Shown piece after piece: positions 1-64,000 of a DNA stretch of 64,000 nucleotides; positions within the stretch are counted from its first letter, which is position 1; each line of letters starts with the position of its first letter. The DNA lies in assembly GCA_008330645.1 (NCBI GenBank), contig VLTN01000036.1, positions 62,001 to 126,000 on the forward strand. The letters run 5' to 3'. A program made the position numbers and the translations under genes. The notes beneath the pieces were generated by a model, which was given only the letters and a program-made list of their open reading frames with translations, made no database searches and was not told the origin of the DNA. The stretch is from Cafeteria roenbergensis (taxonomy: Eukaryota; Sar; Bigyra; Bicosoecida; Cafeteriaceae).

Positions 1-687
1 TCTCGAACCCGCGGTCCAGTCGCAAGGGTTGCCAACGAGTGAACTGTGCCGCGAGCGATCAAGAAGCGCGCGGGAGTGCCTGGGGCGCTCAAGGCGAGTC
101 CGGAGCAACGCCGCCTGGTGACGAGTGAGTTTCGCATGATCAGCCAGCCGCCAGAGCTTTACCATCCGGTTGCGGTTTTTTTGAAAAAGTACTGACCGAG
201 CTGTTCGACTACCCCGTAAACGTCACCAATTCGCAGTCCATCGTATTTCAGGCGCGTAGCCGCAAGGGCTGCCGGTTTGAATGCGGTCCCCACCAGCTAC
301 GAGGGGAAACATAAAATGCCCCGGCAGAGCACGTGACCATATGGTTACAGTTTGCATTTCTCGCGCCCAGCTCAAGGCCCCGGTCGCGTCTTTTGGTACC
401 CACGGGTGCCCTTTGCAGTGTAGGTGGCGGCAAGGCTCGAGCGCATGGCCGGGGCAGCGTCCACCGGATGTGGCGATCCGTTTCCGTGGCGCTCGTCACA
501 GGCAGTTTGAAAAAATGCCCGCCGCTGCGCGTGAGACCCTCCCCTCGGTCTAGCTAGGCAGCGGACATTTGGGCCGAGCGTAATGTGCGTGGGATTGCGG
601 TGGCAGCCAGGCCGTCAAGCCTTCGGTTGGCGAGTACCGGCCAGGAACAACAGCACAACATTCAAGCACAAAAACCTCAACAACATG
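1..687. other. Gene-free left edge
   Basis: I see no convincing coding exon here; the short open frames have no recognisable domain and look like chance frames in GC-rich DNA. The stretch lies downstream of the transposase stop, so the left end of that transposon should fall in or before it. I could not find a terminal inverted repeat by eye. Confidence 0.4.
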
Positions 688-3657
688 TCAGAGACGCATT
701 TGTGCGGCCAGTGCCCGTGCTGACGGGCTTCTGGCTCGCTTGCTCGCCCTAACAGTGGGCTCGGGGGAAGGAGACGGCGCGCTGGCGGCTTGTGGACTTT
801 GCGCGCGCGTTTCCGCCGGTGCAGGCGCCCCACCTGGTGAAGGAGGGGTAGGAGCGAGCGCTCCTGACACGGAGGCAACCTGAAGACCCACGAACACCAG
901 CTGCTTGACGAGACGGAGCTTGTCCATCACCAGGCTCGCCGCTGGAGAGTCGAGAAGCAGGTCTCGCTTCAACGCCGCCTTGGTCGGTGTTGCCTGGGTG
1001 TTAAGCACAGAATCGATCATCGCCAGGGACGTGGATGCCTGCTGGGCCACATCCGTGCCAGAAATCGTCTTCAAAGTGGTTCGAGCCTTCGCATTGGCCC
1101 GCTTGGCCTGCTCCAGCAACCCCCTGAGCGACTTCAGGACATGGTCAGCACGGGCCTGGGCCTCGATCTGATTGACATGCGCGTCGGTGACGTCGAGCTG
1201 TCTTTGGTGCCGCTCGTAGCGCTCGTTGCCCCTCAAAAAGTCGTCTGTCGTCCGGGCGACTAATTGGCGATTATCTAGGTCTAAAGCCATGCGTTTGGCT
1301 CGATTTGGCCCGTCGACGTCGTCGACGAAACCGTAGTTCGTCGCCACCCGAATGATGTCCAGCTCCTTCTTCATGCGACTGGTGAATTCGGGAGTCAAAA
1401 CAGACTTGTCCGAGATCGACTTCATAGCCCGCTCTACCACCGCAGCGGCGATGGCATCGCGGTCATAGCCGCCACGGTGAGCCTCCATGCGTTCGAGGAT
1501 CTTTTCAGGGTCGCAGGTGGGCTTTGAGTCGGGCGTGAAGCCCTTGGCGAAAGTCCCAGTCCGAACGAAGCCGCCAGCACGCACGGCCGGAGTCGCCGCC
1601 GCGACCCAGGCGTGGTACCCTGCACACAGCGTGTCAGAGGGGTGCACTTTCGTCTTGCGAGCGTCCTTGAGTCGAACAAAAATGCCGCTAGTTTTGCCCT
1701 CGCCCGAATCGACCTCCAGCTCGGCGAACACTTTGGGGCTGGTAACGCCCTTGCGGAGCCCAATAATGGTCGCAGGGCAAGGCACAGCACCCGTAAGAGT
1801 AGCAGCCGCGGCCCCCAAGCGGATTCGCGCGAACTCCTTGCGAAAGACGCCCATCGGCCCGTTGTCCAAAACTTGCCACATGTGCGAGGAGGCGCCAGGA
1901 GGCACGGCACACCGCATGCCTACGTCCTGAAGATGCTTGATAGACGCAACGTCGGTGTGTGCCGCGTGGCCGTCCATCAGCAAGAGTTTGGGCCGTTTCT
2001 CCCAGTCCGAGTCTTGAATCTGCTCCCACGCCGTCCAGCGATGCATGGCCTCCCTGAAGATGGACCGAGTCACCCAGCCGTTGCTGGAGGCGAAGAACAG
2101 GTGTAGGGTGCCATCCGTGTGCATTTGGGAGACGGTAGCCAGACTGGGCATGTGCTTCACCGACATGGCGGCGGCTCTGCGCTGCGGCTCGACCGATTTC
2201 CGGCGCCTCGTTCCTGTCGAGCTACGCGAGCACCGCGCCGGAGTCGCCCCTGCCACAGCGGCAGATACTGCTGCTGCTGTCATGGCGGGCGGGGGAGGCG
2301 CTCCGTCGCCGTTGTCATCATCAATCGTGTCGTCGGCGGCACTTGAGTCAGCGTCGCAGTCGTCGTCGTCACCGTCGTCGGCATGATCAGCCGGCTCTTC
2401 AATGGTCTCGGCATGGTCTTCGGCTGTGAGATGAATCTCTGACGTCTGTCCACAAGTGCCCAGGGGACCTGAGGGGCTGCCTGGCGGGGGTACGGGCGAG
2501 TCCGTGCAGGCAGAGAGCACGCGAACGGAGTCCTTCGATGCTCTGCTGAGGCCCTCCGCTGCTTCGACCGTCGGTGCCAGCAGCGTCCCAGCGGCCAGTT
2601 GCCTGCGTGCGTCGTCCGCGGCCTTGGTGCTCTTGGCAACCCAAATGTCGCAGCGGGTGGACTCGCAGTTGATGATCGGAAGCATGGTAATCGACTCCCG
2701 CGTGCCGCCCAGCTTGACCTGGTCCATGCGACAACGTGTCTCTGCGAGTGACAAGAACCTCTCGTCCATGCGAAGCCACTGCAGGCACACTTCGTCCAGT
2801 TGGTACACATCCCTGCACCTCCCGAGACGAGCAAGCTCAGAACTCAACACCTCAGTGTAGGATTCCGCAGCTGAAAGCTGCTCCGCGTCGCTGCGCGACC
2901 CGGCCTTCGCCGTCGTGTGCAAAAGCTGCAAGCGGGCGAACTCCATACGCCGTGACATTCGCCGCCACAGCCTCTTGCCAAAAGGGTCGGTCGTCTCTTC
3001 CTCGGTGTAGCGCCTGACCAGGGCGTCCAGCGCCGGTGGGCTGAGACCCGCTTTGACTGGCTGATCATGTCCTTCCGTCAAGAGCAGCTGCAAGCAGTTG
3101 CTGCGCGCGCAGGCGCATGCAGTGCGAATGACGGCTAAGCTGTCTCCGGGCATCACGCTCCGCAGCAGAGTGATATCGCCGTACAGCGACGCCTGCAACA
3201 TGAACACACACAAAATACACAATGTCCATGGGCGGCGTCTCATGGGCAAGTCTGCAAGGCGGGCAGCGAGGGGACTCACTACAACGAACTCGTGATCCAC
3301 CGTCGAGTCAGGCCGGAATGACAGCTCGGCCGCCCGCGCCCGCAGCCCAGGCGCCGTCCAATTCCGCATGCTGCCATATTTCGACCGGATGGTGGACTCG
3401 GGAACCCCTGTGGCCTCGCATATGGACGGCCAAGAGAAATGTGCTGAACTTTCGACCAACTTTGCGAGGTATTCCCCGACTTCTTGGAGCTTCTTCCTCC
3501 CCCACCCAGCGTGAGCAATGTGCTTCTTGGTTCTGGGCAAGGACCGTCGCCGATCCGTTGCCTTGGTGGCGAGCATGGGCCCGTCAAAGTCGCGATTTGC
3601 ATTCCGCAACCATTTGGTGCTCTGCAACCGGATGGTTCGCCTCTGGCAAAGCGACAT
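688..3657 (-). CDS. pogo/Tigger-like DDE transposase
   Basis: Transposase of the Tc1/mariner superfamily, pogo/Tigger (DDE_1) branch, which cuts and pastes its own element. An N-terminal helix-turn-helix-like segment sits near 3340-3510 (residues about 50-100). The DDE_1 signature follows: first Asp in a QLDEVCLQW segment near 2800, second in LLLMDGHAAH near 1980, third in QVLDNGPMG near 1865. The last two are 35 residues apart, as in DD34-36D enzymes. An acidic and Ala-rich insert (about 2290-2450) separates the first two and is unusual. The frame is open without a break for about 989 residues. It runs upstream to a Met at 3816, but that start would overlap exon 1 of the MAPEG gene on the other strand, so I prefer the Met at 3657; the Met at 3576 is also possible. 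The uninterrupted frame suggests a recent insertion or a retained host function. Confidence 0.82.
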   Translation of the reverse strand: MSLCQRRTIRLQSTKWLRNANRDFDGPMLATKATDRRRSLPRTKKHIAHAGWGRKKLQEVGEYLAKLVESSAHFSWPSICEATGVPESTIRSKYGSMRNWTAPGLRARAAELSFRPDSTVDHEFVVVSPLAARLADLPMRRRPWTLCILCVFMLQASLYGDITLLRSVMPGDSLAVIRTACACARSNCLQLLLTEGHDQPVKAGLSPPALDALVRRYTEEETTDPFGKRLWRRMSRRMEFARLQLLHTTAKAGSRSDAEQLSAAESYTEVLSSELARLGRCRDVYQLDEVCLQWLRMDERFLSLAETRCRMDQVKLGGTRESITMLPIINCESTRCDIWVAKSTKAADDARRQLAAGTLLAPTVEAAEGLSRASKDSVRVLSACTDSPVPPPGSPSGPLGTCGQTSEIHLTAEDHAETIEEPADHADDGDDDDCDADSSAADDTIDDDNGDGAPPPPAMTAAAVSAAVAGATPARCSRSSTGTRRRKSVEPQRRAAAMSVKHMPSLATVSQMHTDGTLHLFFASSNGWVTRSIFREAMHRWTAWEQIQDSDWEKRPKLLLMDGHAAHTDVASIKHLQDVGMRCAVPPGASSHMWQVLDNGPMGVFRKEFARIRLGAAAATLTGAVPCPATIIGLRKGVTSPKVFAELEVDSGEGKTSGIFVRLKDARKTKVHPSDTLCAGYHAWVAAATPAVRAGGFVRTGTFAKGFTPDSKPTCDPEKILERMEAHRGGYDRDAIAAAVVERAMKSISDKSVLTPEFTSRMKKELDIIRVATNYGFVDDVDGPNRAKRMALDLDNRQLVARTTDDFLRGNERYERHQRQLDVTDAHVNQIEAQARADHVLKSLRGLLEQAKRANAKARTTLKTISGTDVAQQASTSLAMIDSVLNTQATPTKAALKRDLLLDSPAASLVMDKLRLVKQLVFVGLQVASVSGALAPTPPSPGGAPAPAETRAQSPQAASAPSPSPEPTVRASKRARSPSARALAAQMRL
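688..3657 (-). mobile_element. pogo/Tigger-like DNA transposon, ends not resolved
   Basis: The transposase frame defines the core of a cut-and-paste DNA transposon. The right end should lie between the transposase start (3576-3657) and exon 1 of the MAPEG gene at 3718. The left end should lie left of 688. I found no terminal inverted repeats or TA target-site duplication by eye, so the coordinates give only the coding core. If no ends exist, the gene may be a domesticated transposase. Confidence 0.5.
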
Positions 3658-3717
3658 GCAGAGCTGGGCGGGCAGCGCGTCAGACCGTTTGTGCACACGT
3701 GCCCCAGCCCGCGAAGC

Positions 3718-4658
3718 ATGGCCACCGCCACCGCCACCGCCCTTACCATCCCCCAGGCCTACGGGTGGGTCGGTGAGTCGAAGCAGAGGCCGTTTGTGCA
3801 GGCATCGGATCGCCACGGCAGGAACACGTGTTTTCCGCCCGTGCTGGGCTCGCTGGCCCCGTCACCTGGGCTGCCGCCGCCTGCCCCGCCTGCCCCCTCT
3901 TGGCCCTTGCGCAGTCGTGGCCGCCTCGGCCATGGGATTCACTGCCACCGCTCTTGGTGCCGGCGTCGGCGGCGCGCGTAGGAAGTTCTTCGGCAAGGTA
4001 AGGCAAAGTCGAGGCAGGTCCACCGCGCGGGTCGGACCTCGACGCGTTTCCTAGCCGCCCACCACCCTCCTGGGCCTGCGACCAAGCCCCACATGCGAGA
4101 TTTGACGTCTCGCTTCACCGACCGAGGCACGCTGTGGCCACCCGCCCGCCTCGCTGCCGGCCAGCCCGACCCGAAAGCTGTGAGCTACTGCGCGGCCGCG
4201 TGTCGACTGCTGGCGCCGCGCCCTCTCCGCCGCAGAAGTTCGATGAGCGCGCCGACGTCAAGGCCATCAAGGACGAGATCAAGAAGGCCTTCCCTGACCA
4301 CAAGCCCATCACGGGGGGATACCCCGACATGGGCTCGGGCCTGTTCGCCAGCCTCCTCAAGCCCGCCGAGTGGTACGAGTTCAACCTCGCCCAGCGCGTG
4401 CACCACAACACGCTCGAGAACCTGACCTTCGCCATCACCCTTGTGCTCACGGCGGGCCTGTTCCAGCCAGAGGCGGCCGCCGCGTGCGGTGCGGTGTACT
4501 GCGTGGGGCGCGTGATGCTCGCCCGCGGCTACACCAGCCTCGGCCCCAACGGGCGCTACCCGGGCGGCCCCATCTCCCTCCTGCCGCTTCTCGGCCTGCT
4601 GGGCATCAACCTCTTCTACGGCTTCAAGCACGGCCTCGCCTCCGCTGGCCTGCTCTGA
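3718..4658 (+). CDS. MAPEG family protein, MGST3-like (copy 1)
   Basis: Microsomal glutathione S-transferase 3-type MAPEG protein, an integral ER-membrane enzyme of glutathione-dependent lipid and eicosanoid metabolism. Three exons: 3718-3772, 3915-3997 and 4236-4658, giving 186 residues. Introns of 142 and 238 nt use GTGAGT and GTAAGG donors and CAG acceptors. Family features are the AYGWV start of helix 1, the segment FNLAQRVHHNTLEN (family pattern RAHQNTLE) and the later GRVMLARGYTS and LLGLLGINLFYGFKHG stretches. Residues about 47-72, rich in Lys, Asp and Glu, form a longer loop after helix 1 than in animal MGST3. The start codon was chosen because it aligns with copy 2, where exons 1 and 2 have the same lengths (55 and 83 nt). 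Exon 1 lies antisense to the upstream end of the transposase frame. It forms a tandem same-strand pair with copy 2. Confidence 0.88.
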
Positions 4659-5075
4659 GGCGCCGGCACGTGCGGCCAGCGCTCGCCCGCGCCACCGGGC
4701 GTGGCGGCAGGCCAACCCGTGCGTGGTGGTCCGGGGCTGCGCCAGCGAGCACCGTGTTGCGAGCATGCGTGCGCGCGCGCAAGCCACTCTGCAACGAAGC
4801 CAGCGACCAGGGAACGTCCAAGAATGATCTCTGCAGTGTGTCGAAGCCAAGCCCAGAACTTGAGCTTCGGCTTGTCTTGCTTGGTGGAGCCGTCCGCGTG
4901 GCGGGGCTCGCAAGGGGTGACGAGCAGCGGCAGGCTTGTTGCCAGCGAGCCCGCTTGCGCAGCGACCGCGCCCTGAGCCAGAGGCGCCTCATCGCTGTGT
5001 GCAGAGCCCGACGCAGACCCTGAGAGCGGCGGCATGCTCGCAAAAAATGCGCACCTCTCTCTCGTCTTGCTCATC
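4659..5075 (+). other. Spacer between tandem MAPEG genes
   Basis: No gene seen. It must hold the end of copy 1's transcript and the promoter of copy 2. An in-frame ATG at 5034 would add 14 mostly hydrophobic residues to copy 2, but copy 1 has no equivalent. Confidence 0.5.
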
Positions 5076-6045
5076 ATGGCAACTGCCACCGCTGCCGCTC
5101 TCACCGTGCCGCATGCATACGGCTGGGTTGGTGAGATTTTGCCGGTGACATGGCAGGGGCCACGCGACTGCATTGCCTCCGACGCTGGCTGGCGAGCGCA
5201 GCCACTGAGCAGTTGCGCTTCGCTCCCGCCTCGACCGAAAGCCCCCGGGCTTCTCCCTGCGCAGTTGTGGCCGCCTCGGCAATGGGAATGACTGCCACCT
5301 TTCTGGGGGGAGGCGTAAGCGCCGCGCGCCAAAAACTTTTCGGGAAAGTGAGAGCGCGCCACGTTGGAAACTTGCCTGGACATGTCGTCGCATTCCCAGG
5401 ATTGTTCTGGATCGGTCGCTGTGCAGCCTGCGCACGCCCCGAGCTTCCCATTGCCCCCCTTCCCACCCCGTCGCCTCTCACGCTGCGCCCCATAGCTTGC
5501 GGCTTGCGTCCTCCAGCTGCTCCTTGCGGCCTGGCGGCTGGTTGCCTGCTTGCCGCGCAAAGGGCTGTTGCGCTGGCGACACCACATGATGCCACCCGAT
5601 CTTTCCATGGGCGCAGGAGTTCGAAGAGCGCGCCGACGTCAAGGCCATCAAGGCCGAGATCATGGCCGCATTTCCGCACCACAAGCCCATCACCGACGGC
5701 TACCCCGACATGGGTGCCGGGGTGTTCGCCCGCCTCCTCAAGCCCGCCGAGTGGTACGAGTTCAACCTCGCCCAGCGCGCGCACCACAACACGCTCGAAT
5801 TCCTTACCTTCGCCATCACAATGGTCCTCACGGCGGGCCTGTTCCAGCCGGAGGCGGCCGCCGCGTGCGGCGTGGTGTTCTGCATTGGGCGTGTGATGCT
5901 CGCCCGCGGCTACACCAGGCTCGGCCCCAACGGGCGCTTCCCCGGTGGCCCAATCTCCATGATCCCCATGATGGGCCTGCTGGGCGTGAACCTCTTCTAC
6001 GGCTTCAAGCACGGCCTCATCGGCGCCGGTGCGATCAGCGCATAG
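5076..6045 (+). CDS. MAPEG family protein, MGST3-like (copy 2)
   Basis: Tandem paralogue of the gene upstream with the same three-exon plan: 5076-5130, 5265-5347 and 5617-6045, giving 188 residues. Introns are 134 and 269 nt, with the same phases as copy 1 but no obvious sequence match. The protein has the same layout: short N-terminal helix, the loop with KAIKAEI, the hallmark NLAQRAHHNTLEF segment, GRVMLARGYTR, and a final membrane stretch ending in GFKHGLIGAG. Differences from copy 1 are mostly conservative, and several stretches of exon 3 are nearly identical at the DNA level, as expected for recent duplication or gene conversion. Catalysis in MGST3-type enzymes uses glutathione; that both copies are active is inferred from family conservation only. 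Confidence 0.88.
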
Positions 6046-6228
6046 CTTTGCTTGTGGTCCGTGGCGCCTGCGTTCCGAACATGCGCACGTGTCGCGCGGG
6101 CGCCCCCTTTACCCCGTCCACCGGCATCACTTCCACACAGCCAAGTGGAGCTTTCGCACCTCTCCCACCGCTGTGCGCATCAGCTGCGGGGGAACCAGCA
6201 CCTCAGGAGGGTGACGGCAGCGCGCTGC

Positions 6229-8736
6229 TCAGCGCAACCTCGCTGCCAGCGACCGCCCGTTGCGCTCAGCGCGCGACCAGCCCTGTGCTAGCGGCAGGCC
6301 GAGCGAGGCACCCGCCACCAGCACCGCCGCGCCCGCTACGGCAACAGCTCTGCCAGCACGCCCTCCGCCTGCAAGCCCAGCGGGAACGGCCCCACCCAGC
6401 AACGCCAAAGCAGCAATGGCACCTCCCGCCGCCCGCGCGTCAGACAGCAGCCCCACTCGCCCCGCACCCGCCGCAGCGGGCTGAATCGGGTCCGCCAGCT
6501 CTGACGGCAGGCTACGGCCACGCCACAGTGCCGCGTCGTCGTTGTGGGCTTGCGACGCCTCCGCCGACCGCTCCAGCTGCCTCCAGCTCCAGCGCAGGGC
6601 CAGCTCTGCCATCTGCGCTTCCTCCGCCGGCAAGACGCCCACGACCGCAGAGCCCACCGCCCCACCCCGCCCCGCACCGCGCCGGGAGGCCACGGTCAAG
6701 CTGTACGCGGCGACCCACGCGCGCTCTGCCGCCGCGACGCGCTGCGCAGCGCCCTCCCCAGGGCACACCTCCGGCGGCCCCGGCACCGGCATCGTGTCTG
6801 GCAGAGCCCCCGCCTCGGCAAGCGCCGACCACCCCGGAACGCTGGCAGGGTCAACGCGGTGAGCAGCGCTGCCACTGCCGCTGCGGCGGGCGGCGTGGTC
6901 GGCCTCCCTGGCCTCGTGCCACACCTGCCGCAGCAGCCGCTCGCCTCCCAGGCCCAGCCTTGCCTGAATCAGCTCCACCGGGGACACCGTCGCGCCGGCG
7001 GCAAGGCGGCCCACCGTCGCCCAAGCGCCTCGGTGGCATGCAAGCAGAGCCGCCACGGCAGGCCGCTCTGCCGGGAGGACCGAACCGCAGAGCCACTTCT
7101 CAATCACCCGCCAATCAGTTGTGGGCGGGCAGCCTGGCGCGAGCGTGGCGAGCAGCGCGGCCGTCAACCGCTCTCCCGCCGCTGTCAGCAGCTCCACCGA
7201 CGGCGCACCCGCGCAGCCCCGGGAGCTGTGCTCGGCAGAGCCGTCCTCTGTCCGCCACGCCGAGGCCAGGCTCCGCCACTCTTGCCACGTCATCGGCAGC
7301 GGAGCCGGCGGCGAAGCCGCCCACCCGCCGCTGACAGGGGGTGCGCTGCCGCGGGCCTCGAACCCCCCCTCGGGGTGTTTGCCGACGCCAGCGCGGGCAG
7401 CGGCGTCGCGGGCGCGAGCCTCCACCGCCCCCGACGTCAGCCGCAGCGGCACGACTCCCGCCCCCGCAGCAGCCGCCGCCTCCGCTGCGGCAAGACTCGC
7501 GGAGCCGCAGTGACCGCCCGTGCCAGCCACGCCCGCCGCAAGCCCGCCCCCGCCCGCATCGCCTGCCGACCCGCCCGCCGAGACCCAGCGTAGCGCGCTT
7601 GAGAAGGCTCCTCCGACCGCCGACCTCACGGCGGATCGACCGACGTCCGGCAGCGCCCAGTCTGCATCCGGCAGAGCTGCCGGCCTCACGGCAAAGAACT
7701 TCTCCGGCAGAAGCGACCTCACCGTGGCGCGTGGCAGCGCCACTCCAACCACGGTGGGGGCTTGTGGCCCCGCGTTGCTCGCTCCGGCAGAGCCGCTCAG
7801 AGACCCGTCAGCGAGGGCGCGCCCTAGCGCTGCCGCAGTGGCCCTGCCGTCAGCTGATCTGGACCCGCCGCCTGTGCCAAGTCCTGCCACTGAGCGACTC
7901 CTGACCCGCTGGGCCCGGCGGAGCAATGATGCGCCGAGCGACGCCTCGTCTCCCATTTGCGGCACCGCGTCGATCGACCGGCCAGTTCCCGAGCGCGAAA
8001 CCGCCGCGCCTACGCCCGGACCCTCCGCCAGAGCAACGGCCTGACGGGCCATGCCCCGGATCAGACCGGCGGCGGCAGCGCCCTCCAGCGCAGAGGGCGC
8101 AGCGGCACCGTCGCTGGAGGAGCGCCGCTCGCTGCCGGTGGCGGTGGCTGCGGCTGCGTTCGCGGCGGTGGCGGTGGCGGTGGCGGTGGCGGGTTGGTGC
8201 ATGGAGAGGGCCAGCGTGCGCGCCGCAGCGGCGGCCACGGCCAGGGTCTCCGCGCGGGTTCGAGCGGAAGCGTCGCCAGACGCGTCCGCTGCGGCGCGGA
8301 GGGCCGAGATGACCTCGTGAACGGACACGCCGGAGGCCTGGCCGCTGTCGCCGCTGTCGCCGCGGCGGCCGTCGCTGTCGCCGCGGTGGCCGTCGCCGCC
8401 GTCGAGCAACAGGCCGATGAGCTGGGGCGGCATCACGGCCCGCAGCAGCGCGCGCTCGCAATCGCTGGGGCTGGACGAAACGGCGCGCGCGTCGGCAACA
8501 GCCGCGGCTGCTGTGGGGTCCGGCCACACAGGGCCCAGTGCCGCGTCGTCGGGCACGCCCAGGAGCGTCACCGGGCCCGGAGCGGGGATCCCGAGGGCAA
8601 GCGCCGCGCGCTGCGTTGACGGAGGGGGGTGTACGGTCCGAAGACGGTAAAACAGGGGCAGCTCGCGCCCAGAGGCGCCCGTGGGCACGGGGCGAGCGCC
8701 CGCATGACCGGCCTGCAGCATTGACGAGGGTCCCAA
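6229..8736 (-). CDS. Ala/Gly-rich protein of unknown family
   Basis: A single 835-residue open frame I do not recognise. The N-terminus (residues 1-95) has a mixed composition around a PLFYRLRTVHPPPS segment. A long low-complexity Ala/Gly/Asp stretch follows (about 100-280). Residues about 480-720 look globular, with Trp, Leu and Arg patterns including WRVIEKWLCGSVLPAER and ELALRWSWRQLERS. The last 80 residues hold two hydrophobic Ala/Gly/Leu/Val stretches that could be membrane helices near the C-terminus. The frame keeps Met, Trp and charged residues in sensible blocks, which supports real coding over a GC-rich artefact, but I have no homology to offer. It converges on MAPEG copy 2 and diverges from the Kelch gene. 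Three copies of the GGCTCTGCC-type 9-mer lie inside it. Confidence 0.5.
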   Translation of the reverse strand: MGPSSMLQAGHAGARPVPTGASGRELPLFYRLRTVHPPPSTQRAALALGIPAPGPVTLLGVPDDAALGPVWPDPTAAAAVADARAVSSSPSDCERALLRAVMPPQLIGLLLDGGDGHRGDSDGRRGDSGDSGQASGVSVHEVISALRAAADASGDASARTRAETLAVAAAAARTLALSMHQPATATATATAANAAAATATGSERRSSSDGAAAPSALEGAAAAGLIRGMARQAVALAEGPGVGAAVSRSGTGRSIDAVPQMGDEASLGASLLRRAQRVRSRSVAGLGTGGGSRSADGRATAAALGRALADGSLSGSAGASNAGPQAPTVVGVALPRATVRSLLPEKFFAVRPAALPDADWALPDVGRSAVRSAVGGAFSSALRWVSAGGSAGDAGGGGLAAGVAGTGGHCGSASLAAAEAAAAAGAGVVPLRLTSGAVEARARDAAARAGVGKHPEGGFEARGSAPPVSGGWAASPPAPLPMTWQEWRSLASAWRTEDGSAEHSSRGCAGAPSVELLTAAGERLTAALLATLAPGCPPTTDWRVIEKWLCGSVLPAERPAVAALLACHRGAWATVGRLAAGATVSPVELIQARLGLGGERLLRQVWHEAREADHAARRSGSGSAAHRVDPASVPGWSALAEAGALPDTMPVPGPPEVCPGEGAAQRVAAAERAWVAAYSLTVASRRGAGRGGAVGSAVVGVLPAEEAQMAELALRWSWRQLERSAEASQAHNDDAALWRGRSLPSELADPIQPAAAGAGRVGLLSDARAAGGAIAALALLGGAVPAGLAGGGRAGRAVAVAGAAVLVAGASLGLPLAQGWSRAERNGRSLAARLR

Positions 8737-9176
8737 GCTCGCGATTCTCGCGTCGCTAACGGGACAGGGGCAACGTGCAGCAGCGCTGGTCGCCTATACG
8801 GCCAGCTGCTGCACCTTTGGGGCGGACGTGCCGCCTCGGCGCCGGAGCAGCGGCCTTCTTCCGGTTGGCGGGGCGCGGGCGCTGCAAAACCAGGTCACGG
8901 GCTCTGCATCGGCGCGGACTGGGCGAGCCAGTTGTTTCTTGAATACGGCAGCAGAGTTGGGAGGCGCGAACGGAGCGGTAGTTGCGGGCCCTGCGGCAAA
9001 TGCGGTGCGCTGGTCTGCGGCGACAACGTGTCTGCACTTTGTGCCCGACAGGGAGCGTCGGCCAGGGCGTTCCGACCTCGTGCAGCTGCCCTTCAGCTCT
9101 GTGCCAGGCCTTCGGTCGCGACGGCGCCGTCGGTTCTCGAGGCAGCAGCGGTCGCCTTGCTCGATTCGGCGCGGTC
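8737..9176. other. Divergent intergenic region
   Basis: Lies between the starts of the unknown protein (minus) and the Kelch protein (plus), so it probably holds both promoters. The Kelch frame stays open up to 8982, so part of this may be its 5' untranslated region or an N-terminal extension. No other feature seen. Confidence 0.4.
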
Positions 9177-12100
9177 ATGTCCCGAAAGCTGTCGCCAGCG
9201 CAGCGGGCCACGCTCGACTGGCTCGTCGTGAGCGCCAGGAGCGCGACTGCTGCGGTGGCTGCGTCCCGCGCGGCGGCCCTGGAGACGAGCGTGAAGATTG
9301 GCCCGGGGGAGTGCAAGCCGGCGCCGTCGTTTTTCGCGGCCGCTGCAATCGCCGCCGAGGGCGGGAACGCCAGCGCCCAGCTCGAGGCCGCCACGGCCGC
9401 CGGGCCGGGCAGTGCACTCGACGCAATGGCGCCCCAGGACGCCGTTGACGGGGGCGGGCCGTACGCCGCAGACGCGCTCATTCCATCCTTGGCCGCATCG
9501 ATGCCGATTGCCGTCGCCACTGCCGCGGCTGGCGGGCAGCCAGACCCCTCCGGCACCTCTGGCTCCGGCGCTGCTACCACCGCGGGGAGCCCCGGCCCTG
9601 TGCCCGCCGCCGCGGGGCCCAGCGCAGGCAAGAGCGCAGCGGCTGCTCACGCCGTCAACGCCGTGCGCCGGCTTGCGCGCCTCGGCGGGGAGGACGTCGG
9701 CGTGGCGGTGGCCCTCACCGCGTCCCAGCCGCAGGCGCTGCTGGCTGTGGCCCTCCTAGCCGCGGCGCTGCCCCCCGCCATCCGCGCCTCCGCCCTCGCT
9801 GCCGTTGAGAGCGTGGTCCTCCGCCGGCGCGGTTTCGGCGCCGGCCCCCGCAACGCCGCGCTGGCTCCTGCAACAAGCGCCGGCGCCTCCGGGGGCGCCG
9901 ACCACCTCGCTGACTGGAGAGCGGGCGCCTCCGGGTCGGACGGCGGCGAGGCGGTCGGCGCCCCGCGCCCGAGCTCTGCCGACGAGGGCGAGGCGGCTGC
10001 TCGGCGGTGGGGCGGCGCGGCGGGCGCCGGGCTGTGGGGGCTCGTCGTGGCCGCGGGATGCAGCGTCTCCTGGGAGGGCTGCGGGGGCGCCCCGGCCTGG
10101 TTCGAGCGGCCCGCCGAGGACGAAGCCGCGGCCGGCAGCGACGGGACCGGTCCGCGAGCAGGAGCGCCAGCAGGGGCGGGAGGATTCCGGGACTTTTCCG
10201 CCCCGGCCGGGGACCCGTCGCTGGCTCCCGCCCCGCCCAGCGGCTTCGTGGCGGAGGCCGTGGCGGCGGCCTTGGAGGCGTCGCCCGCCGACGTCTTCCT
10301 GCGCTGCCGTCTGCCCCGCGACGCGGCCGCGGGCTGCGACGGGTCAGTGGCTCTCTTCACAGGCGAGGCGGACGACGACGCCCGCGGGCCCGCGCTGCTG
10401 CTTCCCTGCCACCGCCTGGTGCTCACGGCGCACAGCGGATACTTTGCCAAGGCGCTGCGCGGGGTGCCCATGGGGGCGGAGATCTCGCTTCCCGCGGTTG
10501 ATGCGCGCACGATGGGGTGCGTGCTGCTCTGGGCGTACGGTCACTCGGCCACATGTTCCGCCGGGTCCGCCGTCGCGCTGGCAGCGCTGGCGCGGTTTTT
10601 GCAGATCTCCGCTCTGGAGGCAGTGGTTTCCCGGCGCATGATACCGGCTCTTTGCGGGGGCCCCAGGGCCCCCTCCCTGCTCGCGTCGCTCCACCGCCAC
10701 CAGCCCGGAGGCCTGGCCGATGGAGCGTGGGACCGCGCCCAAGCCGCTGCCGCCGCGGCGGTGAGGCGTCGCGCGAGGTCCTATCTGGCCGCACCTGCGG
10801 CGGTGGTGAACGCTCGCCTGGCCGCTGGAGGCGGCTCTGCCGGAGCCGGCTCTGCTGGCGGCGGCTCTGCGAGCGGTCCCTGCGGCGACTACGACGGCGC
10901 GGTGGAGGTGCTGCCGTCGGTGGTGCTGGTCGACCTGCTCGCCAGCGAGGAGGGCTTGCCCGCCTCCGTGGGCCCAGAGAGCGCCGTCGTGCTCGATTGC
11001 TGGGTATGGGCCAGGGCTGCGGCGGCGCTGGGAGGGGTGGCGCTGCTGCCGCCGCCGGCTGGCGGCGGCTCGGTTCGGGGCCTCATCGAGCGAGCCGGGT
11101 CCGGGGCTGCGGCGACTGATGGCTCTGCCGCGTGGGTAGAGCACGAGCTGGTGGAGGTGGCCCTGCCGTGCCCGGCGCGGTCCGACGCCGACGCTGCAGC
11201 GACTGGCGCCGGCGCTGCCGCGACTGGCGCCGGCGGGGGCGCGGCTGCCGACAGAGTCATGTCGCACATCGCACCGCTCATCCGCTGGACGGCTCTGCCG
11301 ATGGAGGCGGTTGCTGGCGACGAGCTCAACGCCATCGCCGCTCTGCCGCCGAGCGACTACGTGTCGCTCCTGCGCTGCCTCGGCTCGGGAGACCGCCGCA
11401 AGCTGCCCGCCTGGATGCACCCCGGGAAGCGGCCGACGCTGCCGCCCTGCTGGCTGGGCGGGCCCCGCATGCACCAGCGTCGCTCCTACACCGGAGCGGC
11501 GGCCTGCGGCGGCTGCGTGGTCGTCTGCGGCGGGCTCAGCGGCACGGAGCGCCTCAGCTCCGCCGAGTGCCTGGACCCGGCGCTGGGCCTCTGGGCCCGC
11601 CTGCCGGACATGCGAGCCCGCCGCGCGGGGGTGGCCGCCTGCGCGCTGGGGCCCTTCGTCTACGCGGTGGGCGGGTTCGACGGGCAGAGCCGGCTCGCGT
11701 CCGTGGAGCGGCTCGACATCCGCACCCGCCGGTGGCACAGCGTGGCGCCCATGGCGGAGCGACGCGGCGTCCTGTGCACGGTGGGCGCGGGCGGCCACGT
11801 GTACGCTCTCGGCGGGTACGACGGCCACAGGGAGCTCTCCAGCGCCGAGCGGTACGACCCCGCAACGGACACGTGGCGGAACATTTCGCCGATGAGCTGC
11901 GCCCGCGTGGGCGCTGCCGCGTGCGAGCTGAACGGCCACGTGTACGTCGTCGGCGGGTACGACGGCCACAACGAGCTCTCCAGCGGCGAGCGGTACGACC
12001 CCGCGACGGACACGTGGCACGCCGTGCCGCCCATGAGCTGGAGGCGGTCGTACATCGGAGCGGTGTCCGTCGACGGCGAGCTCTGGGTGGTGGGCGGGGC

Positions 12101-12668
12101 GGCCGGGAAGGACACGCTCTCACGCTGCGAGGTGTTCAACCCCGCCACCGGGACGTGGAGGGAGGGTCCCGCAATGGGGCAGCGCCGCGCGGGCGTTGCC
12201 GCGTGCGCGATTGATGGGCTCGTGATGGCCTGCGGCGGCCACGCCGGCCGCACGCTGTCGGTCGTGGAGGGCATGGACCCCCTTGGCGGCGAGTCCGCCG
12301 CGGCCGGCATGTCCTCAGCCGTCATGGGGGCGGCGCTCGGCTCGCCGTTTGTGAAACACAGCGCCGCCGCCGCCGCCGTCGCCGCCGCCGCCGCCGCTGC
12401 TGCTGCCGCAGCGGCGCCTGGTGGCAGCAAGGGCGCAAGCTCCCCAGCAGCGTTCCGCAGAGGGGCCAGCGCCGCAGGCGCGAGAGCCGGCGCTGAGAGC
12501 GCCCCAGGCGGCGAAACCGCTGCTGTGGCGGCGGGCCATCAGCGGGCGGGTGCTTCCGTGGGAGCTCCCGGCCGCGACGACGTCGGCGACGACGTCGGCG
12601 ACGATGATGACGATGACGACGACGAGGGCGACGCTTCCGGGTACGACGCGTACGAAATGGAGGACTGA
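9177..12668 (+). CDS. BTB-BACK-Kelch repeat protein
   Basis: Probable substrate adaptor for a cullin-3 ubiquitin ligase. The N-terminal third (1-330) is Ala/Gly-rich. A BTB domain follows near residues 370-480, with the typical LPCHRLVLTAHSGYFAKAL core and a LPAVDARTM segment. A BACK-like helical region comes next (about 490-700), interrupted by Ala/Gly/Ser loops. Six Kelch repeats occupy about 760-1035, each with the double-Gly and spaced Tyr/Trp pattern, for example YVVGGYDGHNELSSGERYDP and DTWHAVPPM. The C-terminus is poly-Ala and then acidic (VGDDVGDD followed by an Asp run). The start at MSRKLSPAQ is preferred because upstream in-frame sequence is compositionally odd, but the frame is open to 8982. 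Single exon, about 1163 residues. Kelch repeats 3 and 4 are nearly identical in DNA, which suggests recent internal duplication. Confidence 0.88.
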   Translation: MSRKLSPAQRATLDWLVVSARSATAAVAASRAAALETSVKIGPGECKPAPSFFAAAAIAAEGGNASAQLEAATAAGPGSALDAMAPQDAVDGGGPYAADALIPSLAASMPIAVATAAAGGQPDPSGTSGSGAATTAGSPGPVPAAAGPSAGKSAAAAHAVNAVRRLARLGGEDVGVAVALTASQPQALLAVALLAAALPPAIRASALAAVESVVLRRRGFGAGPRNAALAPATSAGASGGADHLADWRAGASGSDGGEAVGAPRPSSADEGEAAARRWGGAAGAGLWGLVVAAGCSVSWEGCGGAPAWFERPAEDEAAAGSDGTGPRAGAPAGAGGFRDFSAPAGDPSLAPAPPSGFVAEAVAAALEASPADVFLRCRLPRDAAAGCDGSVALFTGEADDDARGPALLLPCHRLVLTAHSGYFAKALRGVPMGAEISLPAVDARTMGCVLLWAYGHSATCSAGSAVALAALARFLQISALEAVVSRRMIPALCGGPRAPSLLASLHRHQPGGLADGAWDRAQAAAAAAVRRRARSYLAAPAAVVNARLAAGGGSAGAGSAGGGSASGPCGDYDGAVEVLPSVVLVDLLASEEGLPASVGPESAVVLDCWVWARAAAALGGVALLPPPAGGGSVRGLIERAGSGAAATDGSAAWVEHELVEVALPCPARSDADAAATGAGAAATGAGGGAAADRVMSHIAPLIRWTALPMEAVAGDELNAIAALPPSDYVSLLRCLGSGDRRKLPAWMHPGKRPTLPPCWLGGPRMHQRRSYTGAAACGGCVVVCGGLSGTERLSSAECLDPALGLWARLPDMRARRAGVAACALGPFVYAVGGFDGQSRLASVERLDIRTRRWHSVAPMAERRGVLCTVGAGGHVYALGGYDGHRELSSAERYDPATDTWRNISPMSCARVGAAACELNGHVYVVGGYDGHNELSSGERYDPATDTWHAVPPMSWRRSYIGAVSVDGELWVVGGAAGKDTLSRCEVFNPATGTWREGPAMGQRRAGVAACAIDGLVMACGGHAGRTLSVVEGMDPLGGESAAAGMSSAVMGAALGSPFVKHSAAAAAVAAAAAAAAAAAAPGGSKGASSPAAFRRGASAAGARAGAESAPGGETAAVAAGHQRAGASVGAPGRDDVGDDVGDDDDDDDDEGDASGYDAYEMED

Positions 12669-13085
12669 CAGTGTCCCGCGACTCACGGGCCTATCAGTGG
12701 TCCATCATGTGCTAGTCAGGTTATTTGTGCGATCTCGGGGGCAGCGGGCCGCGTGCACACGGCGCGAGCGCGAGCCGTGACCATTGCTCGGCAGGGTGCG
12801 GCCGCAGCGGCGTCGGCACGGTTCCGCCGGGCATGGCCCCAGTGGCGGCGGGGGCGGCGTGTGAGTGTGTGTGTGTGTGTGTTTGGGTGTGTTTGGGTTT
12901 GCGTGAGTGTGCGTGGTGGGAGGGAGGACAAGACGCTGAACAGCACTGTAGGCCGCCACCGGACAGCGATCCACAGTCTTGAACACTCTTCTCCCGCCCG
13001 CACACGAACTGGCCATCCGGCGCCACCGCGCGAGCAGCGGCCTGGCGCTGCCCCGCGCTGCCCCGCGCTGCCCCGCGCGGGGCGG
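12669..13085. other. Convergent intergenic region with GT-rich tract
   Basis: Lies between the 3' ends of the Kelch (plus) and SCAMP (minus) genes and presumably holds both polyadenylation regions. It contains a GT-rich tract and three short repeats of ctgccccgcg near 13049-13080. No gene seen. Confidence 0.5.
12860..12912 (+). repeat. GT-rich microsatellite
   Basis: A run of GT dinucleotides followed by gtgtttggg units in the spacer between two convergent genes. Simple-sequence repeat with no evident coding role. Confidence 0.85.
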
Positions 13086-14042
13086 TCAGGGGAACTCCGG
13101 CTGCGCGTCTGAGAGGAGGGACTGGGCTGCCTGGCGCCGCCCGTCGGCGGCCGCCTCCCGGAGCCCCTGCTCGTCCTTGCCGCGGTAGGCTTGGTGGGCG
13201 CGGAAGCACGTGAGGGCGTTGATGATGAACGCGAGGAGCCAGAGCGCCGTGGATACGGCCACGACGATGATGTCCGCCTCGCTGACCCAGTCCTCGCCGA
13301 CCTCCACCATGGTCATCACCCCGCACATGTAGGTGCTCGCGAGGCCCACGACGGCGAGCAGCAGGAAGCCCAGCAGCCCGCCCCCGCACAGGAAGAAGCA
13401 GCAGTAGCCCCGCGACCTGTCCCGGGCCGCGCCGTTGTACAGATGCTTCAGCGCCCACCAGCCCACCAGCCCCACCAGCAGCACGTAGCCCGGCCCCGCC
13501 GCGAGCCCCAGCACGTCCCCTGCGGTCCCCGTGTCCTTTCCGGAGTCGGAGGCGCGCCGCGCGAGCAGGACGATGAGCGCAAGCGCGTTGGCCAGCGCCG
13601 CCGACACGGACAGCAGGTAGCCGGCGTACGCCAGCCGGATGGTCATGCGGTGCGGGCTGGGGATGTCCTCCTCGATCGCAAGGCGCGCGCAAGGGCGGCA
13701 GCGGGGCCAGTTGTTCGGCCGCTCGCCGATGGGGCCTGCGGCGGCGGGGGCCCGGCCGGCCCTGGCAGGGCGCGCGCCGGCGGCCGCAGCTCCCTCCCCG
13801 AACGGGTTGGTCGAGGGCGGCAGCGGCGTCGGCTCCCCGAATCGACTCCGCTCCGGAGACGCAAACGCGTTGGGGGGCGAAGGGGTCTGCGGCGGCGGCG
13901 GCACGGGAGCGACCTGTGCGGCGGCCGGGGGCGCTGCCGCCGGCGCCGCCTTGGGCGCAGGCGCGGGGGCCGGCGCGGGCCCGTCATCGTCGTCCGCAAA
14001 CGGGTTGTGGTCGTAGTCCAGGAACGGGTTGGGCTCGGCCAT
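13086..14042 (-). CDS. Secretory carrier membrane protein (SCAMP)
   Basis: Four-pass membrane protein of post-Golgi and endosomal vesicles, acting in exocytosis and endocytic recycling. The 318-residue frame has the complete SCAMP plan. The cytosolic N-terminus carries NPF motifs at residues 5-7 and 13-15 and a third further on (TNPFGEG), which bind EH-domain proteins. A Pro/Ala-rich stretch follows, then the conserved NNWPRCRPC segment and the DIPSPHR motif just before helix 1. The four hydrophobic helices come next, including the YVLLVGLVGWWALKHLY and CCFFLCGGGLLGFLLL regions, and then a short charged tail. Most SCAMPs have a coiled coil between the NPF repeats and the WP motif; here that part is short and Pro/Ala-rich. 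Single exon. The start ATG at 14042 gives the expected MAEPNPF opening. Confidence 0.92.
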   Translation of the reverse strand: MAEPNPFLDYDHNPFADDDDGPAPAPAPAPKAAPAAAPPAAAQVAPVPPPPQTPSPPNAFASPERSRFGEPTPLPPSTNPFGEGAAAAGARPARAGRAPAAAGPIGERPNNWPRCRPCARLAIEEDIPSPHRMTIRLAYAGYLLSVSAALANALALIVLLARRASDSGKDTGTAGDVLGLAAGPGYVLLVGLVGWWALKHLYNGAARDRSRGYCCFFLCGGGLLGFLLLAVVGLASTYMCGVMTMVEVGEDWVSEADIIVVAVSTALWLLAFIINALTCFRAHQAYRGKDEQGLREAAADGRRQAAQSLLSDAQPEFP

Positions 14043-14386
14043 GGCGCTCCAGGGCCGGCGTCAGCACGCGGTGCGGATTCTGCTTGAACTTGCGCCGGCG
14101 GGGCCAGGCGCAAGCGCTCGGCGCACGGTCGGGCAGACCGAGCAGGGCCGGGAGCGGGCGGTGCCACCAAGGCGCGGAGCCAGGTGCCGGGGTCGTGTCC
14201 CGGGACGGCCCGGGCGCGCGAGTTGCTGTGCGGATTTCCCGGCGCGGACGCAGCGGGAGTGCCACAGGCGGCCGGCGGCAGAGCCCGAGCGACAAACCGG
14301 CAAACGACCGAGAAAAGCCTTTTCGCCGCGCTCGCGGCCCCGCTCCGCCGGCACCCCCGAGCCCAGCGAGACCGAGTCGCTCCGAG
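14043..14386. other. Divergent promoter region of SCAMP and SPFH genes
   Basis: No coding feature recognised. It separates two divergently transcribed membrane-protein genes and should carry both promoters; no TATA-like element was noticed. Confidence 0.4.
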
Positions 14387-15833
14387 ATGGGCCGCGGTAC
14401 GGGCCTCGGCCGAGGCCGTGGCGGCGAGCTGCCCTTTGCCGTCCTGTGTGGCGGGTGAGCGTCGGCGGCGGCGTCTCGGCGGTGCACTCGGTTCGGTTGC
14501 GACCTGTGGACCAGCCCGCGCGCGCCGTTTTCCCCCGCCCCGCCCCGCCTCGCCCCCTCCCCGCCCAACGTTGCGGGTCCTGCGCCATGCCAAAGCCCAA
14601 CCCCAGCCCCTGCGCCCCGCGTGCCTGCTGCGAGCCCCTCCCCGCAGGGCGTCGTGCTGCTGCTTGATCATCAGCATCAGCCTGATCTCGGCCAGCTTCG
14701 GCATCGTGGAGACCTCGTGAGCGCTTCGCCCAGGGCAGCCAGCCGGGGCGCCGCCCCGCCCTCTTGCAGGTTCCGTCCCCGCGAACAGTGCGCCCTGCGC
14801 CCCGCCAGACTGTGGCTTGCCTGGGCCTCCAGCGGGCCGCGGTCGCTGCCGGAGCACGCGCGGCCGCTTGACTCCACCGTTCGCGCCGAGCTCGCGCGCC
14901 TGCCGGGCCGCCCCCGGCCACGGCCTCGGCCCCGGCCCCGAGTCGCTCACGCGCCTGCCCCGTCCCCGACCCGCGCGCCCTGCTCCGGCCCGCAGCGAGT
15001 ACGGCCTGCGGTACGACGTGCCGTCGATGCGCATCGCGCCCGAGGTGTACGAGAACGGACGCCACTTCCCCGGGCTGGGCTCCTACTTTGTCAAGTACCC
15101 CCGCAAGCTCACATACATGGAGTTCTCGTCCTCGGCCGACGGCGGGTCGAACAACGGCCCCGTGACCGTGTGGAGCAAGGACGGACAGGAGATCGTCCTT
15201 GAGGCGGGCTTCTACATCCGCTTGCGCAAGGCTGACATCCTGGAGATCTTCTACGCATACCAGGACCAGGTCATGTCCGTCATCGAGGACGTCGCGGCCA
15301 ACGCCATGCGAGACGTCGCCACCGGCTTCACCACCCTGCAGTTCTTCACCAACAGGTCCTCCATCGACGAGCGCATGTCCCAGGAGCTCGGCCGCCGCAT
15401 CTCGGCCTGCTGCTACGCGGACGTGGAGGTCTTCAACATGCTGGGCATCGACGTGCCTTCCAGCTTCCGCGTGGCCGTGGAAAACGTGGTCATCTCGCAG
15501 CAGGAGCGCACCACCCTCGAGATTCTCCGCGACGCCATCGTCCTGCGCCAGTCCATCAGGGTGGTCGACGCCCAGGCAGACAAGACAATCCTCGTTGCCA
15601 AGTCCGACGCCCAGGCAACGGGCCTCATTACCCGATCGCAGGCGCAGGCCGACGTCCAGGTTCTGGTCGAGAAGGCGCGCGCGCAGTCGCTGTTCAACCT
15701 CTCCACGGCGCTTGGATTCGCCAACGGAAGCGGCACGAACATGAGCCAGCTGCTCTCCTACATGTACGCCGACGTGATCCGCAGCAACCGCGACGTCGTC
15801 GTGAACGTGCCGCGCGCGCTCGTTTCCGTCTGA
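14387..15833 (+). CDS. SPFH/band-7 domain membrane protein
   Basis: Stomatin/prohibitin-type scaffold protein anchored in a membrane by an N-terminal helix. The main exon (14996-15833) encodes the SPFH fold: TSEYGLRYD entry strand, the NGRHFPGLGSYFVKYPR segment, a middle region with TGFTTLQFFTNRSSIDERM, and a helical C-terminal part rich in Ala, Gln and Val (about 200-285) likely to form the coiled coil. An upstream exon at 14648-14716 supplies the membrane helix CCCLIISISLISASFGIVE and joins in phase to give VETSEYGL. The first exon is least certain: an ATG at 14387 leads to a GTGAGC donor at 14455 in the right phase, giving a 324-residue protein. The cysteine cluster before the helix could be palmitoylated. 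The exact relative (stomatin, flotillin or a protist-specific SPFH group) is unclear. Confidence 0.8.
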
Positions 15834-16281
15834 GCCGCCTGCCCGCCCTGAAACCGGGCCCCGGTCTGCCCTTGCGCGAGGCAGCCCGGCATGCCGCTTG
15901 GCAGGACCCACTTGCGTGGGAGGGGCTCCGGGTACCGGGGGAGAGGGGCAAGAGGGGGTGCGGATGTGGCGGCGCACTCGGCGGATCCGCGAGTTGCGCT
16001 GGCCTTGAGCGCGTGCGTGGTCGCCCGCCCGATAGAACGATGCATCGACTGCCTGTGCTCCTCGCGTCGCGCTCTGGCGCGCACGCGCGCGCGCATGCAC
16101 GCACGTACGCGCTGTGAGTGGTGCGGCAACCGCCGCCCAGCGCGTGCGCTGGAGCAGCATGCACGCACGCCACTTGAAGCGCGCCGCCGCAAAAACCGGC
16201 AGTCTATTGCGCGGCGAGCAAACATCTGCGCGTGCCGAGGAGTGACAGCCGGCACTTGCCTCAAGCGCCCGACCGTGCGAC
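15834..16281. other. Intergenic region with alternating purine-pyrimidine tract
   Basis: Between the SPFH gene and the ubiquitin-like gene on the same strand. Around 16075-16112 it has a CG/CA alternating tract (gcgcacgcgcgcgcgcatgc). No coding exon recognised. Confidence 0.45.
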
Positions 16282-17185
16282 ATGGCAGCCGCGGCATCTG
16301 GAGCATCTGGAGCGTCTGGCCTCGTGCTCTCGCTCTCGGGCGTTGACGCCTCCGAGGAGAAGGCGCGCGAGCGCGCGGACGCCCGTGGAAGCGACACCGC
16401 CGTGAGCCGTTTGGGTCGCATCACACCCTTGTGACGCCGCCCCACGGGCCTCGGCGGCCGTGGAAGTCCCCCAACGAGGCGTCTCTTGTGTGCCTTTGCG
16501 CGCCCCGTGAGGTCGCAGGTGACTTTCGAGCTTCCCTCCGGCGAGACGGCGTGCAAGGCCGTGAGTCTTCCGCGTGAATTGTGGACCTTCGATCTTTGCC
16601 CAGACTGCTCCAGGTTCCCGCCCGACATGCCCGCCCCGTGCGCCGCCCTCGCCCCCGCCCCGACCAGAAGCCGCGCACGCCCGTTTGTGGAATGCTTCAT
16701 GCCAACGCCCTTGCAGTTCGGCCAGGGCCAGGAGGTTGGCGCGCTCAAGTTGTGGCTTGTTGAGGAGTTCTGCTTCGAGCCGTCGTCCCTGGTGAGGCGG
16801 CAATTCCGGAGCTGCCCCTCGTCTGCTCGCAGCGGCGCGCTGCGCGCGAAGAAACAAATCCGCGCGCCTCTTTGCGGCTTTGCCGCTCCCGCTGCGCGGT
16901 GTCGCCCCGGTGGCGATGCACAGTTCGCCCGTTGCCGTGGCGCTTGCTCGGTCGCAGGCTCTGACGTTCGATGGAAAGCCGCTGATCGACATGTTCTCCC
17001 TTGCTGACGTTCCGGGCATTGCTGGCGCTGCGGAAGCCACCATCTCCGTCGCGGGGACCGTTGACCGGGCCCGTGTCGCCGCCACCTCTGAGGCCAAGGC
17101 TGCCGACGCCGCAGCCTCCGCCGACATGGATGAGGCCGCCGCTGACGGCGGCGATGACGAAGACGACGGGTTCGCCGAGGCTTGA
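16282..17185 (+). CDS. Ubiquitin-like domain protein, four exons
   Basis: Small protein with one ubiquitin-like fold split over tiny exons: 16282-16401, 16519-16560 (only 42 nt), 16717-16791 and 16958-17185, giving 154 residues. All junctions are phase 0 with GTGAG donors and CAG acceptors. The joined domain reads VTFELPSGETACKA, then FGQGQEVGALKLWLVEEF, then LTFDGKPLIDMFSLAD. This is the beta-beta-alpha-beta order of ubiquitin with a hydrophobic strand 1 and the usual D-G-K-x-L turn. The closest resemblance I can recall is the ubiquitin-like domain of IQUB, a ciliary protein, but IQ motifs are absent here. The tail is Ala/Asp/Glu-rich and acidic and has no Gly-Gly end, so it is not a conjugating modifier. 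The function is unknown. Confidence 0.72.
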
Positions 17186-17517
17186 GTGTGGGTAGGCAGC
17201 TTCGTGTGCGTGCTCGTTATCTCTCGATGTGGCGTCCAAACTGATCAGAGCACCGGCCGATCAGCCTTGGCGCCTCTCCACTCGTCTGCAGCTTCCGGAG
17301 CGCGCGCCTGTCCTGCCCCGGCACGGGCGAGCTGGAGTGGCTCTGTGGGTGCAGCCGCATGCGGTTCTTCGGCGTGGCAAGCGGCTAGGTTCGGTGCGTG
17401 GCATCGGCGGGCAGTTGGAAAGCTTCCGTCCGTTGTTCGGTGGCGGGGAAAGATGGCGCGTCTCGCCCCAGCACTCAACCACACACTGGCAGCGGTGGCG
17501 TGGCAGCAGGGCGATGC
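17186..17517. other. Convergent intergenic region
   Basis: Between the 3' ends of the ubiquitin-like gene (plus) and the RPS3A gene (minus). Nothing recognised beyond presumed transcript ends. Confidence 0.5.
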
Positions 17518-18502
17518 TCAGAGGCGGCCGCCAGAGCTGGCAAGGCCCTCCACCTTGCCCTTGGCGAGGTCGGCATCGCGCTGGACGGCGGCGCCGGTGT
17601 CCTCCTTGCCGGAGCCGTGCACGTCCATGAGCCGGTCGAGGTCGAACTTGGGGCGCTTGACCATCTTGACCTTGCGCACGCACACATCCTTGAGGGGGTA
17701 GATCTCCTTGCACGCGGTGGTGATCTCGGTGCCGATGGCCTCGGGCACGAGCTTGGTGAAGAGAGCGCGCAGGTCGCCGGAGGCGGCGTTGCGGCGCATG
17801 ATCTCGACCATGCGCTTGCGGATCTGGCGCACCTGAGCGGTCTGGGCGTAGGAAGTCTTCGACTTCTGGTTGCGCTGGCGGGCGGTGAAGGCGATGGCGA
17901 ACATGCGCACGACGTAGCCGTCGGTGGTGCGCACGTCCACGGAGGCCTCGATGGTGGTCTGGCACTTGCGGAACAGCGAGGCGAGCTTGTCGCGGGTGGT
18001 GTCCATGCCGTAGAAGTTGCACAGGGCGTCCTTGCCCTGGACCTCCTCGACCACGAGGCGCATCTTGCGGAAGTCAGCGTCCGAAGACTTGTTGAGGTCG
18101 CCGAGGCTGATCTCGAACACGCGGCCCTTCATCTCCTCAGAGGCGATCTTCTGGCCGGCGGTGCGGTTGATGGGGGTCTTGCCGGCCACGCGGTTGGTGA
18201 ACAGCGAGGGCACCTTCACATCGTACCACTCCTTGCGGGTGAACGGGTCGACGCTGCGAGGACAGCAGGAACCGAGCGGGGCGCAGGCGTGCTCGGGCAA
18301 GCAAGGGCGCCACTGCATCTGCAACGTGGCCCGGTGAAGCGCGCCCGGGGAGCAGCCGGCGCGGTGCGCGGGCCGCTCGAACGATCAGGCGAGGCGCTGC
18401 CGCAGCCGCCCCAAAGCGCCCGCGCCCGCGCTGCCGCGAGGCTCACGGCTTCTTCTTGCCCGTCTTCTTCTTGCCCATGCGCTTGTTCTTGCCGATAGCC
18501 AT
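17518..18502 (-). CDS. RPS3A: 40S ribosomal protein S3a (eS1)
   Basis: Cytosolic small-subunit ribosomal protein eS1, at the mRNA exit side of the 40S platform. Two exons on the minus strand, 18502-18447 and 18253-17518, separated by a 193-nt GTGAGC/CAG intron, give 263 residues, the usual family length. Exon 1 encodes the very basic start MAIGKNKRMGKKKTGKKK. Exon 2 opens with VDPFTRKEWYDVKVPSLF and contains the family blocks GRVFEISLGDLN, NFYGMDTTRDKLASL, VRTTDGYVVRMF, KTSYAQTAQVRQIRKRM and IYPLKDVCVRKVKM. The intron placed right after the basic N-terminus is typical of a ribosomal protein gene. The gene is housekeeping and lacks the low-complexity inserts seen in its neighbours. Confidence 0.97.
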
Positions 18503-19063
18503 GTCGGCAACCTGCGGAAGCACGCTCGGTTCGCAGCGGCTGGGGCCAGGGATTGCAAAGGGCGCAGGCCACTGCGCCGCCTTCCGTGCCAGGCCCTTGG
18601 TGCGCCCCTCGCGCCGCGCCGGCCCTTGGCCCGACCGCCACTTGCCCCAGTCCGGCGTGATACGCGGCCGCTGCCATGCCGCGCGCGGCAAGCTCACCCA
18701 GGTCCTTCCCGGACGGAAGCTGTGAGCAGCACAAGCCCTTGACGACTGCTCGAGCAGACGTCGCCGCGCCCCGCGGCAGAGCCGGCCGGCAACTGCGCCG
18801 AGCGTCGGAGAGGAAGAAAACAGCGCAGGCCGGCTGCCGGCACCGGAGGAGCACGCCGCGCGACCGCCCAGGACCCTCCCCAGGCCGCCGCCGGCAGCGT
18901 TCCATGCATGTATGACAATGACGGGCACCGGCCTGTCCTGAGCGCGGATTCGAGGGAGCGCTCGCCCCTGCTCCGGCCCGAGGCTCTGTCCGCAACGCAA
19001 GCGTCGCCCCCACTGTCCGCTGTTCCCGGCCCACACTGGCGAACGGCTGCTCGGCCGACTGGG
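18503..19063. other. Divergent promoter region of RPS3A and VTT genes
   Basis: No coding exon recognised, although the plus-strand frame of the VTT gene stays open back to 18908. A ribosomal-protein promoter is expected next to 18503. No conserved element was identified by eye. Confidence 0.4.
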
Positions 19064-20590
19064 ATGACAATCGAAGTCACCAAGGAGGGCACGCCCGTGG
19101 CGTCGCCAGGCCGCCCGGACTCCCAAGCCGCGAGCAGTGCAAGGGTTGCTGCATCCGGCACCACTGCGTCAGTGTCTCCCGAGCGGCCCGCGGGTGCCGC
19201 CGGCAGTCGGGCTGGCGCACCGCCGGACGCGGAAGGGTGGAGGACGTGGAAGTGCGGGTTCAGGGTCCTGCTTCTGCTCGTCGTGCTGGCCGCGGCGGCC
19301 TACATCGTCGTCGACAGCCTGACCACAATGCAACTCACCAAGTGGTTTGAGGACTTTCTGCGCTGGCTTCGGGCGTGAGTTTCGCCACCCCGCAGCGCTG
19401 TGCCCCACTCCCCCATTTGATTATTGGCCCCAACCCTCACGCCTGGTGCGCTGGGGTGCCTTGGGGTTGGCCTGAGCGCCCGCAAACACGGTTGCACGGG
19501 GGGACGTGGCAGGCCGTTTCTGCCTTTGCGCACCGGCCGTTGCGCTCGCCCGCGGCTGAGCTGGGCCTCGCGCCCAGCAGGCCAAGCGTGGCTCGCAAGT
19601 TGTGTGGCGGGTGCATACGAGTTTGCAGCCGCTGCCCGCCTCTCGGCGCGGTGGGCGCCGAGGATGGCACGCGTCGCCGCGCTGCGATGCAGCTCCCTCT
19701 CTCCTCCCCCCGCCACCCTCGCGCTTGCGCTTGACCCGTCCCGGCTTCATGGACGCAGCAATCTGGTCCTGGGCAGCGCTGCGTTCGCTGGGGTGTACGT
19801 TGTGGCGACCACTTGCTTCTTTCCGGGCAGCATTCTCACTCTGGGCGCCGGCTTCACGTTCTCGGCGGCGCTCGGGCAGGGCGCTGGCATCGCCGTTGCG
19901 ACTGCTGTCGTCTTCCTCGGCGCGAGCCTCGGTGCAACGCTTGCGTTTTTCATCGGCCGCTACGTTCTCCGTGATGTTGCTCAGAGCTGGTCCAAGAAGT
20001 ACCGTATCCTGGGCGCAATCGACCGCGCCATCGCAAAGTCTGGGCTGCGGCTCATGCTGCTTCTGAGGCTGTCGCCTGTCATCCCCTTCTCGGCGTTCAA
20101 CTACGTTGCAGCCGCCACCGGCGTGAGCATCCGCGACTTCGTCATCGCCAACGTAGCCATTATCCCCGGCACGGTCGCTTACTGCTACTTCGGGTCACTT
20201 CTCTCCAACGTCAAGGCAACCGCAGACGGAGAGGTCGGCGACCCCGCGCTGCAGTGGGGGCTTATCGCTGTCGGCACCGTGGCCACCGTTGCGGCACTCG
20301 TGACCGTGACGTGCTTCGCCAGACGGGAGCTCAACGCAGCGCTGACCGACGAAAGCAGTGAGGAGGAAGACGCGGGCCAAAGCCCTGCCGCCGGCGCTGC
20401 TGCCGCTGCTGACCCGACCGGGCGCGGTGTCATCGACGATAGCGACGGCCCCAGCGGCATGGGGCAGGCGCCGAGGCCGACCCTCCTCGCCGGCTCGCTC
20501 AATGGCGCAAGCACAAGTTCGGCCGGCGCTGCGCAAGGCGCGTCGGCGAAAGGTACAACGTCAGCCGGTGCCATGGCGTCAATGGCGTAG
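19064..20590 (+). CDS. TVP38/TMEM64 (VTT domain) membrane protein
   Basis: Polytopic membrane protein of the DedA/VTT superfamily, whose eukaryotic members act in Golgi and ER membrane traffic and lipid scrambling. Two exons, 19064-19374 and 19759-20590, joined across a 384-nt GTGAGT/CAG intron, give 380 residues. Exon 1 is a Ser/Ala/Pro-rich cytosolic start, a membrane helix (FRVLLLLVVLAAAAYIVV) and an amphipathic segment. Exon 2 has the VTT core: CFFPGSILTLGAGFTFSAAL, the re-entrant AVVFLGASLGATLAFFIGRY, and the second conserved half RLSPVIPFSAFNYVAAATG, then a last helix. The tail is acidic and then Ala/Ser/Gly-rich. The start could also be at 18908, adding 52 residues. Confidence 0.86.
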
Positions 20591-20953
20591 TTGCCACGCT
20601 GGCGCGTTCCAGCAAGCCGCTCCCGTTGCGTCGCTCCGTGTTCCTTCGCCCACATGGCGGCTGGCGCTCAGCCTCATTCAGTGTTGCAAGGCTCCGCTGC
20701 GTGTTTTCCTCTCCCGTTCGTGGCGTGTGTTGACCCCCCTTCGTGTCTGACCGCTGCACAATCGCTGACTTCTGTCTGTCTCTGTTTGCCGTCTCCGCCT
20801 GCCGCGCCCGAACACGGCTCCTCGGCCACCCAGAGGCAGTGTTGTGCATGCCAAGCCTTGCCCCAACGGTGCGCTGCATCCGTCGCGTTTTGACAGCTGG
20901 CTGGCAACACAAGCGCCATTTGTCTCGACTAGCTTTGTCAGTTCGCCAAGGCG
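20591..20953. other. Convergent intergenic region
   Basis: Between the 3' ends of the VTT gene (plus) and the WD40/EF-hand gene (minus). It is less GC-rich than the genes around it. No gene or structured RNA recognised. Confidence 0.5.
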
Positions 20954-23900
20954 TCACTTGCCCCTCCTCCCCTGCGCCGGCCTCCCAAGCGGGGGTGGTT
21001 TGGTCGGAGCAGGTGGGGCTGGGTCGTCGGTCTCTGGCGCCGTGGGCCGAACCCAGGCATCCATCATCAGCTCCGCAAACTCCTCGAGGTCCAGGCCCTT
21101 GTTGTCGTCGGCGTCATACCGCGCAATCACGCTCTCGAGGGCGCGCATGCCAAGGGACTCCTTGGCCGCTTTTCGCTTCTCCTTAAACGCCTCCCTGATC
21201 TCTGCCATGCTGAGCTCGCCGTCCCTGTTTTCGTCGATCGAGTTGAAGATGGCCTTAATTTCAAGCAGGTGCGCCTCGGTTACCGTCGAGTCTTCAAGCG
21301 GGGTCTCCTTTTTCGGGCGCAACGAAACAGCCTTGTGAGACGCGGTCACCCGCACCATCCGCGAAATCATGGCGCGATTCGCGAGGGGGAACATAATCGT
21401 AAAGAGCTCACTGAGCGTGACGTCCCCGCTCCGCTCCTGCTCCATGACCTCGTACAGATTTGCGAGCCTGTCTTGCCCGTGCGAGGCGCCCCAGTCGGGA
21501 TGGTTACACAACTGCTCGAGGCTGATGACACCGGTGCTGTCCGCGTCCACTGCCTCAAACAGCTGCCGGATGCGGATGACCTCCAAAGTGGAGTATGGCC
21601 CGAACCTTGCCGGCATGACCTCCGGACAGTCTCCAGCGCCGGCCCTTCCCGCGCCCCGACGCCCCAGTCGAGGATCGTAGCCGTCGAGGCGGGCTTTTGT
21701 CATCGCACGCCTTCGCAGCGAGGCGGCAAGGGAGGCAGGGCGCTGCCGAGATGCCTTCTTCAGCGCCTCTGAGACCGCGCCTTTGGGAACGTGGGTGAGC
21801 GGAGCCAACTCTTGCGTGAGCTGGTACGCATCGATGCGGCGGCGAGAGCTCCGAACCGCCCCCAGCAGCGTTTGCAGCGCAGCCTCCCGCTCCGCTCTTG
21901 CGCTGGCAGGCAGCTCTTGCTCCGTCTCAGTGGGGCGATTCGGCGCTCCGGGCGCGAGGAGCGAGGGTGGAAAGGGATGTGCCCCCGCTGCCTGGCTGCT
22001 AGGAATGCGCTGCCGCGCTGACGGCGTTGCCCGCGCCGTGCTCGTCGTGTCTCCAGACTCGCGGCGCGGCGGCAGTCGTGAGGAGGCTTGCGAGGGCTTG
22101 CGTTCCCGTCGGAAGTCGGCCACCGGTCCCTCCAGCTCCTCAGCCACGCTGACTCGGCGAGCAAGCCGCTGAGCCAGCCGCGGGTCGTCGTCGCCTGGGC
22201 TCGGGCAGCTCGCGTCGCGCGCGATCGAGTCCCCCGCACGCCTGATTCGCGAGCCGAGGCGCTCCCGCAGGAACGACGACACGCCCCCTTCACCGTCATC
22301 AGCCCTGGCTGCCCGCTCCAGCATGCGCTTTCGCGCCATGCCTGGCTTGGCCGCGTCGTGGCGCCGGTGCTCGCCGGCCAGGCTCTTGTAGGCGTCGCGC
22401 ATCCGCTGTGGGGCCTGCTCCATCAGGCGCTCGTGCACCTCGACCACGTGCGCGGTGCCGGCCAATGGGAGCCGCGGAAGCACCACGGTTTCGCTGGCGA
22501 TGTACCTGTCGATGCGTGCAGCCGCCGCGGCCAGACCCATCTTCGAGCTTGCGCCGCTGACCAAGCTGCCGGCGACCAGCTCGGCGTCGTCGCCCGAGCC
22601 ATCGCTGTCCTGGGGACTGGAAGTCCGTTGCATTGCCTGGCGCCGCGCGTGCATGGCTTTGATGAGCGCGCCTGTAGGCGGTTCGCCTGCCAGTGGCTTG
22701 CCGTCGCGCAAGATGAGGGCCTCTTGCTTCAGCTCCAGCTTGTCCTTCATCGTAAGCGGGAGGTACTTGGAGCTGCTGCGGGCGTGCTCCTCGGCCGCCT
22801 CGCGCAGCATCGCGTCCGTGTCCTCGTCGGCACCAGTGACAACCGGAAGCTTCGCGGCCCGAATCTGTGACCCCGTCATGCCAGCAGTGCTGGACGACTG
22901 CTTGTTTGCGGCTGCGGACAGAGCCTCTTGAGCAGTCCTGCGAAGCGTCGATGGGGCGGCCCGCCGAAAGTTGGAGACGCCGTCGCCGCGGCTCGCGCGT
23001 GGCGACGCGGCCAGCTGTTTTCGCATGGGAGACGGAGGCACCACGAGCCGGGATGCCAGAGACGCGTCGGACAGGCTCGGCTCCTCAAGGGTGCGCGAGC
23101 CGAGCCCGGAGCCGCTGGTGGGATCCCCGACGGACGGCCTTGAAGCAACACGGCCCCGTTCGCCGTCTCCCAGCGGGCCTTCCACTGCCGTCAAAAAGAA
23201 CGAGCCGGAGTCTTCCTGTGACGCGCCTCCAGTGCCAGCCCCATCAACGGGAGCGAGCGCCAGCAAGTGCGCGCGATGCGCTTCAAGATCATCGGTGCCC
23301 GGCGCATCCGGGTCGACTGGGCCCACCGCAACGGCCGCTTCAGTTGCGCGCAGCGATATCTCGGTTGCCATATCCAGGCGAAGCCGCCAAGGCACTCGGC
23401 TGAAGCCGGGCGCCCCCTCGGCGTCAGCCAAGTCGACTTTTGCGGGGCGGTCCATCTCGCCGAGCAGCGATCCTCGCGGGCTGGCGACCAAAACGCGCCC
23501 TCCGCGAACGCCCAGCACCGCGGCAGGCTGCGCAACGCGGCTGCCCACCGGGCTTACGCACACGAGACTGAAGTGCGTTTGCTGCGCGGCAGCGCCGCTC
23601 GTCCGTGCGGGCGAGCCCAGGGACTCGCCTGGCTCGGGAGCTGCGCCAGCCAGCAGCTGCGGCGGCAGGTCGATCATGGCACAGGACACCAGCGTCGGCG
23701 CTGCGCCTCTGCAGCGCGGGTAGTGCTCCACGGGGCGTCTTTCTGTCCCCCACCCCTTGGCCGAGCAGCGCTTGATGGGGGTAAAGTTGGCCGCGTGCCG
23801 CCGCTGGCTGCTGTGGGGCAGCGCCTGCAGGCCAGAGGACGCCACGCAGGCTGCCAAGTCGACGCAAAGTAGCAAGCCCTCCTCGCTTCCGATGATGAGC

Positions 23901-26900
23901 TGGAGGGGATCCAGACCTGGCTCTGACTCGTGGGGCTGCGTTTGCGACGCCTCCGTGCTTGCGCTATCTGCACGCCGTTGCCCGATGCCGCAGCCCTGGC
24001 TCTCCGGCAGCACCCTCCACGCGGGGCCTTGCTCGCGCGGCGCGTCCGCCCAGTCCCCCGTGCCGCAGGCGCACGCGGAAAACGATGTCGGCACTTCCAC
24101 CCTGGCCGTCGCGAGCGGGCTCAACACTCCGCGCTGCGCCGCCGCGGAGCGCCGCTTGTCGCCAAAGTAGAGGATCGCTGGCGAGCGAGCCGCAGGCTTG
24201 GGACGCCACATGGCCTGGTCGGCGGATCGCTGCCGCGCGGCGGGGTTGTAGCCCTCGTCGCTGTCGCTGGACTCGGAGGCCGCCTCATCGTCAAGCATCA
24301 GGGTGCGGTTCCGGGCCAGAACTTGCGACACTATGCGGGAGACGGCGGGGTCGTTCCTGAATTCGCTGTGCTCCCACCAGCGCTTGTCGGGGTCGTCGAT
24401 CGCGGCGCGCACGGTGGTGCGTTTTCGAAGCTTGGCTAGCTCGCCGGGCGCCAGCTTTGCGAGCAAAGTCCCCAGGGGCACTCCCTTGGGCAGCTTGCGC
24501 ACGATGTTGCGCCGCTCCTCCTTGGCATCCTCGGATGTTTGCGCTGCCAGGCGAAATGAGGGTTCTGGGTGCGGTCGGGCACGCCGCCGAGCGGACTCCT
24601 CGTCGAAGCTGCCCCCCTCGGCCGCAGCGTCTTCTATCGTGTCAACGGTGCGGCTCGTCGGAACTCCCAGCTTGGCATCCCACCCATGGGCACTGGGCGC
24701 TCCTTCGGGTCCTGCCGCCGCTGGGGCAGTTCCGACCGACTGGTGCATGTGCGTCCAAGCGCAGAGCGGGGTGTACCGGCGAAGGCCACGGACGTGCGGC
24801 ATGCCCCAGAGCTGGACTGATCCCGCCGAGTTGACGACGGCGCATATCGGACGATCGGCCACAAACGCCACAAAGCACACGCTTGGGTCCGCACCGGCGA
24901 GCGTGGCCGCCCCAGCGGCTGGCAGTCCCCCACTGCGGCTGCTTTGCGCACGGCTGCTCTCATGGCCCTCGCTCCCCAGCGACCCTACCTGCGAGGCTGG
25001 GCGGTGGGAGCACTCCGAGGCGGCATCGGCCGGAGCGTCAAGCATCGCCGACGAGTCGATTTCGCCCTGCGGCTCCATTGTTTCAAAGTCAAAGAATCGG
25101 ACAAGTCCGGCGGCGTCGCCGACGGCAATCGACGACGCAGCGGGAGACACAGCCACGGCAGTGGGGTCGCCCAGCGTTGCGTCCGTCACAACGCGCAGCA
25201 TTCGGATTTGGTCAATGTCCGACTCGTCAAACACGCGAACGGTGCGGTCCCACCCAGCCGTGATGATGACCCGCGCGCCTGTGTTGGTGAACACGACGGC
25301 AGACACGGCTCCGCGGTGCTCGTCGCCTGCCCGGGTGCACTTCATGACCACCCCAGCTTGCGGGTTGACGACTGCGACGCTGCCTGCGCTCGTTCCCACG
25401 ATGAGTTTCCTGCAACGGTCGTCCCAGCAGGCGCAAGTTGCGTCGGCGGGAAGAGCATGCTTGTACTCCGCGAGTTTGGCCCCCGAGGGCGCGTCCCAAG
25501 TTGACACGGCGCGGCCAGCAACCGATACGAACCGTGTGAAGTCGCGGTTGAACAGCACCGCGACCGGGCTGCCGGTGTTCAAGTCGGCAGAGAACGTGAA
25601 CCGCGACAGTCGGCGAGATGCCACGATCAGGTCCCGCGAGCCTGCCACAACTGACATGGAGCGTGCTCGAACCTCGGAAAGGGTGCCAGGGGAGAACGAC
25701 AGCAGTTGCCGCACGATCCCGAGCCCGGCGTCGGAGGCATCCCAGACGCGAATGTTGCACCGCTCATCGACGGTCACGATTCTGTCGGTTTCGGAAACAC
25801 GAACAAACGCAATGTCCACGACGTCACAGGTGTGGCCCGAGATGCGCGCAAGCGGGCGCCGTTCGTGTACCTCGTACACAAGCACCTCGTGCGCAGCCCC
25901 GCTCGTCGCTGCGAACACGCGCCACGTCGGAGAGTGCCACGCGACGAAGGAGATGAGGTTTCCCTTGGTGTCATAGGCTGTGCGCAGTTTCTCGCCCTCC
26001 AGGTCCCAGTTGAGAAGGGATCTGTCGACTGCGGCCGTGACGACGCACGACGGCTCGTATCCCCGGAGCGGAACCACCACCGTGATTGGGCAGCCGGGGT
26101 GCGCGGCCAGGTTCAGGAGCATGCTCTTGTTGCTTGGGTCGTATCCCCGGAGCCGCCCCTCGGCGGTCCCTATCAACACCAAGGGAGGCAGGGCAGAGAA
26201 TGCGATGGCTGTCGGCATGCCGATTCCTCTGCCAATGTGCCCCGCGTAGACGCAGTGGCGCGGGGTCCAGCTCCAGAACGCGACCGAGTGGTCGCTGAGC
26301 AGAGCGAGCAGAAGGCTCTTCTCCGGTGCAAAGCAGGCAGACTCCACAGTGATTGCGCTCCTGGCCTCGCCAGTCACAAGCAGCGCTTCGTCGATGCTTA
26401 CTTCGCTCAACACTTTCAGGGAGGGGCTGAGCATGCGGATGGCTCGCGACTTGTTCTCGACGCAGAGGAAGCACTCCAGGAGCGGCGACCCGGTGCGCTC
26501 GCCTGTGCCGAGGTCCTTGTCCAGCCGGCAGAAGGACACCACTCCGGGCGCCCCCGGGCTGGTGGCACGGTCGCGAAACGTCGTCGAGAACTCGTATGTG
26601 AACGTCGGCGGAGGAATGCGCGCCACCCCATTGGCCATCCCCTGCTCAACCACGAACATGACGAATTCCTCCCAGTCCAACGAGCCCTGCGGGGGGACGA
26701 AACCTGGGGCAAGCAAGGCCGGGGGGGGTGGCCTCACAAGCGGCTCACGAGGCGCCCGATCTCAGCGCGCTCGCCAGGGGCTCCTGGCCCAGAGCCACAT
26801 CACACGCACGCCTTGCCCGCGAAGGCTTGCGCAAGTGCGTACGCGTGCGGTGTGCCTTGCGGCGGCAACGCAACGCTCACGTCCCCGTTGACATCGATTG

Positions 26901-27285
26901 CAGAAAACAGTGCAACGACCTCGAACGCGATGCCCTCCTCGCCCAGCGTCTCAATCGCCTCTTGCGGCAGGGAGCATGCGACCGCCTGCGCGAACTCATG
27001 GAGCGACAGGCCCTCTCCTCGTGCAATGAAGGCGCTCCGAAATGCCTCGTACAGCGAAACCATTCGCTTTCCGGAGAGGAAACCCATGAGGGCGGAGCCG
27101 GGGTCCCGAGACGTCGTGAAGAAGTCTGCCTTGGCCCCGCGGCCCTCAAGCGCATTGGAGGCCACTGCCGTTGCGGATGCCGCGCTACTTCCTTGCAGGG
27201 AGCTTTGCAGCGCCCGCGAGCGCTGGCGAGAGGAAAGCCGTGTCACCGCCAGCGTGCTCGCTGCGAGCTTTTCCATGGCGCTCAT
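20954..27285 (-). CDS. WD40 and EF-hand protein, WDR49/CFAP337-like
   Basis: Very long (2045 residues) calcium-binding WD40 protein resembling WDR49/WDR64/CFAP337 proteins of the ciliary axoneme. Exons on the minus strand are 27285-26881 and 26686-20954, split by a 194-nt intron that cuts inside an EF-hand loop; splicing restores DVNGDGSLDWEEF, a full calcium-binding consensus. After it come WD40 repeats (about residues 160-800), for example DRIVTVDERCNIRVWD, NTGARVIITAGWDRTVRVFD and SAGSVQLWGM. A long disordered Ser/Ala/Glu region follows (about 850-1750). The C-terminal part has further EF-hands: AVDADSTGVISLEQL, SIDENRDGELSMAEI and RYDADDNKGLDLEEF. The arrangement with EF-hands at both ends fits a calcium-responsive axonemal scaffold. 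The WD40 pattern is degenerate in places, so the repeat count is uncertain. Confidence 0.85.
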
Positions 27286-27461
27286 GGCGCCCCTGCCCCG
27301 CTACCTCCAGACGTCCGCAAGCTGAACCAGCGCCAACCCACTGTGTTGCGCCTGCGTGCCCACCGGGTGCAGTGCAGGGTGGCGCTTCTCGCGCGCAACG
27401 TTCCATCGCATTCATCAATATTTACCTGCGCGGGCAACATCACGCAGTGGCGCGCCATGGC

Positions 27462-30269
27462 TCAGCTCAGCAACGAGGCCAAGTCGTCCATCGACAAGTC
27501 ATCGTTGTCGTTGTCGTCTGTGTGGGTGGTGCTGCCAGCAGCGGCAGCGCTGCCAGGAGCTGCCGGCGCTTCAGCGCTCTCAGCGGGCACCCCTGCCGCA
27601 GCGTCAGCAGGAGGGTCTTGCGCCTCTGAAGCGGTCCCCGAATCTCCACCCGTTGCCCCTTCAGGGGCGCTGCGGCTCGCACCGCCCTTCTCCAACGGCA
27701 CCTCGCCGAACGGCTGGGTCGGCAGGACCGCGGGCCCGAACACGCGCAGCAGTCGCTGCCAGACGTGCCCCGCCGCCTCGGCCTCCAGCTCGGCGTCCAT
27801 CGAGGCCAGCCGCCACGCCGCCCCCTCCGGGGCACTCTCGCCGGGGTCGATGCCCCCGCCTCCCGGCGACGGCACGATCACAACAGCAGGAGTGCCTGCA
27901 GCGCAAGCCTCCCCACCGCCGCCGACGCTACCGCCGGAAGGGGCCGCCACCGCAGCGCGGCGCACCCCGCTCCCGCCCACGACCCCCAGCCCGCCAGGCG
28001 CTTGCACGGTCGCCCACGCCGCCCCGTACAGGCACTCGGCGCCCCGGCCGCTGACCACGGCCCGAAGCACGGCCGCCGCGCCCTCAGCGAGCACGCGCCC
28101 GGCCTCCCGTGCTCGCGCCAGCACGCTGCCGGGCCCCGGTCCCACCGCCCCCACGCAGCTGGCCCGCAGCTGGAAGTGCCTCCCCGTGGCCGGCGCGGTC
28201 CCATCGCCGCCCCCGCCCTGAAGCACCCGCACCGCGAACGGAAACGGCTCCGCAGTCCCCCGCCCGTCGCCAACGGCAGAGCCGCTGCCGCCAGCGCCCC
28301 CGTCAGCAGGCAGCGAGACCATCCCGGGCGGAAACACCACCGCCACCCTCACCGCCGGCGCCGGCTCAGCCGCGGGCGACGAGGACGGGGCTCGCCCAGC
28401 GCGATCGCCGGCGGGGGGGGGCACGGGCAGAGGCGGCTCTGCCGACTCGACGAAGGCCACGGCCTGCCCGACCACCAGAACTTGCTCGGAAGTGTCCGCG
28501 GAAGGATCGACCGTGCCGGTGACGGTCCACTCCGCGGGCGGCTCCGCGTGCCCAGCCGACGCCACAACGGCGCGGCAGCGCGCGGTCCCGTGCTCCGTCA
28601 CGACGCGGAACCGCACAGGGGGCAGGGCCGGCGAGTCAGCGGGAGCCTCGGCGACGGGGGCCTCGGCGGCGGGAGCCTCGGCGGCGGGAGCCTCGGCGGC
28701 GGGAGCCTCGGCGGCGGGAGCCTCGGCGGCTTCGCACTCCAACGTCCTCTGACGAAGGATGAAGATCGAGCCCGAAACCGCAGCTGCTCTGCAGAAGACC
28801 TGCGGAAGCTCCGCCTGGCCGTACTCGCAAACCACGTGGGCGATTCCGGGGGCGTGCCGCCCCACGCTAAAGAACTGCTGGGCCAGTCGATTGGCGGCAA
28901 AGTGCGCCGGCAGAGCCGCAACAGGACCCACCGCTCGAGCAGAGGGGTCCGCGGGGACGGCCTGCTCGCCGGGGCTGACGTCAGCGGCGTGCGAAGCGCC
29001 CGCCGTCCCCAGCAGCAGGAGCTGCGCTGTGGACGTGGTTAGCCCAGCGCCGGCTGGCTGGCGCGCCACCAGCCACTCTGCGGCAGACACCCCGTCGGGG
29101 GCCCCTCCGGGGGCCCCGCTCTTGTCGGGCGCACTGGCGGGCTTGTTCTGCGGACGGTAGAGAGCTCTGCCAGCGGACAGCATGCTCTCGTTGTGCGTCG
29201 CGGTTTCGCCACCTGATGACGTGTGCGCAACGTCCACGAGGGCGGCGAAGAGGCGCCCTAGGGCGCGCTTATCCCACAGTCCAATGCTTGAGTCAGTCAT
29301 AATATCGGCTTTGCCGCCAGGAATGCGGCGACACCAAGCCTCGCCGCCGGTGGCCGCGGCAGCAGCGTCAGCGCTCGCTGCTTCGGCACGCACAGGCGGT
29401 GGCGCTGTGCTTGCTGCGCAGGGCACGTCGCCGTCGGCAGCGTTGGTGCCGTCCGTGCCAGCGGTGCGGCTGGCAGGTTGGGGAGTTGCGGCCGCGTCTG
29501 TGGTCTTCGCCGGCGGCAGTCTGGGAGGGAAGGACGTTGCCACGGCCACGCCCTGCAGAGTGAAGAAGCTAGCGTAGCTCGCCAGCTTGCCGCGAACTAG
29601 CCAGTCGATGACTGTGCCGCGCGACAGGAGGTTGCCGCTGCTCAGCGACACCACGAAGCCCCTCACCAGCTTGACGCCCGCGTTGCCCGACAGGGCAGGG
29701 GAAGGGGGCTGCCACTCGCAGGCGGCAACGACGCGCCAGTCGGAGCGGGCGAGGGAAGGGTCCGGCGCCGAACCGGCCGTCCTGTGCTGCGCTGCGCTTT
29801 CGTGGGATGCGATGAATGCGCGAACCTCCTCCAGCGTCATGCTCGCAGCGAGCTCGCCGTAGTAGTCGTTCTGCGGCGTTGCGCAGACCAGCACGGACGA
29901 GCGAGGGGTGAGCGACGAGGGCGGAACATCGTGGCTGGGGCGCACGCGCAGGTGCGCCTTTTGCGCAAGCTCGAGGAATGCGCGCAGCGAAAAACTCACC
30001 GCGTCCACCTGAACAACGCGCAGGCCAGCCATCGCGCTTGCCCTGCGCAGGGGTCAGTTGCAAGATTTGAAGCACGGGCCGGGCTGGTCGCGTTGCAGGG
30101 CGCACGCGGGGCCGGCAGCGAGCAGTGGCGCTCGAGGTGGGCCGGCCAGAGCCCTCTTGTCAGTCCTTCGCCCTCGCGCGCACGAGCATTCTCACGCTGC
30201 AATGATGCTCTCCGACAGGCCTGTTCCAACCAGGGCCACATCGAAGGGCTCCGCGAACGGGTCTTCCAT
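27462..30269 (-). CDS. Rab escort protein (Rab GGTase component A)
   Basis: Presents newly made Rab GTPases to geranylgeranyl transferase II and delivers them to membranes. Exons on the minus strand are 30269-30196, 30042-30000 (43 nt) and 29870-27462, giving 841 residues. Introns of 153 and 129 nt are GTGAG/CAG. The spliced N-terminus carries the GDI/REP dinucleotide fold: FDVALVGTGLSESIIAA, then MAGLRVVQVDANDYYGEL (family pattern RVLHVDxNxYYGG). Later blocks are VVSLSSGNLLSRGTVIDWLV, KADIMTDSSIGLWDKRALGR and YGQAELPQVFCRAAAVSGSI, which match REP rather than short GDI. Long Ala/Pro/Gly inserts enlarge the protein, including about six AEAPA repeats. REP is favoured over GDI by length and by the K-A-D-I-M segment before the mobile effector-like region. 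The second intron removes a stretch that otherwise reads in frame. Confidence 0.87.
28641..28731 (-). repeat. 15-bp tandem repeat inside the Rab escort protein gene
   Basis: About six copies of a 15-base unit (gcctcggcggcggga on the plus strand) encode AEAPA repeats in the Rab escort protein. A coding minisatellite that keeps frame because the unit is a multiple of three. Copy number is likely polymorphic. Confidence 0.9.
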
Positions 30270-30398
30270 GCTTCCGTGTGAGTGTGAGTGAGAGCCTGCG
30301 GCAGTGCGAGTTGCTGCTGCCGCTGCAGAGGCGCCGGAGCGCACCGTGCCCGCACACAACTGGACCAAGCGCGGCAGCAAAAAGGCGGCGCCGCAGTT

Positions 30399-31434
30399 TC
30401 AAGCAGCCGCGAAGATGCTGGGGTCGTGCAGCGCCAGCGCCGCGATTGCGCGCACGGCGATGTCCTCGGCGCGCTTGGCGCCCGCGGCCAGGTGGTCGGC
30501 GGTGGGCGACTCTGGCAGCGATTGAGCCGCGCCGCCCGGAGCCGCCGCCGCAGCGACTGGCGCCGCGGCCGCGGAGGAGGAGGAGGACGAGGACGAGGAC
30601 GAGGAGGAGGAGGTGTCGGCCGCGGTGCCCGCCGCCGCGCCGGAGGCTGCCACGGGCACGTTGACCGTCGCGATGATGTCGGTGTGAATGCCGGGCACGC
30701 GAAGGGCTGCCACGGCCGTAGCGACCACGATGGAGCCGCCGCCGTGCGGCTGCATTTGCTGGTGTCCGATGAGCACGCTGGAGCGGATCGCGTCGGGTCC
30801 GGGGAAGCCCTTAGCCGAAACGACAGCAGCGCCGGCAGGTCCCGCTCCCACACACAGGCCGTTTCCGGTGGCTACCACGGCACGAGGCACCAGCGAAAGA
30901 TCGGATCCTGGGGGGGGCGCGACTGTGCCCGCTGGCGCGGGGAGGGCGACGCCGTTGCGCCAAAGGCACAGCCGACCCGTGAGCGGGCAGGCGCACGGCG
31001 CGCCGTCGACCGCCTTTCCGCTCTCGTCGCGGCAGTTGTTGCCCGAGGCCTGGTCGCAGAAGTACTGGAGCACGCAGGCTTCCAGCTCCCCAGGGGCTGT
31101 GACCTTGGCAGCGGGCATGGGGGCGGTGGGTTCGATTAGCTCGAGCATCAGGGTCGTAGCGAGGCGCTCGTCCGTGACGAACATCTCCTGGTTGTCAGGC
31201 ACCGGCCGGAACGTACTGCGACACAAAGGTGCCAACCATGAATGCATGCAGAGGGTGGTGCAGGCTTCGTCGGGGACGGGCGTGGCCGGCAAAGAGCGCG
31301 CGGCCGAAATGCCCCTGGTTGCAACACGTGGCCCGAGCCGCCAAGGCGCACCTGACATCATCGAACGAAGAGGGAACATCCGTGCTCAAAGCACCGCCCC
31401 AGAGGGGCACTGTGCGCCACGGGCTGGCCGCCAT
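30399..31434 (-). CDS. Mog1/RANGRF-like Ran-binding protein
   Basis: Relative of Mog1 (Ran guanine nucleotide release factor), which binds Ran in nuclear transport. Two minus-strand exons, 31434-31352 and 31215-30399, with a 136-nt GTGCGC/CAG intron, encode 299 residues. The junction joins WGGALSTDVPSSFDDV to STFRPVPDNQEMFVTDE, the hallmark Mog1 segment (FGGAxSxxxPxxxxDVSxxRPVPDNQEVF). Further matches are LELIEP after it and LRVPGIHTDIIATVNVPV near residue 210. The middle holds a Cys-rich insert (about 85-115), and a Ser homopolymer plus Ala-rich stretch follows the core, so the protein is longer than the roughly 190 residues of animal and yeast Mog1. It lies 129 bases upstream of the Rab escort protein gene on the same strand. 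Confidence 0.85.
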
Positions 31435-31886
31435 TGACCGGAGCGAGTGCCCTCCGCGGCTGCTGTGGCCAGCGCGCTCGGCCCGATGACGTGGCAGGAG
31501 ACGCCGCTCGCCGCGGTCCGCGCACACCGCTCGGCCGGAAAGCGGACGCCCCACCCTGGCACCCGCGGACAGGTTGGCCTCCACTGCCCAGGTTAGACCA
31601 GGCGGCGCTGTCGGGGCCACGCTGCCCGGTGGCTTGGCTGTCGCCGCCCCCTCGCAGGCGGCTGCCGAGAGCGCTCTCAGCCCCAGCCAGCGCGCGCGCC
31701 TCGCTGCAGCACCGCCCGCGCCATGCGGCGCTCGACTTTGTAGCCAACGTGCAAGGTGGCCGACTTGGAAGGGGGGCAGGGCCGCGCGCCGGCTGCTATC
31801 GGGGAAAGCCAAAAAATACACATCTCCCGAAATCCAGATTTTCGACGCACGTTGCACGTGGCGAAGTTTGCGCAGCCGTGGGCATC
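31435..31886. other. Divergent promoter region of Mog1 and nucleotidyltransferase genes
   Basis: Separates two divergent genes. Open frames on both strands continue into it, but none shows a domain. Towards 31800-31860 the DNA becomes AT-richer (aaaaaatacacatctcccg), which may mark the promoter of the plus-strand gene. Confidence 0.4.
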
Positions 31887-34218
31887 ATGAGCTGGGATGA
31901 TATCACAGACCCTGCCATCAGACGGGAATTCCGCGCTTGGGACATGCGCCGAGAAAATCTTGAAGCCGCGCTGGAACGTCTGCTGACCACTAGGGACGAT
32001 GCCCTGTGCAAAATTTGGGTCGCGGAGGTGCAGCGCTGGGCGGCGACGGACGGCCAAAAGGACTGGCAGGCAAGGACCATGGCTCTTCAGTACGTCGCCA
32101 AAACCAAAGCTGAAGGGACATTCGACTGGGCGCGTTTTCGATGCACCCAGGTCAACGTTCAGGCCGACGGCTTGCTTAGCCTTGCCCAGCTCCTGCTTCA
32201 AATGATGGACGCCTACAAGCCTGACCCTGGTTCATACTCTGCCTATGCTGCGAGCGCCATGGCTGCCGCGATCCTCGTGACCAACATTGGGGAGGTGCCA
32301 ATGTACGGCAGATTCCTCAAGGGGTGTATTTCGCTCTACTTTCCACCGCTGCTCGGCCGTCTCATTCCTCCGCGGTCGCCCAGTGAGGTTGCATCAAGCC
32401 GTGCCGGAGCTGCAGCTGCGAAGCCGCCCCCTCAGCCCAAGCCTGGTCCCCGGAGCAAAAAGGCGAAGGCCAAGGCCAAGGCCAAAGCCAAAAAGGCAAG
32501 GGCGCGCCAGCCAGCTGCTGCGGCAGCCTGTTCATCGGCCACCGATTTCAAAATCAACGCCATGCCTCGGTTTCCGGCGTACTGCCAGTGGAGCAATTGG
32601 CGGTTCCGCGCTTCACAGCTTGATCGCAAGGATGTCTGCGTTAGCTTCTCCGACGTGCGCCACTCTGCGCTTCCACCGACCCAAGAGGAGCTCAGCGCGG
32701 CTGTGCGCCGAGAAGCGGTGTCAGTCCTGGCCGTTGAGGGAGCTGGCACAACAGGCCTCGACATGGCCTTTGCCGAACTGCGCGAGCTTGCCAGCAAGGT
32801 GTTCCTGCCTTCTAAAGGAGTCCGCGTCGCAGCGTTTGGCAGTGCAGTGACCGGACTGGCAACGCGCGGCTCAGATGTGGACGTTGTCCTGGTCGGGCAT
32901 TCCGGAGAAGACAGCAAGACAGCAGACGAAATTCGCAGCGCCAAAGAGTCTGACAAGCGTGGAGACGGCAGCTCTCCGGTAAGTCTCCAGCACACCCTGT
33001 CGAGGCGCGGGCACGTGCTGCGTTGGCCAGAGCAACAGGCGATTGATTGCTCGCTTGGCGCCCTTCAAGTCCGCAGTTGATCTACAGCCTCCTGATGGAG
33101 CTGAATCGCTCGGACAGAGTGTTTCGGCTGGATGGGCACAGGCCGCACGCGAAGGTTCCAGTTCTCAAGCTGACCCACAGGCCAAGCAATACGAACATCG
33201 ACGTCGTGTGCAACAATGTTCTGGGTGAGCACAAGCCTGGCTGCGCTGATCATGGCGCCTTCCGTGGCCCGCTCGCTGCCGCGGCGCTTCCCCGTATCCA
33301 TCCAGCTCCTCCCGTGCTCGCCCGCGTTGCCACGACATTCCCCTGACTGCCAAGCGCAGGCGTGCACAACTCCCGCCTCCTCCGTGCTTACATGACGTTC
33401 GACGTGCTTGAGCGGCCTCTGGCGCTGGCCTCCATCGTGAAGCTGTGGGCGCGGCGCCGCAACATCAACGACTCCACACAAGACACGCTCAGCTCCTACG
33501 CATACACTCTGATGGTGGTCTTCTTCCTGCAGCAGCGCGGCGTGCTGCCCAACCTTCAGGCGCCGGGGCTGCTGCGGGCCTACGAGGAGTGGCGCGGTGC
33601 GCTGCTGCCCGCTGTCGAGGTGAATGGCTTCGAGCTGCGGTACTGCGCGGACGACGACTTTCTGGCGGCTCTTGCGAAGGTGAGCTTCTGGTCAGCGAGC
33701 GACACCCCTCGCCACGCAGAGCGGGCCGGACAGGAGTTGGCAGCTACCGGCGCTTTGCGTTGTTGCAGGTGTTGCGCTCCGCGGCCGCGAGGGCCCCGCC
33801 GGCGCTCACTGCGCCGCCTGTTGCTGCGCCACTCTGGTCGTTGGGGACGCAGTGCCGTGTGGAGAGTGAGAAGCTCTCGATGGAGAGCATCGGGTCGCTG
33901 GTCCTCGGCTTCTTCGCGTACTACGCTGGCGTGTTCGACTGGGAGAGGTACGCTGTGTCGGTGCGACTCGGGCGCCCACGGCCTCGGGAGGGGTGGGAGG
34001 CATGCCAGCCTCGACGGATGGGGATCGAAGACCCGTTCGAAGCCGAGCGGGACATCTGTGCAACGCTGGGCAAGGCAGGCAAGCTGCGCGGTCAGGAGCG
34101 AATCTTCAGTGAACTTGATCGCGCAAGACGGGTACTCCACTCGCACCTGAGTGGTGCCAGCGGCGCGGGCCGTGCTGCCGCTGCGCTGGCCGAGCTACTG
34201 AGTGACGAAGGCACTTGA
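31887..34218 (+). CDS. Cid1/GLD2-type poly(A) or poly(U) polymerase
   Basis: Non-canonical nucleotidyltransferase that adds A or U residues to RNA 3' ends. Exons 31887-32978, 33077-33224, 33360-33679 and 33769-34218 give 669 residues; introns of 98, 135 and 89 nt have GTAAGT, GTGAGC and GTGAGC donors. The catalytic palm shows AFGSAVTGLATRGSDVDVVL (GS followed by the first two Asp), and the third Asp lies in NTNIDVVCNNVLG after exon 2 is joined. The central and PAP-associated domains follow: LERPLALASIVKLWARRRNIND, SSYAYTLMVVFFLQQRG, then GSLVLGFFAYYAGVFDWE and IEDPFEAERD. The first 310 residues are extra, with a Lys/Ala repeat (near 32466-32503) that may serve as a nuclear signal or bind RNA. 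Adenylation and uridylation cannot be told apart; the specificity histidine is not obvious. Confidence 0.88.
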
Positions 34219-34309
34219 CTTGCAAAAACCGCGTCTATCACTTGCCTCTCCCGTTGTGCCTGCCTGTTTCGCGCGCCAGGGGCAGGGCAAAGGGCACTCA
34301 ACACGCCGC

Positions 34310-34756
34310 TCATGCATCTGCTGCACCCGTCGCAAGCTGCGGGTTTTCGCGCGCCCACTTGGGCGAGTAAACGACGGGGACGCCGTCCAGCTTGCTGGCA
34401 AGGATGAAGTCGTTCACAGACAGCTTGCCGCGCAGCCCGTGCGTGCTGATGCGCACGGTGACGTTGCGAAACCCCGTGATGTGCAGGTCTGGGTGGTGCC
34501 CCGCGGCCTCGGCAACGGCCCCAAAGCCCACGAGCGCGTCCAACGCCGCTTGGAAATTCTTGGCCACGAAGCGGCGCTCCAGGGCGTGGTCAACCACATC
34601 CCATGCCGCGCTGATGCCCTTGCGCATTTCTGCGACGTCAGCACTGCTGAGCACGGCCAAGTCGCTGTCGGCGCTCGTGGTGCAGGGGACGCACGCCAAA
34701 TCGCTCAGTGTTGAGGCGCCCGACTTGACGGCATCCACGGCCGCGGCTGCAGCCAT
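34310..34756 (-). CDS. Pterin-4a-carbinolamine dehydratase
   Basis: EC 4.2.1.96; dehydrates 4a-hydroxytetrahydropterin to recycle tetrahydrobiopterin cofactor. Single exon, 148 residues from the Met at 34756; an alternative Met at 34789 adds 11. Family signature: WDVVDHALERRFVAKNF, then EAAGHHPDLHITGFRNVTV, STHGLRGKLSVNDFILA. The pattern E-x3-H-H-P, then an aromatic and His, then S-x-x-D matches the enzyme's active site (His-His plus the distal His). The N-terminal 40 residues are Ala/Ser/Cys-rich and could be a short targeting peptide or simply an extension. The gene ends 91 bases from the stop of the convergent nucleotidyltransferase gene. Confidence 0.93.
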   Translation of the reverse strand: MAAAAAVDAVKSGASTLSDLACVPCTTSADSDLAVLSSADVAEMRKGISAAWDVVDHALERRFVAKNFQAALDALVGFGAVAEAAGHHPDLHITGFRNVTVRISTHGLRGKLSVNDFILASKLDGVPVVYSPKWARENPQLATGAADA

Positions 34757-35358
34757 GGCGCAGTTCCTGCACTCGCACAAAGGGGGCACACGCTGGCTCC
34801 AAGGGCGGGTCGCGTCCTGTGGACGAAGGGCCGCCCGGCCAGGTGCGGGGGCGGTGCCGGACAGGTGTGCAGGAGTCGCACAGCAAGCGCAACCGCGCTA
34901 CTGTTTGGGACAGCGGGCCTCTGCCCCCCCAGTCGCAAGCAGCATCGATGCGGCAGGAGCCGATCCGAGCAAACGCCCGTGGCAAACGCCCGGAGGGGCG
35001 GCGGCGGCGTGGGCTGCAGGGCGAGGCGCAGCATCCCAGCAGCAAGACACGGATCGCTGCGCACGTGAACCACGCAAGCTGGGCAGGCTGCGCAGCGCGC
35101 GGGGAAGCAGCCGCAGCCCCGGCGGTGCCCCTGCCGACCCTGCTCACCTGCGCAGCGCCCCCAGGGGTCGTGGTCCCAGGGTACCCCCCGGGGCGGCGCG
35201 GGAGCCTCGGGGACCGCGGCACGCGCACACTGGCTCTGCAACATCGGTGAGACTGCTGCGCTTGCTGTTGCAACTTGCGGTCCAGCCCCGTCGCGGTGCT
35301 GGGCCGTCGCACTCCGTCAGCAGCTGGGGACCGACACCCAGGGCGGGTGTCTGTCGCA
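34757..35358. other. Divergent intergenic region
   Basis: Lies between the starts of the dehydratase (minus) and the exchanger (plus). Long open frames on both strands are low-complexity and lack domains, so I do not call genes. Expected to carry two promoters. Confidence 0.4.
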
Positions 35359-38300
35359 ATGGTCCAGTTCGGCCGCTCTCTGAGCGAGGACGCGGGCGGG
35401 GGCGAGCACGGCGGCGGAGCGTTTGCCAAGGACAGCACGGGAGGAGGATTGTTCCTCGTGCTGTGCTTGGCCATTGGCCTCCTGACCCGCAACGTCTTGG
35501 CGCCGAACATGCCGTTTCCGTACACCGTGAGCCAGGGCGCTTTAGCTTGCGGGCGTGGGCTCGGTCAAGCCCGCACGCGGCGACGTGACGCACGCCGCAC
35601 GGCCTGGCAAAGCCGCATCTCCCAGCAGCCGCGCGGCGCAGGCACGCCGCTCCCGGGCCGCGTTGCCAAGCCTGCGCGTCACGATTACGATGCCGCGGCC
35701 GAAGCAGCGAGTTGCCGCTCGGGGGGCCGCCGAAGCCAGCCGAAAAGCCAGTGTCGCCGCGTGCGGCGCGAAAGTGACTGTCCCTCATTTTCGCGCGCCG
35801 TCGCAGGTTATCCTGCTCATCATCGGCCTGGGCCTCGGCGCGCTCAGCAACGTGACGGACGGGTCGCAGTTCCAGGACGCCGTGAACACGTGGGCCAACA
35901 TCGACCCGCACACCATCCTCGTGGTGTTCCTGCCCACGCTGATTTTCGAATCTGCCTTCTCCGTGGACTTTCACATCTTCCGCCGCTCCTTCTGGCAGCT
36001 CTTCATCCTGGCTGTGCCGGGCATGGCGATCGGGACGGGGCTCACCGCCGCCGTGGGGGTGTACCTGTTCCCTTACCAGTGGAGCTGGGAGGCGAGCCTG
36101 ATGTTCGGGTCGATTCTCGCAGCAACCGACCCGGTAGCTGTGGTGGCGCTGCTCAAGGAGCTGGGCGCATCCAAGCAGCTCGAGACGCTCATCGAGGGGG
36201 AGTCCCTTCTCAACGACGGGACCGCCATCGTGGCCTTCACGGCCTTCCGGGGCATGGTCCTGGGGGAGGAGAAAACCATCGAGGAGCTCGTTGGCTTCGG
36301 GATGCAGCTGTCGCTGGGCGGGCCCCTCCTCGGCGCCATTTTCGCGGCGATCAGCATCGTCGCGCTCAGCTACCTCTACAACGACGCCGTGTCTGAGATC
36401 ACGGTCACTGTGGTCGGGTGTTACTCGGTGTTCATGATCGCCGAGGCCACGATGCTGCACACCTCCGGCGTGCTCGCCGTCGTCACCCTTGGCGTGCTCA
36501 TGAGCGGGTTCGGCAAGGTGCACGTCTCTCCCGAGGTGGAGCACGCCATGCACGGGTTCTGGGAGATGCTGTCGTACTTTTCAAACACAGTCATCTTCCT
36601 GCTGTCGGGCGTGATCATCGCCCACAAAACCCTGTACAGCGAGCACATCGACCTGCAGGACTGGGGCTACCTGCTTGCTCTGTACGCCCTCCTGCACGCC
36701 ATCCGCCTCGTCGTTGTCCTGGTCTGCTGGCCCGCGCTGGCCTGCTGCGGGTACCACGTGGACTGGCGCAGGGCGGCGGTGCTGACCTACGCTGGCCTTC
36801 GCGGCGCGGTGGGCCTCAGCCTCGGCCTCATCGTGGAGCAAACCACCCTCTTTGACGCAGCCCTCGCCAAGGCGCACCCCGACGGCCGCTACGACAAGGC
36901 CTTCCGCGCGCACGTCCTCTTCTTCGTCGCTGGCATCGCATTCCTCACGCTGCTCGTCAACGGGTCCACCACCAAGGCCCTCCTCGGTGCTCTCGGCCTG
37001 CAGGGCGAGCCCAAGGCCTCCAAGCAGCTCTTCAGGCAGAGCTGCCAGCTCCTCAACAACCGCGTTGAGCAGCGCGCGGCAGAGCTGCAGCGGGACCCCC
37101 ACCTGCTCAGAGCCGACTGGCGGCAGCTCTGGGCATACCTTCCCGTGCCCACCGCCGACGTCTACCGCCAGCGCCGCTCCAAGGGCCACATCTTCACCAC
37201 ACGCGGAGAACAGAACCGCCTCCCGCCCAGGCTGCGAAACCGCTGGATGCGCTACGCGGAGCGCTTTGACGAGGCCTTTGGCGTCGAGCCCGAGCCTGGG
37301 GAGGGGGCGCCGCCGCACCTTCTGGGCGACGCTTCGGCGATGAAGCGCGCCGCCGGCCCGCTGGGAGGCAGCCACGTGGACAACCCGGCCGCCGCCGCCG
37401 CCGCCACTGCTGACGCTGGTGGTGGCGGTCACGGCAACGACGGCGATTCCGCTGCCCCCGCCGAGAGCCCCGCCGAAGCCGCGGACGGCTCCAGCACACC
37501 CGGCTCGACAGAGGGCCTCCCTCCGCCCGAGTCCCCGGGCGCTAGCGCCGGCAACTCCGCGCTCCTTCGCACCAGCGCTTCCGGCAGAGCTGCGCGCGTG
37601 GGTGGCTCTGCCGGCGCAACGGAGGCAGGCGCATCGCTGCGCGACGCAGCGGCCGCGAGCGCTGCCGGCTCTGCCACGGACGAAGACCTCCCCGCCGGCC
37701 GCCGCTTCGGCGCGGAGCTGTGCGGATTTCCACTTCCTTTCTGTTGCGCGTCGATCCTGCCATGCGTGCTGGTCGATCGCGCGGAGCGGGCGAGGCGTCG
37801 GCGCGAGGCGGAGGAGGCGGAGCTCGCAGACGACGACGTTTCAACGGCGGTTTCGCGCTCCAAGCCGCGAGCCGCGGGTGGCCAGAGCGGGCATGCCAGG
37901 GGTGCAGGGGGCGGCGGCGCCACGGAGGGCTCAGTGCGAAACCCGCTGGCTGGGGCGGCTCTGCCGGCAGCGGGCTCTGCCGCCGGAATGGAGATGGTGA
38001 CGCTGTCCAAGCCAGCGGACGGGGCCACGCCGGCCGACGGAGCCACGCCGGCTACGGCGCCGGCGCCGGATGCGGCGGGCAGCGACCCCAGCAGCGGCGG
38101 CGGCGGTGCCGCGGCGTTCACGGCTCTGCCGGCTCCCAGCTCTGCCGCTGCGTTGAGTTGCGACAGCCCCGCCGTGGTTGCCTCCCGCCGAAAGTTCGTG
38201 ACGTCTCTTCGTGGGTGTTACTGGCGGCGGTTCGAGCGGGGGCTGGTGGGCGCGCGGTCGCTGCGGCTGCTGCTTGACGCGGCCGACTGGCAGGGGGACC

Positions 38301-40501
38301 GCGACGGGAGAGGCGCGCTGGGGTCCTTCGAGGGGGCCCTGTCCGGCTCCATCGCGGTTTCGTGGTCGTTGCGGCTCTGCCACCGCGCGGCGGCGTTCGG
38401 GTCCGTTGTGCGGCCTCTACTCTTTGCGCAGCTGCAGCTGCTCGTGGAGTGCGCTTCAAACTTCGCGGCTGGGCACGAGGCTGCGGCAGGAAAGGCCCGC
38501 TTCTGGGGCGTGGGGGGCGAGGAGGGTGCCGCAGCCGCGGTCGTGGCGGAGGCCCATGCGGAGGCCGGCAGAGCCGAGGAGTTGCTGCGGTCGATTGAGG
38601 AGGCGTTTCCCGAGGTGGTCCGAGCGACGCAGACGGGTCTCGCCGTCCGAGCGTTGCTCATCGCCGAGAGACGCGAGATCGAGTCGCTCGCCCGCGACGG
38701 CGCACTGGAACCCTCCCAGGCAGAGCGACTCCTCGACGCGAACAGCGCCTCCACCAAGAAGGCCACTCTGCACCCCCCCTCCCTGGACCTCCCCTCAGTG
38801 CGGCAGCTGATCAGAGGCATGGCCTTCGCCAGCGGCGTGGACGGCGCCGTCATCGACAAGCTCAAGGCCGCATCGAGACGCCGCCTCATTCCGGCAGGAT
38901 CGCCCATATTCGGCGTGGCCCAGCCCGCCACAGCGGTGGTTCTCCTCGTGTCGGGCCAGGCGGCCCTACTTGCCCCCAACGCCGCCGTCGTCGCGGACCG
39001 CGGCTTCCACGTGGGCTTCACCGCGGACGGCGACGACGGGTACGACTCCGCTGCTGACTCACCCCGTGAAACCGCCGCTCGTCGCGGGGACCGCAGCGAG
39101 CGCGCTGACGCCGACGACGAAGCGGCGGCCTTTGACGCCGTCGGGGCCACAGACGGCGACTCCCCAGTCAGCAGCACGTCTGGCAGAGCCACCCCTGACT
39201 CCGGCCCGCTGGAAGGATCGACCCCACCGGTGGTGGTCGCGGCTGCCCGCCGCGCAGCGGTGTCCAGCCCTCTGGGCGGGCGATTCCCGGGCTCTGCCGG
39301 GTTCGGCTCTGCCATGCCAGGCTCGGGTGGGCCCGTTGCCGCCGCGCGTGGCTCTGCCAAGTCTCTGAGCAGAGCGCAGTCGGCGGCGGCCGCCGGGCGG
39401 GTGCTGCTGCGGCGATCGGAGGGCCCGGGGACCCTTCTCGGCCTCCTCGCCGTGCTGGAGGGAACTCCGCACCTGGCTGACGCGCGCGCGCGCACGCCCG
39501 TGGAGGTGGTGGAGCTGGCGGCGCCTGCGCTGCGGGGCGCGATGGCGGCGTCGCCGGCACTCACGCGAAACCTCTGGGCGGCAGCAGCTGCCCGTGTGGC
39601 AGAGCTCTTCCTCGACACTTTCGCGGAATGTTCCCCGGAAGCGATCCAGGAGGCCGTTGCCACCGGCGTGCTCGTGGTGCCGGCGGGGCCTCACGCCGTG
39701 CGCGACCTGACCATGCCCGGCGCGGAGCCTGCCAACAGGCCCCTGTCGAGCAGGGCTGCCCGGGCCGGCAGAGCCGCAGGCATGAGCAGAGCCGCCTCCA
39801 GCACCGGTGGGTCCCTCGGCGGGGGAAGGATGTCCCGTCTGGCATCCGAGATGACGGAAGTGAAGCCACCTCCGAGTCAGACGCTGAAGGCAGGCACGTC
39901 GCGCGGGAGCCTCTCTTCGCCAGGCCACGGCGTGTCGGGCTGGATTTCCACCGACGGCGACACGTTCATCCTGCTCCGGGGGTCGCTCCTGCAGCGGGGT
40001 CAGACCCGCCTCGTGCCGGCCGTTCATGCCTTCCGCACCATCCACCCGTGCGCAGAGCCCCTCCGCTTCTCCAGCGGATCCCTCCTGCTCCGGCTGAGCG
40101 CCGAGTGCATGCGTCGGCTGGCGGACACGGTGAGAGCCGAGGCGTCTCTCGACGGGACGGATCTGCCGAGGGGCGGAAGGGGCTCTGCCGGCAGAGCCAT
40201 GGGTGCCGGGCCTCACGGAGGCGCAGACGGCGGTGGAGGCCGAGGAGCAGGAGGCGGCGGCGGCGGCGGGGCGGGCAGCGGCGGTGGCAGCGGCCTGAGG
40301 CTGCGGCGGCCGCCTGGTGCGCCCCGGCTGGTGGAGGGATCTGCGAGCCCTATTGCCGGCAACGGCGGTGGCATGGGCAGGGCGCCCTCCCACGGCGATG
40401 TGGCGGCGGCCAGGGCTGCAGAGAAGTTCCAGTTCCGCAGCCTTGTGGAAAACTCGGAGCGCCTTGCGGCGGGGCTTCCAGGGGCGCGAAACCGCAGCTA
40501 G
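35359..40501 (+). CDS. Na+/H+ exchanger of the SOS1/NHE (CPA1) type
   Basis: Plasma-membrane-type sodium/proton antiporter with a very long cytosolic tail. Exon 1 (35359-35526) encodes a short acidic start and the first helix; exon 2 (35807-40501) the rest, about 1620 residues, joined as PFPYT-VILLIIGLGLG across a 280-nt GTGAGC/CAG intron. CPA1 hallmarks are FLPTLIFESAFSVDFHIF, SILAATDPVAVVALLKELGA, ESLLNDGTAIVAFTAF (ND ion-binding pair) and LTYAGLRGAVGLSLGL. After the membrane domain come long Ala/Gly/Ser inserts and a weak cyclic-nucleotide-binding-like stretch near residues 1055-1125 (RRRLIPAGSPIFGVAQPATA then VVLLVSGQAAL), as in SOS1 and sperm NHE. I see no voltage-sensor helices, so SOS1 is the closer plan. 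At least 13 copies of the GGCTCTGCC/GGCAGAGCC motif lie in the tail. Confidence 0.88.
40181..40198. repeat. Perfect palindrome of the recurrent GGCTCTGCC motif
   Basis: The sequence GGCTCTGCCGGCAGAGCC equals its own reverse complement. It is two abutting copies, in opposite orientation, of a 9-mer that recurs through several genes in the window. It lies in the coding tail of the exchanger, reading GSAGRA. Confidence 0.9.
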
Positions 40502-40938
40502 AGCTGCCATGCGGACGGCCCATCGCTGTGGCTGGCTCTCTTCACGCGGCTGGCGCACAGGCCGGCTCGCCGCCGAGTGCATCGTGGTCGGCTGTTGCTG
40601 GCCCGAAGTTTTTCCACGTGGAACATGGAGGCTGCGTGGGCGGGAGACGGGGGACGGGCGGTAGCACTATCCGGCTGTCGCCCAACACAGGATCGCTCAC
40701 GGGAGCTGGGCGCGTTCGCGAGCGCAGCTGCACCCGTGTATGATGAAGCAGTGGTTTTGAGTTATACGCGGGAAGGGTTTGTGTGTGTGGCACTCACCGG
40801 CAGCAGCACCAGCAGCGGCATGTGTAGGTGGGAGTCGTGGACATGAGTGGCGAGCTGCGGCGCCTCGTGCGCGAAATCGAGTATTTTTTCAGGCAGCGCA
40901 TGGCCATGTGCACTGCGGAGTCCAGACTCGCGCCAAGG
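40502..40938. other. Convergent intergenic region
   Basis: Between the 3' ends of the exchanger (plus) and the TLC gene (minus). On the minus strand a GTGAGT donor-like site follows a Leu-rich frame near 40795-40850, which could hint at an extra small exon, but I cannot tie it to a gene. Confidence 0.35.
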
Positions 40939-42012
40939 TCAGTCGGTTTTCGGACCCGATCCTTCCGGGGCGGCTGCCACAATTTTCCTAACGCCTGCCC
41001 GAACCCAAACCAGGTTCAGGGCTAGCATGGCTGCCGAGGAGGCGTAGCACCACCAGCGGGGAGCGGGCAAGTCGGGTCGGCTGGAGCGCGCCCAGCCGTA
41101 CGCGCCGAGCAGCACAGGCCACCCCAGGACCCTCACGGCCACGAACACGATCGCGAGGACGGCGGTCAAAGGCCCGCGGCAGGACGCCATGAGTCGCTCC
41201 ACCGCTGAGGGGGCCGCGGGCGCCGGCCGACGGCCAGCAGCTCGGGTCGCCTTGGCGGCGGCTGCAGCAGCAGCTTCTGCGCCTCCCCTGGCCGCGCCCA
41301 TGAGCCACGAGACGTGCAGCAGCGGCGTGCTAGCGTGCTGCAACAGCAGAAGCGCGGTCAGCGACGCTGCAGGGCCGTTTCGGAAGCGCGGACCAACGGC
41401 AGGGTGGGTGGCGAACCCGCAAACGCAAGCGGCGTGGTGAGCAAGCTGGTCCCAGCGCACTCGGGGGACGCGCGGCTTGACCGAGCCCGAGCCCTTGGCA
41501 GAGGGCCCTCGCGGGCGAGCCGCTGAGGCAAGCAGCGGGGCGAGGTGGAGGGCAGTGTCGACGCAATAGTAGGTGACCTCAAATACGGCGTGGCGCATCA
41601 CTGTGGACGTCACTAGGTCGTCATCCACCTCGTGGCGGCGCCGCACAAACACGTCCCACAGCACCCACGCCCCCACAGCGGCTCCCCGGCACGAGTGGAC
41701 CGTCGACACGAAGCGAGCTGGAAGCTTGCTTTCTGCGTCGGGCAGGAGGCGCAGCCCCAGGGCGCGCAGCAACCGAGGCAGAATTGCAGCGCCTGCGCCG
41801 GCTGCCACCGAGAGCGACGCCACGTCGGTCCCCGCTGCCGCGATCAGGTCCCACGCCGAAGGCTCCGAAAAAGAGGCCATCGCGCCGCTTGTCAGCGCTC
41901 CAGGGGTGATGCCGAGCGAGGGCGGAACTGTGGACTTGCTGGGCGGCTGGACAGGCTCTGCCGCCGCGGCAACTGCGCCGTGGCGCTCGCTGGCTCCAGC
42001 AGCCGGCCGCAT
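40939..42012 (-). CDS. TLC-domain multi-pass membrane protein
   Basis: TRAM-LAG1-CLN8 domain protein, 357 residues, single exon. Predicted helices include ASLSVAAGAGAAILPRLL, the region after STVHSCRGAAVGAWVLWDVF, FEVTYYCVDTALHLAPLLA, the RWDQLAHHAACVCGFATHP segment (TLC family has paired His here), LLLQHASTPLLHVSWLM (family pattern E-x-S-T-P-x-L), and two late helices (VLAIVFVAVRVLGWPVLL and YASSAAMLALNLVWV). A Lag1-type ceramide synthase would carry a fuller Lag1 motif with HH and DD; only HH is clear, so a TLCD-type protein that shapes membrane lipids is likelier. The Met at 41880 (MASFSEPSAW) is an alternative start that removes a low-complexity leader. Confidence 0.72.
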   Translation of the reverse strand: MRPAAGASERHGAVAAAAEPVQPPSKSTVPPSLGITPGALTSGAMASFSEPSAWDLIAAAGTDVASLSVAAGAGAAILPRLLRALGLRLLPDAESKLPARFVSTVHSCRGAAVGAWVLWDVFVRRRHEVDDDLVTSTVMRHAVFEVTYYCVDTALHLAPLLASAARPRGPSAKGSGSVKPRVPRVRWDQLAHHAACVCGFATHPAVGPRFRNGPAASLTALLLLQHASTPLLHVSWLMGAARGGAEAAAAAAAKATRAAGRRPAPAAPSAVERLMASCRGPLTAVLAIVFVAVRVLGWPVLLGAYGWARSSRPDLPAPRWWCYASSAAMLALNLVWVRAGVRKIVAAAPEGSGPKTD

Positions 42013-42570
42013 CAGTCGCTGGCCGCCAGCTGGAGGGTGGGCGGGCGTGCGCGGCTGTCAGAATCGGAGGATGCCCGCCGACTCGCCCCTCGCCCCCCTC
42101 CCCGGTGGGTAGCTGGGAGCGTTGGGCTGCGCGCTCACCAGCACCCACCAAGTTGGCGGCGGTTGCGCTTGCCCCTGCCGGTGGAACACCGACCAGTCTA
42201 GGCGAGGGGGGGAGTGGGAGGGGGCTAAGGAGTGGAACAACCTGAACGTGGACATCCCGCCAGTTGTGTCCGGACAGCAATGTTTCGCAGAGCTGACACG
42301 CAGCGTCCGGGGCGCCGACGAGGCGAACCCGATTCGACCGTCGCGCTCGGCTGCGGGTCGCCCGCGCGGCCGCTGAGCGCATGGCTCGTGACGGCATGCG
42401 CTCACGTCGAGAGCTGCCAACACACCAGATGGGGCCGCTCCCAGCGTCGTTGGTCCAGATGGGGCTGCACGCGGGCGGCGAAGCTTGTCAGAGTGTCTGT
42501 TCGTGGGCCGGAGTCGGCGCGTTCACTTGCAGCAAACAAGGCCTTGCACGTTTGGTGTCCGTGGTCTGTC
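42013..42570. other. Spacer between TLC and BBS12-like genes
   Basis: Both flanking genes are on the minus strand; this holds the TLC promoter and the end of the BBS12-like transcript. Less GC-biased than the genes. No exon recognised. Confidence 0.45.
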
Positions 42571-44366
42571 TCAGCTCGTTTGCACCACAGCTGCGACGCG
42601 AACCAGGGTTTCAACAAGCTCAAACGCGAACACGATCCCGGCTCTCCGATGTGCGGCCGCGTCCATGGCGGTTGCGGTGCCATGGGGCCCGTGGCTCTGG
42701 CCCCAGCACTCGCACGTGCCAGCGTGCTCGAAGGCACTCATCCTCGCAAGCAGGGCCCCGCCCCCTGAGGAGGGGAGCGCGGGCTGAGTGGCGGAGAGGG
42801 CGCACGCCCCGGCCGCCCGCGCATCCGCGGCTGCACGCGCGTGGGCGGCGGTGGGCTCAACGCCGACGTTGACAGCAGCTTGCGCCGCCAGCAGCTCGGC
42901 CTCGCTCGCCAGCGCCTTGCACAGCAGCGCCGCAAACAGATCCGCCTCGCCGTCTCGCCCCGCGTCGCTCGCCGCAGCTGAGCGCAACTCGAGCGCGCGA
43001 CGGCGCAGCGCAGCAGCCGCCTCTGCCTCCAGCGCGCCCCCGGCTCTGCCCCAGCCCCCGGCCGCGCCTCGACACCGCCCGGCCTCGCCGGCAGAGCCAC
43101 ATTCGTCCGCGGCAGCCGCGAGCACAGCGCTGGACCGACGACACGCCCGCCCGGCAGAAGCCGCAGCCTCTGCCGCGGCCTCTGCCGTCGCGCAGCGCAC
43201 CAGCGCCCAGAGCGGTTTCACGGCCGGACCAGGCGTTGCCGCTCTGGCCGCGTGGGCGCTGGTGCCGGGGCTGGCTCTGTCAGCGCCGGCCGGGTCGTCG
43301 CCGTCGGTTTCGTCTTCGAACAGCAGGATGCCTGCTGACTGGTCGTTGACCCAGCCTTGCTCCTTCCAGTTGTCTGTCATCCACCCCCTGCCCTGCGACG
43401 CGTCGCGCAAGCCTCGAGCGATGGCGTGTCTCTCACTGGCTCTCACAGCGAAGCGGCCGTGTTCGCCGCTGCCGTTGCCCCCGGCAGCGCTGTGGGCAGC
43501 CTTCCCTGCAGAGCCCGGGACGTCGCCTGCAGCGTCGCTCATAGCGTCGCTCGCGGCGTCTCTCGCAGCCTTCCTCGTCACCTCGAGCCGAGAGCTGAAG
43601 CTGCTCGCGTCAGTTGAAGCCGCGGCAACGAGAGACCCCGCGTCGTCCAGAAACCGCCGGGTCGCTCCCCGCGCGCCGGCCCTGGGGGACCCGCGGGTCG
43701 CTCCGCGGGGACCCGACCGGGAGCTGCGATCAGCGGACGTAACGGACACCACGCGCATGCGCAGGCGCCCGCCCATCACCGCAGCATCACGATGGCAGCA
43801 GCCATCGCTGCCAGAGGCGTCGTGCGGGGCGGCGAGCCCCGCAGCAGCCTCTGCCTCGCGCAGAGCCGACCACAGGTCCGGAAACGCCGACCCGCCTCCT
43901 GCGCGCCCGGCAGAGCCACGGGAGGAGCAGGCGCTCTGCCGGGCGGCGATGGCCTCGATCGTCGATCGCTGGGTCACGTGCAGCGTGGCGCAACCCGCGG
44001 CCGCCAGCGCGGCCCGAAGCAGTGCTGGGATGGGGTGTGACGCCACAAGCAGCCTCACGCCGGCGGCCCCGCACCGCTGGGCGAGCGATCGGCACCCAGC
44101 GCTGGAGCGGAGCGACGCGCGGCGATCGGGCTCTGCCCTGCGGATGGCGTCAACTGCTGCGTCAGCTGACGATGACTCGAATGTGACGTGCCTCCCGCCG
44201 ACGCGCTGCGCTGGCGCATTTGAGCGACCCAGGCGTCGCTCAGCGTCGCTCACCGACCAGTCACGGCGCCCATCTCCGCCCCATCGGCGGGATCCGGTGC
44301 GGTCGACGTCCCTCCAACCGCCGCCACGGCCATAGCCTCTGCCACCGCTGTCGTCATCGTCGTGGT

Positions 44367-44398
<32 letters not shown>

Positions 44399-45981
44399 TT
44401 GGCTGTTGAAGCCAGCCAGCCTCCCGCTGCGGTTTCAGCTGCCTCTGACGACCTTGCGAGCGCGACACCGCTCACTGGACCGTCGACGACCAACACTCTG
44501 CCCGTGACCACAACCCCCCTGGCACGCGTGAGTCCGCCATCGCCGTCAAGACGAGGCCATGCCTGCCGCATCAGCGTCCCGTCAACCCCACTCCACTTGC
44601 CAATGGATACGACAGGGCCCCTGTGGACCATCACCGCCGGCGGCCCAACTGCCGTCACGATGCACACCCGCTCTGCAACCGCGGCTGCCAGTCTCATCAC
44701 CGCGGCCTCGCTGTCAGGTCCGCACCAAATCACCGCCTCCTCCATGGCTGCGCGCAGCAGCTCTGCCGAAAGAACAGCGGAAGGATCCTGCAGAGCCTCC
44801 ACAGGAAGGAGCTCCGCCCCACGGTGGATCCTTCTGGGGACGCTTTTCACTGCGCCTCCAAGTGCGGCAGGAGCAGCTCTGCCGGAAGAAGGACCACCAT
44901 CTGTGAAGGCGCACGGGCGCTCGAAGCCGCAGCGCCCGCTGCGGTGGCAGAGCCGGCAGGCGATGGAGGAGGCCACCTGGCCTGCTCGTCGGGCTGCGGT
45001 TTCGCGGGAGCCTGCTGCAGCAGTGGCGCCGAGAGCCGCTGCCACAGCGTCGCGAACGTCGCCGCAGCCTGGCTCTGCCCAACGGTGGTGCGCAGCCACC
45101 CATGCGTCCTTGGCCTCAGCCAGAGCAGCAGCAATGGCGGATCGGCCCCTGGCTGCAGACCCAATCCAGAACCCTGCCTTCCACGGCAGAGCTGCCGCCA
45201 GGCCAGCAGCACCGCTGGCGGGCGGCAGAGCCGAGCTGCGTTCCGCCCTGGGCAGAGCCCCTGATGCGAGCGCCAGCTGGAGGGCCCGGCAGAGCCCCCC
45301 CGCCAGCGACAGCGCCCAGGTGGCCCCGCTCTGGCCTGTCGGCAGGGCGGCGGCGGAAGTGAGATCCGCAACGTCGGCCCACTCGCCGTCGCTCGCAGCC
45401 ACATCGCGAGGGCAAGCCATGGTCATGCCGCCCACAGCAGCAGCTGTGGTGGCTGTGGTGGCGGCGGTGGCTGTGGCGGCGGCGGGGCTGGTGGCGCCGG
45501 CGGTAGAGGCAGCGCCGGCGCCAGCCGAGGATGCGGCGGCGGTGGCGCCAACTGGCGACGGCGCCGGCGCGGCGTCAGCCCGCGGCTGGGGCGGGGAAAC
45601 CGTGTGGCCTGTCGACGGCTCGCTTGTCGACGACCACGGGCGGCGTGCCCAGCCGTCGTCTGGGGAGTAGGCGTCGGCGGCGGCCGCAACGATGCCGCCG
45701 ATGGCGGTGCCGGCACCGCGCCACTGCACGGCATCCGCTGCTGACGCGACGAGGATGGGCTCTGACTGGACCGCCGATCCAATGCTGCCGCTGGGACCGG
45801 GGTTCGCGGTCGGCGGGTGCACGACCACGAACCGGGGGCGCGGTCCGAGGAAGCCCCGGGCGGCGTCCAGGGCGGCCGCGGCTTGGCCTAGCGCGGCATG
45901 GGTCGCGGCTGCGCGGGGAAGTTGAGCAACCCTCGCTGCTGGACGGTGGTGTTGAGCCTGCGGGCTGCGGCTCGGACGCAT
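42571..45981 (-). CDS. Chaperonin-like protein, BBS12-like
   Basis: Divergent group-II chaperonin relative, most like BBS12 (with BBS6/BBS10), which helps assemble the BBSome at cilia. The 1136-residue frame has an early GPRPRFVVVHPP and SEPILVASAADAVQW segment like the BBS12 N-terminus. It continues with TWALSLAGGLCRALQLALASG (equatorial helix) and, in the middle, GVVVTGRVLVVDGPVSGVAL. VRLLVASHPIPALLRAALAAAG then matches the apical-domain strand that in CCT reads as a lone-subunit switch, with ATLHVTQRSTIEAIAA after it. The C-terminal equatorial part includes RAAGACAL and FELVETLVRVAAVV, near the CCT ending. ATP-binding GDGTT is not recognisable, as in BBS12. Long Asp, Ala and Ser inserts expand it, including an Asp run at about 44355-44400. 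Nine GGCTCTGCC-type motifs lie inside. Homology is by pattern only and needs a profile test. Confidence 0.55.
44355..44400 (-). repeat. GTC/GAC trinucleotide repeat coding for poly-Asp
   Basis: A run of gtc/gtcgtc triplets on the plus strand encodes a DDDDDDDGDDDHDDDDS-type stretch in the BBS12-like protein. In-frame trinucleotide repeat. A second Asp/Asn-rich block with the same repeat type lies in the PHD protein near 49636-49690. Confidence 0.85.
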
Positions 45982-46256
45982 TGCCGGGCCATGCAGCTGC
46001 AGCGGCGGCCCGGGAAATGCGGCCTCTGCGCGCGCCGGGGCGCGGGGCTGGCTGGCAGAGGGGAGCAGAGGCGCGCCTGGCCGGTACGCGTGCAGCGCGG
46101 GGGCTTCCCCGGGAGCGTGCGCGCTGGCATCGCAGCGCGGGCTGTCGCGCCGGCGCGCGTGGTCCGACTCGATGGCTTGCGGCTCTGCACGGGCGAGCTC
46201 CGCTGACTTTTCCGTCCGAAGCCTCGGCGCACCTCACTGCAGCTTCACGCGCCGCC

Positions 46257-48077
46257 ATGGCCGACGCAGCCCCCGCCATCTCTGTGGAGCAGCGCACCCG
46301 CGTGCTCGCCTCGCTCGAGCTGCTCCAGAAGGAGCATGACCGCATCATCAACGAGATGCTCGTGGCTCGTCGCCAAATCTCGAAGCGCGCTCGCGAGCTC
46401 GTGCAGCCGCTCATCGAGGCCCGCCGCGCCATCATCGCCGGCGAGGCGTCTCCCGCGGAGACCGACGCGGCTGCCGCGTCTACCAAGACCGCCACCCTCG
46501 CCGGCTTCACGATCGACAAGGCCGAGGCCAAGCCCGAGGAGGAGGCCGAGGCCGCCGAGGAGCCCGAGGCCGCCGCCGCCGCCGCTGGCGCCGAGGACTC
46601 CGTGAAGGTGCCCTTCTCGGAGTTCTGGATGACCGTGCTGATGCAGCACCCCATGTGGGAGGACATGATCGAGGAGGTTGACGAGGAGGCCCTCAAGCAC
46701 CTCACCGACATCAGCGTCGCCATGCACGAGGACTGGTGCGGCTACCGCATGACCTGGACCTTCAGCGAGAACCCCTTCTTCTCCAACAAGGCGCTCACCA
46801 AGGACATCTACGTGAGAGCGGGCCGCATTGGCGTGGCCAAACCGAGCCCCGCGACCCGCAAAACCTGCAGCGCAACTGCAACTCGCGACTAGCCTGTAGT
46901 TGGGGGAGGCGTATTTGTCTGCCACGCCCCGCCCGCGACCGCTTCTTGACGTGGCCCTCGCGCGCTGCTTCTCCTGCACTCCACGCCGCCTCTCCCACCC
47001 CATCCCGCTCCACTCTGTGCCCCTTCCTGGTCGCCGTGGTCGCCCGCGTCGCAGTTCACCGGCGAGGTCGACAACAGCAGCGACATTGGTATCAAGCTTG
47101 TCAAGGGCTGCAAGATCAACTGGCGCGCCGGCAAGCAGATCACCGTCAGCAAGCCGGTCAAGGCGCCCAAGGGCAAGGGCAAGGGTAAGGGCAGGGGCAA
47201 GGCCAAGGCCCCCAAGCCCGAGCCCGTCGAGTCCATCTTCCGCTTCTTCGAGCGCACCGTGGACCCCTCCAAGATCGGCGAAATGGACCTCGACGAGGTG
47301 AGCCCGCTCGCCGCACGTGTGCCTCTGGGCCGCGTTGCTCCGCCGCGCGCGGCGCTGCCATCGGCTGCCCCGCCCCGCCGACTATGCGTCGCCCTGCCCC
47401 GCCGACTATGCGTCGCCCTGCCCCGCCGACTATGCGTCGCCCACCCCGCCGACTATGCGTCGCCCGCCCCGCCGTGCCGCCGTTCCCCCGTGCCGCTGCA
47501 GGAGGAGCTCGAGGAGCTGCAGGAGCTTGCCTCCATGGATGTGCACGCCACTGACGTCATCCGCGAGGCCATCGCCCCCCGCGCCATCAAGTGGTTCCTC
47601 GGCGAGGAGACGGCCGACGACGATGACGACGAGGCCTTCATGGGTGAGTACACGCCCCCGGGCACCCACGCCCCCGTCGCAGACCGCCCGTTCCTGTGCA
47701 ACACCAACCCCCCGCACCGCACACCGCGCCCGCAACGAGAATGAGCGCCCGCCGCTGTCGACTCGCACGCTGCACCCCTTCCTGCACCCCCTCCCGCCCC
47801 GCCCGCAGCCGAGGACTCCGACGAGGAGGGCGAGGAGGACGAGGAGGAGGGCGACGACACGGAGGAGGACAAGGCCGCCCTCCGCGACGCGCTCAGCAAC
47901 GCGTTCAAGTCAGCCGACGGGGCCGGCGCCGACGGCGCGTCCAACCCCTTCGCGGGAGGCAACCCCTTCGCCGCCAGCGGCGAGGGCGCCGGGGCCGGCG
48001 CCAACCCCTTCGCTGCCGGCGGCGAGGGCGGCGCGGCCGCCGAGGGCGGCGAGAAGGCGGAGTGCAAGCAGCAGTGA
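46257..48077 (+). CDS. Nucleosome assembly protein (NAP/SET family)
   Basis: Histone chaperone of the NAP1/SET family. Four exons: 46257-46811, 47055-47297, 47502-47643 and 47809-48077, giving 402 residues. Introns of 243, 204 and 165 nt are GTGAG/CAG. The N-terminal helix (RTRVLASLELLQKEHDRIIN, then EMLVARRQISKRARELVQPL) is the long dimerisation helix. The earmuff domain follows: VPFSEFWMTVLMQHPMWEDM, LKHLTDISVAMHEDWCGYRM, FSENPFFSNKALTKDIY joined to FTGEVDNSSDIGIKLVKGCK, then SIFRFFERTVDPSKIGEMDLDE and HATDVIREAIAPRAIKWFLGEE. The tail is acidic and then carries three NPF repeats, which is unusual for NAP proteins. The second intron is a multiple of three with no stop, so its retention would keep frame. 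Confidence 0.9.
47373..47475 (+). repeat. 24-bp tandem repeat in NAP intron 2
   Basis: Four copies of a unit built around gactatgcgtcgccc begin at 47380, 47404, 47428 and 47451, spaced 24, 24 and 23 bases. It lies inside the second intron of the NAP gene. The spacing preserves an open frame through most of the intron. Confidence 0.9.
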
Positions 48078-48662
48078 GGCTGATGCGCACAAGACCCGCC
48101 CATGATGGGGGCGGGACGGAACGGTTGCCCAAAGTCCGATGGGGGAGCGGGGGAAGGGGCAACCCGCCAACCAGTCAGAGCGCGGTCGCATTTGGGCGAC
48201 AGGTGTTTGGCGGGGTGCGTGGCGGACCGGTGATGGTGCGTGTGGGCATTAGACCTTCCAGACTTCTTTCGTCAGCAGCAATCGCAATTGCAATTGCAAT
48301 TGCAATTGCAACCACACTCGCACTCGCAATCACAAGGGCCAACACTCTCGGTGGCACAGCGGCATTGCGGATCGGCCGAGCGCACTCCCGGCCGTCGCGA
48401 CGCCAACTCGAACACGCACGCGCCCGACGCAGAGCACTGTTGCACCGGCGCCTGCCGAGGGGGGCGGCCGGAGGAAGCTGGTTGGTGGCGCCGGTGGTGA
48501 GCCACAGGGCTGTCCCGGCCGCCAGAGCTGCCCGGGCTGGCCTGTCGCGTCCGCCCGCAACTCGTCGAGGCGCCGGCCTGGCGACGGCTCCATGCACGGC
48601 ACAGACGCTTCTCTCGGGATTAAGGGCAGTCGCCCGCGGCAGGCTGCGCCGCAAGCAGCCGA
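48078..48662. other. Convergent intergenic region
   Basis: Between the 3' ends of the NAP (plus) and PHD (minus) genes. Contains the TTGCAA tandem repeat. No gene recognised. Confidence 0.5.
48284..48311 (+). repeat. TTGCAA hexanucleotide repeat
   Basis: Roughly four to five tandem copies of a hexamer read as gcaatt/ttgcaa in an otherwise GC-rich spacer, followed by cactcg units. The unit is itself palindromic. A simple repeat between two convergent genes. Confidence 0.85.
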
Positions 48663-51600
48663 TCACTTGCGGGCCCGGGCCGCGCCCTCGTCGCGCACCC
48701 GCCGCACGCGCTCCAGCGCCCGCTTCACCTCCGCCTGCGCAGGGGGGCCGGCGAAGTCCATCACCACGTACTGCCCCAGCACGGCTCCCCCGCGAAACCG
48801 CCCGTCAGTTGCGGCCTGCTGTCCGTCGCCCTCGTCGACGTCCTCGTCGCCCCCGTCGCGGTCGGTGCGAGTGCGGTCGCCGCCGCGAGCGCGGAGGTGG
48901 TCTTGACTACGGACGTCGACATCGTCGTCGTGGCTGAAGTGGGAGACGCGCTGCCGGGTCGCGGCGGGCGCGCGGACATCCACTTCGTCGTCGGACGACA
49001 CGGTGCCGTCACCGTGCCCGCTGGCCTGGCGCCGTGTTTCGGCGCGGCTGCCGCTGCCGCCGGGCGCCTTGATCCCGTGCCTGGCAGAGCCAGGCGCGCC
49101 ACCCCGACCAGGTGCAGCTTCAGATGCAGCAGTGTTGGCCACGCTGTCGCCTGAGTCGCTCTGCGTGCGAGGCCGCTTCCGCTGGCGGACGGCCGCGGCC
49201 GTTGCTTGCCGCTCGGCGCCCCGATCGGACGCTGCCGCCTGCTCAGGGTCGTCCTGGTCCGGTGCAGAGCCCGCGGTGGACGCGGTGGCCCTGAGCGACT
49301 GCATGGCCTGCACTGCCGACCGGCGGGGGGCACGACGTCGCCCTGCACCCCCCCCGTCGGCGCCCGGACCTGCGCCGGCGCTCTGTCCCGCGGATGAAGC
49401 CATCGCAGCTGCTGACTGGGCGCGGGATCCACGTCCGCCACTGCGCCTGGCGTGGGTGCCTGGCTGGCTGCCGTCGCCTCTTGCGAGTGCCCCGGCCCCG
49501 GGCCCTGCTCCTGCGCGCGGACCCCTGCCCGGGGAGGCGGCCGCCTTGGCCGCCTGCGCCTGCTGCAGCATGCTGGCTGGGATCTCCCCAGCCTCCAGAC
49601 CGTCCTCCTCGGCCGCGGCGTCACCGGCCTCGTCATCGTCGTCGTTGTCGTCGTCGTTGTCGTCGTTGTCGTCATCGCTGTCGTCGCCGGCGTCGCCGTC
49701 GCCGTCTGCACGTGCGTGGTGATCGCGTCGACCGCCTCCCGCCGCACGGTCGCTGGGCCTGCGGCTCTGCCGGTGTGCTTGCAGTTCCTCCACCACACCT
49801 GCCAGACCGCCAGCCCCAGCCCCGGCGCCGGCGCGGCCAGCTGCAGCGGCAACTGCGCCTTCCGCGGCCCCAAACTTGTCGCGAAGCGTGCGTGCCACCC
49901 ACTGCTGCTCCTCCTCGCTGAGGCCAGCCCACGCCCCTGCCAGCCACGCGCCAGACCCCTCCCTGTCCCCGTTGCGGCCGGCGCTGCGGCTGCCGCGGCC
50001 GTGCGTGGCGCCGTGAAACCTCGACCGCACGGCCGTCTGGCCGCCCCTGCGCCGCCCTGCATCGGTGTGGGCGTCGTCATCGCGGTCGCCGCCGTCGTCG
50101 TCCTCCTCCTCCTCGTCCTCTTCCTCCACCACGCCGCTGCGCCCGGCACTTCGTCCGTTGCCATCGCCGTCGTCGTCCTCCTCCTCCTCCTCCTCCACGT
50201 CCTCGTCCTCCTCGTCGCCGTCGGCCGATCGGCTGTTCCCTCCGTCACGACCGTAGGAGCCTTGCGAGCTCCGAGTCCAGTGGCCCTGCGACCCACCGCC
50301 GCCGCCGCCGCCGCCGCCAGCACCGCCCCTGCGAAGCCCTCCGCGCCCAGATCGCACTGCTGCAGCCGCCGCAGCTGCGACTGCCGCAGCTGCGGAGGAG
50401 GATGACGGCGAAGAGAGCGGGGCCCCTCCGTCGACCCCGCGGCCCCGTTGACCGGCCCTGCCTGGCACCGGGTCGTCGCCTCGGCCGGGAGCCACGGCAG
50501 CGTTGGCCTGGTCCTCGAGTTGCTCGACGAGCGACACCCCGTCGATATCGACCGTGTCGCTCAGCAGAGCCTCCCCCACCCGCGCAAGCTCCCGGCCGCC
50601 TTGGCCGTCAGCGAAGGCCGCCCTGGCTGCGTCGAGCAGCGGGTTGGTCTCGCGCACGTTCTGCCACAGGTGGGCAAGGAGGGAGCCGTTGCCGGTTTCG
50701 CCCCAGCAGCCGAGGAGCGACGCTGGCTGGCCAGACGACTGCCCTGCCGGGCAGCGAACGAGGAGGCGGCCCGCTGAGCGGGGAAGCAGCGCCCCTGCCG
50801 GGCGCTGGCCGGGCACTGTGGCGAGGCCGCCGTTGAGTCCTGCTCGGGTGAGAACGGGCGAGGACCGCAGAATGAGCCGAAACAGCGGCGAAACAAACGA
50901 CCGCCACCCCCCGCACGGCGCGAAGAGCCGGTCAAAGGGGAAGATGAGTCGGCGGTAGATTGCCAGCATGCGGAAGAACACAGCATCCTCGACCCACGGC
51001 ACGGGGGGACCTGCGGCCGGGGCAGGGCTGGGAGCAATGGCGGCGCTCGCACCAGGCCGGTGGGTCGGGACAGCTGCTGCCGAGGAGGAGGACGAGGAGG
51101 AGGAAGAGGCGGACGACGACGAAGAAGCCGAAGACGAAGACGAAGTCGACGTCGCGGCAACGTGCCCTGAGGGAGCGAACCCCGGTGCCGAGTCCGCGTC
51201 ACGTGTAGCAGGGGTGGCTGCCCTGGATACGGCCGCGGTTGCTGTCGTCGCAAGGTCGGCAGCGGTCGAGCCGTCCGGGCGAGACGCAGCTTGCGACGAG
51301 GCGGATTCAGAGGCCGTGCCTGCATCCGCAACGTGCTCGCGTGACGCCGCCGCTGCCGCCGCTGCCGCTTGAGGAGGTGGTGGCGGCGGCGACGGTCGTG
51401 GCTGCGACGAAGAGTCCGAATCGCTTGCAGCGCTCACGCGGGCCTGCTGGTCGGCAGCTTGGCGGCCGCTGGCTGCGGCTTCGCGAGCGACCGCGGGCTG
51501 CACCGTCCCCGGTGGATGGTGCTGGTGCGGGTGCTGGTGTGTCGCGTGCTGGTGGAGCGGCTGAGTCGGCCGCATCGTGGCAGCATCGCTGCATGCAGCC

Positions 51601-53243
51601 GCCACTTGCGCCCACAGCGGTCGGTGGAACTCCTCCAAAAGGGATGCGTACGACGCCCCTGGGGGGGCATGGTTGCGGAGGACGGTGTGCACGGCCCGGT
51701 ACAGGCGGTAGAGGTTGACAGGCGCGCCGCCCGGGCGGAGGGCAGTGCCTCCGAGCTCGTTCACCAGCGCATCGAGGGGCGCGCTGGAGAAGGCGGTGTG
51801 AAAGGCGCGGAGGTCGTTCAGGAAGCGGCGCGCCCTGTACGAGGCCGAGATGTCGCTTCGGCGGAGGAAGAGGGCCTCCGAGGCCACGACTGCGCTCTCT
51901 GCCAGCCGCGCGTCCCACGCGGCGGGGAGGGGCCGCGCCACGTGCTGGCAGCGGATATCCCAGTCTGCGTCCTCAGCGTCGAGCCGCACCGCCCTGCTGA
52001 TGCGCACACGCTCCATGCGCACGGTGTCGGCGTCCGGGGGGAAGAGGCCGTCGGGGCCGGGCCCGCGACGCCGCGGAATGGCGGAGCCCACCTCCGCGTT
52101 GGGCACGAACGGCCGCCGGTCCCAAGGGTGGGCCTCCTCGCAGAAGATCTCAAAGGTCAGAGGGCGGTCTCCGGGCGGGCTCGAGCCCGTCGACTGGGGC
52201 GACGCGGCGGCTTCATGACCGGAGGAGGAGCCCGCCCCGTCTGGGGCAGCGTCTGTCATCGTGCGGGCGGCGCGGGCGGCGCGGCCCTTGCGGCCAGCGT
52301 CTGCAGCGGAAGAAGACGAGGAGGACGAGGAGGAGGAGGTGTCGTACACTGCTGACGCGGTGGCGGGCTTCCTGCTCGAGGGCCCGTGCTGCTGCACCGG
52401 ATCGGGCTCGTCGCCCAGGCGGAAGTGGAAGTCGCTGCGCTGAGCGCATGTGACGTGGAAATGAGTGGGGCAGTGCGCGGCAGCGCATGTGGCCAGGATG
52501 CCGCCACTGCCCCCGCAGACGACGCATCGCTCCACGCCATTGGGGTCGTCGTTCTGCGCGGCCTCTGCTTCCGCGAGGGCGTACTCGGCAGGCACGTCGC
52601 GGTCTTCGTTGCCAGGAATGGCGGACCGACCCCGGATGTCCTCCCAGTAGAGGGGATCACCGATAACGATGCTAGGGAGCCACAGCGAGCACGAGAGGTG
52701 CACCCAGCGGTCTGGGGCGCCCGGGCCAGACGAAGCTGCGCGCTTCATCGCGCCGCCCTTGTTGGGGCAAAACAGGCACGGGGGCGGGGCGGCGGAGAGC
52801 CCACCGGCGCACAGCTGGCAGTGGAAGTCGCCCTTGGGCACCTCCAGCACGCCATAGCACAGCTGGTGAACGCAGGTGAAGCAGCCCTCGCAGATCATGA
52901 TCAGGTTGCCAGCCTCCGAGTCATCCCGCGTGCAGACCTCGCACCGCCAGCGCGTGTCATCGTCCGCACGCTCCTTCAGCTCGGCGCGATGGCGCTCCCA
53001 CGTGACGGATGCTGGCAGCGCGGGCGGCACCACTGGGAGCCTGGGGAGCGGGGGCAGCAGCGTGCCGTGCGCGTCGCGGCGCAGAGCCGTGGAGCGCAAC
53101 ACGGCCGGAACGTGCCCAGCGCCCAGCCCCGCCATGGGCCGCCCCATGCTGGCGGTATTCTTCACCGGCGCTGAGGCAGGCCGATCTCCTTGCCCCACGA
53201 CGGGGTCCGATAGCACGGGGCGCACTGAGGCCGTCTCTGCCAT
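48663..53243 (-). CDS. PHD and extended-PHD chromatin protein
   Basis: Large nuclear protein with a histone-reading module. The 1526-residue frame from the Met at 53243 has a first PHD finger near residues 98-146 (WRCEVCTRDDSEAGNLIMIC then GCFTCVHQLCYG, DFHCQLC). An extended PHD (zinc knuckle plus C5HC2H finger) follows at about 155-290, with PCLFCPNKGGAMKRA, WVHLSCSLWLP, RCVVCGGSGGILATC and HCPTHFHVTCAQRSDFHFR. This order resembles JADE, BRPF and AF10 proteins. A segment near 470-560 (FLNDLRAFHTAFSSAPLDAL then GAPVNLYRLYRAVHTV) is weakly ARID-like. The rest is disordered, with acidic, Ser and His-Gln runs, ending in a short charged helix. Upstream sequence to 53426 is open but compositionally untypical, so the Met at 53243 is preferred. 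No catalytic domain was seen; a reader role in an acetyltransferase-type complex is inference. Confidence 0.82.
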   Translation of the reverse strand: MAETASVRPVLSDPVVGQGDRPASAPVKNTASMGRPMAGLGAGHVPAVLRSTALRRDAHGTLLPPLPRLPVVPPALPASVTWERHRAELKERADDDTRWRCEVCTRDDSEAGNLIMICEGCFTCVHQLCYGVLEVPKGDFHCQLCAGGLSAAPPPCLFCPNKGGAMKRAASSGPGAPDRWVHLSCSLWLPSIVIGDPLYWEDIRGRSAIPGNEDRDVPAEYALAEAEAAQNDDPNGVERCVVCGGSGGILATCAAAHCPTHFHVTCAQRSDFHFRLGDEPDPVQQHGPSSRKPATASAVYDTSSSSSSSSSSAADAGRKGRAARAARTMTDAAPDGAGSSSGHEAAASPQSTGSSPPGDRPLTFEIFCEEAHPWDRRPFVPNAEVGSAIPRRRGPGPDGLFPPDADTVRMERVRISRAVRLDAEDADWDIRCQHVARPLPAAWDARLAESAVVASEALFLRRSDISASYRARRFLNDLRAFHTAFSSAPLDALVNELGGTALRPGGAPVNLYRLYRAVHTVLRNHAPPGASYASLLEEFHRPLWAQVAAACSDAATMRPTQPLHQHATHQHPHQHHPPGTVQPAVAREAAASGRQAADQQARVSAASDSDSSSQPRPSPPPPPPQAAAAAAAASREHVADAGTASESASSQAASRPDGSTAADLATTATAAVSRAATPATRDADSAPGFAPSGHVAATSTSSSSSASSSSSASSSSSSSSSAAAVPTHRPGASAAIAPSPAPAAGPPVPWVEDAVFFRMLAIYRRLIFPFDRLFAPCGGWRSFVSPLFRLILRSSPVLTRAGLNGGLATVPGQRPAGALLPRSAGRLLVRCPAGQSSGQPASLLGCWGETGNGSLLAHLWQNVRETNPLLDAARAAFADGQGGRELARVGEALLSDTVDIDGVSLVEQLEDQANAAVAPGRGDDPVPGRAGQRGRGVDGGAPLSSPSSSSAAAAVAAAAAAAVRSGRGGLRRGGAGGGGGGGGGSQGHWTRSSQGSYGRDGGNSRSADGDEEDEDVEEEEEEDDDGDGNGRSAGRSGVVEEEDEEEEDDDGGDRDDDAHTDAGRRRGGQTAVRSRFHGATHGRGSRSAGRNGDREGSGAWLAGAWAGLSEEEQQWVARTLRDKFGAAEGAVAAAAGRAGAGAGAGGLAGVVEELQAHRQSRRPSDRAAGGGRRDHHARADGDGDAGDDSDDDNDDNDDDNDDDDEAGDAAAEEDGLEAGEIPASMLQQAQAAKAAASPGRGPRAGAGPGAGALARGDGSQPGTHARRSGGRGSRAQSAAAMASSAGQSAGAGPGADGGGAGRRRAPRRSAVQAMQSLRATASTAGSAPDQDDPEQAAASDRGAERQATAAAVRQRKRPRTQSDSGDSVANTAASEAAPGRGGAPGSARHGIKAPGGSGSRAETRRQASGHGDGTVSSDDEVDVRAPAATRQRVSHFSHDDDVDVRSQDHLRARGGDRTRTDRDGGDEDVDEGDGQQAATDGRFRGGAVLGQYVVMDFAGPPAQAEVKRALERVRRVRDEGAARARK

Positions 53244-54158
53244 CAGCGCAAGTTCGGCTTTTCTGCGGGCGGGCCAAAGGATAGGGGAGCACGTCCAGGC
53301 GGCCACAGAGTAATTCGCACCACCGCAGGGGCCACACGGCAACGGCCAGGCCTGAAGCACTCTGCTAGCAAGGCGTAGCAGTCTTGGGAGGGGCAGCGCG
53401 CAGCGCAAGCGCCAGGCACGAAACACAGGTCTGATTTTTGGTCTTGGCGCTGCGTGAGCGAGTCTGGGGCCGGCAAGCGCGGCGCACGCACCGGCACACC
53501 GCCAGGGACAGGATTAGCGGGCTCGCGGGGCCGGCGCTCCCTGCCGGGGAGAGCTGGGCAGCGAGTTTCCCGGTTGCGTGAGGCCGCGCCCCGCAAGCTC
53601 GGAACCGGCCTCGGCGCCCGCGACGCAGAGGCGACGGCGAGCAGCCCAGGGCCTCGCCCCGTCCGAGGGGCGCAACAGAGGGTGCCCCCCAGGCAGCGGC
53701 AGGCAGGCTGGGGGCGGCCACGGAAGCTGCTTTTTTGCTTGCAGCAAGTCGGCCACTTGTCGCAGCGGCGGGCCTCGCTCGGGTGGCCGCGCTTGCTCGC
53801 CCGACAGCGGCTCACTCTGACCTGGTGGTGCGCTTCGGGCGCCGCCTGCGCACAGCGAAGCGGTTGGCGCTGCGTGCGGGGCGACCTCCGCCGCGGCTTG
53901 CCCGGCGCGGTGTGGCCGGAAGCCACAAGGTGCCGGCGCGTGTGGCAGGGCTACTGAGCAACGCGGCCCGCAACGCGGGAAAGCACTTGCAGCAGCACCC
54001 TCGCGCGGCCCGCTCCGCGCCGGCGGCCGCCCCCGCGGCAGCGAGGACACCGTCTCGCCCGCGAGGCTTTGCCCTCCGGTGCGCCCCCGAGGCCAGCCCC
54101 GGGAGCAGCTGCGCAGATTGGGCACCTTGGCCGCGACGCGGTCGCTGCGTCAGCAAGA
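53244..54158. other. Divergent intergenic region
   Basis: Nearly 0.9 kb between the PHD gene (minus) and the chorismate lyase gene (plus). The plus strand has an Arg/Ala-rich frame opening at 53735 that could be an upstream exon with a targeting peptide for the lyase, but no splice junction links it convincingly. Nothing else recognised. Confidence 0.4.
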
Positions 54159-55387
54159 ATGGCGTCCGTCGTGGACCGACGCAGCAAAGTGTCGATTGGC
54201 ATGCCCGCCAAGCGGGAGGCCGCGCCCGAGGGGAGCGACCCCGCCTCGGGCAGGTCACGAGACCACTGGCTGCGCTTGTCCCGCCCCGCGGGGGCCTTCA
54301 CCGCGGCACACAGCGCCGAATCGCCGCGGTGCGGGGTGGCTCTGCTGCCGCGCGTGGAGCCCGAAGTTCTCCTCGCGCCCTGGCGCATGATGATGTTCGG
54401 CGATGCGTCGCCGACAAAGCTGTTGGGACTTCTCACTGGGAGCCCGACGGCGGTGGAAGTGCTTGGAACCCGCCACCTGGCTTCGGGCGACCGCGATCAC
54501 GCGCCTGACGCCATCGACCTGATCAGGGAGCCGCGCTTCCGCCGGGAGGTGAGCGTCCCCCACCCGCGCCGCCCCACCCCGTGCTTGGCCCCGCGACCTT
54601 ATGGACAAGGACGGGGCACCGGCCCGGCGCCAGCGCCGTCAGACTGCTAGTTGTGGTCGGCCTCGCACCCGCTTTCCCCGCGCCTTCCGCAACCACAGTT
54701 GTTTTGCCGCGCTCCGCCCCCCGCACGCTCGTGCGCAGGTGTTCCTTGGCAACACGGCCGGCGAGCGCCTCGGCTACGCCGCCAGCTGGTGGGCCTCCAC
54801 CGACCACGACCGCCACCTCGCTGGTGAGCAACTCGTGGCGCAAGCGCGACGTGCGCGGGGCCGCTCGCCTCCTCAACCCGCTTGCCAGTACGCCCTCGGG
54901 CTCATCCCCGCCCACCCACGCCAGCCGCCAGTGGCGCGCACCAGTGTCGCCCTGGCTCGCCAGCCCGCCGCTCCTCGGCGCGCTGGCAGCACCGTGCGCC
55001 ATTCGCTGCAAAGGGCGCCGTCGGACCGACACACCCGCCCCCACAATCGCTCGCTCGCCACTCCAAGGCCCCCCCATCCCCTCGCCCCGCTCCCGGACCC
55101 CCGCGCGCACGGCTCTTCGGTACGCAGACCGTTCTCGTCCCATCGGCGCCTCCCTCGCGTCCAAGCGCACGGAGGTGTTTCGCGAGGTCATTGCGGTGTA
55201 CAGGGGGTCCAGCACTGACCTCGCTGCAGCGTTCGGCGTCCCTGAGGAGCAGCGCGCAACGGCCAGCTTTCTTGCTCGTCACTACCTGTTTTGGCATCGG
55301 GGCGAGCCCCTGGCACTCATCCTGGAGGTGTTCAGCCCGCGGCTCGAAGCCTGGATGGGACCGGCCACCGCGCCAGTCGACTCATGA
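54159..55387 (+). CDS. Chorismate lyase-like protein (Ycf21/DUF98 type)
   Basis: Resembles cyanobacterial and plastid chorismate lyase of the Ycf21/DUF98 family, which makes 4-hydroxybenzoate for plastoquinone. Three exons, 54159-54548, 54739-54823 and 55128-55387, give 244 residues; GTGAGC donors and CAG acceptors, introns of 190 and 304 nt. The first exon has the WRMMMFGDASPTKLLGLLTG core and the VEVLGTRHL strand. Splicing joins RFRREV to FLGNTAGERLGYAASWWAST and then to DRSRPIGASLASKRTEVFRE. The last exon ends with GVPEEQRATASFLARHYLFW and PLALILEVFSPRLEAWMG, the family's C-terminal block. The R-R-E-V and Y-A-x-S-W-W patterns are conserved. The N-terminus up to residue 60 is variable and could include a targeting peptide, perhaps with a further exon. 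UbiC-type bacterial enzymes share the fold but not these blocks. Confidence 0.82.
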
Positions 55388-55823
55388 TGCAATCGCCCAG
55401 CGGCGCGGGGCATGCGACGCGGAAATACTGGGGGGCTGCGGCGATTGGCGGTGCTGTGGACCTTGCGCGTCATGGCGAGCTGTGCGCGCATTCGAAACCT
55501 GGAGAGTTTGCAGCTGCAGCTGAGCTCCAGCTGTGGCGGATGCGCTGACAGCAGCCTTGGCCGCGCGCCGTTGCAGCCGTGCCGCCGCCCTGGGCAGTCG
55601 TCCACGCACAGAACACGCTCAAACGTCGGTAGCAGCACGGTGCAGTGGCGGCCAGCGTTCCGAGCAGCGCCGCGTCCCCCGCGCTCCACAAGCCTGGCTC
55701 TGCTCGCGGCTCTGCAAACTCGGGCGGGCAAGCTCTGCATTGCGGTCTCGAAAACCGCCATTCGAACGCGGACCGCCGCTGCACGCCGCCCCTGCCCCGC
55801 ATCCAACCACTGGGGCCCCAGGG
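55388..55823 (+). other. Spacer between chorismate lyase and cyclin genes
   Basis: Same-strand spacer with no recognised exon. Holds the lyase transcript end and the cyclin promoter. Confidence 0.45.
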
Positions 55824-58800
55824 ATGGACGTCTTTGATGATTTGGACGATGCCGTGCGCTCCGCGGAGTCAATGTCGCGCAGCCAGCGCCTGAAGCGAAG
55901 GACTGGCTCGGCGACGCTGCCGAGCCTCGCCGCCGTGACCGACAGCGGGCCAACCAAGGTGAGCCCAGGCCGGCCCACCGCCGCGGAATCGAATGCCGTG
56001 CACGCTGCGCTTGTAGCTGGTTCGTGCTCGCACCGTTGGCGGGGTCTCCTCCGCCAAGCGCGCCGGCCGCCCTGCTTCGAACCGCACTGTGCCGCCTCGC
56101 GCGGGGCGGTTGGCGGGCAGGCCGTGCGGACTGGTGCCCAGGCGGCCAGTTATCGTCGCTGCACGTCGCCCTTTCGGGGTGTGGGGGGCGGCGCTGCGCT
56201 GGCCCCGCTGCTTCGGCGACTGCTCGACAGGCCGTCGGATCGGGGTGGCGCGGCAATTTGAAACGCGAACATTTGCCCTCGTCAAGCGTTGCCAGCCCAG
56301 CTTGGCGCCTCCCCGCTGGCGCCCCGCCGCACCAGCGCTCCAGATCGCCTGCATCGTTCAAGGCCTTGCGCTCCTTTTTCTCTTGGCCGCGTGCTCGCTT
56401 GATGCGCAGCTGGTGCCGGGGCGCGCAAGGCTGCGCTCACGGCGCTCGCGAGGCGAGGGCGACCGCGCCCCCAACGAGGCCCTCCCGCACGCGGGGCCGG
56501 GCTTGCGCGTGCGCAGCTCGTCGTCTGTTGCATCTCGCTCGTCTTCCACGTCCGGGTCGCGGAGCCCAGCTTTCGAATCCAACGCCCGCGCCCTGCGCAC
56601 GAGCAGGCGCACCACCAGCCTGGCTGTCGGAAGCCCCATGTCGTCTGACGAAGGCAGCGAGGACCCTGGCGTCCCCGCTCCCGACAATGGCCACACCCGC
56701 GACGCCACCCGGAGCCGCGCCACGAGTGGGCACGGCACGCAGCCCCGATCTCGCGGGTCGGCAGCTCGCGCAAGCATCGGTCGCGCGTCAGTGCCAAAGG
56801 GGGGAAGCACTCGCGCGGTCGACGGCCCGACGAAACGCCGATCGACGTCTGCCACCAAGGCTCGCACCAGGAGCCCTGCCGACAACAGCCACGACGACAG
56901 CGGCGACGAAAGTGCCGGCGACAGTGCCAAGGACTGCGCCGACGACGACGACAGCGTTGGAGGTTCTCGCGCTGCCACGGCGTCGCGCGTCCGCACCTCA
57001 AGCAGCTCTGCCACGAACGGCGCAAATTCCAAGCCGGCGACGGCCGGTGCGGGTGCCCCGGCAGCAGCGAGCCGCGGCAGAGCTGTGGCTCTGGCAGCCC
57101 GCCCAGCCAAGCGCGGTCGGTCAACCTCCTCATCATCATCCTCGTCCTCCTCCTCGTCCGCGGGGTCCCCGTCGGAGAGCCTCGCCGGCCCCGTGTCACG
57201 ACCCCGCGGCGGGCGGGCGCGGCGTGCCGACAGCGCAGTTTCGCTCAGCTCTGCCGATCCTGCCGACTCCGGGCGTGCCGACGCCCGCAGCTCCGCCGGT
57301 GCGGCACGCAGCGCATCAAGCGGCTCGGCGGCGTCAGCTCGGCGGTCAGCTGGTCGGTCTGGGGCGAGTGGCAAGCGATTGGGCCAGCGGGCGCGTGCAG
57401 GCGCTCGGACTGACGGGCAACGCCGATCCCAGGCTCAGGCTCAGGCTCAGGCCGAGGCAGAGGCAGAGGCAGAGGACGATCATCCAGAGGCGGAGGAGGC
57501 GGATGACGACGACGACGCCTACGAAGGCGGTGAGGAGGCCGCAGCCGACGGCGACGTCACCGAAGGGGACGATGTCAACGCAGCGGCCACCGGCGCCGCT
57601 TGCCGTGGCAGCCGCAGACCACGCCGCCGCGCCAGGCCGTCCGATCCCTCGGACCCCGCCCCTGACGGAACTGCCGCGCCTTCCGCCAAGCGGGCCCGGC
57701 CCTCTGACCCGGGCAGCGTGGGCGGTGACCCCGAGGCCCCCAGGGGGGCCTTGGCAGCCTCTGTCGACGCTGCTGTTCTTCCCTCTGCAAGCTCGGCCGT
57801 CGTCGCTCCTGCGGCGGCGTCCTCCCGCGCAGGCTCTGAGCGCTCCTCTGCCAGCTCGAGCTCTGCCAGAGACCCGTCTCAGTCCCCGACGCACTCCCCT
57901 GCCAGCAGTGACTCTGCCGGCTCGCGGCTGTCAGGCAGAGCCGGTGACGCGGTGGCGCAGCCTGGACGGCCGGGTGCAGGGCAGGCCAGCAGCGCAGCGT
58001 CGGGGCGCCGCGCAGAGCTGGCAGGATCGGCAGCTGCGTCGGCCGCCGCGGCTGCCGCATCGGTGGCGGCTGCTGACTCCGGCCTGGGACGCGATGCGGC
58101 CGGGTCAGCCGGTGCCGCTGCCGCTGCCTCCAGTGGCGGGGCAGCCGGCGCCGCCTCGGGCTGGTCCGTGGAGCTGTCCGTTGCAGAGCGAGAGGCTGCC
58201 GCGAGCAGCCGCGAGGCGCTCGCCCTGGCCGCCAAGGCAGAGCCAGCAGAGCTGGTCGTGCAGAGGAGATTCGAGCAGAGCTTCCAGGCGCACGGCGTCA
58301 GCCGGCTCGCCACGGCAGCGGTTCCTCCGGGAGCCAGGGACCTCGACTTCACGCACGGCCAGCGGCAGGACTACGCTCCCCGGCTGGGCGCTGACGTCAT
58401 CGACTACTACAGACTGCTTGAAGTGAGTCCCCTGCTCCTGCCTGCGTTGCAGCACACGCACTCTGGCTGCCGATGGCCCCGCGGCTGGTCCTCGAATCCC
58501 GGCCAGGCCCTGCTGGTGCCTGTCCGCCCGCCAGTGCTCCTCACCGCGGGCCTGCCCTGGCGCCCGCGCCCGCGCCCAGCGCACGCAACGCCCCACACCG
58601 CGCCTCGCGCCCCTCCCCTGGCTTGCGCCCGCTTCCCGCAGGCCAAGTACGAAGTGGACCCGGAGTACTTCACGGGCGTGCAGTCCGAGGTGACCCCGTC
58701 CATGAGAGCGGTGCTGGCGGACTGGATGCACTCGCTCCACGTGTCGTGGGGCCTGCGCCCGGAAACGCTGTACGGCGCCTTGCAGCTGGTCGATCGCTAC

Positions 58801-59475
58801 TTGACGCACCACGCAGTGTCGCGCTCGCGGCTACAGCTGGTGGCCATTGCGGCGCTTATGGCGTCCTGCAAGCTCGAGGAGCAGCACCCGCCGTCGCTGG
58901 CCGACTTTGCGGCCTCGACACGGGACACCTACTCTGTGTCTGAGGTGCGGCGGGCAGAGATGAGGCTTTGCACCCGGCTGGGGTGGAAGCTTCGGGGAGT
59001 GAGCCCGCGCACGTTCCTCGCCAGGTTCTTGGATGCTGGGGGAGCGCGCTGCGGCGACGCCCAGGCAAACTTGACGAAACTCTACTGCGAGCTGGCGCTT
59101 GTGGAGGCGCGGTTTCTGCGATACAAACCGTCCCAAATTTGCGCGGCGGCAGTGTACGCTGCGAGGTGGCAGATTGGGCTGAAGCAAGGGGGGCAGTTCT
59201 GGAACCCGACGCTTGAGCGGTTCACCGGGTACAGCAGGGACGAGGTCCACCCGATTGCGAAGGAGCTGTTGTGGGCTCACCGCGATGCGCGCAACAGCCG
59301 CCTTCGGTCCGTCGTGATCAAGTACAGCGACAAGGCCTACGGTCAGGTTTCGACAACGTTTGTTCCCTTGGCGGCCTCTGGAACCGACTCAGCGGGCAAC
59401 AGCTACCCAACGGAATTTCCTGCCGACGAGCCGACCCACTCGTGCTGTCAACAGGGCCGCTCGAAGCACCGGTAG
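55824..59475 (+). CDS. A/B-type mitotic cyclin with a long disordered N-terminus
   Basis: Activating partner of a cyclin-dependent kinase. Exons 55824-55958, 56410-58422 and 58642-59475 give about 993 residues. The second acceptor (56410) follows a pyrimidine-rich tract and is the best fit; the alternative at 56344 would add 22 residues. Cyclin boxes start near residue 715: YEVDPEYFTGVQSEVTPSMR, AVLADWMHSLHVSWGLRPET, LYGALQLVDRYLTHHAVSRS, then VAIAALMASCKLEEQHPP. The second box follows (KPSQICAAAVYAARWQIG then FTGYSRDEVHPIAKELL). The MRAVLADWM pattern is of the A/B class. Before the boxes lie some 600 Ser/Ala/Arg/Asp residues, far longer than in usual mitotic cyclins (about 150-250); this is where destruction boxes would be, but none is clear. 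The second intron (219 nt) has no stop in frame, so its retention would insert 73 residues just before the cyclin box. Confidence 0.88.
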
Positions 59476-60001
59476 TTGCATGCCCCGATTGCGTGTTGCT
59501 TCGCGAGCCCAATGGACGGCCGCGACTGCGGCTGCTGGGTGTCCGAAATTGCCGTGCGAGCGCTGACGCCCTCCACACGGAGCTCGCGGACGGGTCCTTG
59601 CCGCATGTTTGAGACCAAAGCGACCACTCGAACGCAAATCAGGCACAAACAGCTTGGCTTTTTCTCGCAGCTGGCGGAAGCACGGGGCCTGGGGTTTGAA
59701 GTCTGACCGTTGAGTCACACGCCACGGCTCTGTCGCACGGCGTGACTCCAGCCGCGCACGGGTCAGGGGGCCTGGCTGCCCCTCGAGGCAAAAGCCCGAG
59801 CCGCGGCCGCCTGCGTGCGGCTCCACTCGTGCTGCCGCCGCCCGCCGAGGCGACGCGCACGCCAGTGCCAGCCGCCGCGAGGTGCCATAGCCCACCCGAA
59901 GGTGACAATCAGGGGGGCAAATATGTGGTGCTGGGTCTGATGGGAGTTTGACGAGAAAGCAGCTGTTGGTTGGGGCCACTTTTTCCAGCTCCGGGGGCGC
60001 G
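59476..60001. other. Spacer before the duplicated membrane-protein gene
   Basis: No gene recognised. The last 67 bases (from 59935) match the sequence upstream of the second copy at 63365. Confidence 0.5.
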
Positions 60002-60568
60002 ATGGACGGCCAAAGCACTTGCGTGAAAGCGATCCAGGTCTTTTTTCTCTCGTTGGGTGTTCTGATCGGGTTCTCGTGAGTCCGGGGCGGCGCGAGGGGC
60101 GGCAAGACAGGAAATGTCGCGGCTTGAGTCGACGGCGCCTTGCCTGCAACTCCCGCCCACGACCGCCCCGCAGGATCCTGACCGGCTGGCCCGCGACGCT
60201 GCTCTCGTTGATCCAGCTGCGCGCGGCGGTGCTTGACGGCTTGGCCACGGCGGGGTCGCAGGCTACTGCTGCAGAAGTGATGCTGATAGTTTCCTTGGCC
60301 AACTTGAGCGGGATCAACTTCGCCATTGTCGCGGCATGGGTTTTTGCCCCCTATGTCATGAGCCTGATTGCGCTGGGGGCGGTCATTTTCTACGCGTCCA
60401 CCAAGTCGCGCAGCATCCCCCGCTTGGCCGGCCTGGTCCTTGCGGCCGGCTTCATCGTCACGTCGGTGACTCTCTCAACTATGGCCTTTTTCCGGAGCCA
60501 GTACAGCCTCCGATCGGTGGCGATCACGCGCTTCCAGGGCGACGGGGGCTTCCGCGAGCTCTCATCCA
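59935..60568 (+). repeat. Segmental duplication, copy 1
   Basis: Matches 63365-64000 with an offset of 3430-3432 bases. It covers 67 bases of 5' flank, exon 1, the 98-nt intron and the first part of exon 2. Identity is strongly uneven: intron and much of exon 2 nearly identical, exon 1 and one block of exon 2 divergent. The true right end is unknown because copy 2 runs off the window. Confidence 0.9.
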
Positions 60569-61410
60569 ACGTGGTCATCCCCACGGTCAGCATTTCCGAG
60601 CTGCAGCAGGGTGCGGCCGCGCTCGGCACGCCGACCAGCCGGCTCAGCCCGCATGACCAGCGGTTCACGGTGCCGCAGCACACGGTGTTCAAGGTGCCCC
60701 TGGTGTCGTCCTCGCCGTTTGGCTCGACGCTGGGACTGTGGGAGGCCCCGGCCGGTACGTACAGCCTCAAGGAAGAGCCGCAATTCGGGCGCGCCATGGG
60801 CGTGCTGCTCACAGGCGCCGCCCGCATCTCGCCCGCGGGGCTGGTGGAGGAAGTCGGCACCGAGGCGGAGGTGGTGGGATTCGTGACCTGGGCGTATGGA
60901 ATCAACGGCGCGGTGACGGAGAACATCGCACCGATGCCGTGCGGCTCGGGCGCCGATGCGCCCGCCGCAGACCGCATGACGACCAGCGTGTGCGGCGTGT
61001 CGGCGTGGGTCTCGACACAGGGCATCGCGCTCGGGCAGGAGGGCGCGCAGCTCGCTGCGCTGGGTCGCATGAATGTGGCTGTGAACCGAACCGTGCTCGA
61101 GTTGAACAAGGCCATGCCCCAGGATGCACAGTTCGACGTGTCGGCTACAGCCAAGGCAACGGTGCTGACCCAGATTCCGGAGCTTCGAGGGGTGATGTCG
61201 GCCCGCCGCGCAGACGCGGCATTCGCCAACGACGTGTACGTGGCGTACACAGTGATCTGGGCAGGCGTGTCCCTGCTTGGGCTGGCTGTTGTGATCCTGC
61301 TCGTGTACTTGGACACTTACAAATCGCAGGCCGAATGCCCGGCTTGCCTGGCCTGTTGCAGGCACAAAGCCAACCCGTCGTCGACAGCACGCCCGGCGTC
61401 TGACGTGTGA
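60002..61410 (+). CDS. Four-pass membrane protein of unknown family (copy 1)
   Basis: I do not recognise the family. Two exons, 60002-60075 and 60174-61410, with a 98-nt GTGAGT/CAG intron, give 436 residues. Exon 1 is a hydrophobic start (residues about 11-25: IQVFFLSLGVLIGFS), either a signal peptide or anchor. Helices follow at about 74-98 (FAIVAAWVFAPYVMSLIALG) and 108-131 (LAGLVLAAGFIVTSVTLSTM). Some 260 residues without long hydrophobic stretches make a large extracytoplasmic or cytosolic domain (with GSSPFGSTLG-like Gly/Ser loops and PMPCGSG). A last helix near 393-415 precedes a Cys-rich tail, CPACLACCRHK, which could be palmitoylated or bind metal. The start fits because a second copy 3.4 kb away has the same exon plan. 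A surface or sensory protein is possible but not shown. Confidence 0.78.
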
Positions 61411-61639
61411 CTCGCTCTGTATTCACTTGAAATCTGATCGGCACACGAACACCTTCACAGAGCTCTGCCATCTAGTAGAGCCTCAGCTCTGCTGGACTTC
61501 GCAGTGCGCTGCGTCGCCCGACCTCGAAAGCAAGTCCATACCAATCCAAGTACGAAGAAATATCTCAGCTGGATACTTCTGATGGCACTTGTGCGTGTTG
61601 GCTGGTTCGTTGGCCACACTCGATCGTCACACACTTCCA
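61411..61639. other. Convergent spacer
   Basis: Lies between the 3' ends of membrane protein copy 1 (plus) and the unrecognised gene on the minus strand. It is AT-richer than most of the window. No feature recognised. Confidence 0.45.
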
Positions 61640-63079
61640 TCACTGGAGTTGCTGCCTCCACCAATCCCCGCTCGTTGTAGATTGCTTTGCGCCGCTGCTA
61701 GCCGCAGGCCCCACTTCCAACTCGGGCAAGTCTATTGGGTTGGGACTTGCCTCGCTGCCCCATGGCGCGCGCGACAGGGTTGCTGCAGACTTGCTGGCTT
61801 TCCGCAACAGGAGGGCGATTGACGAATCGTTCCTTGCCCAGACTGCCAGGTCGTCATGAAATCGTGCCCCAAACGCTTGAGCTTCTGCTGGAGCGAGTCG
61901 GCGACCCTTGGAGAGGCTTTCAACTAATGCTGGCGTGAAGGAAGAGAGGGAAGGCAGGATCTTCCCCAATTGCTCCGGCAGGCCACACACTTGAAGTTCC
62001 TTCACCAGGGCGTTCACGGTCAACCCTCGCGCCAGAAGGATTGGGACGGGCGAGGAGTCTCCAACGTGGGCGACCAGGCGGGCCAGCGCGTGGACGTCGC
62101 CATGCAGCACGGTATCCAGCTCCTCCCGAACGTGAGGAAAGCGATCGCGCGGCTCGGAGCGTTCCTGTTTGAGAAGGTCTCGCAGTCTGAGGCGTTTCGC
62201 CGCACGGCCGTCGCTGATTCTGTCCCTGTCGCGCTTGCCGGCGGTCTGGCGGGCAGCCGACGAGGCGACGTCTGATGCTGCACATGCGGCTGCTGCACAT
62301 GCTCCGGTTGAGGCCAAACCAGCTGCCTCTTCTACCTTTGGGGAGAAGCCCTCGGCTGCCGGCCCTGTGAGAGAGATGCAGGGGGAGGCTTCAGCGTCCA
62401 AGAGCGGGCCAGAACCGCCTTCCAGGGGGGGGCTGGGTTGGTCGCCCCCTGGCGCCGGGTACGAAAACCTCTTCATAATTGCCGCCAGGTCCAATCCCGT
62501 GTTGACGCAGCGGAAGTGCTTGGCGAAATCAAGGACCAGCACAAGGAGGGGCGACATGAAAGCAGCGCCGTTTCCTGTAGCCTCCATGCCCTGAACTGTG
62601 GTGGAATCCGCGGTTGACTCCTGGGCAGCCTGCTTCTGTGCCGCCAGAGCCTTGGGCAGTTGCGTCTTGAATTTTTTGTCCAGGGACTCGACGGCTTTGT
62701 AGTCAACTGCATCCGCTGGCACGCCTTGCGCAATCATCCTGGCCCGAATTTTGTGGCCTTCGCCAGATGCAGAAGCCCACTCGCCCCAGATTTGGCGCCA
62801 GCAATGCATCCTGGCCCGGTGAGAGCTCTTGAGCGCAGCCTTGGAACCTTGCGGATGTGCTTTGGTCCCAGCGCCTGCCTCCCGCCTCTCCGCTGCGGTC
62901 TTGCCGCGAACATGGGCGCCAGTCTTGGCATCCTCAAACGCGTGTGTTGCAAGGGTCGCGATCACGGCGCGTCCGAAGACCAGCAAGCGTTTGAATTCCG
63001 CCTGGCTCACGTACGTGAGCTTTTTGCGCTTTTCGCTGCCGTCTGCCGCGGCGTCTGCGCCAGAGGCAGCAAGGAGCAC
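61640..63079 (-). CDS. Unrecognised 479-residue protein
   Basis: Single open frame I cannot assign. Residues 1-150 are basic, with helical character (AEFKRLLVFGRAVIATLATH, RARMHCWRQIWGEWASASG, KKFKTQLPKALAAQKQ). A hydrophobic patch follows (residues about 175-187, FMSPLLVLVLDFA), too short and too charged on its flanks for a sure helix. A Pro/Gly/Ser/Ala-rich linker leads to a basic cluster (KRDRDRISDGRAAKRLRLRD, a plausible nuclear signal). The C-terminal part (330-440) is helical and leucine-rich: VHALARLVAHVGDSSPVPIL, LLARGLTVNALVKELQVCGL. Its base composition is less extreme than in the neighbouring GC-rich genes. It sits between the two copies of the membrane-protein gene, on the opposite strand, and may belong to the repeated unit. 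A transposon-derived or regulatory protein is possible; no catalytic motif seen. Confidence 0.5.
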   Translation of the reverse strand: MLLAASGADAAADGSEKRKKLTYVSQAEFKRLLVFGRAVIATLATHAFEDAKTGAHVRGKTAAERREAGAGTKAHPQGSKAALKSSHRARMHCWRQIWGEWASASGEGHKIRARMIAQGVPADAVDYKAVESLDKKFKTQLPKALAAQKQAAQESTADSTTVQGMEATGNGAAFMSPLLVLVLDFAKHFRCVNTGLDLAAIMKRFSYPAPGGDQPSPPLEGGSGPLLDAEASPCISLTGPAAEGFSPKVEEAAGLASTGACAAAACAASDVASSAARQTAGKRDRDRISDGRAAKRLRLRDLLKQERSEPRDRFPHVREELDTVLHGDVHALARLVAHVGDSSPVPILLARGLTVNALVKELQVCGLPEQLGKILPSLSSFTPALVESLSKGRRLAPAEAQAFGARFHDDLAVWARNDSSIALLLRKASKSAATLSRAPWGSEASPNPIDLPELEVGPAASSGAKQSTTSGDWWRQQLQ

Positions 63080-63433
63080 GGCAATGCAAGCTATGGGCGC
63101 AGCTCAACGGGGGGGAGGGGTGCCTGGGGCGGCAGACGCGCGAGCAGACGGGCTTGTCTCTGCCGGCAGCCGCCGGCCACCGCCTGCAGCCGCCAAGGGC
63201 TCACCCTCCAGGCCCGTTGCGCCCGAGGCTAAAGCGTCATGCCTGGAAGCCACCCCGGCAAACAAAAGGCCTGTGGCGACCCTTCAGGAGTGTGAGCTGG
63301 GGCACGTGGCCAAATTAGGACTTGCGGCCAGATCAACCGGCAGAGGTGAGACCCGAACGCCAGCGTCTGATCGGAGTTTGACGAGAAAGCATCTGGTGGG
63401 CGGGGCCACACTTTCCCCAACCTCGGGGGCGCG
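63080..63433. other. Divergent spacer before copy 2
   Basis: Between the start of the unrecognised minus-strand gene and membrane-protein copy 2. From 63365 onwards it matches the flank of copy 1. Presumed to hold two promoters. Confidence 0.45.
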
Positions 63434-64000
63434 ATGGCCAGCTGCGAGTCCTGCTTGAAAACGCTCTGGGCCGCTTGTGCCGTGCTGGGCGTTCTGATCG
63501 GGCTCGCGTGAGTCCGGGGCGGCGCGAGGGGCGGCTCGACAGGAAATGTCGCGGCTTGAGTCGACGGCGCCTCGCCTGCAACTCCCGCCCACGACCGCCC
63601 CGCAGGATCCTGACCGGCTGGCCCGCGACGCTGCTCTCGTTGATCCAGCTGCGCACGGCGGTGCTTGACGGCTTGGCCACGGCGGGGTCGCAGCAGACGG
63701 CTGCAGAAATGATGCTGGAATCGGCCTCGATCACCATGACCGGGATTGACTTCTCCTTTGTCGCGGCATGGGCTTTCGCCCCCTATGTCATGAGCCTGAT
63801 TGCGCTGGGGGTGGTCGTTTTCTACGCGCGCAGCAAGAAGCGCAGCATCCCCCGCTTGGCCGGCCTGGTCCTTGCGGCCGGCTTCATCGTCACGTCGGTG
63901 ACTCTCTCAACTATGGCCTTTTTCCGGAGCCAGTACAGCCTCCGATCGGTGGCGATCACGCGCTTCCAGGGCGACGGGGGCTTCCGCGAGCTCTCATCCA
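63365..64000 (+). repeat. Segmental duplication, copy 2 (cut by window end)
   Basis: Counterpart of 59935-60568. The last roughly 155 bases before the window edge are identical to copy 1 as far as I can compare. The duplication probably continues beyond the window. Confidence 0.9.
63434..64000 (+). CDS. Four-pass membrane protein, copy 2 (partial)
   Basis: Second copy of the unknown membrane protein, truncated by the window end. Exon 1 is 63434-63507 (74 nt, as in copy 1), the intron 63508-63605 is again 98 nt, and exon 2 starts at 63606 in the same phase. The start reads MASCESCLKTLWAACAVLGV, quite unlike the copy 1 start, whereas ILTGWPATLLSLIQLR and the third-helix region LAGLVLAAGFIVTSVTLSTM are the same. 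Residues 60-77 differ again (AEMMLESASITMTGIDFSF here). The open frame has no stop up to the edge. Its function is unknown, as for copy 1. Confidence 0.78.

What the first reader, a model, noticed from the sequence alone, without database searches (positions are those of the whole stretch)
60002..64000. Duplicated membrane-protein gene with a conserved intron but heavily diverged exon 1
By direct comparison, exon 1 (74 nt) differs at 28 positions between copies, while the adjacent 98-nt intron differs at only 3. In exon 2 the first stretch is almost identical. A 45-nt block (about 60288-60332) then differs at 16 sites, and the last 155 nt before the window edge are identical. Introns normally diverge faster than exons. 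This mosaic points to gene conversion among several paralogues plus diversifying selection on the N-terminus and one segment next to a membrane helix, or to cassette-like exchange of segments. It could be a variable surface-protein family.
Basis: seen in the sequence. Interest (0 to 1): 0.8.

Follow-up and report, generated by a model that had tools for sequence, protein, structure and literature searches.

The report
Gene pair homogenised with divergent islands
Two neighbouring copies of an unknown membrane-protein gene are almost identical along most of their length, intron included, but very different in three short stretches, which is best explained by copying of sequence between the duplicates that spared those stretches; it looks like a clear case of a known evolutionary pattern, not a variable surface-antigen family.

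Summary
Two copies of a two-exon gene lie 3.4 kb apart in the same orientation. Exon 1 differs at 27 of 74 nt, the 98-nt intron at 3, and exon 2 alternates between near-identical and divergent stretches. Of 117 differences over 1463 alignable sites, 104 fall in three islands totalling 385 nt. Silent and non-coding sites show the same pattern, so the islands are older than the rest: the mark of gene conversion that overwrote the intron and most of exon 2. Changes in the islands lean to the first two codon positions, which suggests but does not prove selection for divergence. The islands are the N-terminus with helix 1, the small loop with helix 2, and helix 4 with the tail. Two proteins sharing a loop but differing at their ends are likelier than a variable antigen. 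No convincing match in Pfam, NCBIfam or the PDB. The pattern is known (Tigriopus GOT1, RHD/RHCE; in look also venom-gene segment switching). Organism unidentified and no outgroup, so direction and selection cannot be settled.

The parts
59935..60001 (+). copy 1, start of homology with copy 2 (upstream region / 5' UTR); 10 of 67 sites differ plus 2 gap columns; unalignable further upstream
60002..60075 (+). copy 1 exon 1 (24 codons + 2 nt; N-terminus and most of helix 1); with the 5' UTR it forms divergence island 1 (59935-60074, 37 of 140)
60076..60173 (+). copy 1 intron, 98 nt, GT..AG; 3 differences to copy 2
60174..61410 (+). copy 1 exon 2 to stop codon; whole protein 436 aa with four hydrophobic helices (10-28, 74-92, 112-130, 384-402)
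60075..60261 (+). homogenised tract A (intron and start of exon 2), 4 of 187 differ
60262..60407 (+). divergence island 2 (small loop, helix 2 and the basic turn after it; residues about 55-103), 30 of 146 differ
60408..61270 (+). homogenised tract B (helix 3, the large loop and the start of helix 4), 9 of 863 differ
61271..61369 (+). divergence island 3 (rest of helix 4 and the tail with Cys 413, 416, 419, 420 in copy 1, absent at those positions in copy 2), 37 of 99 differ
61370..61397 (+). last homologous stretch, 28 of 28 identical; the copies are unrelated after it and copy 2 reads on into a longer tail
63365..63433 (+). copy 2, start of homology and 5' UTR
63434..63507 (+). copy 2 exon 1
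63508..63605 (+). copy 2 intron, 98 nt
63606..64000 (+). copy 2 exon 2, cut by the window edge; it continues to a stop ending at L005:7978 (would be 64978), with a tail of about 46 residues that copy 1 lacks

Best explanation
An old local duplication of a membrane-protein gene, after which interlocus gene conversion overwrote the intron and most of exon 2 of one copy with the other (supported by the two-age mosaic; donor and number of events unknown), leaving three short unconverted islands. Inferred: the islands survive because the two proteins differ in use there. They are the N-terminus with helix 1, the small loop with helix 2 and its basic turn, and the last helix with the tail, while the large loop stays the same. 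The likely result is two proteins with one shared large loop but different membrane anchoring, sorting or partners.
For: Segmentation splits the 1463 sites into islands of 26%, 21% and 37% and tracts of 2.1% and 1.0%. Silent divergence follows it: pS 0.18 pooled over the divergent blocks against 0.018 in 60411-61260. With islands defined from amino-acid changes alone (segments with more than 15% changed residues), codons with unchanged amino acid differ silently at 7 of 49 inside and 7 of 323 outside (P 0.0008), 4-fold sites at 5 of 31 against 4 of 214 (P 0.002). The non-coding upstream stretch (10 of 67) is also more divergent than the intron (3 of 98), P 0.0075. The two tracts do not differ detectably in age (4/187 against 9/863, P 0.26). 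The flanks are unalignable. No Rfam match in 59900-60500 offers a reason for a constrained intron. The same pair in the same order lies on contig C100. Third-position changes in the islands are 19 of 93 against 27 to 29 expected (P 0.005-0.017).
Against: No outgroup and no third sequence, so conversion is inferred from two sequences only; silent counts in the islands are small (about 17 estimated changes). The excess of amino-acid-changing positions is uneven: exon 1 P 0.015-0.023, island 2 P 0.048-0.064, island 3 P 0.35-0.51; Fisher tests per segment not significant (the pooled blocks were not tested that way). The edges of the islands depend on the model. G+C is lower in the islands (0.55-0.65 against 0.67-0.75), which fits GC-biased conversion but also codon content.
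Confidence: 0.7

Rival explanations
1. Segment switching: a recent duplication (about 2-3% neutral divergence) whose N-terminal, loop and tail segments in one copy were replaced by short conversion tracts from a third, more distant paralogue, as proposed for venom three-finger toxin genes (ASSET).
For: Same look: intron and most exon sequence alike, discrete exon segments different, no length change inside the coding islands. Raised silent divergence in the islands is expected too.
Against: No third paralogue by DNA search with copy 1, with all of copy 2 or by protein search (11 of 14 matches lie in the four known places, the other 3 have E 0.22 or worse); the tool calls its counts lower bounds and the assembly may be incomplete. 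Exon 1 is recognisably homologous between the copies. The divergent block includes the 5' UTR, and both flanks are unalignable.
Confidence: 0.13
2. Recent duplication with strong positive selection in three segments and no conversion.
For: dN 0.61 against dS 0.22 in exon 1; pooled blocks 0.36 against 0.21; fewer third-position changes than expected. Homology ends sharply at both edges.
Against: Silent sites and the upstream stretch are also several-fold more divergent than the tracts, which selection on amino acids alone does not produce.
Confidence: 0.12
3. Variable surface-antigen family with cassette exchange.
For: Predicted membrane protein; mosaic divergence.
Against: Two copies only; the tract with the large loop is conserved; contigs C36 and C100 agree at 115 of 117 paralogue-specific sites and none of the 2 others is an exchange, though C100 is too alike to be an independent sample.
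Confidence: 0.03
4. Assembly artefact (false second copy).
For: The consensus is imperfect: C100 copy 1 has several small gaps in its frame, and the frame of copy 2 is interrupted once on each contig, at different places.
Against: The copies differ at 117 sites, have unrelated flanks, and occur in the same order on two contigs.
Confidence: 0.02

Closest known systems
GOT1p1/GOT1p2 of the copepod Tigriopus californicus (PMC3728101; abstract and passages seen)
   Same: A gene pair with a mosaic of low and high divergence attributed to continuing gene conversion, with regions of high divergence persisting.
   Different: GOT1p1/p2 have no introns and low Ka/Ks, and population data show transfers. 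In the same paper's other pair the large intron is the unalignable part. Here an intron lies inside a homogenised tract, and dN in the islands is at or above dS.
[quoted passage not shown] Innan's paper not read)
   Same: Very similar duplicates with regional divergence explained by a balance of conversion and selection. That they too are membrane proteins is recalled.
   Different: Known loci to which a population model was applied; here an orphan family and two sequences.
ASSET, accelerated segment switch in exons, of viperid three-finger toxin genes (PMC2474615; abstract and section list seen)
   Same: Intron segments highly similar while some exon segments differ distinctly.
   Different: There five gene structures and segments taken as exchanged for distinctly different ones; here two members, homologous exon 1, no donor found.
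Tetraspanins (features recalled)
   Same: Four helices by hydropathy, small first and large second loop, cysteines near the membrane in copy 1.
   Different: No CCG motif and only two cysteines in the large loop; no Pfam match.

Membership tests
Gene pairs with conversion tracts and surviving divergence islands | Significant alternation of near-identical and divergent tracts | tested here: met
   0 of 10,000 shuffles reach the longest run; dispersion 5.8 against at most 1.7 in 5,000
Gene pairs with conversion tracts and surviving divergence islands | Silent or non-coding sites show the same alternation | tested here: met
   Silent codons 7/49 against 7/323, upstream stretch 10/67 against intron 3/98
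Gene pairs with conversion tracts and surviving divergence islands | Paralogues closer to each other than to their orthologues in the homogenised tracts | not testable with these tools
   No eukaryotic relatives held; single-protein scans of viral and prokaryote contigs, which reach close relatives only, found none
Gene pairs with conversion tracts and surviving divergence islands | Selection for divergence in the islands (Innan-type) | tested here: inconclusive
   Third-position deficit P 0.005-0.017 pooled, absent in island 3; Fisher tests and amino-acid counts show no excess
ASSET-like segment switching | Introns alike, exon segments different | tested here: met
   Intron 3/98, exon 1 27/74
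ASSET-like segment switching | Segments exchanged for unrelated ones, from other family members | tested here: not met
   Exon 1 homologous (the other two islands not tested by shuffling); no further member found
Variable surface-antigen family | Many members and a variable exposed domain | tested here: not met
   Two members; tract with the large loop 9 of 863 nt different
Tetraspanin | Four helices with a large loop between helices 3 and 4 | tested here: inconclusive
   Hydropathy peaks 10-28, 74-92, 112-130, 384-402 fit, but hydropathy only; the fold prediction of exon 2 was poor (mean pLDDT 44)
Tetraspanin | CCG motif (recalled) and the Pfam profile | tested here: not met
   CCG absent in both copies; 0 Pfam families at E up to 10 for spliced copy 1 and a 397-residue piece of copy 2

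The most novel reading that the evidence does not exclude
A two-gene system in a eukaryote in which conversion keeps one shared large loop identical while the membrane-anchoring ends are exchanged or driven apart segment by segment, with a break at or just before the end of exon 1 (within one base of the intron in the five- and six-segment models, 17 nt inside exon 1 in the seven-segment model): a segment-switching mode outside venom genes that retargets a constant ectodomain.
Probability: 0.1. Interest if true: 0.55.

Novelty: new member of a known kind. Interest (0 to 1): 0.3.

Why it matters
It is a compact example in which an intron and silent sites serve as the neutral yardstick that separates conversion from selection. 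If relatives confirm it, the three islands point to the residues that distinguish the two proteins and the conserved large loop points to their shared task. It also shows that an intron more alike than its exons is not by itself a sign of a variable antigen family.

Tried and rejected
Constrained intron (hidden RNA): no Rfam match in 59900-60500 up to E 1. Third donor paralogue: none found. Homologues elsewhere: scans with the exon 2 protein matched 3 stretches in viral contigs and 11 in prokaryote genome contigs, none confirmed as a relative; one weak PDB hit each at E 0.033 (exon 2) and E 1.1 (loop piece), not believed; no NCBIfam family up to E 1 for exon 2, no Pfam family for exon 2 up to E 1 or for spliced copy 1 up to E 10. 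The 131-residue copy 2 piece gave three Pfam hits below their cut-offs, best E 0.017, not believed. Structure of exon 2 alone: mean pLDDT 44, pTM 0.28, not used further. Organism: the 18S family search failed twice on the machine's side; an 18S pattern and the 5.8S family gave nothing; the 5.8S control rang in 9 of 14 control genomes, all bacteria or archaea as listed, so its absence here may only mean that rDNA is not in the assembly. Allele comparison: C100 is nearly the same sequence as C36 (49 substitutions and 235 gap columns over 12,973 aligned sites), so it is not an independent population sample. The cruder simulation (0 of 2,000 for the third-position count) was replaced by that. The silent-site test (4-fold sites 7/32 against 4/215, P 7e-5) used islands drawn from all differences and is partly circular; I rely.

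Papers: ASSET abstract and section list, GOT1 abstract and passages, review passages; search listings only. No claim is made that such a pair is not in print.
Full report
What is there. The window is part of contig C36 of an unnamed 36.3 Mb assembly in 167 contigs, eukaryotic to judge by its introns and cyclin gene (inference). Near its right end lies a gene with exon 1 at 60002-60075, a 98-nt GT..AG intron at 60076-60173 and exon 2 to a stop codon ending at 61410, coding for 436 residues. A second copy in the same orientation starts at 63434, with its intron at 63508-63605, and runs past the window edge. Homology begins 67 nt before the start codon and ends 13 nt before the end of the copy 1 stop codon; beyond both edges the copies are unalignable. 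Copy 2 reads on and has about 46 further residues. A 487-codon open frame on the other strand lies between them.

The full comparison, 1463 sites and 117 differences, gives three islands (59935-60074, 37 of 140; 60262-60407, 30 of 146; 61271-61369, 37 of 99), two tracts (60075-60261, 4 of 187; 60408-61270, 9 of 863) and a 28-nt identical end (six segments, BIC 659.8). A seven-segment model is as good (BIC 659.1) and moves the first break from 60074/60075 to 60058/60059, inside exon 1; a segmentation on amino-acid changes alone puts it at 60052/60053. So the break lies at or a little before the exon 1 boundary, and I do not claim that it coincides with it. None of 10,000 shuffles reaches the observed longest run.

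How many copies. A DNA search with copy 1 and one with all of copy 2 each give four places: both copies on C36 and both on C100. A protein search with exon 2 gives 14 matches, 11 in those four places and 3 elsewhere with E 0.22 or worse. The tool states that its counts are lower bounds. C100 is nearly the same sequence as C36: 49 substitutions and 235 gap columns over 12,973 aligned sites. It agrees with C36 at 115 of 117 paralogue-specific sites; at the other 2, C100 copy 1 has a third base, in stretches where neighbouring mismatches suggest misplaced gaps (inference), and neither is an exchange between copies. The coding frame of copy 2 is interrupted once on each contig, at different places, and C100 copy 1 by several small gaps; I take these for consensus errors, which is inference.

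Conversion or selection. Selection on the protein alone does not make silent sites differ between segments. Silent divergence is pS 0.18 in the pooled divergent blocks and 0.018 in 60411-61260. Because islands drawn from all differences make that test partly circular, I repeated it with islands drawn from amino-acid changes only (segments with more than 15% changed residues, a cut-off of my choice): codons with unchanged amino acid differ silently at 7 of 49 inside and 7 of 323 outside, P 0.0008, and 4-fold sites at 5 of 31 against 4 of 214, P 0.002; the upstream stretch differs from the intron at P 0.0075. This supports two ages of sequence, hence conversion. The two tracts do not differ detectably in age (P 0.26), so one event with a spared island or two events of similar age both fit.

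Whether selection also acts is open. dN exceeds dS in exon 1 (0.61 against 0.22) and pooled (0.36 against 0.21), but Fisher tests are not significant in any of the six segments or overall. Simulated neutral change gives 27 to 29 third-position differences against 19 seen (P 0.005 to 0.017 with three assumed third-position GC contents); by segment exon 1 P 0.015-0.023, island 2 0.048-0.064, island 3 0.35-0.51; the count of changed amino acids (54) is no higher than simulated (56 to 58).

What it may do. Hydropathy gives four helices (10-28, 74-92, 112-130, 384-402 in copy 1) and a loop of some 250 residues between the last two. The islands are the N-terminus with helix 1, the small loop with helix 2 and its basic turn, and the rest of helix 4 with the tail. 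Copy 1 has a cysteine cluster at 413, 416, 419 and 420 and a glycosylation-like sequon at 68 that copy 2 lacks; copy 2 has cysteines at 4, 15 and 392 that copy 1 lacks; the sequon at 329 and cysteines 281 and 298 in the large loop are shared. That is the reverse of an antigen whose exposed part varies, provided the large loop is outside, which was not tested. I infer two proteins that share the large loop and differ in anchoring, lipid modification or sorting. No convincing family match was found, and the fold prediction is too poor to use.

Known kind. The pattern is that of duplicates homogenised by conversion with surviving islands, as described for Tigriopus GOT1 and, through a review, for RHD/RHCE. 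It resembles ASSET in look, but exon 1 is homologous between the copies and no donor was found. The finding is sound but of a known kind; its boldest suggestion, a variable surface family, is not supported.

Noticed in passing
61640-63103 (-): A 487-codon open frame between the two copies; two Pfam hits below cut-off only (best E 0.15), no NCBIfam match, one distant match on contig C22 (28% identity, E 6e-5).
   Followed up: partly
58645-59472 (+): Cyclin gene (Cyclin_N E 1.8e-30, Cyclin_C E 8.3e-28) just upstream of copy 1; the open frame extends far upstream through Ser/Ala-rich sequence.
   Followed up: partly
L006:5498-5566 (C36:134498-134566): A short-period repeat (offsets in steps of 3) of about 69 nt on C36 that spans about 645 nt at the corresponding place on C100, a large length difference between two near-identical contigs.
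   Followed up: no
L006:8658-10000 (C36:137658 onward): Head-to-tail repeats of 343 nt, 91-95% alike, about 3.9 units seen, running off the fetched stretch.
   Followed up: no
C36 against C100, window-equivalent 69500-70000: After 24 substitutions in about 12 kb the two contigs differ at 22 of 498 sites, a sudden rise that looks like the edge of a homozygous run or of a redundant contig.
   Followed up: no
59935-61369, islands against tracts: G+C is 0.55-0.65 in the islands and 0.67-0.75 in the tracts, as GC-biased conversion would give, but codon content is a confounder.
   Followed up: partly
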